From NCBI RefSeq assembly GCF_016745395.1, contig NZ_JAERVJ010000001.1:620001-684000 (forward strand): DNA of 64,000 nucleotides, read 5' to 3'. Shown piece by piece: positions 1 to 64,000 of the stretch. Below the pieces are notes generated by a model, which worked only from the letters and a program-made list of their open reading frames with translations, did no database searches and was not told the origin of the DNA. Numbering within the stretch: the first letter of the stretch is position 1; each line of letters opens with the position of its first letter. Position numbers and translations under genes: made by a program. This DNA comes from Methylocystis sp. Sn-Cys (GTDB taxonomy: Bacteria > Pseudomonadota > Alphaproteobacteria > Rhizobiales > Beijerinckiaceae).

Positions 1-83
1 CGGAGTTGGACGAGCTGTTCGATCTCTCGTACCACTTCAAGCATGTGGATACGATTTTCCAGCGCGTGTTCGGGGAGGGCTGA
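1..83 (+). CDS. purB: C-terminal end of probable adenylosuccinate lyase (partial)
   Basis: Only the last 26 codons are in the window, in the frame beginning at base 3 and ending with TGA at 81-83. The visible residues include YHFKHVDTIFQRVFG. From memory, this resembles the carboxyl end of alphaproteobacterial PurB, which often finishes with a similar KHVDTIF-RVFG segment. PurB forms AICAR and AMP by fumarate elimination in purine synthesis. No catalytic part is visible, so the call rests on this short tail and on the good frame alone. Confidence 0.5.
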   Translation, partial: ELDELFDLSYHFKHVDTIFQRVFGEG

Positions 84-91
84 CGCAGCTT

Positions 92-330
92 CCGTTTGAA
101 TAGATGGGGACGTGTCATTCCCGGCGGGCTGAAAGCCCGACCGGGACTCCACAGCCACAAGAGCGCTGGTTTTGCCCAGAGCCCGTCATTGCGAGCGAAG
201 CGAAGCAATCCAGGGCAGCGATGCGGCGCTGGATTGCTTCGTCGGCTCCGCCTCCTCGCAATGACCGCGGTGAGTCCTGTGTGTCCAAACGGCGCGAGCG
301 TCCGGGATACGCCGAACCAATCGAGTGGAT
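92..330. repeat. Composite repeat element, copy A, with REP-like core 185-265
   Basis: The core is an imperfect inverted repeat starting GTCATTGCGAGCGAAGCG and ending GCCTCCTCGCAATGAC. It is flanked by arms that recur elsewhere. On one side are a palindromic CCCGGCGGGC...GCCCGACCGGG block and the words CAAGAGCGCTGG and TTGCCCAGAG. On the other side is a GTGTGTCCAAAC block followed by GGCGCGAGCGTCC. The same arms in the opposite orientation surround the core near 63.3 kb and 47.0 kb. No gene is seen in this gap. Confidence 0.85.
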
Positions 331-336
331 CTCGTA

Positions 337-825
337 TCACTCCTGCGCCGGCGCCTTCAGATGGCCGCGCCGCCGGTCCCGTTGCCTCATCAACGTGTCG
401 GCGGCGTCGATTTCCGCGTAAGCGAGCTTTATCTCCAGGGCGAAGGCGACGAGCGCCGCAGTGAAAAGCCCCATGGCGATCATGAACAGAAACCCCGCGC
501 CGAATTCGTGACGGAAGCGGAAAAACGCCGATGCGAAGGCGACGATGACGAGAAAGCTCGTCACGACGCAGCTCGCCACGCCCCAATAGATCGAGCGGTG
601 GACCAGCACGGCGCGCCGCCGCAGGATCGGCACCTCGACCTTGCGATGCGCCTGGGCGTGTCCGTCGTCGAGATCGGCAAGCTCGCGCGCGCGATCCACG
701 ATCCGATCCTGCCGTGAGACGAGCACGCCCAAAAGCTGCGCCTCGGCGGCGAGCAGAAAGGCCGGGCCGGTCACCTGGGAGATGACGATGGAAAGCTGCT
801 CGATGGTCGGCGCGTCGAAAAGCAT
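337..825 (-). CDS. DUF2721 family membrane protein
   Basis: The 162-residue product has a hydrophobic N-terminal segment (about residues 8-35), a polar middle rich in Arg and Asp, and two further membrane spans (about 80-105 and 110-135). The order of segments and the opening phrase SIVISQVTGPAFLLAAEAQLLGVL fit the DUF2721 family of small inner-membrane proteins, whose function is not known. The gene stands alone on the minus strand, divergent from the ccm operon. The ribosome site before the ATG is weak. Its far C-terminus is very basic (RQRDRRRGH). Confidence 0.7.
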   Translation of the reverse strand: MLFDAPTIEQLSIVISQVTGPAFLLAAEAQLLGVLVSRQDRIVDRARELADLDDGHAQAHRKVEVPILRRRAVLVHRSIYWGVASCVVTSFLVIVAFASAFFRFRHEFGAGFLFMIAMGLFTAALVAFALEIKLAYAEIDAADTLMRQRDRRRGHLKAPAQE

Positions 826-953
826 GGGCGGTCCCGCGTAAAACAGTTCGTCGGCGCATCTTATACCGGTTCGTGGCCCCCCGGAGCGGGGGACGGCGGC
901 GCAAGCTGCATTTCTCTTCCAAAGCGCCCGGCAAAGCCTTAAACAGCGCTTCC

Positions 954-2075
954 ATGATGTGGCTCATTTTCGCTCTCCTCACCGGCGCCGCGGTTATGGC
1001 CGTCCTCCTGCCGCTCGCCATGCGGGGCGAGACGAAAGACGCGGGCGCCGCCGACATCGCCTTTTTCGAGGAGCAGCTCGCCGAGATCGCGCGCGAGCGC
1101 GCGGAGGGCCGCCTCGACCCGGTCGAAGCCGAGGCCGCGAAGACCGAGGCCGCCCGGCGCCTGCTGCGCGCCGAAGCGGCTCCGAAGGCGCGGGCCGAGG
1201 GCTCCCGCAAGGCGGCGCTCGTGGCGGCGCTTGCGGCGATGGTCATTGTCCCGGCGGTCTCGCTGCCGCTCTATCTGCGCCTCGGCAAAGTCGAAATGCC
1301 CGACATGCCGCTGACGGCGCGGCTCGACTCCCAGCCCGACAAGGGCGATCTCGCCGGCGCCGTCGCCCGCATCGAACAGCATTTGCGCGAGCATCCAGAG
1401 GATGGCCGCGGCTTCGAGGTGGTGGCCCCCTATTACCTGCGCTCCGGGCGCGGCGAGGAGGCGATCGACGCTTATTCCAAGGCCTTGAAGCTCCTCGGGG
1501 CCACGGCGGAGCGCCACGCCAATCTGGGGCAGGCGCGCATGATCGTCGCCGAAGGCAAGGTCACGCCGCAGGCGCGGCAGGATTTCGAGGCGGCGCTGGC
1601 GCTCGACCCCGGCAATGTGATGGCCGCCTATTATCTCGGCGTCGGCGCAGAGCAGGCGGGCGAGAAGGACAAGGCCGTCGGGATTTTCGAGAAGCTCGAA
1701 GCCGAGGCCTCGGCCGACGCGTCCTATCTCCCGGCCGTGAAGCGCCGGCTGGCGGCGTTGCGGGGCGAAGACGCGCAAGAGCGGCCGCCCTTCGCGCAGG
1801 GGCCCGCGAGCGCGCAGGGCAAGGCCATCGCCGCCATGCCGGCCGACGAGCGCGCGGCGACGATCAAGGGCATGGTCGACAAGCTTGCGTCGCGGCTGGA
1901 GAGCAAGGGCGACGACGTCGAAGGCTGGCTGCGGCTCATCCGCGCCTATAGCGTGCTGTCGGAACCCGAAAAGGCGAAAAAGGCTGTCGAGGACGCCCGC
2001 AAGGCGCTCGCCGGCAAGCTCGACGAAGTCGCGCGCATCGAGGCGCTGGCGAAGGAATTGAACATCGGGGGGTGA
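954..2075 (+). CDS. ccmI: Cytochrome c biogenesis protein CcmI
   Basis: The product is 373 residues. CcmI is the membrane-anchored apocytochrome chaperone of System I cytochrome c maturation and hands apocytochrome to the CcmF/CcmH haem ligation complex. The sequence has an N-terminal membrane span ([20 protein letters not shown]), a cytoplasmic loop rich in Ala, Glu and Arg, a second span near residues 90-110, and a periplasmic part with TPR-like helices (for example [19 protein letters not shown]). I chose the ATG at 954 because it begins at the first membrane span; an upstream in-frame start at 873 would add 27 basic residues. It leads the operon ccmI-ccmE-ccmF-ccmH. Confidence 0.9.
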
Positions 2076-2077
2076 CC

Positions 2078-2189
2078 CCCTCTCCCGCAAGCGGGAGAGG
2101 GTGGCCCCTGCGTCAGCAGGGGTCGGGTGAGGGCCCTCATCCGTCACCGCTTCGCGGCGACGCCTTCTCCCGCCTGCGGGAGAAGGGAA
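2078..2189. repeat. Palindromic repeat family 2, copy 1 (ccmI-ccmE junction)
   Basis: This element of about 112 bp holds three hairpins: CTCTCCCGC/GCGGGAGAG, a CCCCTGCGTCAGCAGGGG unit, and a last CTTCTCCCGC/GCGGGAGAAG pair. The second copy at 2665-2775 is nearly identical. It begins right at the ccmI stop and ends just before ccmE. Confidence 0.9.
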
Positions 2190-2191
2190 AA

Positions 2192-2647
2192 ATGAGCAGT
2201 GAGAGCGACATGACGCGCAAAGGCAAGAGACTGACGCTGATCATCGGGGCGCTGGCCGTTCTGGGCCTCGCGGCGGGACTCATGCTTTTCGCGCTACGCG
2301 ACAATATCGTCTTCTTCTACACGCCCTCGGAGCTGGCCCAGAAGCAAGTTGCGCCCGGCGCGCGGCTGCGCATCGGCGGGCTCGTCAAAGAGGGCAGCGT
2401 CGTCAAGAACGGCAAGGACGTGGCCTTCACCGTCACGGATAAAACCAAAGACCTCGCCGTGGCCTATACGGGCCTCTTGCCCGATCTCTTCCGCGAGGGC
2501 CAGGGCGTCGTCGTCGACGGGCTGTTGCAGCCCGATGGCAAATTCAAAGCCGACAGCGTGCTCGCCAAGCACGACGAACGCTACATGCCCCGCGACGTCG
2601 CGGACAAGCTGAAGCAGCAGGGCGTGTGGCAGGGAGAGAAGAAGTGA
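2192..2647 (+). CDS. ccmE: Cytochrome c maturation haem chaperone CcmE
   Basis: CcmE covalently binds haem in the periplasm and passes it from CcmABCD to CcmF/H. The 151-residue product has one N-terminal membrane anchor ([22 protein letters not shown]) and an OB-fold periplasmic domain. The haem-binding motif [11 protein letters not shown] contains the histidine (about residue 127) and the downstream tyrosine typical of the family. I prefer the ATG at 2192; the ATG at 2210 is also possible, and translation from any upstream start would run through the repeat. Both flanking gaps in the operon are filled by family 2 repeats. Confidence 0.93.
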
Positions 2648-2664
2648 ACCATCCGGCCCCCTTC

Positions 2665-2775
2665 CCCTCTCCCGCAAGCGGGAGAGGGTGGCCCTCGCGT
2701 CAGCGAGGGTCGGGTGAGGGCCCTCATCCGTCACCGCTTCGCGGCGGCGCCTTCTCCCGCGGGCGGGAGAAGGAG
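2665..2775. repeat. Palindromic repeat family 2, copy 2 (ccmE-ccmF junction)
   Basis: This nearly exact copy of the element at 2078-2189 lies in the same orientation and fills the gap between ccmE and ccmF. It has the same three hairpins and the shared central phrase GGGCCCTCATCCGTCACCGC. It has no T-tract, so it does not look like a simple terminator. Confidence 0.9.
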
Positions 2776-2786
2776 GAGATCCCCCA

Positions 2787-4763
2787 ATGATCGTCGAAAC
2801 CGGACACTACGCGCTCATTCTCGCGCTCGCCCTCGCTTTGCTGCAATTCGCCATCCCCTCCGCCGGCGCGCGGCTGAATGATCCTTCGCTGATGCGTGTC
2901 GCGCGGCCGACGGCGATCGCACAGTTTCTCTTCGTCGCCTTCGCCTATGGCGCGCTGACTTACGCCCATGTCGTTTCCGACTTCTCGCTCGTCAACGTCA
3001 TCGAGAATTCGCACTCGCTGAAGCCCTTCGTTTATAAAATCTCCGGCGTGTGGGGAAATCACGAGGGCTCCATGCTGCTGTGGGTGCTGGTTCTTTCCTT
3101 CTGCGGCGCGCTCGTTGCGATTTTCTCTTCCGCCATGCCGGATAAACTGCGCGCCGATGCGCTTTCCGTTCAGGGCCTGCTCGGCGCGGCCTTTCTGCTG
3201 TTCATCCTGCTCACCTCCAATCCCTTTGCGCGCGTCGATCAGCCGCCGTGGGAGGGGCGCGACCTCAATCCGATCCTGCAGGACCCCGGTCTCGCGATCC
3301 ATCCGCCGCTGCTGTATCTGGGCTACGTCGGCTTCTCGATCGTCTTCTCTTTCGCCGCCGCCGCGTTGATCGGCGGCCGCATCGACGCCGCCTGGGCGCG
3401 TTTCGCCCGCCCCTGGACGCTCTTCGCCTGGACGGCGCTGACGCTCGGCATCGCCATGGGCTCCTACTGGGCCTATTACACGCTCGGCTGGGGCGGCTTC
3501 TGGTTCTGGGACCCGGTCGAGAACGCTTCGCTCATGCCCTGGCTCGCGGGCACGGCGCTCCTGCACAGCGCCGCGGTGATGGAAAAGCGCGAGGCGCTGA
3601 AGGTCTGGACGATCTTCCTCTCGATTCTCGCTTTCTCGCTCTCGCTGCTCGGCACCTTCCTTGTGCGGTCGGGCGTGCTCACCTCGGTGCACGCCTTCGC
3701 CAGCGATCCCGAGCGCGGCGTCTTCATTCTTGGGATTCTGGTTTTCTTCATTGGCGGCGCTCTGGCGCTCTTCGCCTTGCGGGCGGCGTCGCTCCCTGTC
3801 GGCGGCGTCTTTGCGCCGATCTCGCGCGAGGGCGCGCTGGTGGTGAACAACCTCCTGCTCTCTGCGAGCTGCGCGACGGTCGTCATCGGCACGCTCTACC
3901 CGCTCGCTCTGGAGGCGCTGACGGGCGAGAAGATTTCGGTCGGCCCGCCTTTCTTCAACACGGTCCTGATCCCCATCGCGCTGCCGCTCGCGCTGCTGAT
4001 GCCCATTGGCCAGATGCTCGCCTGGAAGCGCGGCGACCTGCCGGCGGCGCTGCAGCGCCTGCGCGGGGCCTTCGCCATCGGCGTGCTGGCGGCGGCGGCG
4101 CTCGGCGCCCTCTATGGAACGCCTTTCCTCTCCATCGTTTCGGGGGGCATTGCGGTCTATCTCGTCGTCGGCGCGGTGAGCGATATCGCCCAGCGCGCGA
4201 CCTTCCGCGCCTCCTCCGCCGGCGCCGTCTTCTCGCGCCTGCGCGGCCTGCCGCTCTCGGCCTGGGGGACATCCCTCTCGCACGCCGGCATGGGGCTGAC
4301 GCTCTTGGGCCTTGCGGCGACTGGCTGGGGCGTCGAGAACATCGTCGCCATGAAGCCCGGCGATTATTACGACGTCGGTCCCTATAAGCTCGGCATCGAG
4401 GAAATCTCGCCGCGTAGCGGACCCAACTATTCCGAAACCTACGCCGTGATGGCGGTGCGCTCGGGGACCGAGACCGTCGCCAAAATCGAACCCGCCAAAC
4501 GCTTCTATCAGGCGCGCAAGATGCAGCGCTCCGAGGCCGGCATTGTGACGCTGGGCCTCGGCCAGGTCTACGCCGCGATCGGAGACTCGCATGAAGACGG
4601 GACGATCGACGCCCGGCTCTACTGGAAACCCTTCGTCACGCTGATCTGGATCGGCGCGCTGGTCATGGCCTTTGGCGGCGGATTGTCGCTCGCCGACCGG
4701 CGGCTGCGGATCGGCGTGGCGCGGCGGGCGAGCGCGATCGCAATGCCGGAGGCTGCGGAATGA
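2787..4763 (+). CDS. ccmF: Haem lyase CcmF
   Basis: CcmF is the polytopic core of the System I haem ligase, which attaches haem to the CXXCH motifs of apocytochromes c at the periplasmic face. The 658-residue protein is strongly hydrophobic, with many membrane spans. It contains the tryptophan-rich haem-handling motif WGGFWFWDPVENASLMPW (about residues 234-251), conserved loop histidines (for example SGVWGNHEGSM and AIHPPLLYLGY), and a periplasmic C-terminal domain. A good Shine-Dalgarno (AGGAGG) precedes the ATG. The stop codon overlaps the first possible start of ccmH. Confidence 0.96.
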   Translation: MIVETGHYALILALALALLQFAIPSAGARLNDPSLMRVARPTAIAQFLFVAFAYGALTYAHVVSDFSLVNVIENSHSLKPFVYKISGVWGNHEGSMLLWVLVLSFCGALVAIFSSAMPDKLRADALSVQGLLGAAFLLFILLTSNPFARVDQPPWEGRDLNPILQDPGLAIHPPLLYLGYVGFSIVFSFAAAALIGGRIDAAWARFARPWTLFAWTALTLGIAMGSYWAYYTLGWGGFWFWDPVENASLMPWLAGTALLHSAAVMEKREALKVWTIFLSILAFSLSLLGTFLVRSGVLTSVHAFASDPERGVFILGILVFFIGGALALFALRAASLPVGGVFAPISREGALVVNNLLLSASCATVVIGTLYPLALEALTGEKISVGPPFFNTVLIPIALPLALLMPIGQMLAWKRGDLPAALQRLRGAFAIGVLAAAALGALYGTPFLSIVSGGIAVYLVVGAVSDIAQRATFRASSAGAVFSRLRGLPLSAWGTSLSHAGMGLTLLGLAATGWGVENIVAMKPGDYYDVGPYKLGIEEISPRSGPNYSETYAVMAVRSGTETVAKIEPAKRFYQARKMQRSEAGIVTLGLGQVYAAIGDSHEDGTIDARLYWKPFVTLIWIGALVMAFGGGLSLADRRLRIGVARRASAIAMPEAAE

Positions 4764-5359
4764 CGTGGAAGGCCCCCTCCCTGTCCCTCCCCCGCTGCCG
4801 CGGGAGAGGGGACGCTCACGATCGGCGTGGGTGCAAATTCCCGAGCCCGACTCCCTCTCCCGCGAAGCGGGGGAGGGCTGGGGTGGGGGTCGTTGCAGCG
4901 ATGGCGATCCTATTCATCGCCCCCGCCCACGCCGTCACCCCCGGCGAAAAGCTCTCCGACCCCGCCATGGAGGCCCGCGCGCGCGCCATCACCAGCGAGC
5001 TGCGCTGCCTCGTCTGCCAGAATCAGTCGGTTGACGATTCCGACGCCTCCCTCGCCAAGGATCTGCGCGTGCTCGTGCGCGAGAAGCTCAAAGACGGTCT
5101 GAGCGACGCCGAGGTGAAGGAGTATGTCCATTCGCGCTACGGCGACTTCGTTCTGCTGCGGCCGCCGCTGAAGCTGGACACGATCCTGCTCTGGGCCGCG
5201 CCGCTCCTCGCGCTGCTCGCAGGCGCGGCCGCCGTCTGGAGCGCCTCGCGCCGGCGCCGGGCGGCGCCAGCAGGCTCCACCGAATTGACGGCCGAGGAGC
5301 GCGCGCGACTCGCGGCTTTGGGCCTCTCCGAGGGGCAACCCCGCGATTCGGCTGAATAG
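4760..5359 (+). CDS. ccmH: Cytochrome c maturation protein CcmH/CcmL (start uncertain)
   Basis: CcmH reduces or holds the apocytochrome cysteines for haem ligation. The redox motif LRCLVCQNQ (Cys83 and Cys86 counted from 4760) and the following SVDDSDASLAKDLR are typical, and a C-terminal membrane span is present (LLWAAPLLALLAGAAAVW). The signal-like segment VVAAMAILFIAPAHA lies about 45 residues in. The ATG at 4760 overlaps the ccmF stop (ATGA) but would translate a palindromic repeat before the signal peptide. A GTG at 4883 or the ATG at 4901 would give a normal signal sequence but has no clear ribosome site. Family identity is secure; the true start is not. Confidence 0.88.
   Translation: MTWKAPSLSLPRCRGRGDAHDRRGCKFPSPTPSPAKRGRAGVGVVAAMAILFIAPAHAVTPGEKLSDPAMEARARAITSELRCLVCQNQSVDDSDASLAKDLRVLVREKLKDGLSDAEVKEYVHSRYGDFVLLRPPLKLDTILLWAAPLLALLAGAAAVWSASRRRRAAPAGSTELTAEERARLAALGLSEGQPRDSAE
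4772..4892. repeat. Divergent family 2-like repeat inside the ccmF-ccmH junction
   Basis: The stretch contains C-rich and G-rich arms (CTCCCCCGCTGCCGCGGGAGAGGGG, given here only as the hairpin CCCGC/GCGGG, and CTCCCTCTCCCGCGAAGCGGGGGAGGG as CTCTCCCGC/GCGGGGGAG). They resemble the ends of the family 2 elements in the two upstream junctions. It sits within the reading frame of ccmH if translation starts at 4760. Confidence 0.7.
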
Positions 5360-5374
5360 TTAATGTCACGCTAA
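5360..5374. promoter_or_regulatory. CtrA-like box (TTAA-N7-CTAA)
   Basis: TTAA and CTAA are separated by seven bases directly after the ccmH stop and about 47 bases before the pit start. One base differs from the TTAA-N7-TTAA consensus of the alphaproteobacterial regulator CtrA. A single near-match like this can occur by chance. Confidence 0.25.
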
Positions 5375-5420
5375 GGTTGCGGCGACGGGCTTGAATAAGG
5401 CTCCTTTTCACAGGGGGCCT

Positions 5421-7061
5421 ATGATGACTTCTGTTGCTTCTCAAATTGGTATTGGCGCCGGCCACGGGCCGGCGAGCGCGAAGCCGAAGCTCGATCATTC
5501 TTTCGACATTCGCGGGTTGTTGGCGTTTCTCGGCGTCATCGCCTGCGGTCTGAGCTATACGGCCTGGAGCATCTGGAGCGATCTCAAGGACACGGGCGCG
5601 CCGGTTGTCGCCTATCTGCCTTTCGTCCTGCTCGGCGTGGCGTTGCTGATCGCGCTCGGCTTTGAATTCGTCAACGGCTTCCACGATACGGCCAACGCCG
5701 TCGCGACCGTCATCTACACCCACTCCATGCCGGCCAATGTCGCCGTCATCTGGTCTGGCTTCTTCAACTTTCTCGGCGTGCTGTTCTCCACCGGCGCGGT
5801 GGCTTTCGGCATCGTCTCGCTGTTGCCCGTGGAGCTGATCCTGCAAGTCGGGTCCAGCGCCGGTTTCGCCATGGTCTTCGCGCTGCTCATTGCGGCGATC
5901 ATCTGGAACCTCGGCACCTGGTGGCTGGGCCTGCCGGCCTCTTCCTCGCACACGCTGATCGGCTCGATCATCGGCGTCGGCGTCGCCAACGCTCTTATGC
6001 GCGGCCGCGACGGCACGTCCGGCGTCGACTGGGGCAAGGCGACGGAGATCGCCTATTCGCTGCTGCTCTCCCCGCTCGTCGGCTTCACGGCCGCCGCCCT
6101 GCTGCTGCTGCTCATGAAGTTCGTCGTCCGCAAGGCCGAGCTCTATAAGGAGCCGCAGGGCCAGAACCCGCCGCCGTGGTGGATTCGCGGCCTCCTGATC
6201 CTCACCTGCACGGGCGTTTCCTTCGCCCATGGCTCGAATGACGGCCAGAAGGGCATGGGCCTCATCATGCTGATCCTGATCGGCACGGTGCCCACGGCCT
6301 ATGCGCTCAACCGCGCGCTGCCGGAGAGCCATGTCGCCGCCTTCTCCAAGGCGTCGCTCGCCGCCGCCAAAGTCGTGGAGGCCAAGGCCGCGGGCTATCA
6401 GGTGCTCGGCGATCCGCGGCCGGCGGTGACGAATTACATCTCGCGCCATGAGCTCAATGAGGGCACTTATCCCTCGCTCGCCGCGCTGATGCGCGAGATC
6501 TCCAAGGAGATCGACTCCTATGGCGCGATCTCGAAAATTCCCTTCGCCGCCGTCGGCAACACCCGCAACGACATTTATCTCGCCTCCGAGGCGCTGCGCT
6601 TCCTCGTCAAGGACAAGGAGGCCGACCTCACCGAGGCGGATAAAAAAGTGCTGAAGGACTATAAGGACCACATCGACAAGGCGACGAAATTCATCCCGAC
6701 CTGGGTGAAGATCGCCGTCGCCATTGCGCTCGGCCTCGGCACCATGATCGGCTGGAAGCGCATTGTCGTCACCGTGGGCGAGAAGATCGGCAAGGAGCAT
6801 CTGACCTATGGCCAGGGCGCTTCGGCCGAGCTCGTCGCAATGAGCACCATCGCCGCCGCCGACATGTTTGGCCTGCCGGTTTCCACCACCCATGTGCTGT
6901 CGTCCGGCGTCGCCGGCACGATGGCGGCCAACGGCTCCGGCGTGCAGATGGGCACGATCCGCAATCTGCTGATGGCCTGGGGGCTGACGCTCCCCTGCGC
7001 CATTCTTCTCTCCGGCTCGCTGTATTTTCTGCTGAGCCATGTGCTGAAAATGGCGGGCTGA
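5421..7061 (+). CDS. pit: Inorganic phosphate transporter, PiT family
   Basis: PiT proteins are low-affinity inner-membrane phosphate (or metal-phosphate) symporters. The 546-residue product has the two family signatures: GFEFVNGFHDTANAVATVIYT in the N-terminal half and SFAHGSNDGQKGMG further on. It also has about ten hydrophobic spans and a large hydrophilic loop (about residues 320-430), as in many PiT proteins. The second half repeats the first with STTHVLSSGVAGT. The start at 5421 follows an AGGGGG ribosome site; a TTG at 5391 is less likely. It appears monocistronic. Confidence 0.93.
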   Translation: MMTSVASQIGIGAGHGPASAKPKLDHSFDIRGLLAFLGVIACGLSYTAWSIWSDLKDTGAPVVAYLPFVLLGVALLIALGFEFVNGFHDTANAVATVIYTHSMPANVAVIWSGFFNFLGVLFSTGAVAFGIVSLLPVELILQVGSSAGFAMVFALLIAAIIWNLGTWWLGLPASSSHTLIGSIIGVGVANALMRGRDGTSGVDWGKATEIAYSLLLSPLVGFTAAALLLLLMKFVVRKAELYKEPQGQNPPPWWIRGLLILTCTGVSFAHGSNDGQKGMGLIMLILIGTVPTAYALNRALPESHVAAFSKASLAAAKVVEAKAAGYQVLGDPRPAVTNYISRHELNEGTYPSLAALMREISKEIDSYGAISKIPFAAVGNTRNDIYLASEALRFLVKDKEADLTEADKKVLKDYKDHIDKATKFIPTWVKIAVAIALGLGTMIGWKRIVVTVGEKIGKEHLTYGQGASAELVAMSTIAAADMFGLPVSTTHVLSSGVAGTMAANGSGVQMGTIRNLLMAWGLTLPCAILLSGSLYFLLSHVLKMAG

Positions 7062-7202
7062 TCCGATCGCCCCCAGACGGCGCCGCCGCGGAGCGATCTG
7101 CGGCGGCTCAGCTTGCCTAATCTCGCCTCCGAAGACATAGATCGTAAGTCGGCGAAACGTCGACGCTTTCAGTATCTTTCTTATTTCTTCGGAGAAATGC
7201 TT

Positions 7203-8291
7203 ATGTCCGACAAGTTGAAGCAAGCAATGTTGCAGCCGGCGGGGCCAACCGATATTTTTGGCGTCGCCTATCTCCAGCTTTGCCAGATCTCCTACGCGCT
7301 CCCCTCGTCCATCCCCTACCTCGTCAACAACAAAATGCCGCCGTTGAGCGCGGATGGACGCTGGGAATGCGTTTGGGGACCGGCGGAAAGCGACGATCTG
7401 GCGAATCTCGTGTTCGTCGCCGCCTATTATGACGGGCCGGGCCTGCCGCCGGTTTTCGCCGCGGTCGTCACGCGCGGCACGGATGTCGACGTCAATGATT
7501 TTTGGGGCGTGCTGCAGCAGGCCTTCGAGGATTTTTACGTCATCTTCCAGAGCACGCCGCCCTGGTTGCCCGCCGATAGCCCGGCGCTTGTAGCCGATGG
7601 AACGCTTTACGCGCTGGAGACGATCCAGGGCTTCACCTCCAATGGGGCGTCGCTTGCCGCCTTCCTGGCGGAGTTCCTCCAGTCGCCGCAGAATGAAAAC
7701 CCGGTTCTGGTCTGCACGGGCCATAGTCTCGGCGGATGCGTCACCACTGTGCTGGCGCCTTCGCTGCAAGCCTCGCTCGCCGCTGTCGGGGTCAACAACC
7801 CGATCGTTCCGGCGACCTTCGCGGCCCTGACCGCAGGCAATAGCGCCTTTGCCGATTATTACACATCGACCTTCGGTTATTGCCCCCGCTATTACAACAC
7901 GCTGGACGTCGCGCCGCTCGCCTGGGGCAATTTGGACGCCGTCTCGACCATCTACGATCCGTGCAGCATCCCGATCCCGGACGCCGCCTATATCGCCCTC
8001 GTCCTGTGGCAGGACGCGCTGCTGCTCGAAGGCGCGAGCTATTTGCAGCAGCAGGCCAATAACGCCCCGCTGCCGGGCACATGCTTCGAGCTCTATCCGG
8101 CGGATTGGTTCACGCAGGCCTCCATGCAGCATCATACGGCTACCTATATGCGCCTGCTCGGGGGAACCTCGATCGACATTGGTCCGAGCCTGGCCGCGCG
8201 AAGCCGACCGAGACGGCGCGTCTCCCGTTACCGCCTGCTGTCGCAGGTGAGGAGCCGCGAGAACTTGCTGTTGAAGTCTAACAAGGCTTAA
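7203..8291 (+). CDS. Class 3 lipase-like alpha/beta hydrolase
   Basis: The 362-residue protein contains the lipase nucleophile elbow TGHSLGGCVTTVLAP with the serine at residue 175. It also has the upstream segment VFAAVVTRGTDVDVNDFWGVLQQ, which matches the oxyanion-side region of class 3 (fungal type) lipases. The catalytic acid and histidine probably lie in the later part (NTLDVAPLAWG and QHHTATYM), but this is inference. No signal peptide is evident. The ATG at 7203 has a CGGAG ribosome site. The last 30 residues are very basic. The substrate is unknown. Confidence 0.75.
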   Translation: MSDKLKQAMLQPAGPTDIFGVAYLQLCQISYALPSSIPYLVNNKMPPLSADGRWECVWGPAESDDLANLVFVAAYYDGPGLPPVFAAVVTRGTDVDVNDFWGVLQQAFEDFYVIFQSTPPWLPADSPALVADGTLYALETIQGFTSNGASLAAFLAEFLQSPQNENPVLVCTGHSLGGCVTTVLAPSLQASLAAVGVNNPIVPATFAALTAGNSAFADYYTSTFGYCPRYYNTLDVAPLAWGNLDAVSTIYDPCSIPIPDAAYIALVLWQDALLLEGASYLQQQANNAPLPGTCFELYPADWFTQASMQHHTATYMRLLGGTSIDIGPSLAARSRPRRRVSRYRLLSQVRSRENLLLKSNKA

Positions 8292-8300
8292 GTCCGCCCA

Positions 8301-8323
8301 GGCGCGGGGGACGCCCCCGCGCC
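8301..8323 (+). terminator. Strong GC hairpin after the lipase gene
   Basis: GGCGCGGGGG and CCCCCGCGCC form a perfect 10-bp stem 10 bases after the lipase stop. There is no T-tract, so it may mark an RNA end or a stabiliser rather than a classic intrinsic terminator. Confidence 0.4.
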
Positions 8324-8407
8324 CCCTATCCAATTCCGCTGGGCTGCAATATAGGGGGCGGCAGCGTTGTCGAGCCGCCGGCGCGGCGTCACCTGAAAGA
8401 GCGGACC

Positions 8408-8659
8408 ATGGCCGAACATTCCACGCCCCATTTCCACAATACGCCCGGCGTCGCCCAGATTCGCGTAGGGGCGAAGGAGTTCATGTGCATCGGCGCGCTG
8501 CCGCCGTTCGACCATCCGCATGTCTATATCGACATGGGCGCCGATACGCAGGCGGTGTGCCCCTATTGCTCGACGCTTTACGTCTACGACGCCTCGCTTC
8601 ACGGCGGCGCCGAGCCGGCGGAATGCGTTTATCACGATCAAGCCGCTGACGCGGCCTGA
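8408..8659 (+). CDS. CHCC zinc-finger domain protein (NDUFS6-like)
   Basis: The 83-residue protein has Cys at CIGALPPFDHPHVY, the adjacent His residues, and a closing CPYCSTLYVYD pair. This is the order C-H-C-C of the zf-CHCC family, related to the NDUFS6 subunit of respiratory complex I. Family members are small, soluble and bind zinc. A precise role cannot be read from the sequence. It lies on its own between the lipase and the FAD monooxygenase. Confidence 0.82.
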   Translation: MAEHSTPHFHNTPGVAQIRVGAKEFMCIGALPPFDHPHVYIDMGADTQAVCPYCSTLYVYDASLHGGAEPAECVYHDQAADAA

Positions 8660-8745
8660 CAATTTTCGGTGACCGCCCTGGGGGCTCCTTCCGCCATGGC
8701 CAACCACGCCGATCGCGAAAACGAGCTTAGCCCGGAAGCGCGCCC

Positions 8746-9936
8746 ATGAGCGCCCCCATCGTCATCGCGGGCGCCGGCGTCGGCGGCCTCACGGCGGCGC
8801 TGTCGCTGGCCCGCGCGGGAAAGCGCGCGCTCGTGTTGGAGCGCGCCCCCAAGATCGAGGAGGTCGGGGCCGGTTTCCAGATCGCCCCCAACGCCGGACG
8901 GATTCTGGCGGGCCTCGGCCTCGAAGAGCCGCTGGCCACCGTCGCGCTGGAGCCGCAAGCCATCAATATCCGCCGGGGACGCGACGGCGCCGTTCTCGCG
9001 AAGCTCGATCTTACGGATTCCCGCGCCCGCTGGGGCGCGCCGTTCCGGGTCTATCACCGCGCCGATCTTCAGCAGGTTTTGCTGCAAGCGGCGCTCGCCC
9101 ATGAGGCGATCGAGGTCCGCGCGGGCGCGCGGGTCGGCAGTTTCGAGGAACGCGCGGGCGGCGTCTCTTTGCGCGTCCACGCCGGCGACGGCGTCGAGGA
9201 AATCGAGGGCGCCGGCCTTATCGGCGCCGATGGGCTGCGCTCGGCCGTGCGCGGGCGCCTTCTCCCGACAGAAAAAGACGCGCCCGTCTATTCCGGCCTC
9301 ACCGCCTGGCGCGCGCTCGTGCCGGCGGAGCTGGCGCCCGCCGCCTTTCGCGCCCGCGAGAGCAATCTGTGGATGTTGCCCGGCGGCCATGTCGTGCATT
9401 ACCCGCTGCGCGACGGCGGCATCATCAATGTCGTCGTGATCGTCGCCGAGCCGCCGCGCCAGAGCGAGGGCGCCTCGATCCTCTCTCTCGACGGGGCGCA
9501 GCTCGCCCGCGCGCTCGAGCGTCTGCGTCCCGCCGCGGAGCTGCGGGCGCTGATCGAGGCGGGCGCGTCTTGGCGGCATTGGCCGCTTTTCGGCCGCCCG
9601 CCGCTCGAAAGCTGGAGCCAGGGCGCCGTGACGCTGCTGGGCGACGCCGCCCATCCCATGCTGCCCTTCCTGGCGCAGGGCGCGGCTCAGGCGATCGAAG
9701 ACGCCGAGGCGCTGGGTCGCGCCTTTCTGCAGCTCGGCGCGACCGCCGAGACGGCCTTTGCGGCTTATCAACAGATTCGAATCCCCCGGGCTTCGCAGGT
9801 CGTTCGGGCCTCGCGCCGGCAGGGCGATTATTTCCACCTCGCCGGTCCGGCGGCGCTGGGGCGCGATCTTGCGATCCGGGCGCTGGGCGGGCGCGGCATG
9901 CTCGCCCGCAACGCCTGGCTTTACCGCCAGCCCTGA
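8746..9936 (+). CDS. FAD-dependent aromatic-ring monooxygenase family protein
   Basis: The 396-residue product has the three motifs of group A flavin monooxygenases: the dinucleotide-binding GAGVGGLTAAL near the N-terminus, the DG motif GADGLRSAVRG in the middle, and GDAAHPMLPFLAQGAAQAIEDAEAL near residues 303-325. The last follows the pattern of salicylate hydroxylase and 3-hydroxybenzoate 6-hydroxylase. Such enzymes use NAD(P)H and O2 to hydroxylate an aromatic acid. No aromatic degradation genes adjoin it, so the substrate is open. Confidence 0.85.
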   Translation: MSAPIVIAGAGVGGLTAALSLARAGKRALVLERAPKIEEVGAGFQIAPNAGRILAGLGLEEPLATVALEPQAINIRRGRDGAVLAKLDLTDSRARWGAPFRVYHRADLQQVLLQAALAHEAIEVRAGARVGSFEERAGGVSLRVHAGDGVEEIEGAGLIGADGLRSAVRGRLLPTEKDAPVYSGLTAWRALVPAELAPAAFRARESNLWMLPGGHVVHYPLRDGGIINVVVIVAEPPRQSEGASILSLDGAQLARALERLRPAAELRALIEAGASWRHWPLFGRPPLESWSQGAVTLLGDAAHPMLPFLAQGAAQAIEDAEALGRAFLQLGATAETAFAAYQQIRIPRASQVVRASRRQGDYFHLAGPAALGRDLAIRALGGRGMLARNAWLYRQP

Positions 9937-10088
9937 GAACATCGTTCGCGCGGAACGGCCGCCCGTCAATGTGTTGCGCAACGGCTACGCTCGCCAAGAT
10001 GCTGACGCTTTAGCGTGGCAGAGAGTGACAAGCGGGGCCGGGAGTTGTTAAAGAACTATCAAGAACCGTGTTGTGAGGGCTGTTTTCG

Positions 10089-10907
10089 TTGCGATTCGGA
10101 GTCGTCAAAATTTGGGGCGCAGCCGCCGTCGCCGCTTTGTCCGGCGGCGCAGGCGCGGCCGAGCTGATTCCCCCGCCCAAGACCGACGCCAATGGCTGGA
10201 TCGTCACGGTGAGCGTCATCGGCGCGATATCGCCGAGCTTTCCGGGCTCTGGCCAGGTCCGCCCCTATCCCTTCCCGGCGGTCGCCGTGCGCCGGGTCGG
10301 CGAGGCCGAGACCTTCTCCACGCCGGACGAGGGCTTCGGCTTCCCCGTCCTCGATCTGGATTATGTGCGCGCCGGTCCGGTCGCAAACTTCGTCTTCCAG
10401 CGCGGCCAGCGCGACGGGCTTTTCGGTCTGCATCGCGTCGCTTTGACCCATGAGGTGGGCGGCTTCGTCGAGCTTCACCCCTTCGATCATCTCCGCGTGC
10501 GCGCCGAGATGCGGCAGGGAATCGACGGGCACAAGGGCTTTGTGGCGGCGCTTTATGCGGACGCCTATGAGTCGATCGGCCCCTTCCGCTTCTCCGTGGG
10601 GCCCCGGCTCAATTTCGGCGACAACGCCTATGCGAACGCCTATTTCTCGGTGACGCCCTTCGAGGCGCTGCTGAACGGGCGCCTCACCCCCTATACGGCG
10701 ACCGGCGGCTTCACCGCAGCCGGCGGCATGGCGACGGCCCGCTATACGCTGAACGATAAGGTGAGCGTCTCGATCTATGGCGGCGGCCAGCGGTTGCTGG
10801 GTAGCGTCGGCTCCAGCCCCATCCCCAATTTGATCGGCTCGCGCAACCAGTTCAACGCGGGTCTGGCGGTCAACTACTCCTTCATCGTCCATAACCCGTT
10901 TCAGTGA
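10089..10907 (+). CDS. MipA/OmpV family outer-membrane protein
   Basis: The 272-residue product has a signal peptide (cleavage likely after GGAGAAE) and a series of amphipathic strands with aromatic edges, ending in phenylalanine and glutamine (NYSFIVHNPFQ). The segment GFPVLDLDYVRAGPVANFVF and the later GPRLNFGD fit MipA/OmpV beta-barrel scaffold proteins. The start is a TTG at 10089, because an in-frame TGA lies just upstream and no ATG is near; a GAGGG ribosome site stands 9 bases before it. Confidence 0.82.
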   Translation: MRFGVVKIWGAAAVAALSGGAGAAELIPPPKTDANGWIVTVSVIGAISPSFPGSGQVRPYPFPAVAVRRVGEAETFSTPDEGFGFPVLDLDYVRAGPVANFVFQRGQRDGLFGLHRVALTHEVGGFVELHPFDHLRVRAEMRQGIDGHKGFVAALYADAYESIGPFRFSVGPRLNFGDNAYANAYFSVTPFEALLNGRLTPYTATGGFTAAGGMATARYTLNDKVSVSIYGGGQRLLGSVGSSPIPNLIGSRNQFNAGLAVNYSFIVHNPFQ

Positions 10908-11300
10908 TCGGGCGCGCATCTCCTTGATTTCATCGTGCTCTTGCCGGGTGCGCTGGATGAGCGCGGGCGGTGCCGGCCTCTTTTCGGCCGCGTCTCGGCC
11001 TTAAGGCTTGTCCACCCGCCCGCCTATTAACCTGATGGCGGCCGTCGTATTTACCGAGACAAACAACAAGTTGAGAAAGTCGCGGCGCGATCGGGCGACG
11101 ACGCGAAGGGGTGTTGGATATCTATCTTTTGAATCAGCGATGTAGCGCGATCATGAGAATTTTAAGCGTCCAATTTCCAGTAAATTATACTTACCATCCG
11201 CGCGGGTAATTCTAAACGTGTTCGCCTAAAATGCGGGCGATTTACTTTCAAGGACAGCAAAGGAAGGAACCTATTCTCGTCTCGTTACAGGAGACGGGAA
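10908..11300. other. Non-coding gap before the first BTLCP gene
   Basis: This 393-bp stretch holds no supported gene. Its second half (about 11041-11270) is clearly richer in A and T than the surroundings and probably carries the promoter of the gene at 11301, but no convincing -35/-10 pair was fixed. Confidence 0.5.
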
Positions 11301-11930
11301 ATGTTCGGGTTTATCGGCAAATCGGTCTTGGCGCTCGGAATGGCTGGGGCGGCGCTTATGCCTGTCGCGGCGACGAGCTTTGCCGGGCCGGATGTGTCGA
11401 GCTTCGCGACGCTTGGCCCGGAGACCAGCATCCCCTACGGCTGGGTCGATTTCTGTCAGCGCTATCGCGGCGAATGCCAGGCCGATTACCAAATCCCTCA
11501 GGACATCGACCTCAACGCGTCCAACTTCAACAAAATCACCCGCATCAATCTCTGGGTGAACAAACACGTCGCTCCCATCGCGGATAGCGAGCATTGGGGC
11601 GTCATCGACGCCTGGGACTATCCGACCGACGGCAAGGGCGATTGCGAAGATTATGCGCTGTTGAAGCGCCGCATGCTGATCGAGGAAGGATTCCCGAGGG
11701 GAGCGCTGCTTCTGACCGTCGTCAAAGAGAAGAACGGCGACGGCCATTCGGTGCTGACCGTCCGCACGAATCACGGCGAATATATTCTCGACAATCTCAC
11801 CGATCAGGTGCGGCCCTGGACCAAGGCGCCCTATCGTTTCGTCAAGCGTCAGTCGCAGCAGGACCCGAATATCTGGGTCGCGATCGGCGCGCCGACAGCC
11901 GCGCCGGCCTATGTGTCGAACGGCCCGTGA
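11301..11930 (+). CDS. Secreted bacterial transglutaminase-like cysteine peptidase (BTLCP), copy 1
   Basis: The 209-residue protein has a signal peptide (ending near TSFAG) and a BTLCP domain. The catalytic triad is visible as Cys115 in GKGDCEDYAL, His149 in GDGHSVL and Asp164 in ILDNL. BTLCPs are periplasmic peptidases of the LapG family, which in known cases release adhesins. The ATG follows an AGGAGACGGGA ribosome site. A paralogue with the triad at the same residue numbers lies at 12402-13025, with a small minus-strand gene between them. Confidence 0.9.
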   Translation: MFGFIGKSVLALGMAGAALMPVAATSFAGPDVSSFATLGPETSIPYGWVDFCQRYRGECQADYQIPQDIDLNASNFNKITRINLWVNKHVAPIADSEHWGVIDAWDYPTDGKGDCEDYALLKRRMLIEEGFPRGALLLTVVKEKNGDGHSVLTVRTNHGEYILDNLTDQVRPWTKAPYRFVKRQSQQDPNIWVAIGAPTAAPAYVSNGP

Positions 11931-11934
11931 GGCG

Positions 11935-12216
11935 TCACTCGCCGCGGAACGGTTTGACGTGCCGATGGCGGCGGTGGGCGGGAATCGCCGTCTGCCACTT
12001 CGCGTCGGGGTGCGGACGCACGATGGTCGGCTGGCCGTCCGCCCGCGCATTGGACGGGGCCGTCTCCATGGTCCCGTGAGGCAGGGCGTTTTCCGACGAG
12101 GGCGCCAGAACGGTTGGGTTGATCGCCTGCTGGGCGCGCGCAGCCTCGCTTGCACATAGGCAGGCCAAGGCGGGAATGGCCAAAGCGCATAGCCTGCTTT
12201 GAAATTGCTTGGGCAT
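11935..12216 (-). CDS. Small secreted hypothetical protein
   Basis: The 93-residue product starts MPKQFQSRLCALAIPALACLC, a good signal peptide with likely cleavage after AARA. The mature part is polar, with proline-rich stretches, and ends in a basic patch (HRRHRHVKPFRGE). The ATG at 12216 has an AAAGGAG ribosome site; a longer start at 12252 is less likely. It is convergent with the BTLCP gene, with stops 4 bases apart. No family was recognised. Confidence 0.6.
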   Translation of the reverse strand: MPKQFQSRLCALAIPALACLCASEAARAQQAINPTVLAPSSENALPHGTMETAPSNARADGQPTIVRPHPDAKWQTAIPAHRRHRHVKPFRGE

Positions 12217-12312
12217 GGCAAGGCTCCTTTCGGGCGCCTCTATGGATAGCACTCAAATCCCCCTTGCGCCATTTGGCGGCGGCGCCCGGTCTTTGCGCGC
12301 GTAAACCATAAG

Positions 12313-12400
12313 TTAAGGTCTTCCTAACGCCGATCTTGGCAAAGCCGCCGTAACTGTTAAAAATTCCTTAACGATCAATTGGCGCTTAGGGTTGCGTTAA
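12313..12400. promoter_or_regulatory. Cluster of three CtrA-like boxes upstream of BTLCP copy 2
   Basis: TTAA-N7-TTAA, the full consensus, is at 12357-12371. TTAA-N7-CTAA is at 12313-12327 and TTAG-N7-TTAA is at 12386-12400, which ends one base before the start codon. Three boxes with correct seven-base spacing within 88 bases suggest control by the cell-cycle regulator CtrA. The box at the start codon would repress if bound. This is a reading of sequence only. Confidence 0.6.
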
Positions 12401-12401
12401 G

Positions 12402-13025
12402 ATGTGTGCCGCTCGTCGCATCCTGCAGGGTTTTGCTCTCGCCTTCGTGGCGTGGAGCTTCTCGCTCTCCGCGCAAGCCGGCGCCCGTCTGCCGATGTCG
12501 AGCTTTTCGCCGCTCGGTCCGGAGACGAGCGTCCCCTTTGGATGGTTCGACTTCTGCCAGCGCTATAGCGGCGAATGCGACGACGCGGCCCGACCGGCGC
12601 AGAACATCGAGCTGACGGCGGGCGCCTTCCGCAAGATCGAAAGCGTCAATGCGCTGGTGAATAACCAGATCGAGCCGGTTTCCGATCCCCAGCACGCGGG
12701 CGTTCCCGACGCCTGGGATTATCCCGAGGATGGCAAAGGCGACTGCGAAGATTATGCGCTGATGAAGCGCCGCCTGCTGATCCGCGCCGGATTTCCGCGC
12801 GGCGCGTTGCTGCTTTCGGTGGTGAAGGACGAGCATGGCGACGGCCATTCGGTGCTCTTGGTCCGCACCAGCCGCGGCGATTTCGTGCTCGATAATCTCG
12901 CCGACGATGTCGCGCCCTGGGCGAAGACGCCCTATCGCTTCGTCAAGCGCCAGTCGCAGGAAAATCAGAACGTCTGGGTCGCGGTCGGCGCGCCGACGAG
13001 CGCGCCGATGTATGTGGCGAAGTAA
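12402..13025 (+). CDS. Secreted bacterial transglutaminase-like cysteine peptidase (BTLCP), copy 2
   Basis: The 207-residue protein has a signal peptide (cleavage likely after SAQAG) and the same BTLCP triad as copy 1: Cys115 in GKGDCEDYAL, His149 in GDGHSVL and Asp164 in VLDNL. The two copies are clearly paralogous over their whole length (for example LGPETSVPFGWFDFCQRY here). There is no Shine-Dalgarno before the ATG; it is preceded by a run of CtrA-like boxes, so the mRNA leader must be short or the start is elsewhere. The substrate is unknown. Confidence 0.88.
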   Translation: MCAARRILQGFALAFVAWSFSLSAQAGARLPMSSFSPLGPETSVPFGWFDFCQRYSGECDDAARPAQNIELTAGAFRKIESVNALVNNQIEPVSDPQHAGVPDAWDYPEDGKGDCEDYALMKRRLLIRAGFPRGALLLSVVKDEHGDGHSVLLVRTSRGDFVLDNLADDVAPWAKTPYRFVKRQSQENQNVWVAVGAPTSAPMYVAK

Positions 13026-13028
13026 AGC

Positions 13029-13562
13029 TCAAGGGACGATTTCGACGAGCCCTTTCGCAAAGCGCTGGCCGTTCTCCACATAATGCTTGGCGGACTCGAG
13101 CAGCTTCTCGCGCGAGTCGCCGTCGAGAACCCGAATGACCTTGGCGGGCGCGCCGACGATCAGCGAATTATCCGGGAATTCCTTGCCCTCCGTCACCAGC
13201 GCATTGGCGCCGACAAGGCAATTTTTCCCGATCTTGGCGCCATTGAGGATCGTCGCGCCCATGCCGATGAGGCTGCCCTCGCCGATCGTGCAGCCATGCA
13301 GGACCACATTGTGGCCGATGGTGCAGTCGGCGCCGATCGTCAGCGGAAAGCCCATATCGGTGTGGAGAATGCTGTTGTCCTGGATATTGGTGCGGGCGCC
13401 GATGGTGATCCACTCATTGTCGCCGCGCAGCACGCAATTGAACCAGACATTGGCGTCTTCCTGCAGCTCGACGCGGCCGATGAGATGCGCGCCGGGCGCA
13501 ACGAAATAACGTCCCTCGGCGGGCAGGCGCGGCGCGACGCCGTCGAGCGTGTAAAGCGGCAT
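13029..13562 (-). CDS. Gamma-carbonic anhydrase family protein
   Basis: The 177-residue protein is built of hexapeptide repeats forming a left-handed beta-helix. Histidines typical of the metal site are visible in NSILHTD and IGHNVVLHGC, with GMGATILNGAKIG following. Family members include Cam-like carbonic anhydrases and complex I-associated proteins; many bacterial ones have no proven activity. The gene is convergent with the BTLCP copy 2 gene. Confidence 0.88.
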   Translation of the reverse strand: MPLYTLDGVAPRLPAEGRYFVAPGAHLIGRVELQEDANVWFNCVLRGDNEWITIGARTNIQDNSILHTDMGFPLTIGADCTIGHNVVLHGCTIGEGSLIGMGATILNGAKIGKNCLVGANALVTEGKEFPDNSLIVGAPAKVIRVLDGDSREKLLESAKHYVENGQRFAKGLVEIVP

Positions 13563-13675
13563 TCAGTTTCTCCTCCAAGGCTTGAGCGCGCCGGACATTG
13601 CCATTTCCGGTCGCGCGCGAAAAGCGGCGGCTGCCAACAATTGATGGCTTTGGCGCGAATAGCCCGCGTTGGGGA

Positions 13676-13832
13676 TTGTCATTCCCGGCGGGCTGCGAGC
13701 CCGACCGGGAGTCCAGAGCCACAAAAACACTGGCTTTACTCAGAGCCCGTCATTGCGAGCGAAGCGAAGCAATCCAGAGCCGCGATAGCTGCCCTGGATT
13801 GCTTCGTCGCTTACGCTCCTCGCGATGACGAG
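13676..13832. repeat. Composite repeat element, copy B, with REP-like core 13749-13829
   Basis: The core starts GTCATTGCGAGCGAAGC and ends CTCCTCGCGATGAC with a pairing left half. Upstream it has the same arm as copy A (TGTCATTCCCGGCGGGC, AGCCCGACCGGGAG, TCCAGAGCCACAA). The opposite arm with GTGTGTCCAAAC is missing. The rest of the gap to 14014 holds no gene. Confidence 0.85.
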
Positions 13833-14014
13833 GCGCGGGCTTGGCGCGAGAAAGCGCAAATGCATCCGGCCGAGTCTCGGAAAATAGTGTATAAACCGTT
13901 GCGCGCGCTTCTCTCTTAGCCGTGGAGCGGGCAGTTTGCCGGTCAGCTTACGCGCCATGTCAGGCGCGCCGGCGAATTGGAGGATGCGACCTGGACGGCG
14001 GCTCTTGGGATCGG

Positions 14015-15676
14015 ATGCGGATGGCTGGCGTTTTGGCGGCGGCGAACGCTGTCGCGCGCACCGCTGCGACCCCCTTTCATATCGTCAAGTCGATGGCGAT
14101 CGCGCCGCCCGAGCGGCTGCGCATCGCGCCGCCCGACATTCGCACGGCCGATCCGACGGTCGCCGATGAAATCTACACGGGCTATTTTTCCTTCGCCGGC
14201 AAGACGCTGCAAAGTTACGGCGAATCGCCCTTCGCGCTGATGCCGCCGTCGCCCGCCTGGCGCCGCGCGCTGGGGGGTTTCTCCTGGTTGAGGCATTTGC
14301 GCGCCGCCGACAAGACGCTGGCGCAGGAGAAAGCGCGCGCGCTCGTCGGCGAATTCCTGGCGATCAAAAAGCTCTCCCCCGATGATCCGGCGCTGGAGCC
14401 CGCTGTGGCGGCGCGCCGGCTTCTCTCCTTCTTGGCGCAGTCACCCGTGCTGCTCGAGGGGGCGGAGGCGGATTTCTACGACGCCTTCATGCTCTCGCTC
14501 GCGCAAAGCGCGCGGCTGCTGTGGCGCGCGCTGGCGACCGGCCAGGCTCAGGGCGCCGACCGTGCGCTCAGCGCCATTGCGCTCGCCGAGTTTGCCGTCT
14601 GCGCCGACACCGGCCGCAAGATCGCGCCGCAAGTCTCGCATGCCCTCTCCGCCGAGCTTGATCGGCAGATTTTGGGCGACGGCGGCCATATCAGCCGCAA
14701 TCCGCAGGTCGCCGTCGATCTGCTGCTCGATCTTCTGCCGCTGCGCCAGGTGCTGGCGGCGCGCGGGCTGCAGACGCCGCCCGCCATGCTGCGCGCAATA
14801 GACCGCATGATGCCGACCTTGCGCATGTTGCAGCATGGCGACGGTTCGCTCGCGCTGTTCAACGGCATGGGGGCGACGGAGCTCGACCGCGTTGCGAGCG
14901 TGCTCGCCAATGAGGACACGCGCGGCGCGGCGCCGCTGAAGGCGCCCTATGCGGGCTATCAGCGGCTGGAAGCGGCGGATGCGGTCGTTCTGGTCGACGC
15001 CGGCGCCGCCCCGCCGCCCGAGTTTTCGCTCGCCGCCCATGCGGGCTGCCTGTCCTTTGAATATTCTTTAGGCACGGAAAGAGTCGTGGTGAATTGCGGC
15101 GCGTCGTCGGCGCCTCATGAGGATCTGCGTGATTTGGCGCGCGCCACCGCCGCCCATTCCACCCTCGTCGTCGACGACCGCTCCTCCGCCCGCATCGCCA
15201 GCAAGGATTCCGGGCGCTGGCGCGCTGGCCGGCTGTTCGACGGGCCGCGCAATGTCACGGTCGAGCGCACCGACGCGCAGGCGGCGACGGCGCTTTCACT
15301 CACCCATGACGGCTACGCCAAAACATTCGGCTTCATTCACGAGCGCGAGCTGATCCTCTCGGCCGATGGATCGACGCTGGCGGGCAGGGACCGGCTGCTC
15401 GGCGTCGAGGCCGGCGCCGCCGGGCCGGGAGAGCAGGAATTCGCGATCCGCTTTCACCTCCACCCGCGCGTGCGCGCGGTGGAGCTTTCGGAGGCGATCG
15501 AATTGCAGCTCGCCAGCGGCGAGACGCTCATTTTCGAATCCGATGGCGCCTTTCCGGCGATCGAGGAAAGCATATTTTTCGCCTCGCCCGGCGGCGTGCG
15601 CAAATGCGCCCAGATCGTTCTGCGCGGAAAGGCCGCGCCCGGCGCGGAGGTGAGCTGGTCCTTCCAGCGAGCCTGA
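14015..15676 (+). CDS. Heparinase II/III family protein
   Basis: The product is 553 residues from the ATG at 14015; an in-frame GTG at 13922 would give 584. The N-terminal half is alpha-helical, as in the alpha/alpha toroid of polysaccharide lyases. The C-terminal half is beta-rich and contains the family-like segment GCLSFEYSLGTERVVVNCGASSAPHEDLR and the later THDGYAKTFGFIHERELILS. No signal peptide is seen. It precedes purH, a frequent neighbour in related genomes. The substrate is unknown, and enzymatic activity is not certain. Confidence 0.8.
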   Translation: MRMAGVLAAANAVARTAATPFHIVKSMAIAPPERLRIAPPDIRTADPTVADEIYTGYFSFAGKTLQSYGESPFALMPPSPAWRRALGGFSWLRHLRAADKTLAQEKARALVGEFLAIKKLSPDDPALEPAVAARRLLSFLAQSPVLLEGAEADFYDAFMLSLAQSARLLWRALATGQAQGADRALSAIALAEFAVCADTGRKIAPQVSHALSAELDRQILGDGGHISRNPQVAVDLLLDLLPLRQVLAARGLQTPPAMLRAIDRMMPTLRMLQHGDGSLALFNGMGATELDRVASVLANEDTRGAAPLKAPYAGYQRLEAADAVVLVDAGAAPPPEFSLAAHAGCLSFEYSLGTERVVVNCGASSAPHEDLRDLARATAAHSTLVVDDRSSARIASKDSGRWRAGRLFDGPRNVTVERTDAQAATALSLTHDGYAKTFGFIHERELILSADGSTLAGRDRLLGVEAGAAGPGEQEFAIRFHLHPRVRAVELSEAIELQLASGETLIFESDGAFPAIEESIFFASPGGVRKCAQIVLRGKAAPGAEVSWSFQRA

Positions 15677-15682
15677 ATCTGG

Positions 15683-15750
15683 ACCGCGCGCCTTCAGGCG
15701 CGCAGCGAGCGAGCCTGAAGGCTCGAGGTCCGAGGGGGCGGTCCAAGGTT
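15683..15750. repeat. Short GC hairpins of repeat family 4
   Basis: GCGCGCCTTCAGGCGCGC and GAGCCTGAAGGCTC are back-to-back palindromes between the heparinase gene and purH. The same words appear in the family 4 repeats near 18.3, 51.7 and 63.9 kb. Confidence 0.7.
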
Positions 15751-15812
15751 TCACCACCTGAGGATGTGTGATAAGCGCGGCGTAAATTGCCTTCAGGAAG
15801 GACATCCATCCC

Positions 15813-17405
15813 ATGCCGGTCGATCAGCGTAAAGTTGCGCGCGCGCTTCTCTCCGTCTCGGACAAGACGGGTCTTGTCGAATTCGCGCGCGCCCTCGCCG
15901 GCCATGGGGTCGAGCTTGTCTCCACCGGCGGCACGCGCAAGGCGCTGGCCGACGCCGGGCTTGCGGTGAAGGATATTTCCGACCTCACGCATTTTCCCGA
16001 GATGATGGACGGGCGCCTCAAGACGCTGCATCCGAAGGTGCATGGCGGGCTGCTCGCGATCCGCGAAAATCCCGAGCACGAAGCGGCGATGCTTGCGCAT
16101 GACATCCGCCCGATAGACCTGCTCGTCGTTAATCTCTATCCCTTCGAAGCGACGCTCGCCAAAGGCGCGCCTTTCGAGGAATGTGTGGAGAATATCGACA
16201 TCGGCGGGCCGGCGATGATCCGCGCCGCCTCCAAGAATCACGACGACGTCGCCGTTGTCGTCGATCCCGCCGACTACGCGGCCATGGTGGAAGAGTTGAA
16301 GGCGACGCAAGGCGCGACGACCCGCGCCACGCGCCGGCGTCTGGCGCAAAAGGCCTTCGCCCGCACGGCCGCCTATGACGCGGCGATCTCCAACTGGCTG
16401 GCGCAAGAACTCGATGAGGCGTCGCCGCCGGTTCGCGCCTTCGGCGGCAAGCTCTCCGAGCCCATGCGTTATGGCGAGAACCCGCATCAATCGGCGGGCT
16501 TTTATGTCACGGGCGAGGCGCGGCCCGGCGTCGCCACCGCGAAACAGGCGCAGGGCAAGAAGCTCTCCTACAATAATATCAATGATACCGACGCCGCCTT
16601 CGAATGCGTTGCGGAATTCGATCCCGCGCGCACGGCCGCCGTCGTCATCGTCAAGCACGCCAATCCCTGCGGCGTTGCGGAGGGCGCGTCGCTCGAAGAG
16701 GCCTATGTGAAGGCGCTGCGCTGCGATCCGACCTCGGCCTATGGCGGCATTGTCGCATTGAACCGCAAGCTCGATGCGCAGGCGGCGCGCGAGATCGTGA
16801 AGATTTTCACCGAAGTGATCATCGCCCCCGACGCCGAGCAGGAGGCGATCGAGATCGTCGCGGCAAAGAAGAATTTGCGGCTGCTGCTGACGGGCGGATT
16901 GCCCGATCCCCGCGCGCGGGGCCTCGCCTTCCGCAGCGTCGCCGGCGGCTTCCTCGCGCAGTCGCGCGACAACGCCGTCGTCGACGACATGGATTTGAAG
17001 ATCGTCACCAAGCGCGCGCCAAGCGAGGCGGAGCTTGCCAATCTGAAATTCGCCTATCGCGTGGTAAAGCACGTGAAGTCCAACGCCATCGTCTATGCGC
17101 GCGATCTCGCCACGGTCGGCATTGGCGCGGGGCAGATGTCGCGCGTCGACAGCTCGCGCATCGCCGCGCATAAGGCGGGCGAGGCGGCGCAGGCGGCCGG
17201 GCTCGCCGAGAGCCTGGCGAAAGGCGCGGTCGTCGCGTCGGACGCTTTCTTTCCGTTCCCGGACGGGTTGCTCGCGGCGGTGGCCGCGGGCGCGACGGCG
17301 GCCATTCAGCCGGGCGGCTCGGTCAACGACAAGGATGTCATCGCCGCCGCCGACGAGAAGGGCATCGCCATGGTCTTCACCGGCGTGCGCCACTTCCGGC
17401 ACTAG
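15813..17405 (+). CDS. purH: Bifunctional AICAR transformylase / IMP cyclohydrolase
   Basis: PurH performs the last two steps of IMP synthesis. The 530-residue protein has the IMP cyclohydrolase domain first ([45 protein letters not shown]) and the AICAR transformylase domain after about residue 200 ([36 protein letters not shown]). The length is normal for the family. A possible purB end lies at the left edge of the window, but the genes are not an operon. Confidence 0.97.
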
Positions 17406-17511
17406 TTGTCATTCCGTAAAGGATGGCGTGAATTCCTGCCGCTCGCATAATTCCGTGCGAGCGGGACGCGCGCTAGGGTGACGCTCCGCAGATCTTTTTT
17501 GGAGTTCGCCT

Positions 17512-17826
17512 ATGCGTCGCGCTTTCGCCCTGTCACTTTGTTTTGCTTTGGCCAGCATGTTCTTGTCGGGGGACGCGCTGGCGAAATCACATAAGCGGGC
17601 GCCTGCGCCGCCGCCGGCCGCCGAGAGCGACGACTTTCCGATTCCGCTGCCTAAGGAGCTGACGTCGAACCTGGACTGGCTCAACGATGGGGCAGGCGAT
17701 CCGGCCACCGGCAATCTGCAGCCGAACGCGCATGCCAATGACAATTATTTTCTCGAGCAACAGGATTTTCGCAGGAACGATCCGACGCGCTTCACCGAGA
17801 TGGGCACGATCTTCGACGGTTGGTGA
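17512..17826 (+). CDS. Small secreted hypothetical protein
   Basis: The 104-residue product has a clear signal peptide (LCFALASMFLSGDALA), followed by a proline-rich linker (APAPPPAAES) and an acidic, asparagine-rich mature part (PNAHANDNYFLEQQDFRRND). The ATG has a GGAG ribosome site about 8 bases upstream. A good intrinsic terminator follows the gene. No family was recognised. Confidence 0.7.
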   Translation: MRRAFALSLCFALASMFLSGDALAKSHKRAPAPPPAAESDDFPIPLPKELTSNLDWLNDGAGDPATGNLQPNAHANDNYFLEQQDFRRNDPTRFTEMGTIFDGW

Positions 17827-17838
17827 TCGCAATAAACT

Positions 17839-17870
17839 GGGCCGGCGCCGAGCCGGCCCTATTCGTTTTG
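17839..17870 (+). terminator. Intrinsic terminator of the gene at 17512
   Basis: GGGCCGGC and GCCGGCCC form an 8-bp stem with a short loop, followed by TATTCGTTTT. It starts 12 bases after the stop codon. Confidence 0.75.
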
Positions 17871-17883
17871 TCATACGCCGAGC

Positions 17884-18150
17884 TCAGCACACCGGAACCT
17901 GACGGTAGCCGACGAAATAGCCGTGACGATAGACGGGGCGGCTCTCGTAATAGCAGCTATCGCTCTCCGCAATCGCGCCGGCGACGAGGCCAAGAGCAAC
18001 CGCGCCGGCCGCACCCGCCGCATAGGGGCCCCAGCCATAGCCGTGGTGATGATGCCAGTAATAGGCCGAGGCCGGCGTAGCGCTGGCGATGGAGCCGGCG
18101 ACGACGGTGGCGGCGATCGCGGCGACGAGGGATTTCTTCGACTTGAACAT
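17884..18150 (-). CDS. Small secreted glycine/tyrosine/histidine-rich protein
   Basis: The 88-residue product has a signal peptide (SLVAAIAATVVAGSIASATPASA) and a mature part starting YYWHHHHGYGWGP. A hydrophobic alanine-glycine stretch (AAGAAGAVALGLVAGA) follows, then a tail with two cysteines (SCYYES and the final VPVC). The histidine-tyrosine run could bind metal, but that is inference. The ATG has a GAGGAGAG ribosome site. Similar short proteins are common in Rhizobiales, with no known role. Confidence 0.7.
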   Translation of the reverse strand: MFKSKKSLVAAIAATVVAGSIASATPASAYYWHHHHGYGWGPYAAGAAGAVALGLVAGAIAESDSCYYESRPVYRHGYFVGYRQVPVC

Positions 18151-18242
18151 GACGCTCTCCTCTTTGTTTTTCGCAGTCTCGCTGCGAATGAAGAGAGATT
18201 AGGCGGCGTCACGCCTGGGCGCCGTGCGTCCTCGCACATGAC

Positions 18243-18420
18243 AGCCGGACCGCGAGCCTTCAGGCTCGCATTGTTGAGCGAGCCCCGAGGCTCGCACAGT
18301 TTGTCAATAAACCTCTGAGGCGGCCTCGTCCTTCGAGACGCGAGCTTCGCTCGCTCCTCAGGATGAGGCCTAAGTGTTTGGTTTAAGTGGCAGAAGCCCC
18401 TGATGCTGAGAAGCCTGCGA
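18243..18420. repeat. Repeat family 4, composite of several hairpins
   Basis: It contains GCGAGCCTTCAGGCTCGC, the GTTTGTCAATAAACCTC word, GGCGGCCTCGTCCTTCGAGA, and GAGCTTCGCTCGCTCCTCAG. The same ordered words recur near 51.7, 56.1 and 63.9 kb. No gene is present. Confidence 0.8.
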
Positions 18421-18429
18421 ATCCCCGCC

Positions 18430-18592
18430 GTCATTGCGAGGAGGCGGAGCCGACGAAGCAATCCAGGGCCGCATCGCTGCCCTGGATTGCTTCGCTTCAC
18501 TCGCAATGACGGGCGCTGAGCGAGCGGTTCAAACGGAAAGGGCGCCAGCCCTTTGTCAGCGGTCTGAGCGAGCCTGAAGGCTCGCGGTCCGG
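18430..18592. repeat. REP-like core (18430-18510) with partial arms
   Basis: The core is the GTCATTGCGAGGAGGCGGAG ... CTTCACTCGCAATGAC inverted repeat. It is followed by GCGGTTCAAACGGAAA, which is the outer end of the composite element, and by a GAGCCTGAAGGCTC hairpin of family 4 just before the prfA stop. Confidence 0.85.
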
Positions 18593-18596
18593 GACG

Positions 18597-19667
18597 TCAC
18601 GCCTCGCTTTGCGCCAGCAGCTTTTGCTGATGGTCCGTCGTCAGCGCGTCGAAGATCTCGTCGAACTCGCCTTCCATCACCCGATCGAGCTTATACAGCG
18701 TCAGATTGATGCGATGGTCGGTGACGCGGCCTTGCGGAAAATTATAGGTGCGGATGCGTTCCGAGCGGTCGCCTGAGCCGACTTGCGCCTTGCGGTCGTC
18801 CGAGCGTTCCTTATCGAGCCGCTGCCGCTCGGCGTCGTAGAGGCGCGAGCGCAGCACGTTCATCGCCTTCGCCCTGTTGCGGTGCTGCGAACGCTCCTCC
18901 TGCATCATCACGACGATGCCGGACGGAATATGCGTGATGCGAATGGCGGATTCCGTCTTGTTGACGTGCTGGCCGCCGGCGCCTTGCGCACGCATCGTGT
19001 CGATCTGCAAATCCTTCTCGTCGATGTCGAGATCGACTTCCTCCGCCTGCGGCAGCACGGCGACCGTCGCGGCCGAGGTGTGAATGCGGCCCTGCGTTTC
19101 CGTTTCCGGCACGCGCTGCACACGGTGCACGCCGGATTCGAATTTCAGCCTGCCATAGACGCCGCGGCCCGTGATCTCGGCGACGATTTCCTTGAAGCCG
19201 CCGAGCGCGCCGGGGCTCTCGGAAATCAGATCGACGCGCCAGCCTTTCAGCGCAGCGTATTTCTGATAGGCGCGGAAGAGATCGCCAGCGAAAAGCGCGG
19301 CCTCGTCGCCGCCCGTGCCGGCGCGCACTTCGAGAATGACGCCCTTTTCGTCGGCTTCGTCTTTCGGCAGCAAGGCGAATTGCAGCGTTTGCTCGGCGGC
19401 TGCGAGCCGCTCGCGCGCCTCGTCCACTTCCGCCTCGGCGAGCGCGCGCATCTCCGGATCGAGCGACGCGTCCGCGAGCATGGCCACAAGATCATTCGCC
19501 TCGCGCTCGGCGGCGCGATAGGCGCGGATCGCCTCGACCACCTCGTCGAGCGTCGCGCGCTCGCGCGAGAGCGCGACAAAGGCCTGGCCGTCGGCGCCGC
19601 TGGAGAGCTTTTCGCCGATTTCCTCATAGCGGCGCAGAATGAGGTCGAGCTTGTCTTGTGCGAACAT
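18597..19667 (-). CDS. prfA: Peptide chain release factor 1
   Basis: RF1 recognises UAA and UAG and triggers peptide release. The 356-residue protein has the helical N-terminal domain, the hydrolysis motif [12 protein letters not shown], and the expected [10 protein letters not shown]-like segment ([26 protein letters not shown]). I chose the ATG at 19667 (MFAQDKLD) because longer starts add an arginine-rich stretch unlike the family. It lies 53 bases after the ptsP stop on the same strand. The methyltransferase prmC, often the next gene, is not here. Confidence 0.95.
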
Positions 19668-19720
19668 CGAGAATTTCAGAGCGAGAGGGAAATCGTCGGG
19701 AAGAGGCCGGGCGCGCGCCG

Positions 19721-21994
19721 CTACAGAGGCACGCCGCGCGCGACGGCATATTCGCGCAGCTTCTCGCGCACGGAAGGCGCGCCGTCGTCCGAAGCCAGCA
19801 AGGTCGCGAGAAAGACCTGCGCCTCGTCGATATCGAGGTTGAGGATCATCGATTTTACCGGGCCGATAGCCGCCGGCGCCATGGACAGCGAGCGATAGCC
19901 GATGGCGATTAATGCTAGCGCCTCGAGCGGGCGTCCGCCCATCTCGCCGCACAGCGTCACCGGCGTTCTGGCGCGCCGTCCGGCGTCGGCGACGCGCTCC
20001 AGCGCACGCAGCACCGGCGTCGAGAGATTGTCGTAACGCTTGGAGACGCGCGTATTGTCGCGGTCGGCGGCGTACATATACTGCACGAGGTCGTTGGAGC
20101 CGACCGAGAGAAAATCCGCGCGCGCGGCGATGAGATCGAGCTCCCAGAGGAGCGACGGCACTTCCACCATGGCGCCGAGCTTGAGCGTGAGGGGCTCTGG
20201 ATAGCGGTGGCGGCGCAAATGCGCCAGCTCGCGCAGCGCAATGGCTTTCGCCGCCTCGAATTCCGAAACATTCGCGATCATCGGGAACATGATGCGCAAT
20301 TCACGCCCCGCGCCGGCCTTCAGCATGGCGCGAAGCTGCATACGCAAAAGGCCCGGCCGATCGAGGCCGATGCGGATGGCGCGCCAGCCGAGCGCCGGAT
20401 TCTCCTCTTCGATCGTCGCCATATAGGGAAGGATCTTGTCGGAGCCGATGTCGAGCGTGCGGAACGTCACCGGACGGTTCGGCACGGCGTCGAGCACGCC
20501 TTTGTAGAAGCGATACTGCTCGTCCATGCGCGGAAAGCGCGAGGCGAGCATGAATTGCAACTCCGTGCGGAACAGCCCGATCGATTGCGCGCCCGTGTCG
20601 TGCACATGCGGCACGTCGATGGCGAGGCCAGCGTTCATATGCAGCGCGATCTCGACGCCGTCCTTGCTGATCGCCGGCACGTCGCGCAGCTTGGCGTATT
20701 GCTCCTGACGCCGGGCGCGCAGCCGCGCCTTTTCGGCGTAGGCGTTCTGCACGTCGGGCTGCGGACGCACATGCACCTCGCCGGTCGAGCCGTCGATGAT
20801 GATGGGATCGCCCGTCTCGACGAGGTCGATGACGCCCCGCACGAGACCGACGGTCGCGACGCCGAGCGCGCGCGCCACGATGGCGACATGGCTCGTCGGC
20901 CCGCCTTCCTCCAGCACGAGGCCGCGCAGCCGCGCCCCGTCGTAGTCGAGCAGCGCCGCCGGCCCCATGGTGCGGGCGACGATAATGGCGTTTTCGGGCA
21001 CGCTCTCCCGGTCGGCCACATAGCCCTGGCCGGTCAACTGGTGCAGCAGGCGGTTGGCGATGTCGTCGAGATCGTGCAGCCGGTCGCGCAGATAGGGGTC
21101 GGTCTGGCGCTGCATGCGGGCGCGCGCGTCGTTTTGCACGCGCTCGACCGCCGCTTCCGCCGTCAAGCCGGATTTCACCGCCTCGCGCAGGCGGCGCACC
21201 CAGCCTTGGTCATAGGCGACCATGCGGACGGTCTCCAGCACGTCCCGGTGCTCGCCGGCGCCCATGCGGTCGCCATGGGCGACGAGCTCGTCGATCGAGG
21301 CGCGCATGGCGTCGACCGCCTGCTCCAGCCGGCTCAATTCGCGCGACAGATCTTCGGCGACGAGCTGCTTCACGACGACGCGCGGCTCGTGCAGCAGCAC
21401 ATGGCCGAGCCCGACGCCCTCGCACATGGGCGCGCCGCGCAGCGAGGCCGGCCGGTAGAGCGCGAGGTCGCGCGGGTCCTGGATCGCCTGCAGCTCGCCC
21501 GAGGCGATGAGCTCCGCGAGCAGCATCGCCGTCGTCTGGAGCGCCTCGACCTCCTCCTCGGAATAGACCCGGCGGACTTTGTTCTGGACGACGAGGACGC
21601 CGAGCGTCGATCCGCCGCGCAGGATCGGCACGCCGAGGAAAGAGTGATAGGCTTCTTCGCCCGTCTCCGGCTTATAGGCGAAGGCGGGGTGGTCTTGCGC
21701 CTCCGAGAGGGCGAGCGGCTCGGCGCTGCGGGCAATGAGGCCGACGAGGCCTTCGCCGGCATGCATGGTCGTCTGGTGGACCGCCTCGCGGTTCAAGCCT
21801 TCGGTGGCGTAGAGCTCCAGCCGCTGGTCCGCCCGCAGCACATAGACCGAGCACACCTCGGCGACCATATTCGCGGCAATCTGCACAACGATTTTATCGA
21901 GACGCGTCTGCGCGCTCACCGGCTCCGCGCTGATCTCGCGCAGCCGGCGCAGCAAAAGGCGGGGGCCGCCAAGGGCGCTACGCATCCGTTCCAT
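19721..21994 (-). CDS. ptsP: Phosphoenolpyruvate-protein phosphotransferase of the nitrogen PTS (EI-Ntr)
   Basis: PtsP takes phosphate from PEP and passes it to NPr and then to EIIA-Ntr, a regulatory relay. The 757-residue protein has a GAF domain (about residues 20-160). The enzyme I part follows, with the phosphorylated histidine in [15 protein letters not shown], the PEP-binding [10 protein letters not shown] and [10 protein letters not shown], and [16 protein letters not shown] near the C-terminus. Its likely partners ptsN and npr are not in the window. The start at 21994 and an internal ATG at 21985 are equally plausible. Confidence 0.95.
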
Positions 21995-22415
21995 TCCTAT
22001 CCACAGCGCGCCGCCCGCGGCCGGGGCGTCGCGAAAAACTGCCGTTCACCTTTGTCGGAAATCCGCGCGCGCCGCGCTGCTGACATCCTCGAGCGTATAT
22101 TACGGCTTCCGCCGTCCGCAAGCGCAGCCGAATTTCCCTCGCAAAGACCATACCGCATTTTCGGCAAGCTTGAATCGACTTGCGGATGAGAGCCGAAGGC
22201 TCTACTGATTTTGCGGGCTTTTCGTTTCGAAAGCCGCCCGGCGCGGCGCCGGCTTCGCCCGGGACGGAGTGGCGTTGCGTCCGATATTCTGGCTTCCAGT
22301 AGGCGGGATGGCGGCGCGTTGCAAGTTTCGGCCGCGCAATCGTCTCGCCATGGCCGCGATCCAGGAATAGCGAACCGCCCCTTCGAGCGACAGGCTCCAC
22401 AGCCGAGAAAAGAAT
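21995..22415. other. Divergent intergenic region between ptsP and the EAL gene
   Basis: These 421 bases hold no supported gene. They must contain the promoters of both flanking genes. A GAGCCGAAGGCTC hairpin lies near 22190-22202. No repeat of the families described elsewhere was seen. Confidence 0.5.
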
Positions 22416-25286
22416 GTGCGTCTTCAAACGATTCTGATCGCCCTCTTTGGGTTTCTGGTCTCGACGACCGCCGCGTTTTCAGTCGAATCGGTGCGCGTGC
22501 CGCAGGGGGCGCGGGCGATCGATCTCACTCATGTGGTGGAAAAGCATTACTCGCAAAGCGACCGCCTGCAAGTTTCCACCGCGCCGGGCTCGGATGGCAT
22601 TGTGCGCCGCATCGAAGTCGGCGCCAGGGAGGCCGGCAGCCGCCCCAACTGGATCGTCTTCGCCCTCACCAATGACACGGACGAGCAGATCGAGCGGCTG
22701 ATTGTTGCGCCGCACTTTCGCCTGCAGGGCTCCGGCGTCATCTGGCCCGATCTCGGCTCGACGCGCATTTCCGCGATCACCGCAAGCCAGGGCTTCCCGC
22801 CCGAGGCCGAAGAGTCCGCCGACGCTGACGTCTTCCGCCTGACGCTCGATCCGGGCACGACCGTCACTTATGTCGCGGAGCTGCGCACGCCCAACCTGCC
22901 GCAGCTCTATTTGTGGGAGCCCGACGCCTATAAGGACAAGGTGACGAGCCTGACGCTCTACAAGGGCATCGTCATCGGCATCGCCGGCCTGCTTGCGCTT
23001 TTCCTCACCATCGTCTTCGTGGTGAAGGGCGCTGTCATCTTCCCGGCGGCGGCGGCGCTCGCCTGGGCGGTGCTGGCCTATGTCTGCATCGACTTCGGCT
23101 TCTGGGACAAGATTTTCGGCTCCGACGCCAATGCCGACCGCATCTGGCGCGCCGGCGCCGAGACCGTGCTGTCGGCGACCCTGGTCGTCTTTCTGTTCGC
23201 CTATCTCAATCTCAATCGCTGGCATGTGCGCGCCTGGCATGTCGCGGCGCTGTGGCTGCTGATTCTGCTCGATCTCGCCGGGCTCGCCGTTTTCGACGCT
23301 CCCGTCGCGGCGGGCGTCGCGCGCATTTCCCTGGCGACGGTCGCCGTCGTCGGCTTCGTGCTGGTGCTTTACCTCGCCTCGCATGGTTTCGACCGCGCGA
23401 TCATGCTGATTCCCACCTGGTTCCTGCTCGTCGTCTGGGTGGCGACGGCGGGCTTCGCGGTTGCTGGCTGGATGACGAACGATCTGGTGTCGCCCGCGCT
23501 TGTCGGCGGCCTCGTGCTCATCGTCATGCTCATCGGTTTCACGGTGATGCAAAACGCCTTTGCGACAGGCGGACTCTCCCATGGCGCGATCAGCGACGTC
23601 GAGCGCAAGGCGCTGGCGATGACCGGCGCCAATGAAATCGTCTTCGACTGGGACGTGCCGTCCGACCACATTTACGTCAGCCCCGAGGCGGAGGCCGCGC
23701 TTGGCCTCGACCGCGGCGGTCTGGAGGGAGCCGCCTCCTCCTGGCTCGACCTTCTGCATCCCTTCGAGCAGGACCGCTACCGCGCCTGCCTCGATGCGCT
23801 GCTGGAACAACGCCGGGGCCGCATCAATCAGGAGTTCCGCCTGCGCGGCGCCGACGGCCATTATCTCGCCTATCGACTGCGGGCGCGGCCCGTTGTCGGG
23901 CCGGACGGCGAAGTTATTCGCGTCGTCGGCACGCTGACCGACGTCACCGACGAGCGCAACGCCCAGGAGCGTCTGCTGCACGACGCTGTGCACGATAATC
24001 TGACCGGCCTGCCCAATCGCGAGCTGTTCTTCGACCGTCTCGAAGCGGCGCTGGTGTTTGCGCGCATGGAGAAGGACGTGCGGCCGACGGTGCTCGTCAT
24101 CGACATCGACCGCTTCAAGCAGATCAACGAGCAGGTCGGCATCGCCATGGGCGACAGCATCCTGCTCACCGTCGCGCATCGCCTGACGCGCCTGCTGCAG
24201 CCGCAGGACACGCTGGCGCGGCTGCATGGCGACGCCTTCGCGATCATCCTGGCCTCCGAGACGCACGCCGACCATGTGATCACCCTCGCGGACTCGGTGC
24301 GCCGCTCGCTCGCGACGCCGGTGCGTTTCACGGATCGCGAGATCGCGCTGTTCGCCTCCATCGGCATCGCGCTCTATGACCAGCAGATCCACCCCGGCGC
24401 CGACGACATGCTGGAGGACGCCGAGATCGCCATGCGCCACGCCAAGCGCACCGGCGGCAATCGCATCGAGGTCTTCCGTCCCTCCATGCGCGCGCAGCGC
24501 TCCGACCGCCTGACGCTCGAGGCCGATATGCGCCGCGCCTTGGAGCGCGGCGAGGTGAAGGTCTTCTTCCAGCCGATCGTGCGGCTGGAAGACCGCACCA
24601 TCGCCGGTTTCGAGGCGCTGCTGCGCTGGGACCATCCGCGCCTCGGCCGCCTGGAGCCCGGCCAGTTCATCCCGATCGCCGAGCAGACGGGCCTGATTAT
24701 CGACATGGGCCTGCTCGCCTTGGAGCGCACGGCGCGCGAGCTTGCCGCCTGGCAACGCGCGCTCGCGGTCGATCCGCCGATCTTTGCTTCGGTGAATGTC
24801 TCCTCGCGCCAGCTTCTGCGTCACGATCTCTTGCGCGACGTCAAAAGCGTGCTGATGCATCACGACATTGTGAAGGGGAGCCTCAAGCTGGAGCTCACCG
24901 AAAGCCTGGTGATGGAGAACCCCGAATACGCCGCGCAAATGCTGGCGCGCATCAAGGAGCTTGGCGCCGGTCTATCGCTCGACGATTTCGGCACGGGCTA
25001 TTCGTCGCTCTCTTATCTGCAGCGCTTTCCCTTCGATACGATCAAGATCGACCGCTCCTTCGTGAAACAGAGCGGCAAGGGCGCGCGGCCCGTCATCCTG
25101 CGCTCGATCGTCGCTTTGGCGCATGATCTTGGCATGGACGTCGTCGCCGAGGGCGCGGAGACAGAGGCCGACGCGATCGAGCTTTATCAGCTCGGCTGCG
25201 GCTATGCGCAGGGCTACGCTTTTGGTCGCCCGATCAGCGCGCAGGAAGCCCGCCGTCTCGTGGGCGCGGCGCCGGAGGCGGCGTAA
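22416..25286 (+). CDS. Membrane c-di-GMP phosphodiesterase with 7TM, PAS, degenerate GGDEF and EAL domains
   Basis: The 956-residue protein has a signal peptide and a periplasmic beta-rich domain (about 22-170) resembling the 7TMR-DISM extracellular type. A block of seven or eight membrane spans follows (about 185-395), then a PAS/PAC region (about 400-525). The GGDEF domain signature reads HGDAF (residues 604-608), so cyclase activity is unlikely. The EAL domain has intact EALLRW (733-738), ELTES, and [13 protein letters not shown]. It probably hydrolyses c-di-GMP in response to a periplasmic or membrane signal. The start is a GTG. Confidence 0.88.
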
Positions 25287-25300
25287 CTTCGGAGAGGCCC

Positions 25301-25897
25301 GTGGCGCGCAGACTGGAATTCTGGTTCGAATTCGCGAGCACTTATTCCTACCTCGCGGCGGAGGAAATCGAGGAAAAAGCCAAGGCCGTCGACGTCGACG
25401 TCGTTTGGCGGCCGTTCCTGCTCGGGCCGATTTTTGCCGGCCAGGGCTGGTCGGACTCGCCTTTTAATCTCTATCCCGCCAAGGGCGCCTATATGTGGCG
25501 CGACATGGAGCGGCTCTGCGAGAGAAAGGGGATCGCCTGGCGACCGCCGAGCGTGTTCCCGCGCAGTGGTCTTCTGGCCGCGCGCGTGGCGGCCGCTCTC
25601 GAAGGGACGGATCGTCTGGCCCCCTTCGCTCGGGCGGTTTATCACGCAAATTTCGCGTTGGACCGCGACATAGCCGAGCCGTCTGTCCTCGAAGAAATCC
25701 TGAGCGAGCTTTCCCTCGACGCGGAAGAACTGCTTCGGCGTGGGACTGACGACGACATAAAGGTCCGGCTGAGGGCGAACACCGACGAAGCCATCCGCCG
25801 CGGCGTTTTCGGCGCGCCGAGCTTCTTCGTGAAGGATGAGCTGTTTTGGGGCGGCGACCGCTTGGATCAGGCGTTGGAGATGGCCGCGGCGCCATGA
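25301..25897 (+). CDS. 2-hydroxychromene-2-carboxylate isomerase family protein (DsbA-like fold)
   Basis: The 198-residue protein starts with GTG. It has the N-terminal segment FWFEFASTYSYLAAEEIEE and the cis-proline region GVFGAPSFFV typical of the kappa-class GST-like/HCCA isomerase family. No CXXC pair is present, as expected for this family. Known members isomerise a naphthalene pathway intermediate or act as glutathione-dependent enzymes; no aromatic pathway adjoins it here. It lies 14 bases after the EAL gene and may be cotranscribed. Confidence 0.85.
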   Translation: MARRLEFWFEFASTYSYLAAEEIEEKAKAVDVDVVWRPFLLGPIFAGQGWSDSPFNLYPAKGAYMWRDMERLCERKGIAWRPPSVFPRSGLLAARVAAALEGTDRLAPFARAVYHANFALDRDIAEPSVLEEILSELSLDAEELLRRGTDDDIKVRLRANTDEAIRRGVFGAPSFFVKDELFWGGDRLDQALEMAAAP

Positions 25898-25921
25898 AGA
25901 GGCAGCAGCGGGCGAAACGCC

Positions 25922-28379
<2,458 letters not shown>

Positions 28380-28403
28380 GCGCCGGCTGCTCGCCATGGG
28401 GGC

Positions 28404-28510
28404 TGTCATTCCCGACGGGCCGGAGGCCCGATCGGGAATCCAGGGCAACGCCCGCTATTTCTGCCCTGGATTCCCGATCACTTCGCTGACGCGAAGCGTC
28501 GGGAATGACA
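28404..28510. repeat. Long inverted repeat between ligA and the Fe-S gene
   Basis: TGTCATTCCCGACG at one end and CGTCGGGAATGACA at the other form a long hairpin. Inner arms pair GGGAATCCAGGGCA with TGCCCTGGATTCCC. The outer words are related to the arm of the composite elements, so this is probably a fifth variant of the same repeat type. Confidence 0.85.
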
Positions 28511-28533
28511 TCCCGCCCGATCGTGGACGGGCC

Positions 28534-29877
28534 TCACGCCAGCGCGTCGCGCAGCAGCAGCGCAATGTGCCGCGCCTTTCGGCCGCTGCCGTGCTCGATC
28601 TGATGGCGGCAGGAGAAGCCGTTGGCGATCAGCGGCGTGTCTTCCGCGGAGGCGCGCACCGCCGGCAGCAGGGATTGCTCGGCCATCGCCATCGAGGCCT
28701 CGTAATGCTCGGCCTCCAGGCCAAAGCTGCCCGCCATTCCGCAGCAGCTCGAATCGATCACCTCAAAGGAAAAGCCCGGTATCCAGCTCAGGACCTTGCG
28801 CGTCGCCTTCATCACGCCGAAGGCCTTCTGGTGGCAATGGCCGTGCAGCAGCGCCTTGGGCAAATTCAGCGGTTTCAGCTCCAGGCGCAGGCCGTTGTTT
28901 TGATGCTCGCGCGCCAGAAACTCCTCGAAGAGGAAAAGCTGCTTGCCCAGGTCGCCGACCTCGGGGCCGAGCCCGAGGCTGTAAAGCTCGTCGCGTAACG
29001 ACAGAAGGCAGGACGGCTCCAGCCCGATGATCGGCGTCTTGGCCGCGATGGCGTCGCGGAAGGCGGCGAGAACGCGGCTAGCTTCACCCTTCGCCTTATC
29101 CGCCATGCCGGTCGTGAGATAGGTGCGCCCGCAACAGAGCGGCCGGTTCGGCTCGGCGTCAGTTGGCGCGGGCTTGGCGAAGCGCACGCTGTAGCCGGCG
29201 CGTTCCAGGACGGCGACGGCGGCCTCGGCGATCTCGGGGTCGAAGTGGTGGCAGAAAGTGTCGACGAAGAGAATGACGTCGCCGCGCGCACCAGCGCTTG
29301 CCTCTTTGGCGGGAGCGAAGGGTTTCGCCGCCAGCTCCGGAAGCGGGCGGCGCGCCGTAATACCGAGCCGTCTTTCCGCAAATTTGGCGAGCGCCGAGAA
29401 ACGATTTCGCAGGCGAATCGCGAGGCCCAGCACAGCGCGATGCCGGCCGGTCCATTCTGGCACGCCGCCGAAGAGCCGCGTGCGTATCGGAACCCCGGTG
29501 ATCGCATGACGCTGGGCGAGATATTCCGTCTTGATCAGCGTCATATCGACGGCGCTGGGACATTCCTTTTTGCAGGCCTTGCAGGAGACGCACAGATCCA
29601 TCGCCTCAGCGAGGCGCGGATCGGCGAAGGCGCGCGCGTTGGCGGGGTCGTTGAGGGCGGCCTTGAAGGCCGCGACGCGCGCTTCGGTGGAATGCTTTGG
29701 GTCGCCGGTGATGCGGTAGCTCGGGCACATAACGCCCTTGCCGGCTTTCTGACAATCGCGGCTGTGCATGCACACAGCGACAGCCTTGGCGTAATTGCCG
29801 CCCGTGGCCGGAATGCCCGAATAGGCGTCGCCAATGCCGTAGGTGTCGTAAGCCGACCAATCGAGAAAGGTTTTCAT
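28534..29877 (-). CDS. Orphan (Fe-S)-binding/cysteine-rich CCG domain oxidoreductase subunit
   Basis: The 447-residue protein has two 4Fe-4S motifs. The first is a spaced set, CMHSRDC...VMCPSYRITGDPKHST; the second is CVSCKACKKECPS. Two cysteine-rich CCG domains follow (PLCCGRTYLTTG and DSSCCGMAGSFG). This arrangement matches the C-terminal half of YdiJ-like D-2-hydroxyacid dehydrogenases, but the N-terminal FAD domain is missing. The gene lies downstream of the FA2H-like and DEGS-like genes on the same strand. Whether it passes electrons to them or is a separate or truncated enzyme cannot be told from sequence. Confidence 0.75.
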   Translation of the reverse strand: MKTFLDWSAYDTYGIGDAYSGIPATGGNYAKAVAVCMHSRDCQKAGKGVMCPSYRITGDPKHSTEARVAAFKAALNDPANARAFADPRLAEAMDLCVSCKACKKECPSAVDMTLIKTEYLAQRHAITGVPIRTRLFGGVPEWTGRHRAVLGLAIRLRNRFSALAKFAERRLGITARRPLPELAAKPFAPAKEASAGARGDVILFVDTFCHHFDPEIAEAAVAVLERAGYSVRFAKPAPTDAEPNRPLCCGRTYLTTGMADKAKGEASRVLAAFRDAIAAKTPIIGLEPSCLLSLRDELYSLGLGPEVGDLGKQLFLFEEFLAREHQNNGLRLELKPLNLPKALLHGHCHQKAFGVMKATRKVLSWIPGFSFEVIDSSCCGMAGSFGLEAEHYEASMAMAEQSLLPAVRASAEDTPLIANGFSCRHQIEHGSGRKARHIALLLRDALA

Positions 29878-29946
29878 GCCGGGTCCATTTCCGGCGGGGA
29901 AAAGCAAAATCGGGGCCGAAGCGGGCGACGGCGAAACCCGCAAGAG

Positions 29947-30003
29947 CGTTACTTTGGCTCTAGGTTCCCGGTCGGGCTTTCAGCCCGCCGGGAATGACAC
30001 GCC
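29947..30003. repeat. Partial arm of the composite repeat
   Basis: GTTCCCGGTCGGGCT and AGCCCGCCGGGAATGACAC form a hairpin preceded by CAAGAGCGTTACTTTGGCTC. This is the outer arm seen in copy A without the REP core. Confidence 0.7.
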
Positions 30004-30025
30004 CCTGAGCGCGTTATTCAAAGGC

Positions 30026-30673
30026 TCAAACGGCCTTGGTACCCGGCGTCTCGCCCTTCTGATAGGCCGTGCCGAAGACATAGTCCCACCAGATCGCGTG
30101 CACGCCGAAGCCTTTTTCGGCGTCGCGGAAATGGTGGAGCATATGCAGACGCTTCACCAATTTGCCTAAGTCGGAGGTCGGCTGGCCGTGATGCGTCCAG
30201 TAATGCACGCAGTCATAGGCCACATAGCCGGCCATGAAGCCTGCGAGCACCGGCCAGGCGAAAGTCGCGCCGAAGATCAGCCGGATGATCGTCAGCGCGA
30301 TGAGCATGATCGGCGCGGACAGCAGCGGCGGCATCACGAGCCGCAGCGGGTCGCTCGGATAGATGTGATGCACGCCGTGGATCAGGAACTGGAAGCGCGG
30401 CCCGAAGCCGAAGGGGAGGGGAAACACCGTGTGGAAGAGATAGCGGTGGCCGAAATATTCGGTCAGCGTCCAGGCGACATAGCCGATGACGAGGCCGAGC
30501 AAAACGAGCCCGGCGCCCTGCAGCGAGAGGGAGTAGAAGAGCAGGCCCAGAATGATCGGCGTGTAGATGATCACGGGCGTGAGGTGATGCACGCGCGAGA
30601 AACGATCGAGAAGGTCGTTCTCGAAAATGCGCGGCGAGGCGTCCAGCGCTTCTGTGCGTGTGTCCTGCGTCAT
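30026..30673 (-). CDS. Fatty acid 2-hydroxylase (FA2H/Scs7)-like membrane di-iron enzyme
   Basis: The 215-residue protein has four membrane spans and the histidine motifs of the fatty acid hydroxylase superfamily: HRYLFH (76-81), HGVHH (99-103), HYWTHH (157-162) and HMLHH (177-181), plus the end motif GFGVHAIWWDYVFGT. The opening IFENDLLDRFSRVHHLTPVIIYTPI and the EYFGHRYLFH context match the eukaryotic FA2H and yeast Scs7 hydroxylase domain, which 2-hydroxylates the N-acyl chain of ceramide. It starts 4 bases after the desaturase stop, so the two are surely one operon. The substrate is inferred. Confidence 0.85.
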   Translation of the reverse strand: MTQDTRTEALDASPRIFENDLLDRFSRVHHLTPVIIYTPIILGLLFYSLSLQGAGLVLLGLVIGYVAWTLTEYFGHRYLFHTVFPLPFGFGPRFQFLIHGVHHIYPSDPLRLVMPPLLSAPIMLIALTIIRLIFGATFAWPVLAGFMAGYVAYDCVHYWTHHGQPTSDLGKLVKRLHMLHHFRDAEKGFGVHAIWWDYVFGTAYQKGETPGTKAV

Positions 30674-30677
30674 GATT

Positions 30678-31664
30678 TTACTCCGCCGGGGCAGCGATGT
30701 GCTGCGCCGCTTGCGTGACATTTACCGACCGCGTGCCGAGCGAATAGGTCGGATCGAAGATGAAGGTGACAAGCAGCGCGAACCAGGAACGATGGCAGCG
30801 CAGCGTGTCGTAGAACTCCGGCGCCATGGCCGTGAGCTCCGGCAGGCGGTTCCACGGTATCTCGTGAAAGTCGTGGTGCTCGTTGTGATAGCCGATATTG
30901 AGCGCGAGCTTATTGAGCGGCCCGTAGTAATCGAACGTGCCCTGATCGGGCCCGAAGGCGAAATGCTCCTGCAGCCAGCGCGCGCTCAACGGATGCAGCC
31001 CGCCCACCGAAAACCAGAAGGACAGGAAGAGATAGAGCAAAGCGTTGGGGCCGAAGGCCCAGAGCATGAAGAGATCGAAGGCGATGATGACCGCGATATT
31101 GATATAGGTCCACTTGCCCATGATCGGCACGGTGCCCTTCAGCCGCGACAGACGCGCGAGCTGGATGGCGGGAAAGGCGAAAAGCCAGGCAGCCTTGCGC
31201 CATGCGCTATTGCCGACCCACTCCACTTCCCACTGGCTCGGAATGTCGGCGTCATAGTCATAGGCCGAAAGATGCGAATGGTGCTTGATGTGATAGCAGC
31301 GGAAGCCCATCGCCGTGGGGAAGCCATTGGGCAGATCGGCAAGGATCGCCGTCCATTTATTGGCGAGCGGGTCCTCGAAGACACAATTGTGAATCGCGTC
31401 GTGGATGATGACGAAATTCGCGTGATTGGCGAAGGCGCCGACGCAAATGGCCAGCAGCAGCGACAGCCACCAATAGGAGAGGCCAAGCCAGCCCAAAACG
31501 GCCGCGATCACAAATTGGCCGACGAAGATGCCGGCCGTGATCTTGAAGGTCACCGGGTCTCTGCCGAAAAGCTCGCGCACCTGCGGATATTTTTCCAGGA
31601 TGAGGCGGCGGCGCTCGACATGCGAGCGGTCGGCGCCCTGGGCGGTGACCGAAATGCCGTTCAT
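30678..31664 (-). CDS. Sphingolipid delta-4 desaturase (DEGS)-like fatty acid desaturase
   Basis: The 328-residue integral membrane protein has three histidine boxes: HDAIH (88-92), HIKHH (125-129) and NEHHDF (261-266). The N-terminal ERRRLILEKYPQVRELFG and the C-terminal NEHHDFHEIPWNRLPELTAMAPEFYDTL resemble the dihydroceramide desaturase DEGS family rather than common acyl-lipid desaturases. DEGS enzymes add a 4,5 double bond or a C4 hydroxyl to the sphingoid base. A repeat element separates it from the upstream GNAT-like gene, and the FA2H-like gene follows directly. The DEGS-like function is inferred from these motifs and from context. Confidence 0.85.
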   Translation of the reverse strand: MNGISVTAQGADRSHVERRRLILEKYPQVRELFGRDPVTFKITAGIFVGQFVIAAVLGWLGLSYWWLSLLLAICVGAFANHANFVIIHDAIHNCVFEDPLANKWTAILADLPNGFPTAMGFRCYHIKHHSHLSAYDYDADIPSQWEVEWVGNSAWRKAAWLFAFPAIQLARLSRLKGTVPIMGKWTYINIAVIIAFDLFMLWAFGPNALLYLFLSFWFSVGGLHPLSARWLQEHFAFGPDQGTFDYYGPLNKLALNIGYHNEHHDFHEIPWNRLPELTAMAPEFYDTLRCHRSWFALLVTFIFDPTYSLGTRSVNVTQAAQHIAAPAE

Positions 31665-31717
31665 GGATCACGTTTCCTTCAGTTGGAAGCGGAGCAATCG
31701 GGTGAATAGTACCTGGC

Positions 31718-31880
31718 GTCGTTAGCCCTCCAATACCTCCCCTTTACGGGGAGGTCGGCGGCCAAAGGCCGCCGGGTGGGGTTCACGCCGCAATGACTCT
31801 GATGGGGCTTAACCCCACCCGACCCCGCTTGCGCGGGGCCACCCTCCCCGTAAAGGGGAGGGATTGGTAGCTCACGCCCG
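31718..31880. repeat. Repeat family 3, copy 2 (inverted relative to copy 1)
   Basis: The same elements as at 25922-26080 run in the reverse order, from GGCGTC..GTTAG and CCTCCCCTTTACGGGGAGG through CGGCGGCC/GGCCGCCG to CCTCCCCGTAAAGGGGAGG and GAGCTACC. It sits in the gap between the GNAT-like and desaturase genes. Confidence 0.9.
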
Positions 31881-31903
31881 ACATTCCCCGACTGGACCTG
31901 AAC

Positions 31904-33046
31904 TCAACCGATACGCTTCTCGTAAATCCGGTGAACCTTGTCGATCTTGCCGCCGAACATTTCGATCGGCTTGCGCATCGCCATATTGTCTTCGAGCACC
32001 CAGCCCGCCTCCATATGGGTGATAGAAGCCTTGGCGCCGCGGCGGCGCATTTCCTCAATCATGGAGAGCAGAATGGCGCCGCCCGTCGCGCTGTTTTGCA
32101 GCGCCTTGCGGGTGCCGAGCAGCACAATGCGCGCAGTGTTGAACTTGTGGTTGCGCATGCGCGAGATCAGCTTCGGCAGGCCGAAGGGGAACAAGCGGCC
32201 GTCGAAGTCGGAGACGATCTCGAAGAGATTGGGGAGCGCGACCAGGAAGCTCACCGGCGCGCCGTCGAGCTCGACCATGATACCGAATTCCGGCGGCATG
32301 ACATACTTAAGCGCGTCGGCGGTGGAATCGAATTCCGCCTTGGTGAAGGGCACGAAGCCCCAGTTATCGCGCCAGCCGTCGTTGAAGAGCTCCTCCATCA
32401 GCGCCGTCTCGGTCGTCTTCAGATTGTCGAGATCGAGCGGGCGGAGCTTCAAACGGTCTCGCCATTCCTTGCGGTTCGAGATGAGGGGCTTTTCGTTGAG
32501 GAAAGTCTCGTCGATGGCGATGCGATAGGAGACGAGGTCCTTGGCCTTCTCATAGCCGAGCGCCGCGAGATGGCGCGAGAGATAGGGCGGATGCCAGGGC
32601 GTGAGGAACATAGGCGTCGCCTCGAAGCCCTCGATCAGCATGCCGAGTTCGCCATTGATGCTCGGCGAGAAGGGGCCGTTGATCCGCGTCGCGCCTTTCG
32701 CCTTCAGCCAATTCTCCGCGGCCTCGACTAGCGCGCGCACGATTTCCGGATCGTCGACAGCGTCGAGCGAACCGAACTGCGCCGGGCTCGCGGCGACGGG
32801 CGTGATCCCGTCCTTATAGACATGCGCGGCAATGCGGCCGACCCATTCGCCGTCGCGGCGGGCGAGGAATTTCTGTTCCTCGACCAGCTTGTAATGGGGG
32901 TTGAGCATATGGGCGAACATCGCCCAGCGCTCGATGTCGAGCGGCGGCGCGAAACCCGGCGCGCCCTTGTAGAGAAGGCGCGGCAGCTTGCAGAAAGTCG
33001 TGAACGTCGAGAGCCCAGCGACCGGTACGATCTCGATTCGCGCCAT
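31904..33046 (-). CDS. GNAT-like protein of the type linked to bacterial ceramide synthase (bCerS-like)
   Basis: The 380-residue soluble protein has a split GNAT-like layout. The first half includes FTTFCKLPRLLYKGAPGFAPPL, the strand EEQKFLARRDGEWVGRIAAHV and INGPFSPSINGELGMLIEGFEATP. The second half includes PVSFLVALPNLFEI. From memory, similar proteins sit beside serine palmitoyltransferase genes in bacteria such as Caulobacter, where one was shown to act as ceramide synthase (bCerS). The gene follows the SPT-like gene by 66 bases on the same strand. The assignment is by family feel and neighbourhood, so it remains tentative. Confidence 0.6.
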   Translation of the reverse strand: MARIEIVPVAGLSTFTTFCKLPRLLYKGAPGFAPPLDIERWAMFAHMLNPHYKLVEEQKFLARRDGEWVGRIAAHVYKDGITPVAASPAQFGSLDAVDDPEIVRALVEAAENWLKAKGATRINGPFSPSINGELGMLIEGFEATPMFLTPWHPPYLSRHLAALGYEKAKDLVSYRIAIDETFLNEKPLISNRKEWRDRLKLRPLDLDNLKTTETALMEELFNDGWRDNWGFVPFTKAEFDSTADALKYVMPPEFGIMVELDGAPVSFLVALPNLFEIVSDFDGRLFPFGLPKLISRMRNHKFNTARIVLLGTRKALQNSATGGAILLSMIEEMRRRGAKASITHMEAGWVLEDNMAMRKPIEMFGGKIDKVHRIYEKRIG

Positions 33047-33112
33047 GCTGAATCCTTATGCCTTTGCGGGGGAACGCGGAAAGCGTCATGATGACGCGCC
33101 CGTGCTGTCGTA

Positions 33113-34357
33113 TCAGGCGGCGGCGCCGGACATGGCGGCGGCGACGATGCGCTGCGCCTCCTCCGACACGGGCGGCATGTCGCGCAACGCCTGGATGACG
33201 CCGCGGATTTCCGCCTCCGTATGGTTCGCCGAAAAGAAGAAGCGCAGGCGCGGTCCGTCCTTGGGCACGCCGATGCGCACGACGGGCGGCACATAATAGC
33301 CCTTCTCGAGCAGATGCCGCGCCGCCCACATCGTTTCGAGATCGTTTTCGAAGAGGATCGGCACCACGCCGCGGCCGATCGCCGGGCCCGTGGAGAAGCC
33401 GTTTTCATGCGCGACCTGGCGGAAAAGCTCGGCGTTCTGCGCCAGCTTGCCGATGCGCCAGGTCTCTTCCTGCATCAGCCGCAGGGCGGTGCGCGCCGCC
33501 GCGAGAACGACCGGCGAGAAACCGACGCTATAAACGAAACCCGGCAGCGTGTAGCGGAACCACTCGATCACTTCCTTCCTGGCGCAAATATAGCCGCCGC
33601 AGGAGGCGAGCGATTTGGAGAGCGTGCCGATGATGAGGTCGATGCGCTGCGGATCGACGCCCTGATGCTCCGCAAGCCCGCGGCCATGGTCGCCCAGAAC
33701 GCCGAGCGAATGGGCTTCGTCGACCATCAGCCAGATTTGATACTTGTCCTTGATCTCATAGAGGCGCGGCAGATCGGCGGTGTCGCCGTCCATGCTGTAG
33801 ACGCCTTCGACCACGACGAGCACATTGCGATATTCCTCGCGATGGCGCGCCAGCAGATGGTCGAGATGGTCCATGTCGTTGTGTCGGAATTTGACGACAT
33901 GGGCCGGGGCGCCCTCCGCGCCATAGACGATGCTGTTATGGGCAAGCTCGTCGATGAAGATCGCGTCGCGCTTGCCGTTCATCAGATAGGAAATGGTGGT
34001 GACGTTCGAGAGATAGCCGGAGACGAGCGCCAGCGCGCTCTCCATGCCGATGAATTCGGCGATCTCCGCCTCGAACTGCTTATGCGTGGTGCGTTCGCCG
34101 CCCACGAGCCGCGAGGCGAGCGCCCCGACGCCGAGCCCGTCGACCTCGCGCTTGGCCTCCTCGCGGATGCGCGGGTGATTGGCGAGGCCGAGATAGTCGT
34201 AATTCGCGAAGCTGACGAAATGCGTCCCCTGCGCTTCGAAGTCCGCCTTGAGCTTGTCGATCTGCGCGAAGAAGGGGTTGTTGAACTCGAGCAGGGCGTT
34301 GCCCGCGAAGCGGAATCTCCGCGAGGCATAGTCGGGGAGGCTTCTGTGTTTCGTCAC
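33113..34357 (-). CDS. Serine palmitoyltransferase-like alpha-oxoamine synthase
   Basis: The PLP enzyme of 414 residues (from the GTG at 34357; 435 from a TTG at 34420) has the alpha-oxoamine synthase pattern. The substrate loop is NYDYLGLANHP, DEAHSLGVLGDHGRG holds the PLP-binding aspartate, and the Schiff-base lysine is Lys248 in GTLSKSLASCGGYI. Related enzymes are serine palmitoyltransferase, KBL, BioF and HemA. The neighbouring DEGS-like and FA2H-like genes argue for SPT, which condenses serine with an acyl thioester to start sphingolipid synthesis. No biotin or haem genes adjoin it. Confidence 0.75.
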   Translation of the reverse strand: MTKHRSLPDYASRRFRFAGNALLEFNNPFFAQIDKLKADFEAQGTHFVSFANYDYLGLANHPRIREEAKREVDGLGVGALASRLVGGERTTHKQFEAEIAEFIGMESALALVSGYLSNVTTISYLMNGKRDAIFIDELAHNSIVYGAEGAPAHVVKFRHNDMDHLDHLLARHREEYRNVLVVVEGVYSMDGDTADLPRLYEIKDKYQIWLMVDEAHSLGVLGDHGRGLAEHQGVDPQRIDLIIGTLSKSLASCGGYICARKEVIEWFRYTLPGFVYSVGFSPVVLAAARTALRLMQEETWRIGKLAQNAELFRQVAHENGFSTGPAIGRGVVPILFENDLETMWAARHLLEKGYYVPPVVRIGVPKDGPRLRFFFSANHTEAEIRGVIQALRDMPPVSEEAQRIVAAAMSGAAA

Positions 34358-34735
34358 TGAATTCGCAGTCCCTGAATGGCCGGGCGCGGCCGCGCGCGCT
34401 TGCTTTTCCCGAAGAATCAAGGCGCCCTGAGCCGTTAGGGCGCCTGGAGGCTGATCGGGTCCCTTAGCACCCTCCTCGCCCTCGCGCCAGTGCGCCTGCG
34501 CTCAGGGCAGGCGGGCAGGGAGGCGTGATTTCTTCTCCTTCATCCTGAGGAGGCCTCGAAGAGGCCGTCTCGAAGGACGAGGGAGAGGAAATCACGTTGC
34601 AGTGCGGGCTTCCTCGCCCTTCGAGACGCCGCCTGCAGCGGCTCCTCAGGGTGAGGAAGCCCTTGCCCCAATCGCTCGCGAAAGCGCGAGCGCGCCTATG
34701 GCGCTTGCGCCCGGCTTTCTCTATTGGCTTTCAAC
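34358..34735. repeat. Gap with family 4-type repeats (main part 34538-34655)
   Basis: The gap between the divergent SPT-like gene and ccmA contains TTCATCCTGAGGAGGCC, GTCTCGAAGGACGAGG, CCTTCGAGACGCCGCC and GGCTCCTCAGGGTGAGG in order. These are the words of family 4. No gene is supported in these 378 bases. Confidence 0.75.
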
Positions 34736-35398
34736 ATGGAAAAGAGCCCGCATCGCCCTCATGCAGACGTCCAGTCCGCCCTCCGGCTGAGCGTCGAAAA
34801 TCTCGCCGTCTCGCGCGGCGGCCGGTCCGTGCTGGCCGGTGTCAGCTTCGCTCTTTCGGGCGGCGAGGCGCTGGTGGTGACGGGCCGCAATGGCGCCGGG
34901 AAATCGACTCTGCTGCGCACGCTCGCGGGCCTTTTGCCGCGGGCGGCTGGCGAGATGCGGCTGGAAGGCGCGGGCGAAGAGGCGGAACTGCCCCAACAGG
35001 CGCATTATCTCGCCCATGCCGACGGGATGAAGGCGGCGCTCAGCCTCGACGAAAACCTCGAATTCTGGTCGGCCTATCTCTCCCCCGCGCCCGATCCGCG
35101 CGCCCGGACGATCGCAGAGGCGCTTGCCGTCGTCGGCCTCTCTTTCGCGTCGCGCGCCCCATTCGGCGCGCTCTCGGCCGGACAGAAGCGCCGCGCGGCG
35201 CTCGCAAGGCTGCTCGTGGCGTTCCGCCCGGTGTGGCTCCTCGACGAGCCGCTCACCGCGCTCGACAGAGCCTCGCGGGAAAAATTCGCCGCCGTCATGC
35301 GCGATCACTGCGCCAAGGGCGGCCTCATCGTCGCCGCGACCCATGAGCCATTGGGGCTCGAGGAAGCCGGCGAGCTGGCATTGGGAGGCGCCAAATGA
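34736..35398 (+). CDS. ccmA: Haem exporter ATP-binding protein CcmA
   Basis: CcmA powers the CcmABCD complex that loads haem onto CcmE. The 220-residue protein has the Walker A motif TGRNGAGKST, the ABC signature LSAGQKRRAALARLL, the Walker B WLLDEPLTALD, and a switch histidine in ATHEPLG. The length is normal for the family. The ATG at 34736 is preferred over a TTG at 34724. Its stop overlaps the ccmB start by four bases. Confidence 0.94.
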   Translation: MEKSPHRPHADVQSALRLSVENLAVSRGGRSVLAGVSFALSGGEALVVTGRNGAGKSTLLRTLAGLLPRAAGEMRLEGAGEEAELPQQAHYLAHADGMKAALSLDENLEFWSAYLSPAPDPRARTIAEALAVVGLSFASRAPFGALSAGQKRRAALARLLVAFRPVWLLDEPLTALDRASREKFAAVMRDHCAKGGLIVAATHEPLGLEEAGELALGGAK

Positions 35399-36066
35399 CC
35401 TCGCCGATCGGCGCGCTCTTCCTGCGCGAATGGCGCATCGCCCGCCGTGTCGGCGGCTCGGGCGCCATGGGGGTGGTGTTTTTCCTCACGCTCGTGACCA
35501 TCGTCCCCTTCGCCGTGGGGCCGGACCCGAACCTCCTCGTCCGCATCGGCCCGGCGATCCTGTGGATCGCGGCGTTGCTCGCGAGCCTGCTCGCCTTCGA
35601 CCGGCTGTTCCAGGCGGACGCCGAGGACGGCTCGCTCGATCTGCTGCATCTGGGCGAAACGCCGTTGGAGCTGGCGGTGCTGGTGAAATGCGCCGCCCAT
35701 TGGGCCGCGACCGGCCTGCCGCTTATCATCGCCGCGCCCTTTCTGGGGTTGATGCTGCAGCAGGAGACGATGGCGCTGGCGGGCGTGGTGGCGACGCTCT
35801 TAGTGGGCACCCCGGCGCTGACCCTCATCGGCGCCATCGGCGCGGCGGCGACGGTGACCGTGCGGCGCGGCGGTCTGCTGATGGCGTTGCTGGTGCTGCC
35901 GCTGACGATTCCCGTGCTGATCTTCGGCGTCTCGGCCTGCGAGGCGGCGACAGGCGGGACCGTGCCCTTCTATTCCCCCTTCTCGATCCTCTGCGCCATC
36001 ACGCTGGTGGCGCTGGCGCTCTGCCCCTTCGCGGCGGCGGCGGCGCTGCGGCATTTGGGGGAGTAG
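35395..36066 (+). CDS. ccmB: Haem exporter permease CcmB
   Basis: The 223-residue protein has six hydrophobic spans, as usual for CcmB, starting after a cytoplasmic FLREWRIARR segment. Family-like loops FDRLFQADAEDGSLDLL and SPFSILCAITLVALAL are visible. It is translationally coupled to ccmA (ATGA). The expected partners ccmC, ccmD and ccmG do not follow; a REP-like element comes next. The rest of the pathway (ccmI, ccmE, ccmF, ccmH) is 31 kb away at the start of the window. Confidence 0.94.
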   Translation: MTSPIGALFLREWRIARRVGGSGAMGVVFFLTLVTIVPFAVGPDPNLLVRIGPAILWIAALLASLLAFDRLFQADAEDGSLDLLHLGETPLELAVLVKCAAHWAATGLPLIIAAPFLGLMLQQETMALAGVVATLLVGTPALTLIGAIGAAATVTVRRGGLLMALLVLPLTIPVLIFGVSACEAATGGTVPFYSPFSILCAITLVALALCPFAAAAALRHLGE

Positions 36067-36079
36067 TCGGACCACCGCC

Positions 36080-36159
36080 GTCATTGCGAGGAGCGCAGCG
36101 ACGAAGCAATCCAGGGCAGCCACCGCGGCGCTGGATTGCTTCGCTCCGCTCGCAATGAC
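36080..36159. repeat. REP-like core after ccmB
   Basis: The GTCATTGCGAGGAGCGCAGC ... CTCCGCTCGCAATGAC palindrome starts 13 bases after the ccmB stop. It has no obvious composite arms. Confidence 0.88.
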
Positions 36160-36215
36160 GGAATGCGGGGCAGGCGGGGAATCGACGGCGTAACGGCATC
36201 TGGGGGAATAAAGGG

Positions 36216-36578
36216 CTAGCGCCTTTCACGTATCCGCACGCGGCCGGGCTCCACGATCCAAAGTTCCCGGTCGATTGGTCTCACTCGTAGGAGCGCCGCC
36301 ATTTCGGCGATCCGCGCCGTAATCGCGGCAGGCGTCAATCGGCCGGGGCTTTCGAGAATAACGACGCCGCGTGTCGCCTCCGGCGGGAAGCGGAGCACAT
36401 GACCGAAGTCATGATCGAGCGTCACCAAAACGCGCTCCTCGTCGCGACAAATTTCATAAATCAAATCGTCGGAGGCGCCGTTCAGCTTCTGCTGCGTGAC
36501 GGTCATGACGTCGTGACCGTCGGCCTCGAGCAAGCTCTTACCGAGCGCGCCGACATTTTCGTCGAGCTTGAATTTCAT
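36216..36578 (-). CDS. DUF5615 PIN-like toxin of a toxin-antitoxin pair
   Basis: The 120-residue protein opens MKFKLDENVGALGKSLLEADGHDVMTV and carries VLVTLDHDFGHVLRFPP. These two acidic motifs characterise DUF5615 PIN-like proteins. Such proteins are usually encoded directly behind a DUF433 gene, as here, with a four-base ATGA overlap. They are presumed RNases held by the DUF433 partner; activity in this case is unproven. Confidence 0.85.
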   Translation of the reverse strand: MKFKLDENVGALGKSLLEADGHDVMTVTQQKLNGASDDLIYEICRDEERVLVTLDHDFGHVLRFPPEATRGVVILESPGRLTPAAITARIAEMAALLRVRPIDRELWIVEPGRVRIRERR

Positions 36579-36817
36579 TCGGCTGCGGTGAGCGGCACGG
36601 GAACGATGTGCTCCCGAGCGACTTCAGCCCCATAAGCCAGCGCCGCTCGTACATCCTCGCGCGTGAGCTGCGGATAGAGCGCGATGATCTCCCCTTCGCT
36701 CTCCCCGCTCGCAAGAAAATCGAGGATGAGCGAGACCCATATGCGCGTCCCCCTTATGCAGGGTTTGCCCCCGCATATGTTTGGGTCGACGGAAATGCGA
36801 TCCAGTGGGTCGGTCAT
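36575..36817 (-). CDS. DUF433 antitoxin
   Basis: The 80-residue protein has the DUF433 core RISVDPNICGGKPCIRGTRIWVSLILDFLASGESEGEIIALYPQLTREDVRAALAYG, given here in outline by ICGGKPCIRGTRI and YPQLTREDVRAAL. This helix-turn-helix-like fold is typical of the antitoxin partner of DUF5615 toxins. The stop codon overlaps the toxin start. Confidence 0.88.
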   Translation of the reverse strand: MTDPLDRISVDPNICGGKPCIRGTRIWVSLILDFLASGESEGEIIALYPQLTREDVRAALAYGAEVAREHIVPVPLTAAE

Positions 36818-36868
36818 TCTTTTAGCCTAACAGACTGCCCTGGAGGCGCCAAAGCCCCCGAGAGGCCG

Positions 36869-37660
36869 CTAAGACCAATTTGGCTCCCGCTTTTCCAGAA
36901 ACGCCGCGATCCCCTCTTTCGCGTCCGCGGCGAGCATATTCTCCGCCATCACGGCGCTTGCGAGATCATAGGCCTCGGCGAGCGGCTTCTCGCGCTGGGC
37001 GTAAAACGCCTTCTTGCCAAAACGGATCGCCGCCGGCGACTTCGCCGCGATCAGCTCCGCCAGCGCCCGCGCGCCGGTGCGTGCGCCGTCCTGCGAGACT
37101 CGGTTGACGAGCCCGATGCGCAGCGCCGCCTCCGCGCCGATGGGGAAGCCGGTGAGCAGCATTTCCAGGGCGTGTTTCGGCGCGACATTGCGGGAGAGCG
37201 CCACGGCGGGCGTCGAGCAGAAAAGGCCAATGTCGACGCCCGGCGTGCAGAAGCGCGCGTTCGGGCCGGCGACGGCGAGGTCGCAGCTTGCGACGAGCTG
37301 GCAGCCCGCCGCCGTGGCGATTTCGTCGACGGCGGCGATCACGGGCTTCGGCAGAGCGACAATCTTTTGCATCAGCGCCGAGCAGGCGCGCATGGTCTCC
37401 TCGAAGAACCCACGCCCGCCGTCGGCGTCGCTCCGGTGAGCCGTCAGCTCCTTGAGATCGTGACCCGCGCAGAAGGCCGGGCCCTCGGCCTGCAGCACCA
37501 CGACGCGAATGTCGCCGCGCTTCTCCAGACCGTCCAGCCGCTGCGACAGCGCCGCCAGCATCGCCACCGACAAAGCGTTGCGCGACGCCGGCCTGTTGAG
37601 CGTCAGCCGCGCGACATGCCCCGCTTCTTCCTGGAGGACGAATTCATTGCTGCCGGTCAT
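36869..37660 (-). CDS. ECHDC3-like enoyl-CoA hydratase/isomerase family protein
   Basis: The 263-residue crotonase-fold protein has the CoA pocket (FCAGHDLKEL and IATAAGCQLVASCDLAV). The two glutamates that add water in classical enoyl-CoA hydratase are replaced: Gln121 in AGCQL and Gly141 in TPGVDIGLFCSTP. The phrase GVDIGLFCSTPAVALSR closely resembles human ECHDC3. It probably binds an acyl-CoA but should not be assumed to be a hydratase. It is a single gene upstream of the toxin-antitoxin pair. Confidence 0.85.
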   Translation of the reverse strand: MTGSNEFVLQEEAGHVARLTLNRPASRNALSVAMLAALSQRLDGLEKRGDIRVVVLQAEGPAFCAGHDLKELTAHRSDADGGRGFFEETMRACSALMQKIVALPKPVIAAVDEIATAAGCQLVASCDLAVAGPNARFCTPGVDIGLFCSTPAVALSRNVAPKHALEMLLTGFPIGAEAALRIGLVNRVSQDGARTGARALAELIAAKSPAAIRFGKKAFYAQREKPLAEAYDLASAVMAENMLAADAKEGIAAFLEKREPNWS

Positions 37661-37697
37661 GGGTCAGGGCTCTTGTGCAACGATTAGATAAAAATAG

Positions 37698-37729
37698 AGC
37701 GGCCGGAAACTTTCGTCTCCGGCCGCTTT
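37698..37729 (-). terminator. Intrinsic terminator of the penicillin-binding protein gene
   Basis: AGCGGCCGGA and TCCGGCCGCT form a 10-bp stem. On the minus strand it is followed by CTATTTTTA. It begins 8 bases past the stop codon at 37737. Confidence 0.75.
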
Positions 37730-37736
37730 CTCTCGA

Positions 37737-40145
37737 TCAGTAAAGCCCGCCCGTGCCGCTGCCGACCTGCTGGTCGACGTCATGCGGCGTATTGAGCTGG
37801 CGGGGGCCGCCGCCTTCGCCGCTCGTGTAGGAATCCGGCGGCGCGGTGCCCGGCTTGAAGGGCCAGAGCTCGCCGCCGCTCGCGGTGCGCAGGCCGGTGC
37901 TCGGATTGACCGAGATCAGCTTGATGCCCGGCGGCACGCGGAACGGCGTATCCGGCTTGTCCTTGAGGGCGACCGTCATGAAGTCGCGGAAGATCGGCGC
38001 GGCGAAGAGCGCGGCCTGGGCGTGGCTGCCCATGGAGCGCGGGCGGTCGTAGCCGATATAGACGCCGACGGCGAGGTCCGGCGAGAAGCCCACGAACCAG
38101 AGGTCTTTCGCCTCGTTGGTCGTGCCGGTCTTGCCGGCGAGATGCTTGCCGACGGATTTGATCGACACGCCGGTGCCACGCTGGATCACGCCTTCCATGA
38201 TGTTGGTGATCTGATAGGCGGTGAGCGGGTCGAGCACCTGCTCGCGCTTGTCGATCAGCTTGGGCTCGTTCTGATTGTCCCATTTCGCCGCGTCGCAGCC
38301 CAGGCACTGGCGCTCGTCGTGGCGGAAGATGGTTTTGCCCCAGCGATCCTGCACGCGGTCGATCAGCGTCGGCTTGATGCGCTTGCCGCCATTGGCCAGC
38401 ATGGAATAGCCGGTGACCATCTTGAGCAGCGTCGTCTCGCCGGCGCCCAGCGACAGGGAGAGATACGGGCCCATGTCGTCGTAAACGCCGAAACGCTTGG
38501 CGTATTCGGCGATGAGCGGCATGCCGACGTCCTTGGCGAGGCGCACCGTCATCATGTTCTTCGAATGGACGATGCCGTAATTGAGCGGATGCGCGCCGGT
38601 GCCGTGGCCGCCTTCGAAGTTCTCAGGCGTCCAATAGCTGCCGTCGGCCTGCTGGATCGAGATCGGCTCGTCGAGGATGGACGAGGAGGGCGTATAGCCA
38701 TTGTCGAGCGCCGTCGCATAGACGAAGGGCTTGAAAGAGGAGCCCGGCTGGCGCAGCGCCTGGCTAGCGCGATTGAACTCCGACTGATCGAAGGAGAAGC
38801 CGCCGACCATGGAGAAGACGCGGCCCGTATAGGGGTCCATCGCCACCATGGCGCCCGAGATTTCGGGGATCTGGCGCAGGCGGAAGTGGCCAGGATTGCC
38901 CACCATCGGCTCGACATAGATCACGTCGCCGACGGTGAGCGCGCCGCGCGGGCCGCGGCCGGTCCAGCGCATGCCCTCGGCCGTGAGCAGGCCCGTCTCG
39001 CGCTCGCGCGCCACGTCGCCGGAAGCCTCGCGGCCCGGCTGCAGGCCGACGCGGGCGCCTGCTTCGTTGACGTCGAGCACCACGGCGAGGCGCCAGGGCT
39101 TGATGTCGCCGAGCGCAGGAATGCCGGCGAGCGGGACGCCCCAATCGGAAGAGACGTCGATATGGTTCATGGCGCCGCGGAAGCCATGCGCCTCGTCGAA
39201 GCGCACGAGGCCGTCCGCCAGCGCCTTGCGGGACCAGGCCTGCATCTTGGGGTCGAGCGTCGTGCGCACCGACAGCCCGCCCTCATAGAGGCCCTTGTCC
39301 TTGTAGCGGTCGAGCAGCTCGCGGCGCACTTCCTCGGCGAAATAGCCGGCGACGTAAGTATTGGGCGAGAGGGCGCGCGGATTGACGCCAAGCGGCTCCG
39401 CCTTGGCCTTCTCCGCCTCCAGATGCGTCACGACGCCATCGGCCTCCATGCGGTCGATGACATAGTTGCGGCGCTCGATCGCGCGGTCGCGATGCTGGAA
39501 GGGATGGTAATTATTGGGGCCCTTGGGCAGGGCGGCGAGATAGGCGGCTTCGGCGAGCGTCAGCTCATTGACCGATTTGTTGAAGTAATTGAGCGCCGCC
39601 GCGGCGACGCCATAGTTGCCGAGGCCGAGGTAGATCTCGTTGAGATAGAGCTCGAGGATGCGCTCCTTGGAATAGGCGGCCTCGATGCGGAAGGAGATCA
39701 GCGCCTCGCGGATCTTGCGGTCGATCGAGCGCTCATTGCCGACGAGGAAGTTCTTGGCGACCTGCTGGGTGATGGTCGAGGCGCCCTGCACATGCCGGCC
39801 GCCCTGCGCCAGCACCGAGAGCGCGCGCACCACGCCTTCCGGGTCGATGCCGTTATGGGTGTAGAAATTCTTGTCTTCGGCCGAGATGAAGGCCTGCTTC
39901 ACGAGCGCCGGAATGGCGGAGCTCGGCAGGAACAGGCGCCGCTCGCGCGAATATTCGGCCAGAATGGAGCCGTCATTGGCGTGGAGACGCGTCGTGACCG
40001 GCGGCTCGTAGTTTCGTAGCTGCGCCGTATCCGGCAGATCCTTGGAATAATAGTAGACCAGCGCGGAGGCCGCGACGGCGCCGATCAAAAACACGATCGT
40101 GCCGGTCGCGAAGACAAAGCCTAGAAACCTTGCGAGAAGTCGCAT
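37737..40145 (-). CDS. mrcA: Penicillin-binding protein 1A (bifunctional transglycosylase/transpeptidase)
   Basis: Class A PBPs polymerise and cross-link peptidoglycan in the periplasm. The 802-residue protein has an N-terminal membrane anchor. The GT51 glycosyltransferase follows (catalytic SAEDKNFYTHNG with Glu90, then GASTITQQVAKN), then an OB-like insertion around residues 310-420. The transpeptidase domain has Ser469-x-x-Lys in PGSSFKPF, SKN in VHSKNMMTV, and the KTGT box in LAGKTGTTNEAKD. The amidase gene lies upstream on the same strand across a 353-base gap, a common pairing for wall enzymes. Confidence 0.95.
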   Translation of the reverse strand: MRLLARFLGFVFATGTIVFLIGAVAASALVYYYSKDLPDTAQLRNYEPPVTTRLHANDGSILAEYSRERRLFLPSSAIPALVKQAFISAEDKNFYTHNGIDPEGVVRALSVLAQGGRHVQGASTITQQVAKNFLVGNERSIDRKIREALISFRIEAAYSKERILELYLNEIYLGLGNYGVAAAALNYFNKSVNELTLAEAAYLAALPKGPNNYHPFQHRDRAIERRNYVIDRMEADGVVTHLEAEKAKAEPLGVNPRALSPNTYVAGYFAEEVRRELLDRYKDKGLYEGGLSVRTTLDPKMQAWSRKALADGLVRFDEAHGFRGAMNHIDVSSDWGVPLAGIPALGDIKPWRLAVVLDVNEAGARVGLQPGREASGDVARERETGLLTAEGMRWTGRGPRGALTVGDVIYVEPMVGNPGHFRLRQIPEISGAMVAMDPYTGRVFSMVGGFSFDQSEFNRASQALRQPGSSFKPFVYATALDNGYTPSSSILDEPISIQQADGSYWTPENFEGGHGTGAHPLNYGIVHSKNMMTVRLAKDVGMPLIAEYAKRFGVYDDMGPYLSLSLGAGETTLLKMVTGYSMLANGGKRIKPTLIDRVQDRWGKTIFRHDERQCLGCDAAKWDNQNEPKLIDKREQVLDPLTAYQITNIMEGVIQRGTGVSIKSVGKHLAGKTGTTNEAKDLWFVGFSPDLAVGVYIGYDRPRSMGSHAQAALFAAPIFRDFMTVALKDKPDTPFRVPPGIKLISVNPSTGLRTASGGELWPFKPGTAPPDSYTSGEGGGPRQLNTPHDVDQQVGSGTGGLY

Positions 40146-40498
40146 GAAATTCTTCCTCTCAGCGGGCGGGGAGGCCCGTGGCTTTTCGCCTGATCTTATA
40201 TGGCGCCGGCGCCCGCCCTTTCGCTAGGACTGGGCCGGCCGGCAAGCGCGCAATTCGGCGTTGGTCCGCCGCGTGCGCGATTAGTTTTTCTGGATGGGGC
40301 CCACTCGAAACGGAAATCACCCGTCAATTCGCCTCGTGGCGCGGCAATGCTTTAGCACCGCCAGCGCCCGCCGATCCAGTGGCTTTTGGCCGATCGTCGC
40401 GCCGCCGTGGTGGCCAGGCGTGATGTCGCCGGTCTGTCCGGCGCGCAGCGAGCCGCGGCCCTGACGGCGCCTTTTTCAAAATGATGCGGTTTTGTGTT
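40146..40498. other. Gap between the amidase gene and the PBP1A gene
   Basis: These 353 bases contain no supported gene or repeat family. They should hold the amidase terminator and the PBP1A promoter, but I could not fix either. An AT-rich patch lies at about 40476-40500. Confidence 0.4.
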
Positions 40499-41764
40499 TT
40501 ATTGTGGGCGCTCGAGCTTGACCGGCGCGCGCGCCTCGCGCGACCGCGCGGCGAAGAAGGCCTCGATCGCTTCCGCGGTCTTGCCGGCGGCGCGGTCGCG
40601 CCAGTCGACCGAGGTCAATCGCGCGAGATCCTTCTCGCTCGAAAGATAACCAAGTTCCAGGAGGACCGAGGGGATGTCGTAGGACTTCAGGACAACGAAT
40701 CCGGCGGCGCGCGCGGGGTTCTTGTTCAGACTGCCGGCCTCCTTCCAATGCGAGATCAGCGTTTGCGAAAACTGGGCGCTGAAGGCGCGGGTTTCGCGCT
40801 GAGTGAGTTCGTAGAGGATGTCGCCGACCTGCTCGACGTCCTGCTTGCTCTCCAGGCCCGCCGCCTTGTCCGCCAGATTTTCCTTTTCGGCGATTTTCGC
40901 CGCCTCGGCGTCGGAGGCCTTGGTCGACACCGTATAGATGGTCGCGCCCTCGACATGGCCCTCGGCGAGCGTGTCGGCGTGGATCGACAAAAAGAGCGCG
41001 GCGTTGTTGCGATGGGCGATCTGGACCCGCTCGTTGAGCGGCAGGAAAATGTCCTCGCTGCGCGTCAGCACGGCTTTCAGCCGGCCGCCGGCCTCGATCT
41101 TGGCCGCAAGCGCGCGGGCGAATTCGAAAACGACCGCCTTTTCCTGCTCCCCGTGCTTGCCCGTCGCGCCCATGTCGACCCCGCCGTGGCCGGGGTCGAT
41201 CACGACGACCGGCTTATCGGAAGCCGCCGGAGTCGCGGCGGCGGCCACCTCGGAAGGCGCAGGCTCGGCGCGCGCCAAAGCGGCGGCGCTTTCGGCGGCG
41301 GCGGCGGTGAATTGCGCTTCGGTGGTCGGCGCGAGTTCGACGATCAACCGGGCCCCGTCGCCAGCGGGTTCGCTTTCGGCCCGCACAATCTGGGCGGGCG
41401 CCGCAAGGTCGACCACCACCCGCGAGCGTCCCGGGGCGAACTGGCCATAGCGGTAGGATTTGACGAGCCGGGACTTGGCGGGCGCGCGGCCGTCCTTGGC
41501 GTCGAGATGGAAGGCGACCTCGGGCAGATCGACGATGACGCGCGCCGGATTGACGGCGAGATGCGCGCTCGCCTTTACGGCGCCGGTCAGCTCGAAAACC
41601 AGGCGGGCGTGGTCTGCGAGCGTCTCGACGCGGCCGGCGACCGCCGCAACAGGGGCGCCGGGCTCGGCGGCCAAAGCGGCGCTCGCGCCGGCGAGAAGGG
41701 CCGCCGCAGCGCCGAAAGCGCGGCGCGCCCAAGTCTTTTTTCGGCGGGAAGGCGGCTGTCGCAT
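40499..41764 (-). CDS. amiC: Periplasmic N-acetylmuramoyl-L-alanine amidase with AMIN domain
   Basis: The 421-residue protein has a signal peptide (basic RRKKTWARRAF, then an alanine-rich core), an AMIN domain (about 40-150) that targets the septal cell wall, and an Amidase_3 catalytic domain. The zinc ligands and catalytic acid are visible in VIDPGHGGVDMGATG, KAVVFEFARAL, LFLSIHADTL and VLLELGYLSSEKD. It cuts the stem peptide from MurNAc during cell separation. The start at 41764 precedes the signal peptide. It is divergent from rne. Confidence 0.92.
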   Translation of the reverse strand: MRQPPSRRKKTWARRAFGAAAALLAGASAALAAEPGAPVAAVAGRVETLADHARLVFELTGAVKASAHLAVNPARVIVDLPEVAFHLDAKDGRAPAKSRLVKSYRYGQFAPGRSRVVVDLAAPAQIVRAESEPAGDGARLIVELAPTTEAQFTAAAAESAAALARAEPAPSEVAAAATPAASDKPVVVIDPGHGGVDMGATGKHGEQEKAVVFEFARALAAKIEAGGRLKAVLTRSEDIFLPLNERVQIAHRNNAALFLSIHADTLAEGHVEGATIYTVSTKASDAEAAKIAEKENLADKAAGLESKQDVEQVGDILYELTQRETRAFSAQFSQTLISHWKEAGSLNKNPARAAGFVVLKSYDIPSVLLELGYLSSEKDLARLTSVDWRDRAAGKTAEAIEAFFAARSREARAPVKLERPQ

Positions 41765-41824
41765 GGCCCGAAGCTCGCAAAATTGCGTCAATCTGGAGAA
41801 CTATATAAACGATTCTTCAAGCGC

Positions 41825-41838
41825 GTCCCTTAAGGGAC
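41825..41838. promoter_or_regulatory. Perfect 14-bp palindrome, possible operator
   Basis: GTCCCTTAAGGGAC lies in the divergent amiC/rne promoter region, 60 bases from the amiC start. It could bind a dimeric regulator. No family was recognised. Confidence 0.3.
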
Positions 41839-42273
41839 CGTTAGCATCCACAGCTTCAGCCGGAGCGCGGCGCCGTTTTCGGGCGCCCGTCGCATAAATG
41901 CCGCAGAAGCGACGCTTGCGCGTCTTGCGGGCGCCCGCTATGAAGTGAGAAGCGCTCTGTGGAAGTCTGGCGCCGCAGCGGGGGCAGGCGCCCTTTGCAT
42001 CGGCGGCCGACGGATTTCCAGGACGGGCTGACGTCTTCCGTCACGCGCGGCTTTGCGCCGGCTGTGACGCATACTCGCCGCCTTTGGGCGTCGCGAAAGG
42101 TTTTTTGACGATCTCATGGCTACGACCATGATAAGCGCTGCAGCGAAGATTCGCCTCGCCCGGTTCGTCCGCGCGATGCGGCTGCGCTCAAATCTTGCGC
42201 TTCGCGGTCTTTGCCGCAGGGACCGTGACGCAGGCAATGGTCGCGTTCCCGGTCGTCATTTTGTTCGGTCGAT

Positions 42274-42354
42274 CGCCGCGGATGCGGCGTTCCGGCCAGG
42301 CGATCTGTCCGCCGGCCTTCGCGCCGGCCAGCGTGTTAAAGGCCTTCGGCCTTT
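42274..42354 (+). promoter_or_regulatory. Three hairpins in the rne 5-prime leader
   Basis: CGCCGC/GCGGCG (42274-42289), GCCGGC/GCCGGC (42311-42328) and AAAGGCC/GGCCTTT (42338-42354) follow in order. The last resembles an intrinsic terminator, since TTTTCCCTTTTCC comes after it. RNase E mRNA leaders are known in other bacteria to be cut by RNase E for autoregulation, so a similar role is possible here. Confidence 0.5.
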
Positions 42355-42479
42355 TCCCTTTTCCCCGACAACATGCGTTCGCGCCCTCGCGCTTCGCCGA
42401 GCAGCGGTCGCCGCGTCCTTGAACGGATCGCGGCTTGCTCCTCCGGCTGTCGCGCGCGCAACGCCGCAAAGAGTCCCCC

Positions 42480-45400
42480 ATGGCAAACAAAATGCTGATC
42501 GACGCCTCCCACCCGGAGGAGACCCGCGTCGTCGTATTGCGCGGTAATCGCGTTCAGGAATTCGACTTCGAGGCCGCCGAAAAGAAACCGCTGCGCGGCA
42601 ATATTTATCTCGCGAAGGTCACGCGCGTGGAGCCCTCGCTCCAGGCCGCTTTCGTGGATTACGGCGGAAACCGCCACGGCTTCCTGGCCTTCGCCGAAAT
42701 CCATCCGGATTACTACCAGATTCCCGTCGCCGACCGTCAGGCGCTGATCGAGGAAGAGAGCCGCGCCCATCGCGAGCACGAGGAGGAAGAGCATCGTCCG
42801 CATGGCCGGCGCCGCTCCCGCCGCCGCCAGCACGAGGCGGCCGAAAAGCGCGCGGCCGAGGACGAGACGCTCGTCAGCGAGCCGGTCGACGTCGAGGCCC
42901 TGATCGAGGCCGCCGAGGAGGGCGAAGCCCCCGCCGCCGAGCCTGTGGACGCCGGCGCGCCGACGATCGCCGCCGAGGCTGTCGAATCCCCGGAAGCGAT
43001 CGCGCCGACCGACGTCGAAGTCGAGGCCGAAGCGGTCCTGCCCGTCTCCGCCGAGGCCGAAGAGGCCGCCGCGCCCGCCGCCGACGAGGCGCATCATACG
43101 ATTTCCGTCGATCCGTCGGGCTTCGGCTCGGTGGAAGAGGGCGAGGCCGACGAATTCGTCGAGGAGACGCCCGCCCCCGACCATGAGCTGAAGGCCCGCC
43201 GTCAGGACGAGCGTGACGAAGAGCGCGCCCGCGAGGAAGGCCAGGAAGACGAGGAAGGCGCGGCCGAGGAAGGCCAGGATGACGAGGAAGACGAGGCTGC
43301 GATCCACGCCCGCACCCCGGCCGAGGAAGAGCATCACGACGACGACCACGACGACGAGGAGCACGACGAGGAAGAGCACGTCGAGCACATCGGCGGCGAC
43401 GCCATGGACGAGGCGCCTTTCCGCGTGGTGCGTCCGCGCCGCCAGTACAAGATCCAGGAAGTCATCAAGCGCCGCCAGGTGCTGCTCGTCCAGGTCGTCA
43501 AGGAGGAGCGCGGCAACAAGGGCGCGGCGCTCACCACCTATCTCTCGCTCGCCGGCCGCTATTCGGTGCTGATGCCCAACACGGCGCGCGGCGGCGGCAT
43601 TTCCCGCAAGATCACCGACGGCGCCGACCGCAAGCGCCTCAAGGAGATCGTCCACGACCTCGAAGTGCCGGAGGGGATGGGCGTCATCCTGCGCACCGCC
43701 GGCGCGACCCGCACCAAGGCGGAGGTCAAGCGCGACTTCGAATATCTGCTGCGGCTCTGGGAGAGCGTGCGCGAGCTGACGCTGCGCTCCTCGGCGCCGA
43801 TGCTCGTCTATGAGGAAGGCTCGCTCATCAAGCGCGCCATCCGCGACCTTTACGGGCGCGACGTCGAGGAGATCGTCGTCTCCGGCGACGACGCCTATCG
43901 CGAGGCCAAGGACTTCATGCGCATGCTCATGCCGAGCCATGCGAAGAACGTAAAGCAGCATCGCGAGCCGGTTCCGATCTTCGCGGAAGCGGGGGTCGAG
44001 GCGCAGCTCGACGCGATGTTCTCGAATAACGTCACGCTGAAGTCGGGCGGCTATCTGGTCATCAACCAGACCGAGGCGCTGGTCGCGATCGACGTGAACT
44101 CCGGCCGTTCGACCCGCGAGCATAATATCGAGGACACGGCGCTGCGCACCAATCTGGAGGCGGCCGACGAAGTCGCCCGCCAGCTCCGCCTGCGCGACCT
44201 CGCCGGCCTCATCGTGGTCGATTTCATCGACATGGAGGAGAGCCGCAACAATCGCGCCGTTGAGCGCCGCCTGAAGGACGCGCTCAAGAACGACCGCGCC
44301 CGCATCCAGGTCGGCCGTATCTCGCATTTCGGCCTGCTGGAGATGTCGCGCCAGCGCATCCGCGCCGGCGTGGTCGAGGGCTCGACCGTGCCTTGCCCGC
44401 ATTGCGCCGGCGCCGGGCATGTGCGGTCCACCGCCTCGGTCGCGCTACATGTGTTGCGCGTGCTGGAGGAGGCGTTGCTCAAGAGCGCGTCGCATGACGT
44501 GACGCTACGCACAAGGGCCGTCGTCGCGCTCTACATCCTCAATCAGAAGCGCGCGCATCTGCAGGCGCTGGAAAACCGGTTCGGCGTGCATATCACCGTC
44601 GCCGCCGACGACACGTTGACGGGCGCCAATTATCACGCGCTGGAGCGCGGCGAGCCGGCCTCTGGTCCGCGTATCCCCGCCGCGCCGGCGCCGCTGCGCG
44701 TCGATTCGGTCCGGGCCGAGCCGATCGAGGAGGAAGTCCTCGAAGAAGAGGTTTTCGCCGAGGAAGAAGAAATGGCCGAGGCCAGCGAGCCGGCCCTCGC
44801 CAATGGCCGCCGCGAGAGCCGCGAGCCGCGCCGCGCCAATGGGAATGGCGAAGAAGGCGACGAGAGCGCTCAGCGCTCGCGCCGCCGCCGCCGCCGCCGC
44901 GGCCGAGGCGGCGGACTGAATGGCGAGGCGAGTTTGGCTCCTGGCGCCGAGCAGCCGTCCGACGAAGGCCTCGCCTTCATGGCGGCGATCGAAGGGCAGC
45001 CCGCCCCCCGCGAGACGCGCGAGCCTCGCCCGGCCCGCGGCCGCGGTCCCGGCCGCTGGCGCCGTTCGGCGCCGCTGCCGGAGGAATTTCGCGATCCTTC
45101 CGCGCTCTTCCCGACCGACGAGGGCGCGCAGGAGCAGGAAGCTCTCGTGACGCCGCGCGAGGCCCATATGCCGGACTTTGCGCCGCAGGCCGAAAGCGCT
45201 GCGCCGTCCCTGGAGGCGCCCGCGCCCGTCGAGCAGCCTTCGGCGGCGCCGATTGCGGCCGAGCCTGCGCCGGTAGAGGCGCCGAAGGCTGAGGTCTCCG
45301 ACGTCGAGGCGAAGACCGAAGCTGCGCCGGCGGAGCCCGCCCGGGTGGAGCCGGCGGCGGAGACCGCGGCCCCGGCAGAGCCTGCTGCGCCCGCGCCCGC

Positions 45401-45509
45401 GCCGGTCCCGCCGAGGAAGCCGACCGAGGTGGTGATCACCCAGGCTGACCCGACCGCACCGAAGAAGGGCGGCTGGTGGCAGCGGGTGAAGACGCCTTTC
45501 GGGGAGTAA
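42480..45509 (+). CDS. rne: Ribonuclease E/G
   Basis: RNase E is the main endonuclease of mRNA decay and rRNA and tRNA processing. The 1009-residue protein starts MANKMLIDASHPEETRVVV and has the S1 region (GNIYLAKVTRVEPSLQAAFVDYGGNRHGFL). An acidic insertion of about 220 residues (roughly 100-320) follows, then the catalytic core with GGYLVINQTEALVAIDVNSGRS (metal-binding aspartates) and the Zn-link CPHCAGAGHVRS. The C-terminal third is a charged, proline- and alanine-rich tail with an arginine patch ([14 protein letters not shown]), the usual place for partner and RNA binding. The insertion includes a run of Asp, Glu and His near 282-304. Confidence 0.95.
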   Translation: MANKMLIDASHPEETRVVVLRGNRVQEFDFEAAEKKPLRGNIYLAKVTRVEPSLQAAFVDYGGNRHGFLAFAEIHPDYYQIPVADRQALIEEESRAHREHEEEEHRPHGRRRSRRRQHEAAEKRAAEDETLVSEPVDVEALIEAAEEGEAPAAEPVDAGAPTIAAEAVESPEAIAPTDVEVEAEAVLPVSAEAEEAAAPAADEAHHTISVDPSGFGSVEEGEADEFVEETPAPDHELKARRQDERDEERAREEGQEDEEGAAEEGQDDEEDEAAIHARTPAEEEHHDDDHDDEEHDEEEHVEHIGGDAMDEAPFRVVRPRRQYKIQEVIKRRQVLLVQVVKEERGNKGAALTTYLSLAGRYSVLMPNTARGGGISRKITDGADRKRLKEIVHDLEVPEGMGVILRTAGATRTKAEVKRDFEYLLRLWESVRELTLRSSAPMLVYEEGSLIKRAIRDLYGRDVEEIVVSGDDAYREAKDFMRMLMPSHAKNVKQHREPVPIFAEAGVEAQLDAMFSNNVTLKSGGYLVINQTEALVAIDVNSGRSTREHNIEDTALRTNLEAADEVARQLRLRDLAGLIVVDFIDMEESRNNRAVERRLKDALKNDRARIQVGRISHFGLLEMSRQRIRAGVVEGSTVPCPHCAGAGHVRSTASVALHVLRVLEEALLKSASHDVTLRTRAVVALYILNQKRAHLQALENRFGVHITVAADDTLTGANYHALERGEPASGPRIPAAPAPLRVDSVRAEPIEEEVLEEEVFAEEEEMAEASEPALANGRRESREPRRANGNGEEGDESAQRSRRRRRRRGRGGGLNGEASLAPGAEQPSDEGLAFMAAIEGQPAPRETREPRPARGRGPGRWRRSAPLPEEFRDPSALFPTDEGAQEQEALVTPREAHMPDFAPQAESAAPSLEAPAPVEQPSAAPIAAEPAPVEAPKAEVSDVEAKTEAAPAEPARVEPAAETAAPAEPAAPAPAPVPPRKPTEVVITQADPTAPKKGGWWQRVKTPFGE

Positions 45510-45587
45510 GGGGGGCGCGTCGCAGCGGCAGCGCTGGGGCCCGCCGCTTCCTTCCAGGGAAGTGAGAAATCACGAATCTTGGGCGCG

Positions 45588-46802
45588 TCATGGCCGGGCT
45601 TGTTGTTCAGTCCGGATAGATGACCGACGGGTGTTCGGGGACATAGCCGACATATGTTCGGAGACATGACCGACGCCTTCGGGTTCGGTCAAGTCGATGG
45701 TTGCGATCAAGTGCGAGGCGAAGCAGATGGCGAATTGGCCGTCCTTGTCGCGGGGGCGGATGGCCAGGCGTTCTCCCCGAAAGGCTTGAGGCACTTTCCA
45801 CAGACGGCCCTTGAAGCTGATGTAGTCTTTGGAGCGCGGCACGATGCGCAAGATCTCGCCTTCGTCGTATTCGGGCGCGGGCAGGCGCTTTGGCATCGGC
45901 CGCGGGCTTGGGCGGTAACGGCTGGCGGGAGGCTTCTGGCCCAGGGCTTCATGGGGGCGTTCGAAATTATAGACCTCGCGCCACGCATCGAAGGCGCGCT
46001 GGACCTGCGCTTGGTCGGCGAAGCGCTTCATGGCGAAGACTTCGGCCTTGAGGGTGCGATGGAAGCGCTCGTTCTTGCCGCGGCCTTGCGGGTGATAGGG
46101 CCGGGAATAGATGACTTTAACGCCCAGCTTCAAAAGCCAGAGCCGCAAGGCCGTCCAATGGCCCGAGGCGTCCCCCCACGGCGCGCCGTTATCGACGAAC
46201 AGGGCGTCAGGCAAACCATAGCGTTCGAAAGTCGTCGTCAAATGGCCTTGAACTGTCGGGCCTTGTTGATTGCCGCAGGCTTTGAGGCAAGGCGCAAAGC
46301 GGGAGTGATCATCCACGATGGTCAAAGGGTGGCAGCGGCGGCCGTCGGCGAGCTTGACCCAACCTTTGAAGTCCATCTGCCAGAGCTGATTGGGGGCGTC
46401 CTTCTCGAAGCGCTGATAGGGCCCGCCCGGCGCGCCTGCGGGCAAGACAATGCGGCCGCGCCGGCTCAATATGGCGTGGATGGTCGAAGAGGCGGGAACG
46501 GCGTGGCCGCGCTCTTCCAGAACGCGCCGGATTTTGCGCGCGCCCCAGGCTGGATGGGCGTCACGCACCGCCAGCACCAGAGCTTCGGTCTCGGCCGCGC
46601 TCCGCGAGGGGCTGTTGCGCGGCCGGCGGGAGCGATCGGCCAGCCCCGCCTCGCCTTCGGCCCAGCGGGCCAACCATTTGTAACCCGTATCCGGGTGTAT
46701 GCCGAACCGGCGGCATAGTTCCCGACGGTTCGCCCCCTCCTGGCTCGCAAGCCGCACAAACTCCCGACGCTGTTCCACGATCGACACCTCCAGCCACGGC
46801 AT
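45588..46802 (-). CDS. IS481-family transposase
   Basis: The 404-residue protein starts MPWLEVSIVEQRREFVRLA, as is usual for IS481. It has two helix-turn-helix regions and the DDE integrase core: Asp in LWQMDFKGWVKL, Asp in FVDNGAPWG and Glu in KNERFHRTLKAEV. It is not interrupted. The reading frame passes through the left inverted repeat and stops 14 bases outside the element, so the last residues (about QQARP) come from the flank. The gene lies within a complete element with matching ends. Confidence 0.95.
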   Translation of the reverse strand: MPWLEVSIVEQRREFVRLASQEGANRRELCRRFGIHPDTGYKWLARWAEGEAGLADRSRRPRNSPSRSAAETEALVLAVRDAHPAWGARKIRRVLEERGHAVPASSTIHAILSRRGRIVLPAGAPGGPYQRFEKDAPNQLWQMDFKGWVKLADGRRCHPLTIVDDHSRFAPCLKACGNQQGPTVQGHLTTTFERYGLPDALFVDNGAPWGDASGHWTALRLWLLKLGVKVIYSRPYHPQGRGKNERFHRTLKAEVFAMKRFADQAQVQRAFDAWREVYNFERPHEALGQKPPASRYRPSPRPMPKRLPAPEYDEGEILRIVPRSKDYISFKGRLWKVPQAFRGERLAIRPRDKDGQFAICFASHLIATIDLTEPEGVGHVSEHMSAMSPNTRRSSIRTEQQARP

Positions 46803-46904
46803 GGACGGCCCTCCAAATTGCCAATCCAAGCCATTGTGAACGTGTCGGCTATGTCCCCGAACACCCGTCGGTCATCTATCCGGACTGAACACTTGTCCCG
46901 GCCA
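45591..46904. repeat. Palindrome split by the insertion element
   Basis: TGGCCGGG (45591-45598) and CCCGGCCA (46897-46904) are the two arms of one palindrome whose five-base loop CTTGT is now duplicated around the element. The intact form would lie about 80 bases after the rne stop and may have been its transcript end. Confidence 0.85.
45604..46891 (-). mobile_element. Complete IS481-family insertion sequence
   Basis: The element is 1288 bp. Perfect 49-bp inverted repeats lie at 45604-45652 and 46843-46891, beginning TGTTCAGTCCGGATAGATGA. A direct repeat CTTGT flanks it at 45599-45603 and 46892-46896, which is the target duplication. Identical ends and an intact duplication mean a recent insertion. 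Confidence 0.95.
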
Positions 46905-46949
46905 CCCACGCCGAGGGATATGGCCTTCTCCGGGAAGAGCTGTTGGTTT

Positions 46950-47135
46950 GGCGCCATCCCTGACGCTCGCGCCGTTCAGACACACAGGAAATCCACCGCC
47001 GTCATTGCGAGGAGGCGGAGCCGACGAAGCAATCCAGGGCCGCATCGCCGCCCTGGATTGCTTCGCTTCGCTCGCAATGACGGGCTCTGAGTAAAGCCAG
47101 CAATTTTGTGGCTCTGGATTCCCGGTCGAGACGGC
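46950..47135. repeat. Composite repeat element, copy C, with REP-like core 47001-47081
   Basis: The left arm has TGACGCTCGCGCCGTTCAGACACACAGGAAATC. The core runs GTCATTGCGAGGAGGCGGAG ... CTTCGCTCGCAATGAC. The right arm has CTCTGAGTAAAGCCAGCAATTTTGTGGCTCTGGATTCCCGG (key words GTGGCTCTGG and TTCCCGGTC). Order and orientation match copy D at 63.3 kb. Confidence 0.88.
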
Positions 47136-47159
47136 GGTGGGAAGGGATGATGTCGCTAC

Positions 47160-48329
47160 TCACCCCCGAGGCTGCGTCGAAAGCCACGCTTCGAGCCGCG
47201 CGGCGCCCTCGGCGACCTCGGCCTCTGCGCCCGCATAAGAGAAGCGGACCATCGTTCGCCCGCGCCTGCGGTCGAAATCGAGGCCGGGCGTCGCCGCAAC
47301 GCCCGCCTCCACGAGCAGGCGCTTGCAGAAGTCCATCGAGTCGGCGGTGAAGTCCGACACATCCACGTATAAATAGAAGGCGCCGTCCGGCGGCGCGAAG
47401 CGGGTCAGGCCCATCGGCGGCAAGCGTTCGAGCAGCAGCGCCCGGTTGCGCGCATAGGCGGCGCGGTTTTCCTCCAGCTCTTGCGTGGCGTCGAAAGCCG
47501 CGAGCGCCGCCCGCTGCGAAATGGTCGGCGCGCAGATCGCCAGCGATTGTTGCAGGCGCTCCAGCGGCCGCATCAGCCCTTCCGGCGCGATCAGCCAGCC
47601 GAGCCGCCAGCCGGTCATGGCGTAATATTTCGAGAAGGAATTCACGACGATGGCGTTCGGCGTGAAGCGCAAAGCGGTTTCGGCCGGCGCGTCATATTCG
47701 AGCCCGTGATAGATCTCGTCCGACACCAGGACGATCCCCGCCTCGTCGCAAAAGGCGCAGATTTTCGAAAGCTCGTCCGCGTCGATCATCGAGCCGGTCG
47801 GATTGGCCGGGCTCATGAATAGCGCGCCGTCGAGCTTCTTCTCGCGATGCGCGGCGGCGAGCATGGCGGCGGTGGGGGCGAAGCGGGTCTCGGGACCGAC
47901 CTCCAGCGGGACCGCCTCCAGCCCGAGGGAGGCGAGAATATTGGCGTAGGCCGGATAGCCCGGCGCCGTCACGGCGATGCGCGCCCCTGCATCGAAGGCG
48001 CCGATCAGCGCCAGCATGAAGCCGCCGGACGAACCCGTGGTGACGATCACCCGATCCGGCGTAAGAGCGACCTCATATCGCGCGCCGTAATGCGCCGCGA
48101 TGCGCTCGCGCAAGGCCCGATCGCCCAGCGCCTCACCATAGCCGATTCGGCCCTCCCGCAGCGCCGCGGCCGCGGCCTCGCGCACGAGCAGAGGCGCCGG
48201 CGCGCCCGGTTCGCCCAATTCCATATGCACAATGTGCCTGCCGGCGCGTTCGAGCGCCCTGGCGTCGCGGAGGGCGTCCATCGCCATGAAGGGCGCGACG
48301 GCGGATCGGCGGGAGGGGCGCGGCGACAT
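47160..48329 (-). CDS. Class I/II pyridoxal-phosphate aminotransferase
   Basis: The 389-residue protein is a fold-type I aminotransferase of the aspartate/aromatic group. Visible motifs are LGEPGAPAP near the N-terminus, the cofactor pocket TTGSSGGFMLAL, SPANPTGSMID, the aspartate-tyrosine DEIYHGLEY, and the Schiff-base lysine in NSFSKYYAMTGWRLGW. The start at 48329 gives the usual length. The substrate cannot be read from sequence. It is divergent from the MgtC-like gene. Confidence 0.9.
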   Translation of the reverse strand: MSPRPSRRSAVAPFMAMDALRDARALERAGRHIVHMELGEPGAPAPLLVREAAAAALREGRIGYGEALGDRALRERIAAHYGARYEVALTPDRVIVTTGSSGGFMLALIGAFDAGARIAVTAPGYPAYANILASLGLEAVPLEVGPETRFAPTAAMLAAAHREKKLDGALFMSPANPTGSMIDADELSKICAFCDEAGIVLVSDEIYHGLEYDAPAETALRFTPNAIVVNSFSKYYAMTGWRLGWLIAPEGLMRPLERLQQSLAICAPTISQRAALAAFDATQELEENRAAYARNRALLLERLPPMGLTRFAPPDGAFYLYVDVSDFTADSMDFCKRLLVEAGVAATPGLDFDRRRGRTMVRFSYAGAEAEVAEGAARLEAWLSTQPRG

Positions 48330-48522
48330 TTGCGGATTCCTGTATCTTAACCAGACGGGCGCTAGATTGGGGGCGACATAACCGCCAACCGACGGCGTGA
48401 ATTTCCCGATGCTCGAGGACATTGCAAGAAGCCCCCGGGAATAAAATCGCCGAAAGAAGCGCGGCAAAGTTCTCTTCTTCGGCGCACCGGCGGCCTTTCT
48501 CTTCTGTGAGGGCTTTCGCAAA

Positions 48523-49821
48523 ATGTATGACCTCACCGCCGCCGAGCTCATCCAGCGCCTCGTCTTCGCGCTGGCGATCGGCCTGCTCATCGGTCTGGAG
48601 CGCGGTTGGCGCGCCCGGGCCGAGGAGCCGGGCGAGCGCACCGCGGGCCTGCGCACCTATGGACTCGCGGCGCTGCTTGGCGGCGTTTGGGGCGCCATCG
48701 CCCGGCAATTTGCCGATCATGGCGGCGCCATCGCGCTGGGCGTGGCCTTCGTCATCTATGCGGCGGCGATGACCGTCTTCCGCTACCGCGAGACAATGCG
48801 CGACCAGACCTTCGGGGCCACCTCGATTGTCGCCTTGATGCTGTCCTTCGCGCTCGGCGCCTATTCGGTCGTTGGCGAAGAGATGGCCGCCGCCGCCGGC
48901 GCCGTCGCGACCGCCTCGATTCTCGCCTTGAAGGAATCCCTGCACGAGCAGATCGCGCGCATGACCTGGGCGGAGCTTCGCTCGGGCCTCGTGCTCCTCG
49001 TCATGAGCTTTATTTTTCTGCCGGCGCTTCCAGACAAGGCCATCGACCGCTGGGGCGCGATCAATCCTTACGAGCTGTGGCTGATGACGGTGCTGATCGC
49101 CGCCGTCTCCTTCGCCGGCTATGTGGCCGTGAAGCTGATCGGCTATCGGCGCGGCGTCGCCGTGGCGGGCCTGGCGGGCGGATTGGCGTCGTCGACCGCG
49201 GCGACGGCCGCCATGTCGCGTCTCGCAAGCGAGCGGCCGGAGGCAATCGAGGTTCTGGCGGCGGGCGCGATTTTCGCCAATGCCGTGATGGGGCCGCGCG
49301 TGCTCGCCATTCTGACCGTCGTCAACCCGGGTTTCGGCCTGCGCCTCGCGGCGCCGCTCATCTCCATGGCGCTGGTTTATCTGATCGCCGGCGGCGTGCT
49401 GATGCGCCGTCACGGTCCGGCGCGCGAGGAAGCGGAGAATCCGCTGGCGATGACCAATCCGCTCGATTTGCCCGCCGTGCTGAAATTCGGCGCGCTACTC
49501 GCCGTGGTGATGATACTCGCCAAGGTCGCCACCAGCTTCGCGGGGAGCCCCGGCGCCTATGCCTTGGGATTGATCTCGGGCATAGCGGATGTCGACGCCA
49601 TGTCGCTGGCCATGGCCCGGCACGGCGCGACGGAGATCGGCGTCGCGCCGGCCGCGCTCGCCGTTCTTCTGGCCATTCTCTCCAACACCCTCGCCAAGTC
49701 GGTTATGGCCTGGATGATGGGCGGTCGCTCGATGGGCCTGCGTTTTGCAGCGACGTCGGCCCTCGCGATGGCGGCCGGCGGCGCGGCGCTGTTCCTCGTC
49801 CCGGCGTTGGACGGCCTATAG
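48523..49821 (+). CDS. MgtC/SapB and DUF4010 membrane protein
   Basis: The 432-residue protein begins with a MgtC-like region (FALAIGLLIGLERGWRARAEEPGERTAGLRTYG). The second half has the DUF4010 segments (GLAGGLASSTAATAAMSRLA and GLISGIADVDAMSLAMARHG). It has about twelve membrane spans. Related proteins are of unknown function. The coding region overlaps the convergent modC stop by six bases. Confidence 0.88.
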   Translation: MYDLTAAELIQRLVFALAIGLLIGLERGWRARAEEPGERTAGLRTYGLAALLGGVWGAIARQFADHGGAIALGVAFVIYAAAMTVFRYRETMRDQTFGATSIVALMLSFALGAYSVVGEEMAAAAGAVATASILALKESLHEQIARMTWAELRSGLVLLVMSFIFLPALPDKAIDRWGAINPYELWLMTVLIAAVSFAGYVAVKLIGYRRGVAVAGLAGGLASSTAATAAMSRLASERPEAIEVLAAGAIFANAVMGPRVLAILTVVNPGFGLRLAAPLISMALVYLIAGGVLMRRHGPAREEAENPLAMTNPLDLPAVLKFGALLAVVMILAKVATSFAGSPGAYALGLISGIADVDAMSLAMARHGATEIGVAPAALAVLLAILSNTLAKSVMAWMMGGRSMGLRFAATSALAMAAGGAALFLVPALDGL

Positions 49822-50892
49822 GATTCGCTCATCGAGCGCGACGGACTTCACCAGCGCATAAACCTCCGAGCCCAGCGCCAGCCCTAGCTCGTCGAGCGCC
49901 AGCCGCGTCACCGCCGCGATGAGCTTGTCGCCGCCGGCGAGATCGAGCGTGACGAAGGCGAGCGCATTGCCGTTCACCTCGATCCGGGCGATGCGCCCGC
50001 GCAGGATCGTGCGCACGCTCGTCTCGGCGGGGGCTTTGGCGAGCGTGATGTCCGTCGCCTTGATGGCGACGCGCGCCTCGCCGGCTTGCGCGATCCGCGC
50101 GGCGACGAGGATTTCGCCGGCGGGATGGGAAAGCCGCGTGACGCCATAAGCCTCGTCGACGGCGGCGATCCGCGCTGCGAGCGAATTGATGAGCCCGAAG
50201 CGCCCGCCCTCGATGAGCCGGGCCGCGCCGGGCAGCACGTCGAGCGGCGGCCCCTGCGCGACGATCCTTCCCTTATTGATGATCGCGGCCTCGTCGGCGA
50301 GCCGCGCGATCTCTTCGGCGGAATGCGACACCAGCACGATCGGCGTTTTGAACTCGTCGCGCAGCCTTTCGATGAGGGTCATGATCTCCAGCCGCCGCGC
50401 ATGATCGAGCGCCGCCATGGGCTCGTCCATCAGCAGCAGGCGCGGCGAGGAGAGCAGCGCGCGGGCGAGCCCGACGCGCTGGCGCTCGCCGCCCGAGAGC
50501 GTCGCTGGCCAGCGTTCGAGAAGATGGCCGACGCCAAGGGTCTGGATGATGGCGTCGAAGGGCGCGCGCCGTTCCGCCTTGGGCGTGAAAAACTGTCCGA
50601 AAAGGATGTTGGTCTTCACGCGCAAATGCGGAAACAGCAAAGCGTCCTGGAAGACGAAGCCGACGCGCCGTTTCTCCGGCGGCAGAAAGACCCGATTTTC
50701 CGTGTCGAGGAGCGTGACGCCGTCGACGACGATCCGGCCACTGTCCGGCCGGGTGACGCCGGCGATCAGATGGGCGAGCGTCGATTTGCCGGCGCCCGAA
50801 GGGCCGTGAAAGGCGAGAATGCGCGCGTCGCTCTGCAAAGCGCAGTCGAGCTCGAAGCCCTTCCTCTTCAAGCGGACGTCGAGAGAAATCAT
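49816..50892 (-). CDS. modC: Molybdate ABC transporter ATP-binding protein
   Basis: The 358-residue protein has the Walker A motif HGPSGAGKSTL, the signature LSGGERQRVGLARAL, the Walker B LLLMDEPMAALD, and the switch LVSHSAEEIARL. The C-terminal extension from about residue 290 is a TOBE domain (IEVNGNALAFVTLDLAGGDKLIAAVTRLALDEL), which marks molybdate and related oxyanion importers. The start overlaps the modB stop (ATGA). The binding protein ModA is not in the window. Confidence 0.93.
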   Translation of the reverse strand: MISLDVRLKRKGFELDCALQSDARILAFHGPSGAGKSTLAHLIAGVTRPDSGRIVVDGVTLLDTENRVFLPPEKRRVGFVFQDALLFPHLRVKTNILFGQFFTPKAERRAPFDAIIQTLGVGHLLERWPATLSGGERQRVGLARALLSSPRLLLMDEPMAALDHARRLEIMTLIERLRDEFKTPIVLVSHSAEEIARLADEAAIINKGRIVAQGPPLDVLPGAARLIEGGRFGLINSLAARIAAVDEAYGVTRLSHPAGEILVAARIAQAGEARVAIKATDITLAKAPAETSVRTILRGRIARIEVNGNALAFVTLDLAGGDKLIAAVTRLALDELGLALGSEVYALVKSVALDERIL

Positions 50893-51584
50893 TTCCGTCC
50901 GCCGAGCTGTGCTTGAAGCGCTTCGGAAGCGACGAGCGCGGCGACGGCGATCGCCGCCGAGATCGCGGCGAGCCTTAGTGCGGACATATCGCCGCCCGGC
51001 GCCTGCAGCAGCGCATAGATGGCGGCCGAAATCGTACGCGTCTCGCCGGGAATGCTGGAGACGAATGTGATGGTCGCGCCGAATTCGCCGAGCGCCTTGG
51101 CGAAGCCGAGAATGGCGCCCACCAGCAGGCCATTGGCGGCGAGCGGCAGCTCGATCAGCGCGAAGGCCCAAAGGCGGCTCGCGCCGAGCGAGCGGGCGGC
51201 TGTGGAAAGACGCGGATCGACGTTCTCGAAGGCGAGGCGCACCGGCCGCACCATGAGCGGGAAGCTCATCACGGCAGCGGCAAGCGCCGCGCCGGTCCAG
51301 CGGAAGGCGAACACGACGCCCAGATATTCCGCCAAAAAGCCGCCGATCGGCCCGCGCCGGCCGAAAAGCAGCAGCAAAGCGAAGCCCGTGACGACCGGCG
51401 GCAAGACGAGGGGGAGATGGACGAGCGCGTTGACCGCCGTGCGGCCCGGGAAGCTCCAGCGCGCCAGCGCATAGCCGACAAAGACGGCCGCCGGGAGCGA
51501 GAAGAGGGTGGCGGCGCTCGCGACTTTCAGGCTGAGAAATATTGCGGTGAGATCATCCGGCGATAAATCGAACAAGAGTCGCAA
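50889..51584 (-). CDS. modB: Molybdate ABC transporter permease
   Basis: The 231-residue protein has about five membrane spans. The inner-membrane permease loop reads KALGEFGATITFVSSIPGETRTI, where the EFGA motif contacts ModC. The start LLFDLSPDDLTAIFLSLKVA is normal for ModB. It is followed directly by modC with a four-base overlap. Upstream lie repeats and not modA, which usually precedes it. Confidence 0.93.
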   Translation of the reverse strand: MRLLFDLSPDDLTAIFLSLKVASAATLFSLPAAVFVGYALARWSFPGRTAVNALVHLPLVLPPVVTGFALLLLFGRRGPIGGFLAEYLGVVFAFRWTGAALAAAVMSFPLMVRPVRLAFENVDPRLSTAARSLGASRLWAFALIELPLAANGLLVGAILGFAKALGEFGATITFVSSIPGETRTISAAIYALLQAPGGDMSALRLAAISAAIAVAALVASEALQAQLGGRK

Positions 51585-51635
51585 CGCCTCGTGGGATTAT
51601 AAAAAGCGAGCCTGCTGACGAACTGGTTGACGCCC

Positions 51636-51842
51636 CTCGCGCTTCGAGATGCCTGCTGCGCAGGCTCCTCAGCATGAGGGGCTTCTGCGCTGCGCTGTCA
51701 CTTAGGCCTCATCCTGAGGAGCGAGCAAAGCTCGCGTCTCGAAGGAAGAGGTCGCCTCGGAGGTTTGTCAACAAACTGAGCGAGCCTGAAGGCTCGCGGT
51801 CCAAGGGGTTCCCGGACCGCGAGCCTTCAGGCTCGCAAAAAT
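51636..51842. repeat. Repeat family 4 between trxA and modB
   Basis: The gap has CTTCGAGATGCCTGCTGCG, GCAGGCTCCTCAGCATGAGG, GCCTCATCCTGAGGAGCGAG, GTCTCGAAGGAAGAGG, GTTTGTCAACAAACTGAGC and two GCGAGCCTTCAGGCTCGC hairpins. This is the fullest copy of the family. Confidence 0.85.
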
Positions 51843-51846
51843 CATG

Positions 51847-52167
51847 TCAGACCGCGCCGCCGATCCAGCGCGCCAGTTCGCCCTTGGGCGCGGCGCCGAC
51901 TTTCTGCGCGGCGGCCTTGCCGTCCTTGAAGATGATCAGCGTCGGGATCGAGCGGATGCCGAGCTTGCTGGCGACGGCGGGATTCTCGTCGATGTTCAGC
52001 TTAACGACCTTGATCTTGCCCTTCATTTCCGCAGCGATCTCCTCCAGCGCGGGGGCGATCATGCGGCAGGGCCCGCACCACTCGGCCCAGAAGTCGACGA
52101 CGACGGGCTCTGCGGCTTTCAGGACTTCCTGCTCGAAAGTGGCGTCGGTAATTTTTTGCGTGGACAT
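51847..52167 (-). CDS. trxA: Thioredoxin
   Basis: The 106-residue protein has the active site [11 protein letters not shown] (cysteines 32 and 35 in the usual numbering), the cis-proline [14 protein letters not shown], and the normal thioredoxin length with no extension. It is a cytoplasmic disulfide reductase, serving ribonucleotide reductase and others. It stands alone between repeat-rich stretches. Confidence 0.96.
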
Positions 52168-52318
52168 GAGGGGCCTTTCATTTCGGGCCGACGGCGGGAA
52201 TTTTGTGGTTGGAACGTAGGAAGGGGTTTCTCGCGCGTCAAGCAGCGGTCACGCCGGCGACGGCTTGGCGGTGAGGCTATGGCTTGAGAGGAAATCTCTA
52301 TAGTGGCCCCTCAAACAC

Positions 52319-52354
52319 AAAGAGCGGGGACGGCTGGGCCGCTCCCCACTCTTT
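52319..52354. ncRNA. Candidate structured RNA or terminator hairpin
   Basis: AAAGAGCGGGGA and TCCCCACTCTTT pair almost fully around an inner GGC/GCC, making a 36-base hairpin with A and T ends on both strands. It may be the terminator of an RNA on either strand or part of a small RNA. Neither a tmRNA nor an SRP RNA signature was found here. Confidence 0.35.
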
Positions 52355-52676
52355 GGCACCCTGTCCTTTAACCGGATTGAACGCCTGGCTCCGAAGTCTT
52401 AAGCGCTCCGATAACCGCTCGCAGCGGCTCGTTCTTCGAGCCTAGCGCGAGTCGCGTTCTTTCCGGCGTCCTCCCCGACTTGGACCGTTGCTGGGAAATT
52501 GTAGGCTAAACGCTATAAACGCTTAGGCTTACCCAACCAACTTGGCGAGGGGGACACTATGCGAAAATAAAGGGGCTGTCACTCGAAATTGTGCATGCTG
52601 ACGAAAAATCGAGACGGGCGCCGTGCATTTGAGCATTACTTATCGTCAAGTCGTTTCAAATCGGAACCAAAGAGAA

Positions 52677-52699
52677 AGGCGCGGCTCGACGCCGCGCCT
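52677..52699 (-). terminator. Terminator of the carboxylase beta-subunit gene
   Basis: AGGCGCGGC and GCCGCGCCT form a 9-bp stem, followed on the minus strand by TTCTCTTT. It lies 28 bases after the stop codon. Confidence 0.7.
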
Positions 52700-52726
52700 A
52701 CTATAGGTTGTAGCTTCGAGAGTGCG

Positions 52727-54262
<1,536 letters not shown>

Positions 54263-54300
54263 GTCCAGCCCTGTTTCTTTCGTTATCTCTTTTGGCGCTC

Positions 54301-54990
54301 TTATAGCTTGCGCGATCCCAGACGCCAGCGCGTAATGTCGGAGCCGGACAGCATATACAACTGATCGGGCGAGGTGCGCTCGGCGAGATTGACGAGATCC
54401 GGGCTCACGCCCATGCCGCTGGCGTAGCGCGCGAGCATGGCGCGCATGCCCCCGTCGTCGTAATTGCGTTCGCGGACAAAGCCTTCCGAAAAGTCGAAGC
54501 TCGTCGAATAGTTGAACATGCGGTGGATGCCGACGCGGCTCTGGGGCGGAATGACCCGCTTCCGGCCGCCCATCAGCGCATAGACGCAGGCCGAATAGCA
54601 GCGGCCAGAGACCAGCGCCATGTTCCGGGAGGCCTGTTCGGCCGCCGGGCGCGCCACGATCACGGCCATGCCGAGACGCCGCAGCGCCTGTCCGAGCTCC
54701 ATGGAGGCGACGACCTTGCCGCCGGGCGAGTCGAGCAACAGAATGCCGTGCAGATTCCCGCCGCCGACATTCTCGCGCACGAAGCTCAAGAAGGCGTTCG
54801 GAGTGCCCTCTCCAATCTCGCCCTGGGCGGCGATAACCTGCGGGCAATTCGCGCCGCAATTGCCGGCGTCGAGGCCGACGACGCGAAAGTTCATTTCCTC
54901 GGCGGCGCCGGCCGGGGGAGAGAAGGTCGCCAGCGCAAAGAGGCCGAGGGCGCCGAGCGCCAAAGTCCGCAATTTCATGATCGCCCGCAT
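54301..54990 (-). CDS. Periplasmic ClpP/crotonase-like protein (COG3904-type)
   Basis: The 229-residue protein has a signal peptide ([20 protein letters not shown]) and a serine-protease-like ClpP fold. Visible motifs are [25 protein letters not shown], the nucleophile region [14 protein letters not shown] and [10 protein letters not shown]. The last two could give the Ser and His of a ClpP-type triad. The actual activity is unproven. Starts at 54990 or 54978 are equally possible. A 164-base gap on its own strand leads to the carboxylase gene, and the tRNA-Val gene lies upstream. Confidence 0.75.
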
Positions 54991-55223
54991 CACGTGAGTC
55001 CTCACCGGCCCCAGCCTAATTCGCAACACGCGAGCGGCAAAGGACTTTCGCACGACGACCGTAAAAAGGTCGGAGGCGCGGGCGCGCCGCCGGCTCGCCC
55101 ATTTTCGAGAGTGCGAGTTACGGGGCTGCGCCATTCGCGTCAAGCCATGGAGAGGGTCGCTGACGCGACGCCTCGGGAATGGCGAGCAGCTTGCATATGG
55201 AGCGTAAAGTCGGATGCGATTTT

Positions 55224-55299
55224 TGGTGGGCGGTGAGAGGATCGAACTCCCGACATTCTCGGTGTAAACGAGATGCTCTACCATCTGAGCTAACCGCCC
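55224..55299 (-). tRNA. tRNA-Val (anticodon TAC)
   Basis: The minus-strand sequence folds into a 76-base cloverleaf. The acceptor stem is GGGCGGT/ACCGCCC, the D arm is GCTCAGATGGTAGAGC, and the anticodon stem TCTCG/CGAGA surrounds the loop TTTACAC with anticodon TAC. The T arm is GTCGGGAGTTCGATCCTCTC-like, and the 3-prime CCA is encoded at 55224-55226. Confidence 0.97.
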
Positions 55300-55461
55300 A
55301 CGCCCGCCTTTTCGAGGCCAGCGGCACGCTTTTAGTGAGGGCGCGAAGCATAGGCAAGCGCCATGCGCCAAAATGCCGAACGGCCGCCGGACGCGCCTCG
55401 CGGGCAAAGCGCCGCGCAGGTCGTCCGACGGCCGTGCCCGACCCTCGACGTTCGGAAGTGT

Positions 55462-55743
55462 TTACTTGGCGTCGTTGAGCGCGGTCTTCAGCGTCGCGCC
55501 GGGCTTGAAGCGCGCGCTCTTGGAGGCGGGGATCTCGATTTCCGCGCCGGTCGCCGGATTGCGGCCCGTGCCGGCGGCGCGTTCCTTGACAGAGAAGGTG
55601 CCAAAACCGACCAGGCGGACTTCCTCGCCCTTTTTCAGGGCGTCGGTGATGCCGCTGAGGACGGCGTCGATCGCAGCGGCGGCGGCGGCCTTCGAGCACT
55701 CGGTCTCGGCCGCGACGTGCTCGACCAGTTCCAATTTGTTCAT
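55462..55743 (-). CDS. hupB: DNA-binding protein HU
   Basis: The 93-residue protein starts MNKLELVEHVAAETECSK and has the HU signature VGFGTFSVKERAAGTGRNPATG with the DNA-intercalating proline (RNPATG). The alpha-helical N-terminal dimer part is rich in alanine. I chose the ATG at 55743, eight bases after an AAGG ribosome site; an ATG two codons earlier is possible. It follows lon and precedes tRNA-Val on the same strand. Confidence 0.95.
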   Translation of the reverse strand: MNKLELVEHVAAETECSKAAAAAAIDAVLSGITDALKKGEEVRLVGFGTFSVKERAAGTGRNPATGAEIEIPASKSARFKPGATLKTALNDAK

Positions 55744-55991
55744 GGTCATTTCCTTCTCTTGACGCGCTGCGAGGCCGAGGATGTCCGCGCGACGAAGCGG
55801 CGGTGTCGAATCGACGGCGCGTAGCGTGGGGGGAGTGTTGGGTTGGAATCGCCCGAAACGCAAGGGATTGGCGGCGCCCGCCCCCCAGAAATCGCGGGAA
55901 ATCCGGGGAAACAAGCGCTGCATTGCAGAAAAGCTTCGCAATTGTGGCGGTTTTGCGTGGCGCGCGCGGGGGGCTCAAGAAAATGAGGGGT

Positions 55992-56024
55992 AAAAAAAGA
56001 GCCCCATCCGAGGGATGGGGCTCC
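55992..56024 (-). terminator. Intrinsic terminator of lon
   Basis: AGCCCCATCC and GGATGGGGCT form a 10-bp stem with a three-base loop, and the minus strand continues with seven T residues (55992-55998). It lies about 170 bases after the lon stop, beyond a family 4 repeat. Confidence 0.85.
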
Positions 56025-56025
56025 G

Positions 56026-56175
56026 TTTGTTGATAAACCTCCGAGGCGGCCTCGTCCTTCGAGACACGAGCTTTGCTTGCTCCTCAGGAAGAGGCCTAGG
56101 CGTCTGAGGCAGAGGCGGAAGCCCCTCATGCTGAGGAGCCTGCGCAGCAGGCGTCTCGAAGCACGAGGGGCGTTG
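56026..56175. repeat. Repeat family 4 between lon and its terminator
   Basis: GTTGATAAACCTCCGAGGC, GGCCTCGTCCTTCGAGAC, TGCTCCTCAGGAAGAGG, GCCCCTCATGCTGAGGAGCC and GCAGGCGTCTCGAAGCACG appear in order. They are the same words as at 51.7 and 63.9 kb, running in the opposite orientation. Confidence 0.85.
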
Positions 56176-56192
56176 CCCGCCTATCTCGAGGC

Positions 56193-58619
<2,427 letters not shown>

Positions 58620-58916
58620 GATGATTATCCTGCTTTTGTTTGCGCACCCCGCCCGGCGGCAATGCGAAAATTACGAGCGAACTTAGAGTTTGTCTAAACT
58701 AGCAAGACTTGGGCCGCAATGCCGGCCGACTTTCTAGTAGGACTTGGCCGCACAAACACTCGCTCTCGCGCCTGCACGCCTAACGAAGCCGCGGCGAAAC
58801 GCCCGAATAGCCCCGTCAACGCAGAAATGGGAAACGCAAATCGCCGATTCAAGGAGAGGTGAAACGGGGGCCGGGCTCGGGCCCGGCGCGCCCTTTGGCG
58901 ACAGACGGCGCGCGCT
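58620..58916. promoter_or_regulatory. lon promoter region
   Basis: These 297 bases lie between clpX and lon. A dyad AGTTTG..TAAACT occurs at about 58687-58701. Which promoter class is used could not be fixed from sequence. No coding feature or repeat family was seen here. Confidence 0.35.
58870..58887 (-). terminator. Possible clpX terminator
   Basis: GCCGGGCTCGGGCCCGGC is a near-perfect hairpin about 30 bases after the clpX stop. On the minus strand it is followed by CCCCCGTTTCAC, so the T-tract is poor. Confidence 0.45.
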
Positions 58917-60182
58917 TTAAGCGCTGGCGCCGCTTTTTTCGCTACGCTCTGCGTAGATGTACAGCGGTCTCGCTTTGCCTTCAACGACTTCCGGACCGAT
59001 CACGACCTGCTCGACGCCCTCCAGACCCGGGAGGTCGAACATAGTGTCGAGCAGAATGCCTTCCATGATGGAGCGCAGGCCGCGGGCGCCGGTATGGCGC
59101 TCGATCGCCTTGCGGGCGACGGAGGAGAGCGCGTCGTCCTGGAAGGTGAGCTCGACATTCTCCATCTCGAAGAGGCGCTGATACTGCTTGACCAGAGCGT
59201 TCTTGGGCTCGGTGAGGATCTTCTTGAGCGCGTCCTCGTCGAGATCCTCGAGCGTCGCGATCACCGGCAGGCGGCCGACGAACTCGGGGATGAGGCCGAA
59301 CTTCAGCAGATCCTCGGGCTGCACCTGGCGGAAGATGTCGCCGGTGCGGCGCTCATCGGGCGCCTGGACGCTGGCGCCGAAGCCGATCGACGTGCTCCGG
59401 CCGCGCGACGAAATGATCTTCTCCAGCCCGGCGAAGGCGCCGCCGCAGATGAAGAGGATGTTGGTCGTGTCGACCTGCAGGAACTCCTGCTGCGGATGCT
59501 TGCGCCCGCCCTGCGGCGGCACGGAGGCGACGGTGCCTTCCATGATCTTGAGCAGGGCCTGCTGGACGCCCTCGCCCGACACGTCGCGGGTGATCGAGGG
59601 GTTGTCGCTCTTGCGGGAGATCTTGTCGATTTCGTCGACATAGACGATGCCGCGCTGGGCGCGCTCGACATTATAGTCGGAGGCCTGCAGCAGCTTGAGG
59701 ATGATGTTCTCGACGTCCTCGCCGACATAGCCCGCCTCGGTGAGGGTCGTGGCGTCGGCCATGGTGAAGGGCACGTCCAGAATGCGGGCGAGCGTCTGCG
59801 CCAGCATCGTCTTGCCGACGCCGGTGGGGCCGATCAGCAGGATGTTGGACTTGGCGAGCTCGACGTCGCCATGCTTCGTGGCGTGGTTCAAGCGCTTGTA
59901 ATGATTATGGACCGCGACCGACAGCACGCGCTTGGCTTGCGCCTGGCCGATCACATAATCATCGAGGACCTTGCAGATTTCGCGGGGCGTCGGAATGCCG
60001 TCGCGCTGCTTCACCAGCGAGGATTTGTTCTCCTCGCGGATGATGTCCATGCAAAGCTCGACGCACTCGTCGCAGATGAAGACAGTAGGGCCGGCGATGA
60101 GTTTGCGGACTTCATGCTGGCTCTTGCCGCAAAACGAGCAGTAAAGCGTATTCTTCGAATCGCCGCCGCCGACCTTGCTCAT
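58917..60182 (-). CDS. clpX: ATP-dependent Clp protease ATP-binding subunit ClpX
   Basis: ClpX unfolds substrates and feeds them to ClpP. The 421-residue protein has the four-cysteine zinc-binding domain ([11 protein letters not shown] and CDECVELC), the Walker A motif [11 protein letters not shown], the Walker [12 protein letters not shown], and the ClpP-binding loop around SIGFGASV. The start at 60182 ([11 protein letters not shown]) follows a GGAGAACATC leader. ClpP itself, normally just upstream, is absent; the upstream gene here is a phosphofructokinase. Confidence 0.97.
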
Positions 60183-60494
60183 GATGTTCTCCCGATGAAC
60201 CGATCCATGGCGCGAATCGATCCAAAACACAAATTAGGTACCGGCTCCGGCCTAACAAAAGGTGGAGAGCGCTTGTCGCGCGTCTCTCCCACTCTCGAGG
60301 TAGGCCCTCGGCGCAATACGCACGCCCTCCGAGCCGCGCGGGCCGCTCGCTCCTCCGCGCGGCCCTATTTTATTTGAGGCGCGCCCGGAATTGCAACCTT
60401 GCCGCAACTCTGTTGGTTAGCAAGATTCGCGCCCCCGCTGCGCCTACGGTCGCACGGCCGGGGCGACCCCGGCCGCAGCCTGTTAAATCCCCTT
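60183..60494. other. Gap between clpX and the phosphofructokinase gene
   Basis: These 312 bases hold no gene and no clpP remnant. A hairpin made of GCCGCGCGG and CCGCGCGGC (60334-60363) is followed by TATTTTATTT on the plus strand, and GGCCGGGG/CCCCGGCC lies at about 60459-60478. The clpX promoter should be here but was not fixed. Confidence 0.45.
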
Positions 60495-61712
60495 TTAGGT
60501 CAGTATCTTGGGCACGCGGTTGAGCCGCAGCCGGTAGGCGTCCGGCATGCCGCTGCCGAGCAGGGGCCGCAGATACAGACGGAAAGCGTCGGTCACGTCC
60601 GTGCCGCAGGGGCTGATGAACTCATCGGGCATCACTTTTGTTTTTGCGGCGATTTGTTCAAGTGGCGTGAGCTGATAGTCGACCGAATAAAAGCCGGTGC
60701 GATGGATTGTCACTGACCCGTCACGATCGCCCCAAATGGCGTATTGGACAGCCTTTTCGCCCACTTCGCGGGCTTCGCGCTGGTCGACGTCCGAGACGCA
60801 GCCCACGAAGCTCCTTTGGACATAGCCGAAAGTGTCCGCCCGAACGCGCTTATAGCCGAGCCGCTTCTTGACCAGCTCGGTCAGCTCGTCGGCGAGGCCG
60901 CCGCCGCCCAGATGCACATTGCCATGGGCGTCGCGCTCCACCTGCTCGGCGAGCTTCTCGGCGATCGGCACATGGTTCTCGTCGCTCACGCCCTCGGAGA
61001 TGGCGACGACGCAGCGGCCATATTTGTCCATGGTCGCCTTTACGTCGGCCAAGAACTTCTCGATGACGAAGGCGCGCTCGGGAATGTAGATGAGATGCGG
61101 GCCGTCATCGGGGAATTTCTTGCCGAGCGCCGAGGCGGCGGTCAGAAAGCCCGCATGGCGGCCCATGACGACCGCGATATAGACGCCCGGCAGCGCCCAA
61201 TTGTCGAGATTGGCGCCGGCAAAGGCCTGGGCCACCCAGCGCGCCGCCGAGGGGAAGCCCGGCGTATGGTCGTTGACCATCAGATCATTGTCGATGGTCT
61301 TGGGGATATGCATGGCGCGCAGCGGATAGCCTGATTTCTTCGCCTCCTCCGAGACGATGCGGACCGTATCCGAGGAGTCGTTGCCGCCGATGTAGAAGAA
61401 GCAGCCGACGCCATGGGCGCGCAGCACCTTGAAGATTTCCTGGCAATACTTCAGGTCCGGCTTGTCGCGGGTGGAGCCGAGCGCCGAAGAAGGCGTATTC
61501 GCCACCATCTCGAGATTATGGGTCGTCTCCTGGGTGAGATCGACGAAATCCTCGTTGACGATGCCGCGCACGCCGTGGAAGGCGCCATAGACGCGTTCGA
61601 CCTCGCGAAATTTGCGCGCTTCCAGCACTGCTCCGACGAGCGACTGGTTGATGACGGCGGTCGGTCCGCCGCCCTGTGCGACGACCACTTTGGAAAAATC
61701 GATGGACGACAC
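60495..61712 (-). CDS. pfp: Pyrophosphate-type 6-phosphofructokinase
   Basis: The 405-residue protein uses the GTG at 61712, seven bases after an AGGAG site. Phosphofructokinase motifs are AQGGGPTAVIN, GGNDSSDT (109-116), PKTIDNDL (137-144) and VMGRHAGFLTAAS. The aspartate in GGND and the lysine in PKTID are those found in PPi-dependent enzymes in place of the glycines of ATP enzymes. PPi-linked phosphofructokinase is reversible and is well known in methylotrophs and methanotrophs. It would take part in sugar phosphate interconversion. Confidence 0.88.
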   Translation of the reverse strand: MSSIDFSKVVVAQGGGPTAVINQSLVGAVLEARKFREVERVYGAFHGVRGIVNEDFVDLTQETTHNLEMVANTPSSALGSTRDKPDLKYCQEIFKVLRAHGVGCFFYIGGNDSSDTVRIVSEEAKKSGYPLRAMHIPKTIDNDLMVNDHTPGFPSAARWVAQAFAGANLDNWALPGVYIAVVMGRHAGFLTAASALGKKFPDDGPHLIYIPERAFVIEKFLADVKATMDKYGRCVVAISEGVSDENHVPIAEKLAEQVERDAHGNVHLGGGGLADELTELVKKRLGYKRVRADTFGYVQRSFVGCVSDVDQREAREVGEKAVQYAIWGDRDGSVTIHRTGFYSVDYQLTPLEQIAAKTKVMPDEFISPCGTDVTDAFRLYLRPLLGSGMPDAYRLRLNRVPKILT

Positions 61713-61978
61713 GCGAGGCTCCTGTCCCAATGCTGCGTTGTTCGCGCCTCCCCGTGAGGGACGGCGACGGCCGGCGATCCGCGAAGCCGGGCGGCGGGAA
61801 AGGAGCCCGGCGCGGATTTGAACGCGGAACCCTCCCAAAGAGAGGGGCGTCCGCCGCGCGGCGCCAGTCTTATTACCAAAGACGCGTCATTTCTATATAA
61901 GCGGCGCCGGGCCGAACCGCCTGCGCCCAGGGCGGCCGGAAGCTTTTGTAGCCCCAGGTCTTTCGTCCGGTGGGATTA

Positions 61979-63235
61979 ATGGATCGCAAAAAGGAACTTC
62001 TGAAGCATGTGTCAAAAGAGGCGCGCGGGATCGAGATCGGCCCCTATTTCTCGCCGCTGGCGCCCAAGCGCGAGGGCTACAACTGCCTATCCCTCGACGT
62101 CTTCGACACGGAAGCGGTCAAGCATCGGGCGCGGCTAGACGCGAGCCTGCCCGAGGGGGCGGTCGATCTGATCGAACCCGTCGACCTCGTCGGAAGCGCG
62201 ACCGACATCGACACGCTTTGCCGCGCCGCCGGCGTCGCCGGTGCGCTGGACTATATTCTCTCGTCTCACAATTTCGAGCATTTCCCCAACCCGATCGCTT
62301 TTCTTCAGGCCTGCGGGCGGGTTCTGAAGCCGGGCGGCGCGCTCTCCATGGCGCTCCCGGACAAGCGCGCCTGTTTCGACTTCTACCGCCCGTTGACAGG
62401 TCTGGGCGCGATGATCGAGGCCTTTCACGATGGCCGGAGCCGGCCGACCTACCGCCAGATTTTTGAGCAAAACGCCCAAATGGCGCGCTTCGTCGATGGA
62501 GAAAGGTCGCTCGTCTGCTTCCTGCTCGACGAAAAGCTCGAGAAGATCGTTCCCGAGCGCCGGCTCCGCGAGGCCTTCGACGCCTGGGAGGGCATGCGGA
62601 CGGCCAATGATCCGAATTATCATGACGTGCATTGCTGGACCTTCACGCCGGCGAGCTTCCGTCTCCTGCTTTCCGATCTGTTTTTCCTCGGATTATCGCC
62701 ATTCGTCGTCGAAGCGGCGACCGACACAGGCCAGTCCGATTTCGTCGCGCATCTGCGGCTTGTCGGCTATACGACCTTCTCGCCGGCCGAGACCGAGGAA
62801 TACTACGCCGCGCGTGAAGCGCAGTTGCGCGCCATCGTGCGAGAGGATTGGAGCGTCGCAAAAAGCGACTGCCAGCTCGACATTCTGGAGCGCTTTCATA
62901 GCAGCCTGACGGGCAGGAACCCTCTTGTCGTTGGCGCGCGCGCGCTGGCGCTGCTGGCGCGCCGGCGGGACCTCTTTCTCGTCAGGCAATATCTCGCGAT
63001 CAGCCGTTCGATCTTTTTCGATCCGCTGCATTACATCGAGAGCTATGGCGCGGCCCGCGACCCCGCGCTGGATTATCTCCTCGGGGGCGCCGCGCAAGGG
63101 CGCGACCCGGGACCCTTTTTTTCGAGCCGCAAATATCTCGCCCGAAATCCCGACGTCGCCGCGGACGGCGTCAATCCCTTGGCGCATTTTGAAATCTTCG
63201 GGCGCAAGGAAGGCCGCCGGCCGGCGCTGCGCTGA
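61979..63235 (+). CDS. SAM-dependent methyltransferase with C-terminal repeat module
   Basis: The 418-residue protein has an N-terminal methyltransferase-like region (GIEIGPYFSPLAPKREG, then ALDYILSSHNFEHFPNPIAFLQACGRVLKPGGALSMALPDKR, outlined by SSHNFEHFPNP and VLKPGGAL). The last 75 residues contain two copies of a motif such as FFSSRKYLARNPDVAADGVNPLAHFEIFGRKEGR (aromatic-x-x-YL-x-x-NPDV-x-x-x-G-x-NPL-x-H-F-x-x-x-G-x-x-EGR), common at the end of capsule-type glycosyltransferases. That suggests surface polysaccharide work; the acceptor is unknown. The start at 61979 is preferred over a GTG at 61970. Confidence 0.8.
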   Translation: MDRKKELLKHVSKEARGIEIGPYFSPLAPKREGYNCLSLDVFDTEAVKHRARLDASLPEGAVDLIEPVDLVGSATDIDTLCRAAGVAGALDYILSSHNFEHFPNPIAFLQACGRVLKPGGALSMALPDKRACFDFYRPLTGLGAMIEAFHDGRSRPTYRQIFEQNAQMARFVDGERSLVCFLLDEKLEKIVPERRLREAFDAWEGMRTANDPNYHDVHCWTFTPASFRLLLSDLFFLGLSPFVVEAATDTGQSDFVAHLRLVGYTTFSPAETEEYYAAREAQLRAIVREDWSVAKSDCQLDILERFHSSLTGRNPLVVGARALALLARRRDLFLVRQYLAISRSIFFDPLHYIESYGAARDPALDYLLGGAAQGRDPGPFFSSRKYLARNPDVAADGVNPLAHFEIFGRKEGRRPALR

Positions 63236-63274
63236 GCGCTTTTATGCGCGCCCGAGCGGAAATACGAGAGATCC

Positions 63275-63495
63275 GCTCGATTGGGTCGGCGCCATTCCCG
63301 ACGCTCGCGCAGTTTGGACACACAGGAAATCACCGTCGTCATTGCGAGGAGGCGGAGCCGACGAAGCAATCCAGGGCCGCATCGCCGCCCTGGATTGCTT
63401 CGCTTCGCTCGCAATGACGGGCGCTGGGCAAAACTAGCGCTCTTGTGGCTCTGGATTCGAATGGCAATCGGAGCTGTTCAAACGGAAACGGTATA
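63275..63495. repeat. Composite repeat element, copy D, with REP-like core 63338-63418
   Basis: The order is GGTCGGCGCCATTCCCGACG, CGCAGTTTGGACACACAGG, the core GTCATTGCGAGGAGGCGGAG ... CTTCGCTCGCAATGAC, then CTGGGCAAAACTAGCGCTC, TGTGGCTCTGGATTC and GTTCAAACGGAAACGG. Copy A near base 92-330 is the same composite on the other strand. Confidence 0.9.
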
Positions 63496-63524
63496 AAAGG
63501 CCCCTCGCGCAGGCGCGGAGGGGC
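63493..63524 (-). terminator. Intrinsic terminator of the 30-residue membrane protein gene
   Basis: CCCCTC and GAGGGG with inner GCGC pairing make a GC-rich stem. The minus strand then reads CCTTTTATA. It is about 30 bases past the stop codon at 63553. Confidence 0.7.
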
Positions 63525-63552
63525 AAGTTTTCCCAGAGGTAAAGCTAATAGA

Positions 63553-63645
63553 TCAGGAATTCACGTTGCGGCTGGTGCGGGCGATATAGATGCCGCCGCC
63601 GATAACGATCAGAAGCATCGCCGCGGGGATAATGAAACCGTCCAT
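63553..63645 (-). CDS. 30-residue single-span membrane protein
   Basis: This small gene runs from the ATG at 63645 to the TGA ending at 63553. It encodes one membrane span (IIPAAMLLIVIGGGIYIA), a short N-terminus MDGF, and a polar tail with RTSRNVNS. A strong Shine-Dalgarno, GGAGG, stands six bases before the ATG, and a terminator follows the stop. These signals mark it as real despite its length. No family was recognised; similar tiny proteins can be subunits of oxidases or transporters. Confidence 0.7.
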   Translation of the reverse strand: MDGFIIPAAMLLIVIGGGIYIARTSRNVNS

Positions 63646-63779
63646 TTTCTGCCTCCATAGGTGAGCGGACGCTCGAAGAGGTAGCGGTTTCCGTGAAAGC
63701 TTTTGCGACGACTGGGCGACGCTGAGATGAAGGTCGCGGCCTAATTGGACCGCGCGCCTTCAGGCGCGCTTAGACCGAG

Positions 63780-63985
63780 AAGGCGGGCGTTGACGCCCCT
63801 AATGCTTCGAGACGCCTGCTACGCAGGCTCCTCAGCATGAGGGGCTTCTGCATCCGCCCAAACGCTTAGGCCTCATCCTGAGGAGGGCGCGAGGCGCCCG
63901 TCTCGAAGGACGAGGCCGCCTCGGAAGTTTGCCGACAGACAAGCGCGCCTGCGGGCCCGAAGGCCCGCGGTCCAGCAGGCCGCCC
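63780..63985. repeat. Repeat family 4 at the right edge of the window
   Basis: CGCCCCTAATGCTTCGAGACG, GCTACGCAGGCTCCTCAGC, GCCTCATCCTGAGGAGGGC, GTCTCGAAGGACGAGGCCG and a GGGCCCGAAGGCCCGCGG-type hairpin occur in order. This copy runs with the 51.7 kb one. No gene is seen from 63646 to the window end. Confidence 0.85.
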
Positions 63986-64000
63986 TTAAACCAACTGCCC

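Follow-up and report, generated by a model that had tools for sequence, protein, structure and literature searches.

In Methylocystis sp. Sn-Cys, four adjoining genes together with a distant partner block probably encode a route to a desaturated, probably 2-hydroxylated ceramide, a fat that is typical of animals, fungi and plants; judged from sequence comparisons, we give this reading a probability of about three in four. The four genes code for an alpha-oxoamine synthase (AOS), an N-acyltransferase of the bCerS family, a DEGS-like membrane desaturase (DES) and an Scs7/FA2H-like hydroxylase (FA2H), and were analysed within a stretch of 64,000 nt, the window (contig NZ_JAERVJ010000001.1, positions 620,001–684,000). 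No description of a bacterial row uniting SPT, bCerS, DEGS and FA2H was recognised among the open-access PMC papers listed in literature searches.

Layout and boundaries of the gene cluster

An earlier, sequence-only reading had proposed five minus-strand genes at this site. All five open reading frames are found at the place and on the strand given, and the motifs named for the desaturase, the hydroxylase and the synthase are all located in the translations. The four genes retained here (Table 1) are separated by 66 bp (AOS–bCerS), 239 bp (bCerS–DES) and, if FA2H starts at the ATG at 30673, 4 bp (DES–FA2H); from this start, FA2H comprises 215 aa, which is the ORF length in 8 of the 17 loci compared from the genus Methylocystis. 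The fifth gene, half of an Fe-S oxidoreductase, was dropped as a member, having Fer4 and CCG matches (Pfam), a GlpC-like match below the cut-off, and a position next to the cluster in only one of the 17 genus loci. The cluster is flanked by ccmAB and ligA, not by a PKS. Base composition gave no striking sign of horizontal transfer, with 62.1% GC in the core versus 65.2% in the window.

Table 1. Position and characteristics of the cluster genes and of the partner block
Feature	Position	Strand	Characteristics	Predicted role
Alpha-oxoamine synthase (AOS), SPT-like	33113..34420	minus	TTG start; alternative GTG at 34357	putative sphingoid-base forming step
bCerS-family N-acyltransferase (GNAT)	31904..33046	minus	homologous over its full length to YghO of E. 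coli BL21	
DEGS-like membrane desaturase (DES)	30678..31664	minus	Lipid_DES + FA_desaturase, three His boxes	
Scs7/FA2H-like hydroxylase (FA2H)	30026..30673	minus	ORF opens 30721; no cytochrome b5 domain	
Partner block	G000:C8:731006-736682		~77 kb from cluster, outside window; ACP, ketoacyl synthase, HadB/MaoC-type dehydratase, SDR, glycosyltransferase	

The N-acyltransferase and the predicted lipid-modifying enzymes

The GNAT-like protein, which had been proposed to be of the bCerS type, is placed in this family by its homology to YghO (37% over 377 aa, E 8e-86) and by its linkage to the AOS; Pfam reports Acetyltransf_1 at 2.5e-4. According to an excerpt of PMC9386255, YghO of E. coli corresponds to the N-acyltransferase gene aca, which adjoins spt, acpR, aasR and epi. 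Sequence relatives in the PDB were found neither for the N-acyltransferase nor for DES.

The desaturase is DEGS-like, as had been suggested, by its domain profiles and motifs: FA_desaturase (1.4e-23) and the N-terminal Lipid_DES domain (2.2e-9) both exceed the Pfam cut-off, and the histidine boxes HDAIH (88), HIKHH (125) and NEHHDF (261) are in place. Among 15 genomes profiled, Lipid_DES passed the cut-off in the nine already known to carry DES but in none of the six bCerS-bearing alphaproteobacteria that lack it; all 14 controls were likewise negative. A structure model of DES has a pLDDT of 81.7. A search for viral relatives of DES yielded 15 pattern matches, none of them confirmed, and the genome collection searched contained no plasmid copies. 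In the genome G055, the desaturase has as neighbours a HlyD-type protein, a CoA-ligase-type protein and a third protein with no Pfam match.

The hydroxylase consists of a single FA_hydroxylase domain (PF04116, 2.3e-15) in 231 aa with the motifs HRYLFH, HGVHH, HYWTHH and HMLHH, and in the alignment with yeast Scs7 (4e-23) eleven of eleven motif histidines are identical, in agreement with the proposed FA2H type. Human and yeast FA2H/Scs7 carry a fused cytochrome b5 domain, which by Pfam is absent from the enzyme in the window. In the FA2H tree, a 100/100 branch separates this enzyme and those of Verrucomicrobia and Acidobacteria from the other alphaproteobacterial FA_hydroxylases. The FA_hydroxylases standing beside bCerS elsewhere in alphaproteobacteria form a separate group and lend no direct support to the FA2H of the window.

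Both modifier families hold enzymes of differing regiospecificity, as exemplified by the C4 hydroxylase activity of DEGS2 and by Sur2. The DEGS-like enzyme could be a C4 hydroxylase or a desaturase acting at another position, and the FA_hydroxylase could act on the long-chain base, resulting in a phytoceramide-like product—a variant that is compatible with the main reading. In Caulobacter, the amide-linked acyl chain is reportedly hydroxylated by CC_0202, a protein of the DesA family (excerpt of PMC11324152), which also speaks for this variant. However, the PDB sequence matches of the hydroxylase comprise Scs7 chains only and no Sur2-type structure, in a search that cannot tell Sur2-type enzymes apart, and we consider the phytoceramide variant unlikely.

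The synthase and its partner block

The AOS is an Aminotran_1_2 protein (9.6e-48, Pfam) with the PLP lysine at residue 269 within GTLSKS. Its catalytic motifs are conserved, and to each of the named AOS families it is about 28–34% identical. Curated profiles rank bioF (340 bits) before SPT (293 bits), all of them below cut-off, and a PDB search returns bacterial SPT (214 bits) barely above KBL (208 bits). To E. coli SPT, the AOS is 33% identical, compared with 44–55% for alphaproteobacterial canonical SPTs, the extremes of this range being partial matches. The AOS and the canonical SPTs form separate 100/100 clades with 29–33% identity, and by this clade separation and low identity a canonical SPT is ruled out. 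A grouping with BioF or KBL, which the sequence-only reading had named as speaking against its proposal, was not found in the trees. Three AU tests did not reject a single larger clade of the AOS and other SPTs (p 0.20–0.28), so that the AOS may have deep kinship with SPTs.

The AOS sits in a clade of 20 rows (100/100), five of which are PKS-linked AOS in the sgaAB arrangement, PfSgaB itself not being among the rows. By sequence, it is neither a canonical SPT nor BioF, KBL or HemA, and is of the PKS-linked AOS type. The first tree was built after removal of seven duplicate cluster AOS rows; for the second, seven rows resembling BioF, KBL or HemA were removed. Verrucomicrobia AOS was sister to Beijerinckiaceae AOS in the first tree (91/89) and, upon addition of PKS-linked AOS, was placed elsewhere with weak support (81/17); in view of this shift, no common origin of the two is claimed.

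The idea of a Caulobacter-type SPT and bCerS route extended by two genes did not hold, given the other clade of the AOS and the lack of orthologue-level matches for AasR and CerR. Among the Beijerinckiaceae cluster genomes searched, AasR scored 287–310 bits in six Methylocystis-genus genomes, 312 in Methylosinus, 251 in Methylocapsa, 51 in Beijerinckia and 45 in Methylocella, versus 465–519 bits in the genomes G126, G183, G191, G219 and G401. The Methylocystis fatty-acyl-AMP ligase matches AasR at 35% identity and up to 310 bits, making an AasR-like role possible. CerR has no homologue in the window, as had been noted; it scored 45–64 bits in ten Beijerinckiaceae genomes and 26 in a Verrucomicrobium, versus 153–210 bits in the same five genomes.

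The partner block has the order ACP–KS–unknown–dehydratase–SDR–glycosyltransferase. It is unlinked to the cluster in Methylocystis sp. Sn-Cys and adjoins the DES cluster, with at least four genes each, in 13 of 37 Beijerinckiaceae-type loci. A flank comparison that took in 21 loci and used five of them as queries showed the block to be common to up to 9, and the notion that nothing else is conserved beside the AOS–bCerS–DES trio is thereby ruled out. The SDR, at G000:C8:733463-734257, is of a generic family, and the glycosyltransferase has cellulose-synthase-like and GT21-like matches. ACP, KS, dehydratase and SDR are discrete proteins here, while the same functions occur as PKS domains; we read the block as the dissociated counterpart of an sgaA-type PKS, which would feed the AOS. 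In an excerpt of PMC9386255, AcpR and AasR co-occur with SPT in the canonical proteobacterial system. The earlier statement that a dedicated ACP is not nearby stands insofar as no AcpR homologue is present in the window or the compared loci (the scope of the search), but has to be amended by the carrier protein in the block.

On plasmids of S. meliloti, Shinella, Caballeronia and Pseudomonas, same-clade PKS–AOS pairs occur in the vicinity of genes for capsule or polysaccharide export. An Acidisoma plasmid carries an AOS 52% identical to that of the window, together with an FA_hydroxylase, an SDR and bCerS, and with a capsular gene near. Both these settings and the matches of the block glycosyltransferase would fit an AOS clade that makes a special lipid by which a capsule or some other polysaccharide is anchored, with bCerS, DES and FA2H tailoring this anchor instead of a bulk membrane ceramide. 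However, the flank comparison of the 21 loci found neither a PKS nor a capsule gene to be conserved next to the Beijerinckiaceae cluster, and SgaB of a PKS–AOS pair makes sphinganines and phosphoglycerol sphingolipids (excerpt of PMC12134224). We judge the anchor improbable; an anchor of such type would, moreover, itself remain a sphingolipid.

With its even distance to all named AOS families and scores below every SPT cut-off, the AOS might also take alanine, glycine or cysteate in place of serine, yielding a 1-deoxyceramide or a sulfonolipid-like product. This appears very improbable, considering that its clade includes PKS-linked AOS and that SgaB, from a PKS–AOS pair, is described in PMC12134224 (excerpt) as a serine palmitoyltransferase that condenses L-serine with acyl-CoA and strongly prefers L-serine. 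Furthermore, a serine of canonical SPT that is replaced by threonine in HemA is also present in the AOS, although BioF shares this serine.

Conservation of the linkage

The linkage of the four genes exceeds chance. Their order is kept in 17/17 Methylocystis-genus loci, and the trio AOS–bCerS–DES is present in 35 of the 37 Beijerinckiaceae-type loci, the remaining two being cut by contig ends; at least five stretches are common to both sets. All four genes occur in 21 of the 37, and FA2H is missing from 15, including one (L181) that is cut upstream. The genes form a unit, as the sequence-only reading had supposed, and are kept together across relatives. A second order, DES–FA2H–AOS–CDP-alcohol transferase–bCerS, is complete in 17 of 43 other loci, from Verrucomicrobia and Acidobacteria and with Candidatus Udaeobacter among the soil Verrucomicrobia; a further 10 of the 43 have the first part of this order and are then cut by the end of the contig, and in 15 DES has no linked ceramide genes within the flank examined. 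In the genome G401, a single locus encodes DES, bCerS and an FA_hydroxylase; AasR and CerR are encoded at other sites. That the modifiers are mere neighbours acting on phospholipid acyl chains, hopanoids or lipid A, as loci lacking FA2H and those with an unlinked DES might suggest, is hardly credible considering that both Pseudomonadota and Verrucomicrobiota/Acidobacteriota show the linkage, in two gene orders overall, and that DES is again linked to bCerS in G401.

Proposed pathway and its implications

In the ceramide route favoured here, the partner block would build or extend an acyl chain on its dedicated carrier protein, and the AOS would condense this chain and L-serine, giving a 3-keto sphingoid base, which the bCerS homologue would then N-acylate. 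The 3-keto group would be reduced by a ketoreductase, perhaps the SDR of the block; the DEGS-like enzyme would introduce a double bond into the base, most likely at delta-4; and the Scs7/FA2H-like enzyme would hydroxylate the N-acyl chain, for which C-2 is the likeliest position. Finally, the glycosyltransferase may attach a sugar. Substrates, positions, order of the steps and the role of the partner block are what we infer.

More tentatively, and at somewhat less than even odds, true ceramides whose base is delta-4 unsaturated and whose acyl chain is 2-hydroxylated might be made in at least two phyla, by complete gene rows that join bCerS, DEGS and FA2H to AOS of two separate clades; the base of Beijerinckiaceae would be grown on a dedicated carrier by discrete enzymes, possibly towards a glycosylceramide, and the modifications regarded as eukaryotic would belong to a bacterial kit that is ancient or has been freely exchanged. 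Should the ceramide reading be right, eukaryote-like ceramides are made by type II methanotrophs, by other Beijerinckiaceae and by soil Verrucomicrobia. This would bear on how sphingosine-type lipids are used to trace eukaryotes in soil and sediment, on the membranes of methanotrophs, and on the origin of eukaryotic DEGS and FA2H. A published survey defined the bacterial ceramide pathway by Spt, bCerS and CerR (excerpt of PMC11334938); unlike this definition, the cluster would represent a bacterial ceramide route without CerR.

Relation to known systems

With the Caulobacter/E. coli B route (SPT, AcpR, AasR, bCerS, CerR), the cluster shares a bCerS-family N-acyltransferase adjoining the AOS; it differs by the low identity of the AOS to E. 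coli SPT (33%), the lack of AasR and CerR at orthologue level, the added DES and FA2H, and a different ACP in a separate block. The likeness to sgaAB of Pseudomonas fluorescens MYb115 (excerpt of PMC12134224) lies in the AOS clade (100/100) and in the block functions occurring there as PKS domains, whereas the AOS of the window has no adjacent type I PKS and is accompanied by bCerS, DES and FA2H. Eukaryotic DEGS and FA2H/Scs7 are resembled by the Lipid_DES domain and histidine boxes, and by the Scs7 match with its eleven motif histidines, respectively, but here the hydroxylase is without cytochrome b5 and the genes are joined in one operon-like row. Caulobacter CC_0202 provides a parallel in that a bacterium oxidises the acyl chain of a ceramide; however, it is a DesA-family enzyme encoded away from the spt region (excerpt of PMC11324152), in contrast to the PF04116 hydroxylase inside the cluster. 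A further likeness is to the Verrucomicrobia/Acidobacteria row, which has the same four functions and an FA2H grouped with that of the window by the 100/100 branch, but differs in gene order, in an AOS of its own clade and in an extra head-group transferase.

Gene Content of the Cluster

The system reads, on its sequences, as a predicted ceramide route running from chain supply through hydroxylation, and its unit is a row of four genes encoding an alpha-oxoamine synthase (AOS), a bCerS-like N-acyltransferase, a DEGS-like desaturase (DES) and an Scs7/FA2H-like hydroxylase (FA2H). The five open reading frames of the sequence-only reading were confirmed at their positions on the window sequence, the motifs it named were found in the encoded proteins, and the order AOS, bCerS-like gene, DES, FA2H is kept in all 17 genus loci fetched among 35 with a match. 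Its fifth member, the Fe-S gene, is dropped from the cluster, as it adjoins the other four in only one of these 17 loci, with no conserved link among them. FA2H starts 4 bp past the DES stop if the ATG at 30673 is used.

Features of the predicted ceramide system and its relatives (G, genome; C, contig; L, fetched locus)
Feature	Location	Content
Gene 1, synthase (AOS)	window 33113-34420, minus strand	Pfam Aminotran_1_2
Gene 2, bCerS-like	window 31904-33046, minus strand	Pfam GNAT, weak match
Gene 3, DES	window 30678-31664, minus strand	Pfam FA_desaturase and Lipid_DES (sphingolipid delta-4 desaturase N-terminus)
Gene 4, FA2H	window 30026-30673, minus strand	Pfam FA_hydroxylase
Gene 5, Fe-S	window 28534-29943	Pfam Fer4/CCG; GlpC-like Fe-S oxidoreductase half
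Partner block, window genome	G000:C8:731006-736682 (L295:5007-10683)	(1) carrier protein (PP-binding); (2) FabF-like ketoacyl synthase; (3) small protein, no Pfam match; (4) MaoC/HadB-type dehydratase; (5) SDR; (6) family 2 glycosyltransferase, also weak Glyco_transf_21 match
Block beside cluster	L160 (Methylocystis MAG), L165-L167, L174-L179, L181, L182, L185	
PKS-linked AOS in 20-row clade		S. meliloti, Shinella, Streptomyces, Caballeronia, Pseudomonas
Further AOS in 20-row clade		Methylocella, Beijerinckia, G219
Second AOS-bCerS pair, Methylocella	L268:3651-6100	
Second AOS, window genome contig C17	L229:8790-12562	AOS with fused N-terminal carrier domain; adenylation-domain ORF
Acidisoma plasmid NZ_CP126995.1	L281:3089-7134	FA_hydroxylase, AOS, SDR on one strand; bCerS divergent
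Near the G401 DES locus (FA_hydroxylase, bCerS, DES)	L136:865-5924	Ketoacyl synthase and glycosyltransferase resembling those of the partner block
FA_hydroxylase beside bCerS	L118, L120-L122, L126-L128, L131; also L136	
Verrucomicrobia-type row	L192:9767-15295 and 16 like loci (one Acidobacteria)	DES-FA2H-AOS-CDP-alcohol phosphotransferase-bCerS
DEGS-like desaturases without linked ceramide genes in flank	L186, L188, L195, L201, L203, L206-L208, L212, L215, L219, L220, L223, L224, L227	Bacteroidota, Phreatobacter-like Proteobacteria

The Synthase

By sequence comparison, the catalytic motifs of the window AOS are intact. Its identity to the E. coli SPT is 33%, the figure for canonical alphaproteobacterial SPTs being 44-55% (extremes are partial matches), and the NCBIfam models bioF (340 bits) and SPT (293 bits) all score under cut-off. 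The placement with BioF or KBL that had been named as the adverse outcome was not found: in a tree of 54 AOS, those of the cluster group by themselves with 100/100 support, distinct from Kbl, BioF, HemA and canonical SPT. Joining them with the other SPTs was not rejected in three AU tests (p 0.20-0.28).

After addition of six plasmid-borne AOS, a 100/100 clade of 20 rows comprised 11 cluster AOS, five PKS-linked ones, that of Acidisoma and three more; PKS linkage is taken from annotation for three, whereas Pfam matches show it for S. meliloti, in the gene upstream, and for Streptomyces, as a fusion. The same PKS-then-AOS arrangement is known from sgaAB of Pseudomonas fluorescens MYb115, whose PfSgaB is itself not among the tree rows. 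According to PMC12134224, PfSgaB joins L-serine to acyl-CoA by condensation, and its gene cluster also encodes a KDSR-like SDR. Methylocella has a second AOS-bCerS pair besides its DES cluster, the AOS of which groups with the PKS-linked enzymes. The second AOS region of the window genome is probably a small natural-product locus.

The Partner Block

Several genes of a six-gene block lie beside the cluster and are common to up to nine of 21 loci compared; of the 37 loci of Beijerinckiaceae type among the best 80 DES relatives, 13 have at least four of the six. The window genome has all six together, outside the window and about 77 kb from the cluster, as do G007, Methylocella, Methylocapsa and Beijerinckia, which makes five of five genomes with the SDR region fetched. 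An Acidisoma plasmid SDR adjoins an FA_hydroxylase, a divergent bCerS and an AOS 52% identical to that of the window, a putative plasmid-borne ceramide-like set; searched in the window genome, it matched the block SDR best by far (131 bits versus 53 for the next). In G219, a genome with a canonical SPT locus, an SDR 43% identical to that of the window genome adjoins a second AOS-bCerS pair. Near the DES locus of G401 are genes resembling the block's ketoacyl synthase (41%) and its glycosyltransferase (32%).

Since the block carries, on separate proteins, the catalytic functions of the PKS feeding related AOS, it likely supplies the acyl chain. It perhaps also provides the head group. Its SDR, a member of a generic family, may be the chain's ketoreductase, a 3-ketosphinganine reductase, or both.

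Relation to the Caulobacter and E. coli Routes

A search for AasR and CerR over 16 genomes gave a clean separation for CerR and a clear one for AasR. Four genomes with canonical SPT loci (G126, G183, G191, G219) and G401 reached 465-519 bits for AasR and 153-210 bits for CerR. Six Methylocystis-genus genomes gave 287-310 and 45-64 bits, respectively, followed by Methylosinus (312 and 51), Methylocapsa (251 and 47), Beijerinckia (51 and 58), Methylocella (45 and 59) and a Verrucomicrobium genome (60 and 26). The Methylocystis AasR matches of about 300 bits (some 33-37% identity, open frames of some 960 codons), of which that of the window genome is a fatty-acyl-AMP ligase by NCBIfam, may have an AasR-like role.

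The window bCerS is 37% identical over 377 aa to YghO of E. coli BL21, whose gene adjoins aasR, epi, acpR and spt and corresponds to the N-acyltransferase gene aca in PMC9386255. Relatives occur in 41 of 289 sampled alphaproteobacterial genomes, the window genome included, and an FA_hydroxylase gene adjoins bCerS in eight of 18 such loci fetched.

The Putative Modifying Enzymes

Yeast Scs7 chains are the only PDB sequence matches of the window FA2H (4e-23), and none of the eleven motif histidines differs; Pfam found no cytochrome b5 domain over the whole protein. The same comparison gave 7e-33 for a Verrucomicrobia hydroxylase and a weaker 4e-13 for the one bCerS-linked alphaproteobacterial FA_hydroxylase tested; these bCerS-linked enzymes of other alphaproteobacteria form their own group apart from the window FA2H. 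Lipid_DES scored above cut-off in nine of 15 genomes, all previously known DES carriers, and in none of G099, G227, G126, G183, G191, G219 or 14 controls. The predicted structure of DES has a mean pLDDT of 81.7.

Predicted Route

In the proposed pathway, the partner block would supply the acyl chain, AOS would form the sphingoid base and bCerS would N-acylate it; reduction would follow N-acylation, whereupon DES would introduce unsaturation, FA2H would hydroxylate the acyl chain and glycosylation would, perhaps, conclude the route. By analogy with a proposal for Caulobacter, cited in PMC9386255, acylation may precede reduction. Ceramide as the substrate is supported by G401, because it has AasR and CerR plus a separate FA_hydroxylase-bCerS-DES locus.

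Bacterial ceramide, bCerS, PKS-linked AOS and hydroxylated Caulobacter ceramide are already in print; PMC11324152 attributes the last to CC_0202, which it assigns to the DesA family. Among the papers listed by searches of an open-access library, none was recognised as reporting a single bacterial row that joins bCerS, DEGS and FA2H to an AOS or SPT. A Black Sea survey (PMC11334938) works with Spt, bCerS and CerR; no word starting with desatur or hydroxylase occurs in the main text.

Distribution of the Gene Rows

Stretches of three same-genus genomes (G006, G005, G036) are identical to records named M. rosea SV97, Methylocystis sp. H62 and Methylocystis sp. B8, which gives the genus as Methylocystis. 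The desaturase is present in 35 of 36 Methylocystis genomes (the exception, G023, is 89% complete). Matches above 250 bits were confined to G401 and the window genome among 385 sampled alphaproteobacterial genomes, and one more (G055) occurs among 24 same-order genomes of other genera. Across 84,980 species genomes, a DES-based alignment scan gave at least 549 confirmed relatives, of which the best 80, a sample biased to the closest, were kept and divided by rank. The first 37 (L149-L185; at least five are stretches already counted as genus loci) include Methylocystis, Methylosinus, Methylocapsa, Methylocella, Methylovirgula, Beijerinckia and alphaproteobacterial MAGs. In 21 of them the locus contains AOS, bCerS and FA2H, in 14 it contains AOS and bCerS without FA2H, and in two (L162, L181) DES lies at a contig end.

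Of the other 43 (L186-L228), 28 belong to Verrucomicrobia or Acidobacteria, 12 to Bacteroidota and three to Proteobacteria (two named Phreatobacter). Seventeen of these (16 Verrucomicrobia) have the one-strand Verrucomicrobia-type row, ten its first part up to a contig end, and L225 has DES, AOS and bCerS scattered; AOS, bCerS and FA2H are absent from the available flank in 15 (Bacteroidota and Proteobacteria). Three genomes with such unlinked DES (G445, G456, G457) have an SPT-type AOS elsewhere. The Verrucomicrobia-type row, its Pfam identities checked on L192, looks like a phosphosphingolipid operon. Its CDP-alcohol phosphotransferase weakly resembles phosphatidylinositol-phosphate synthases.
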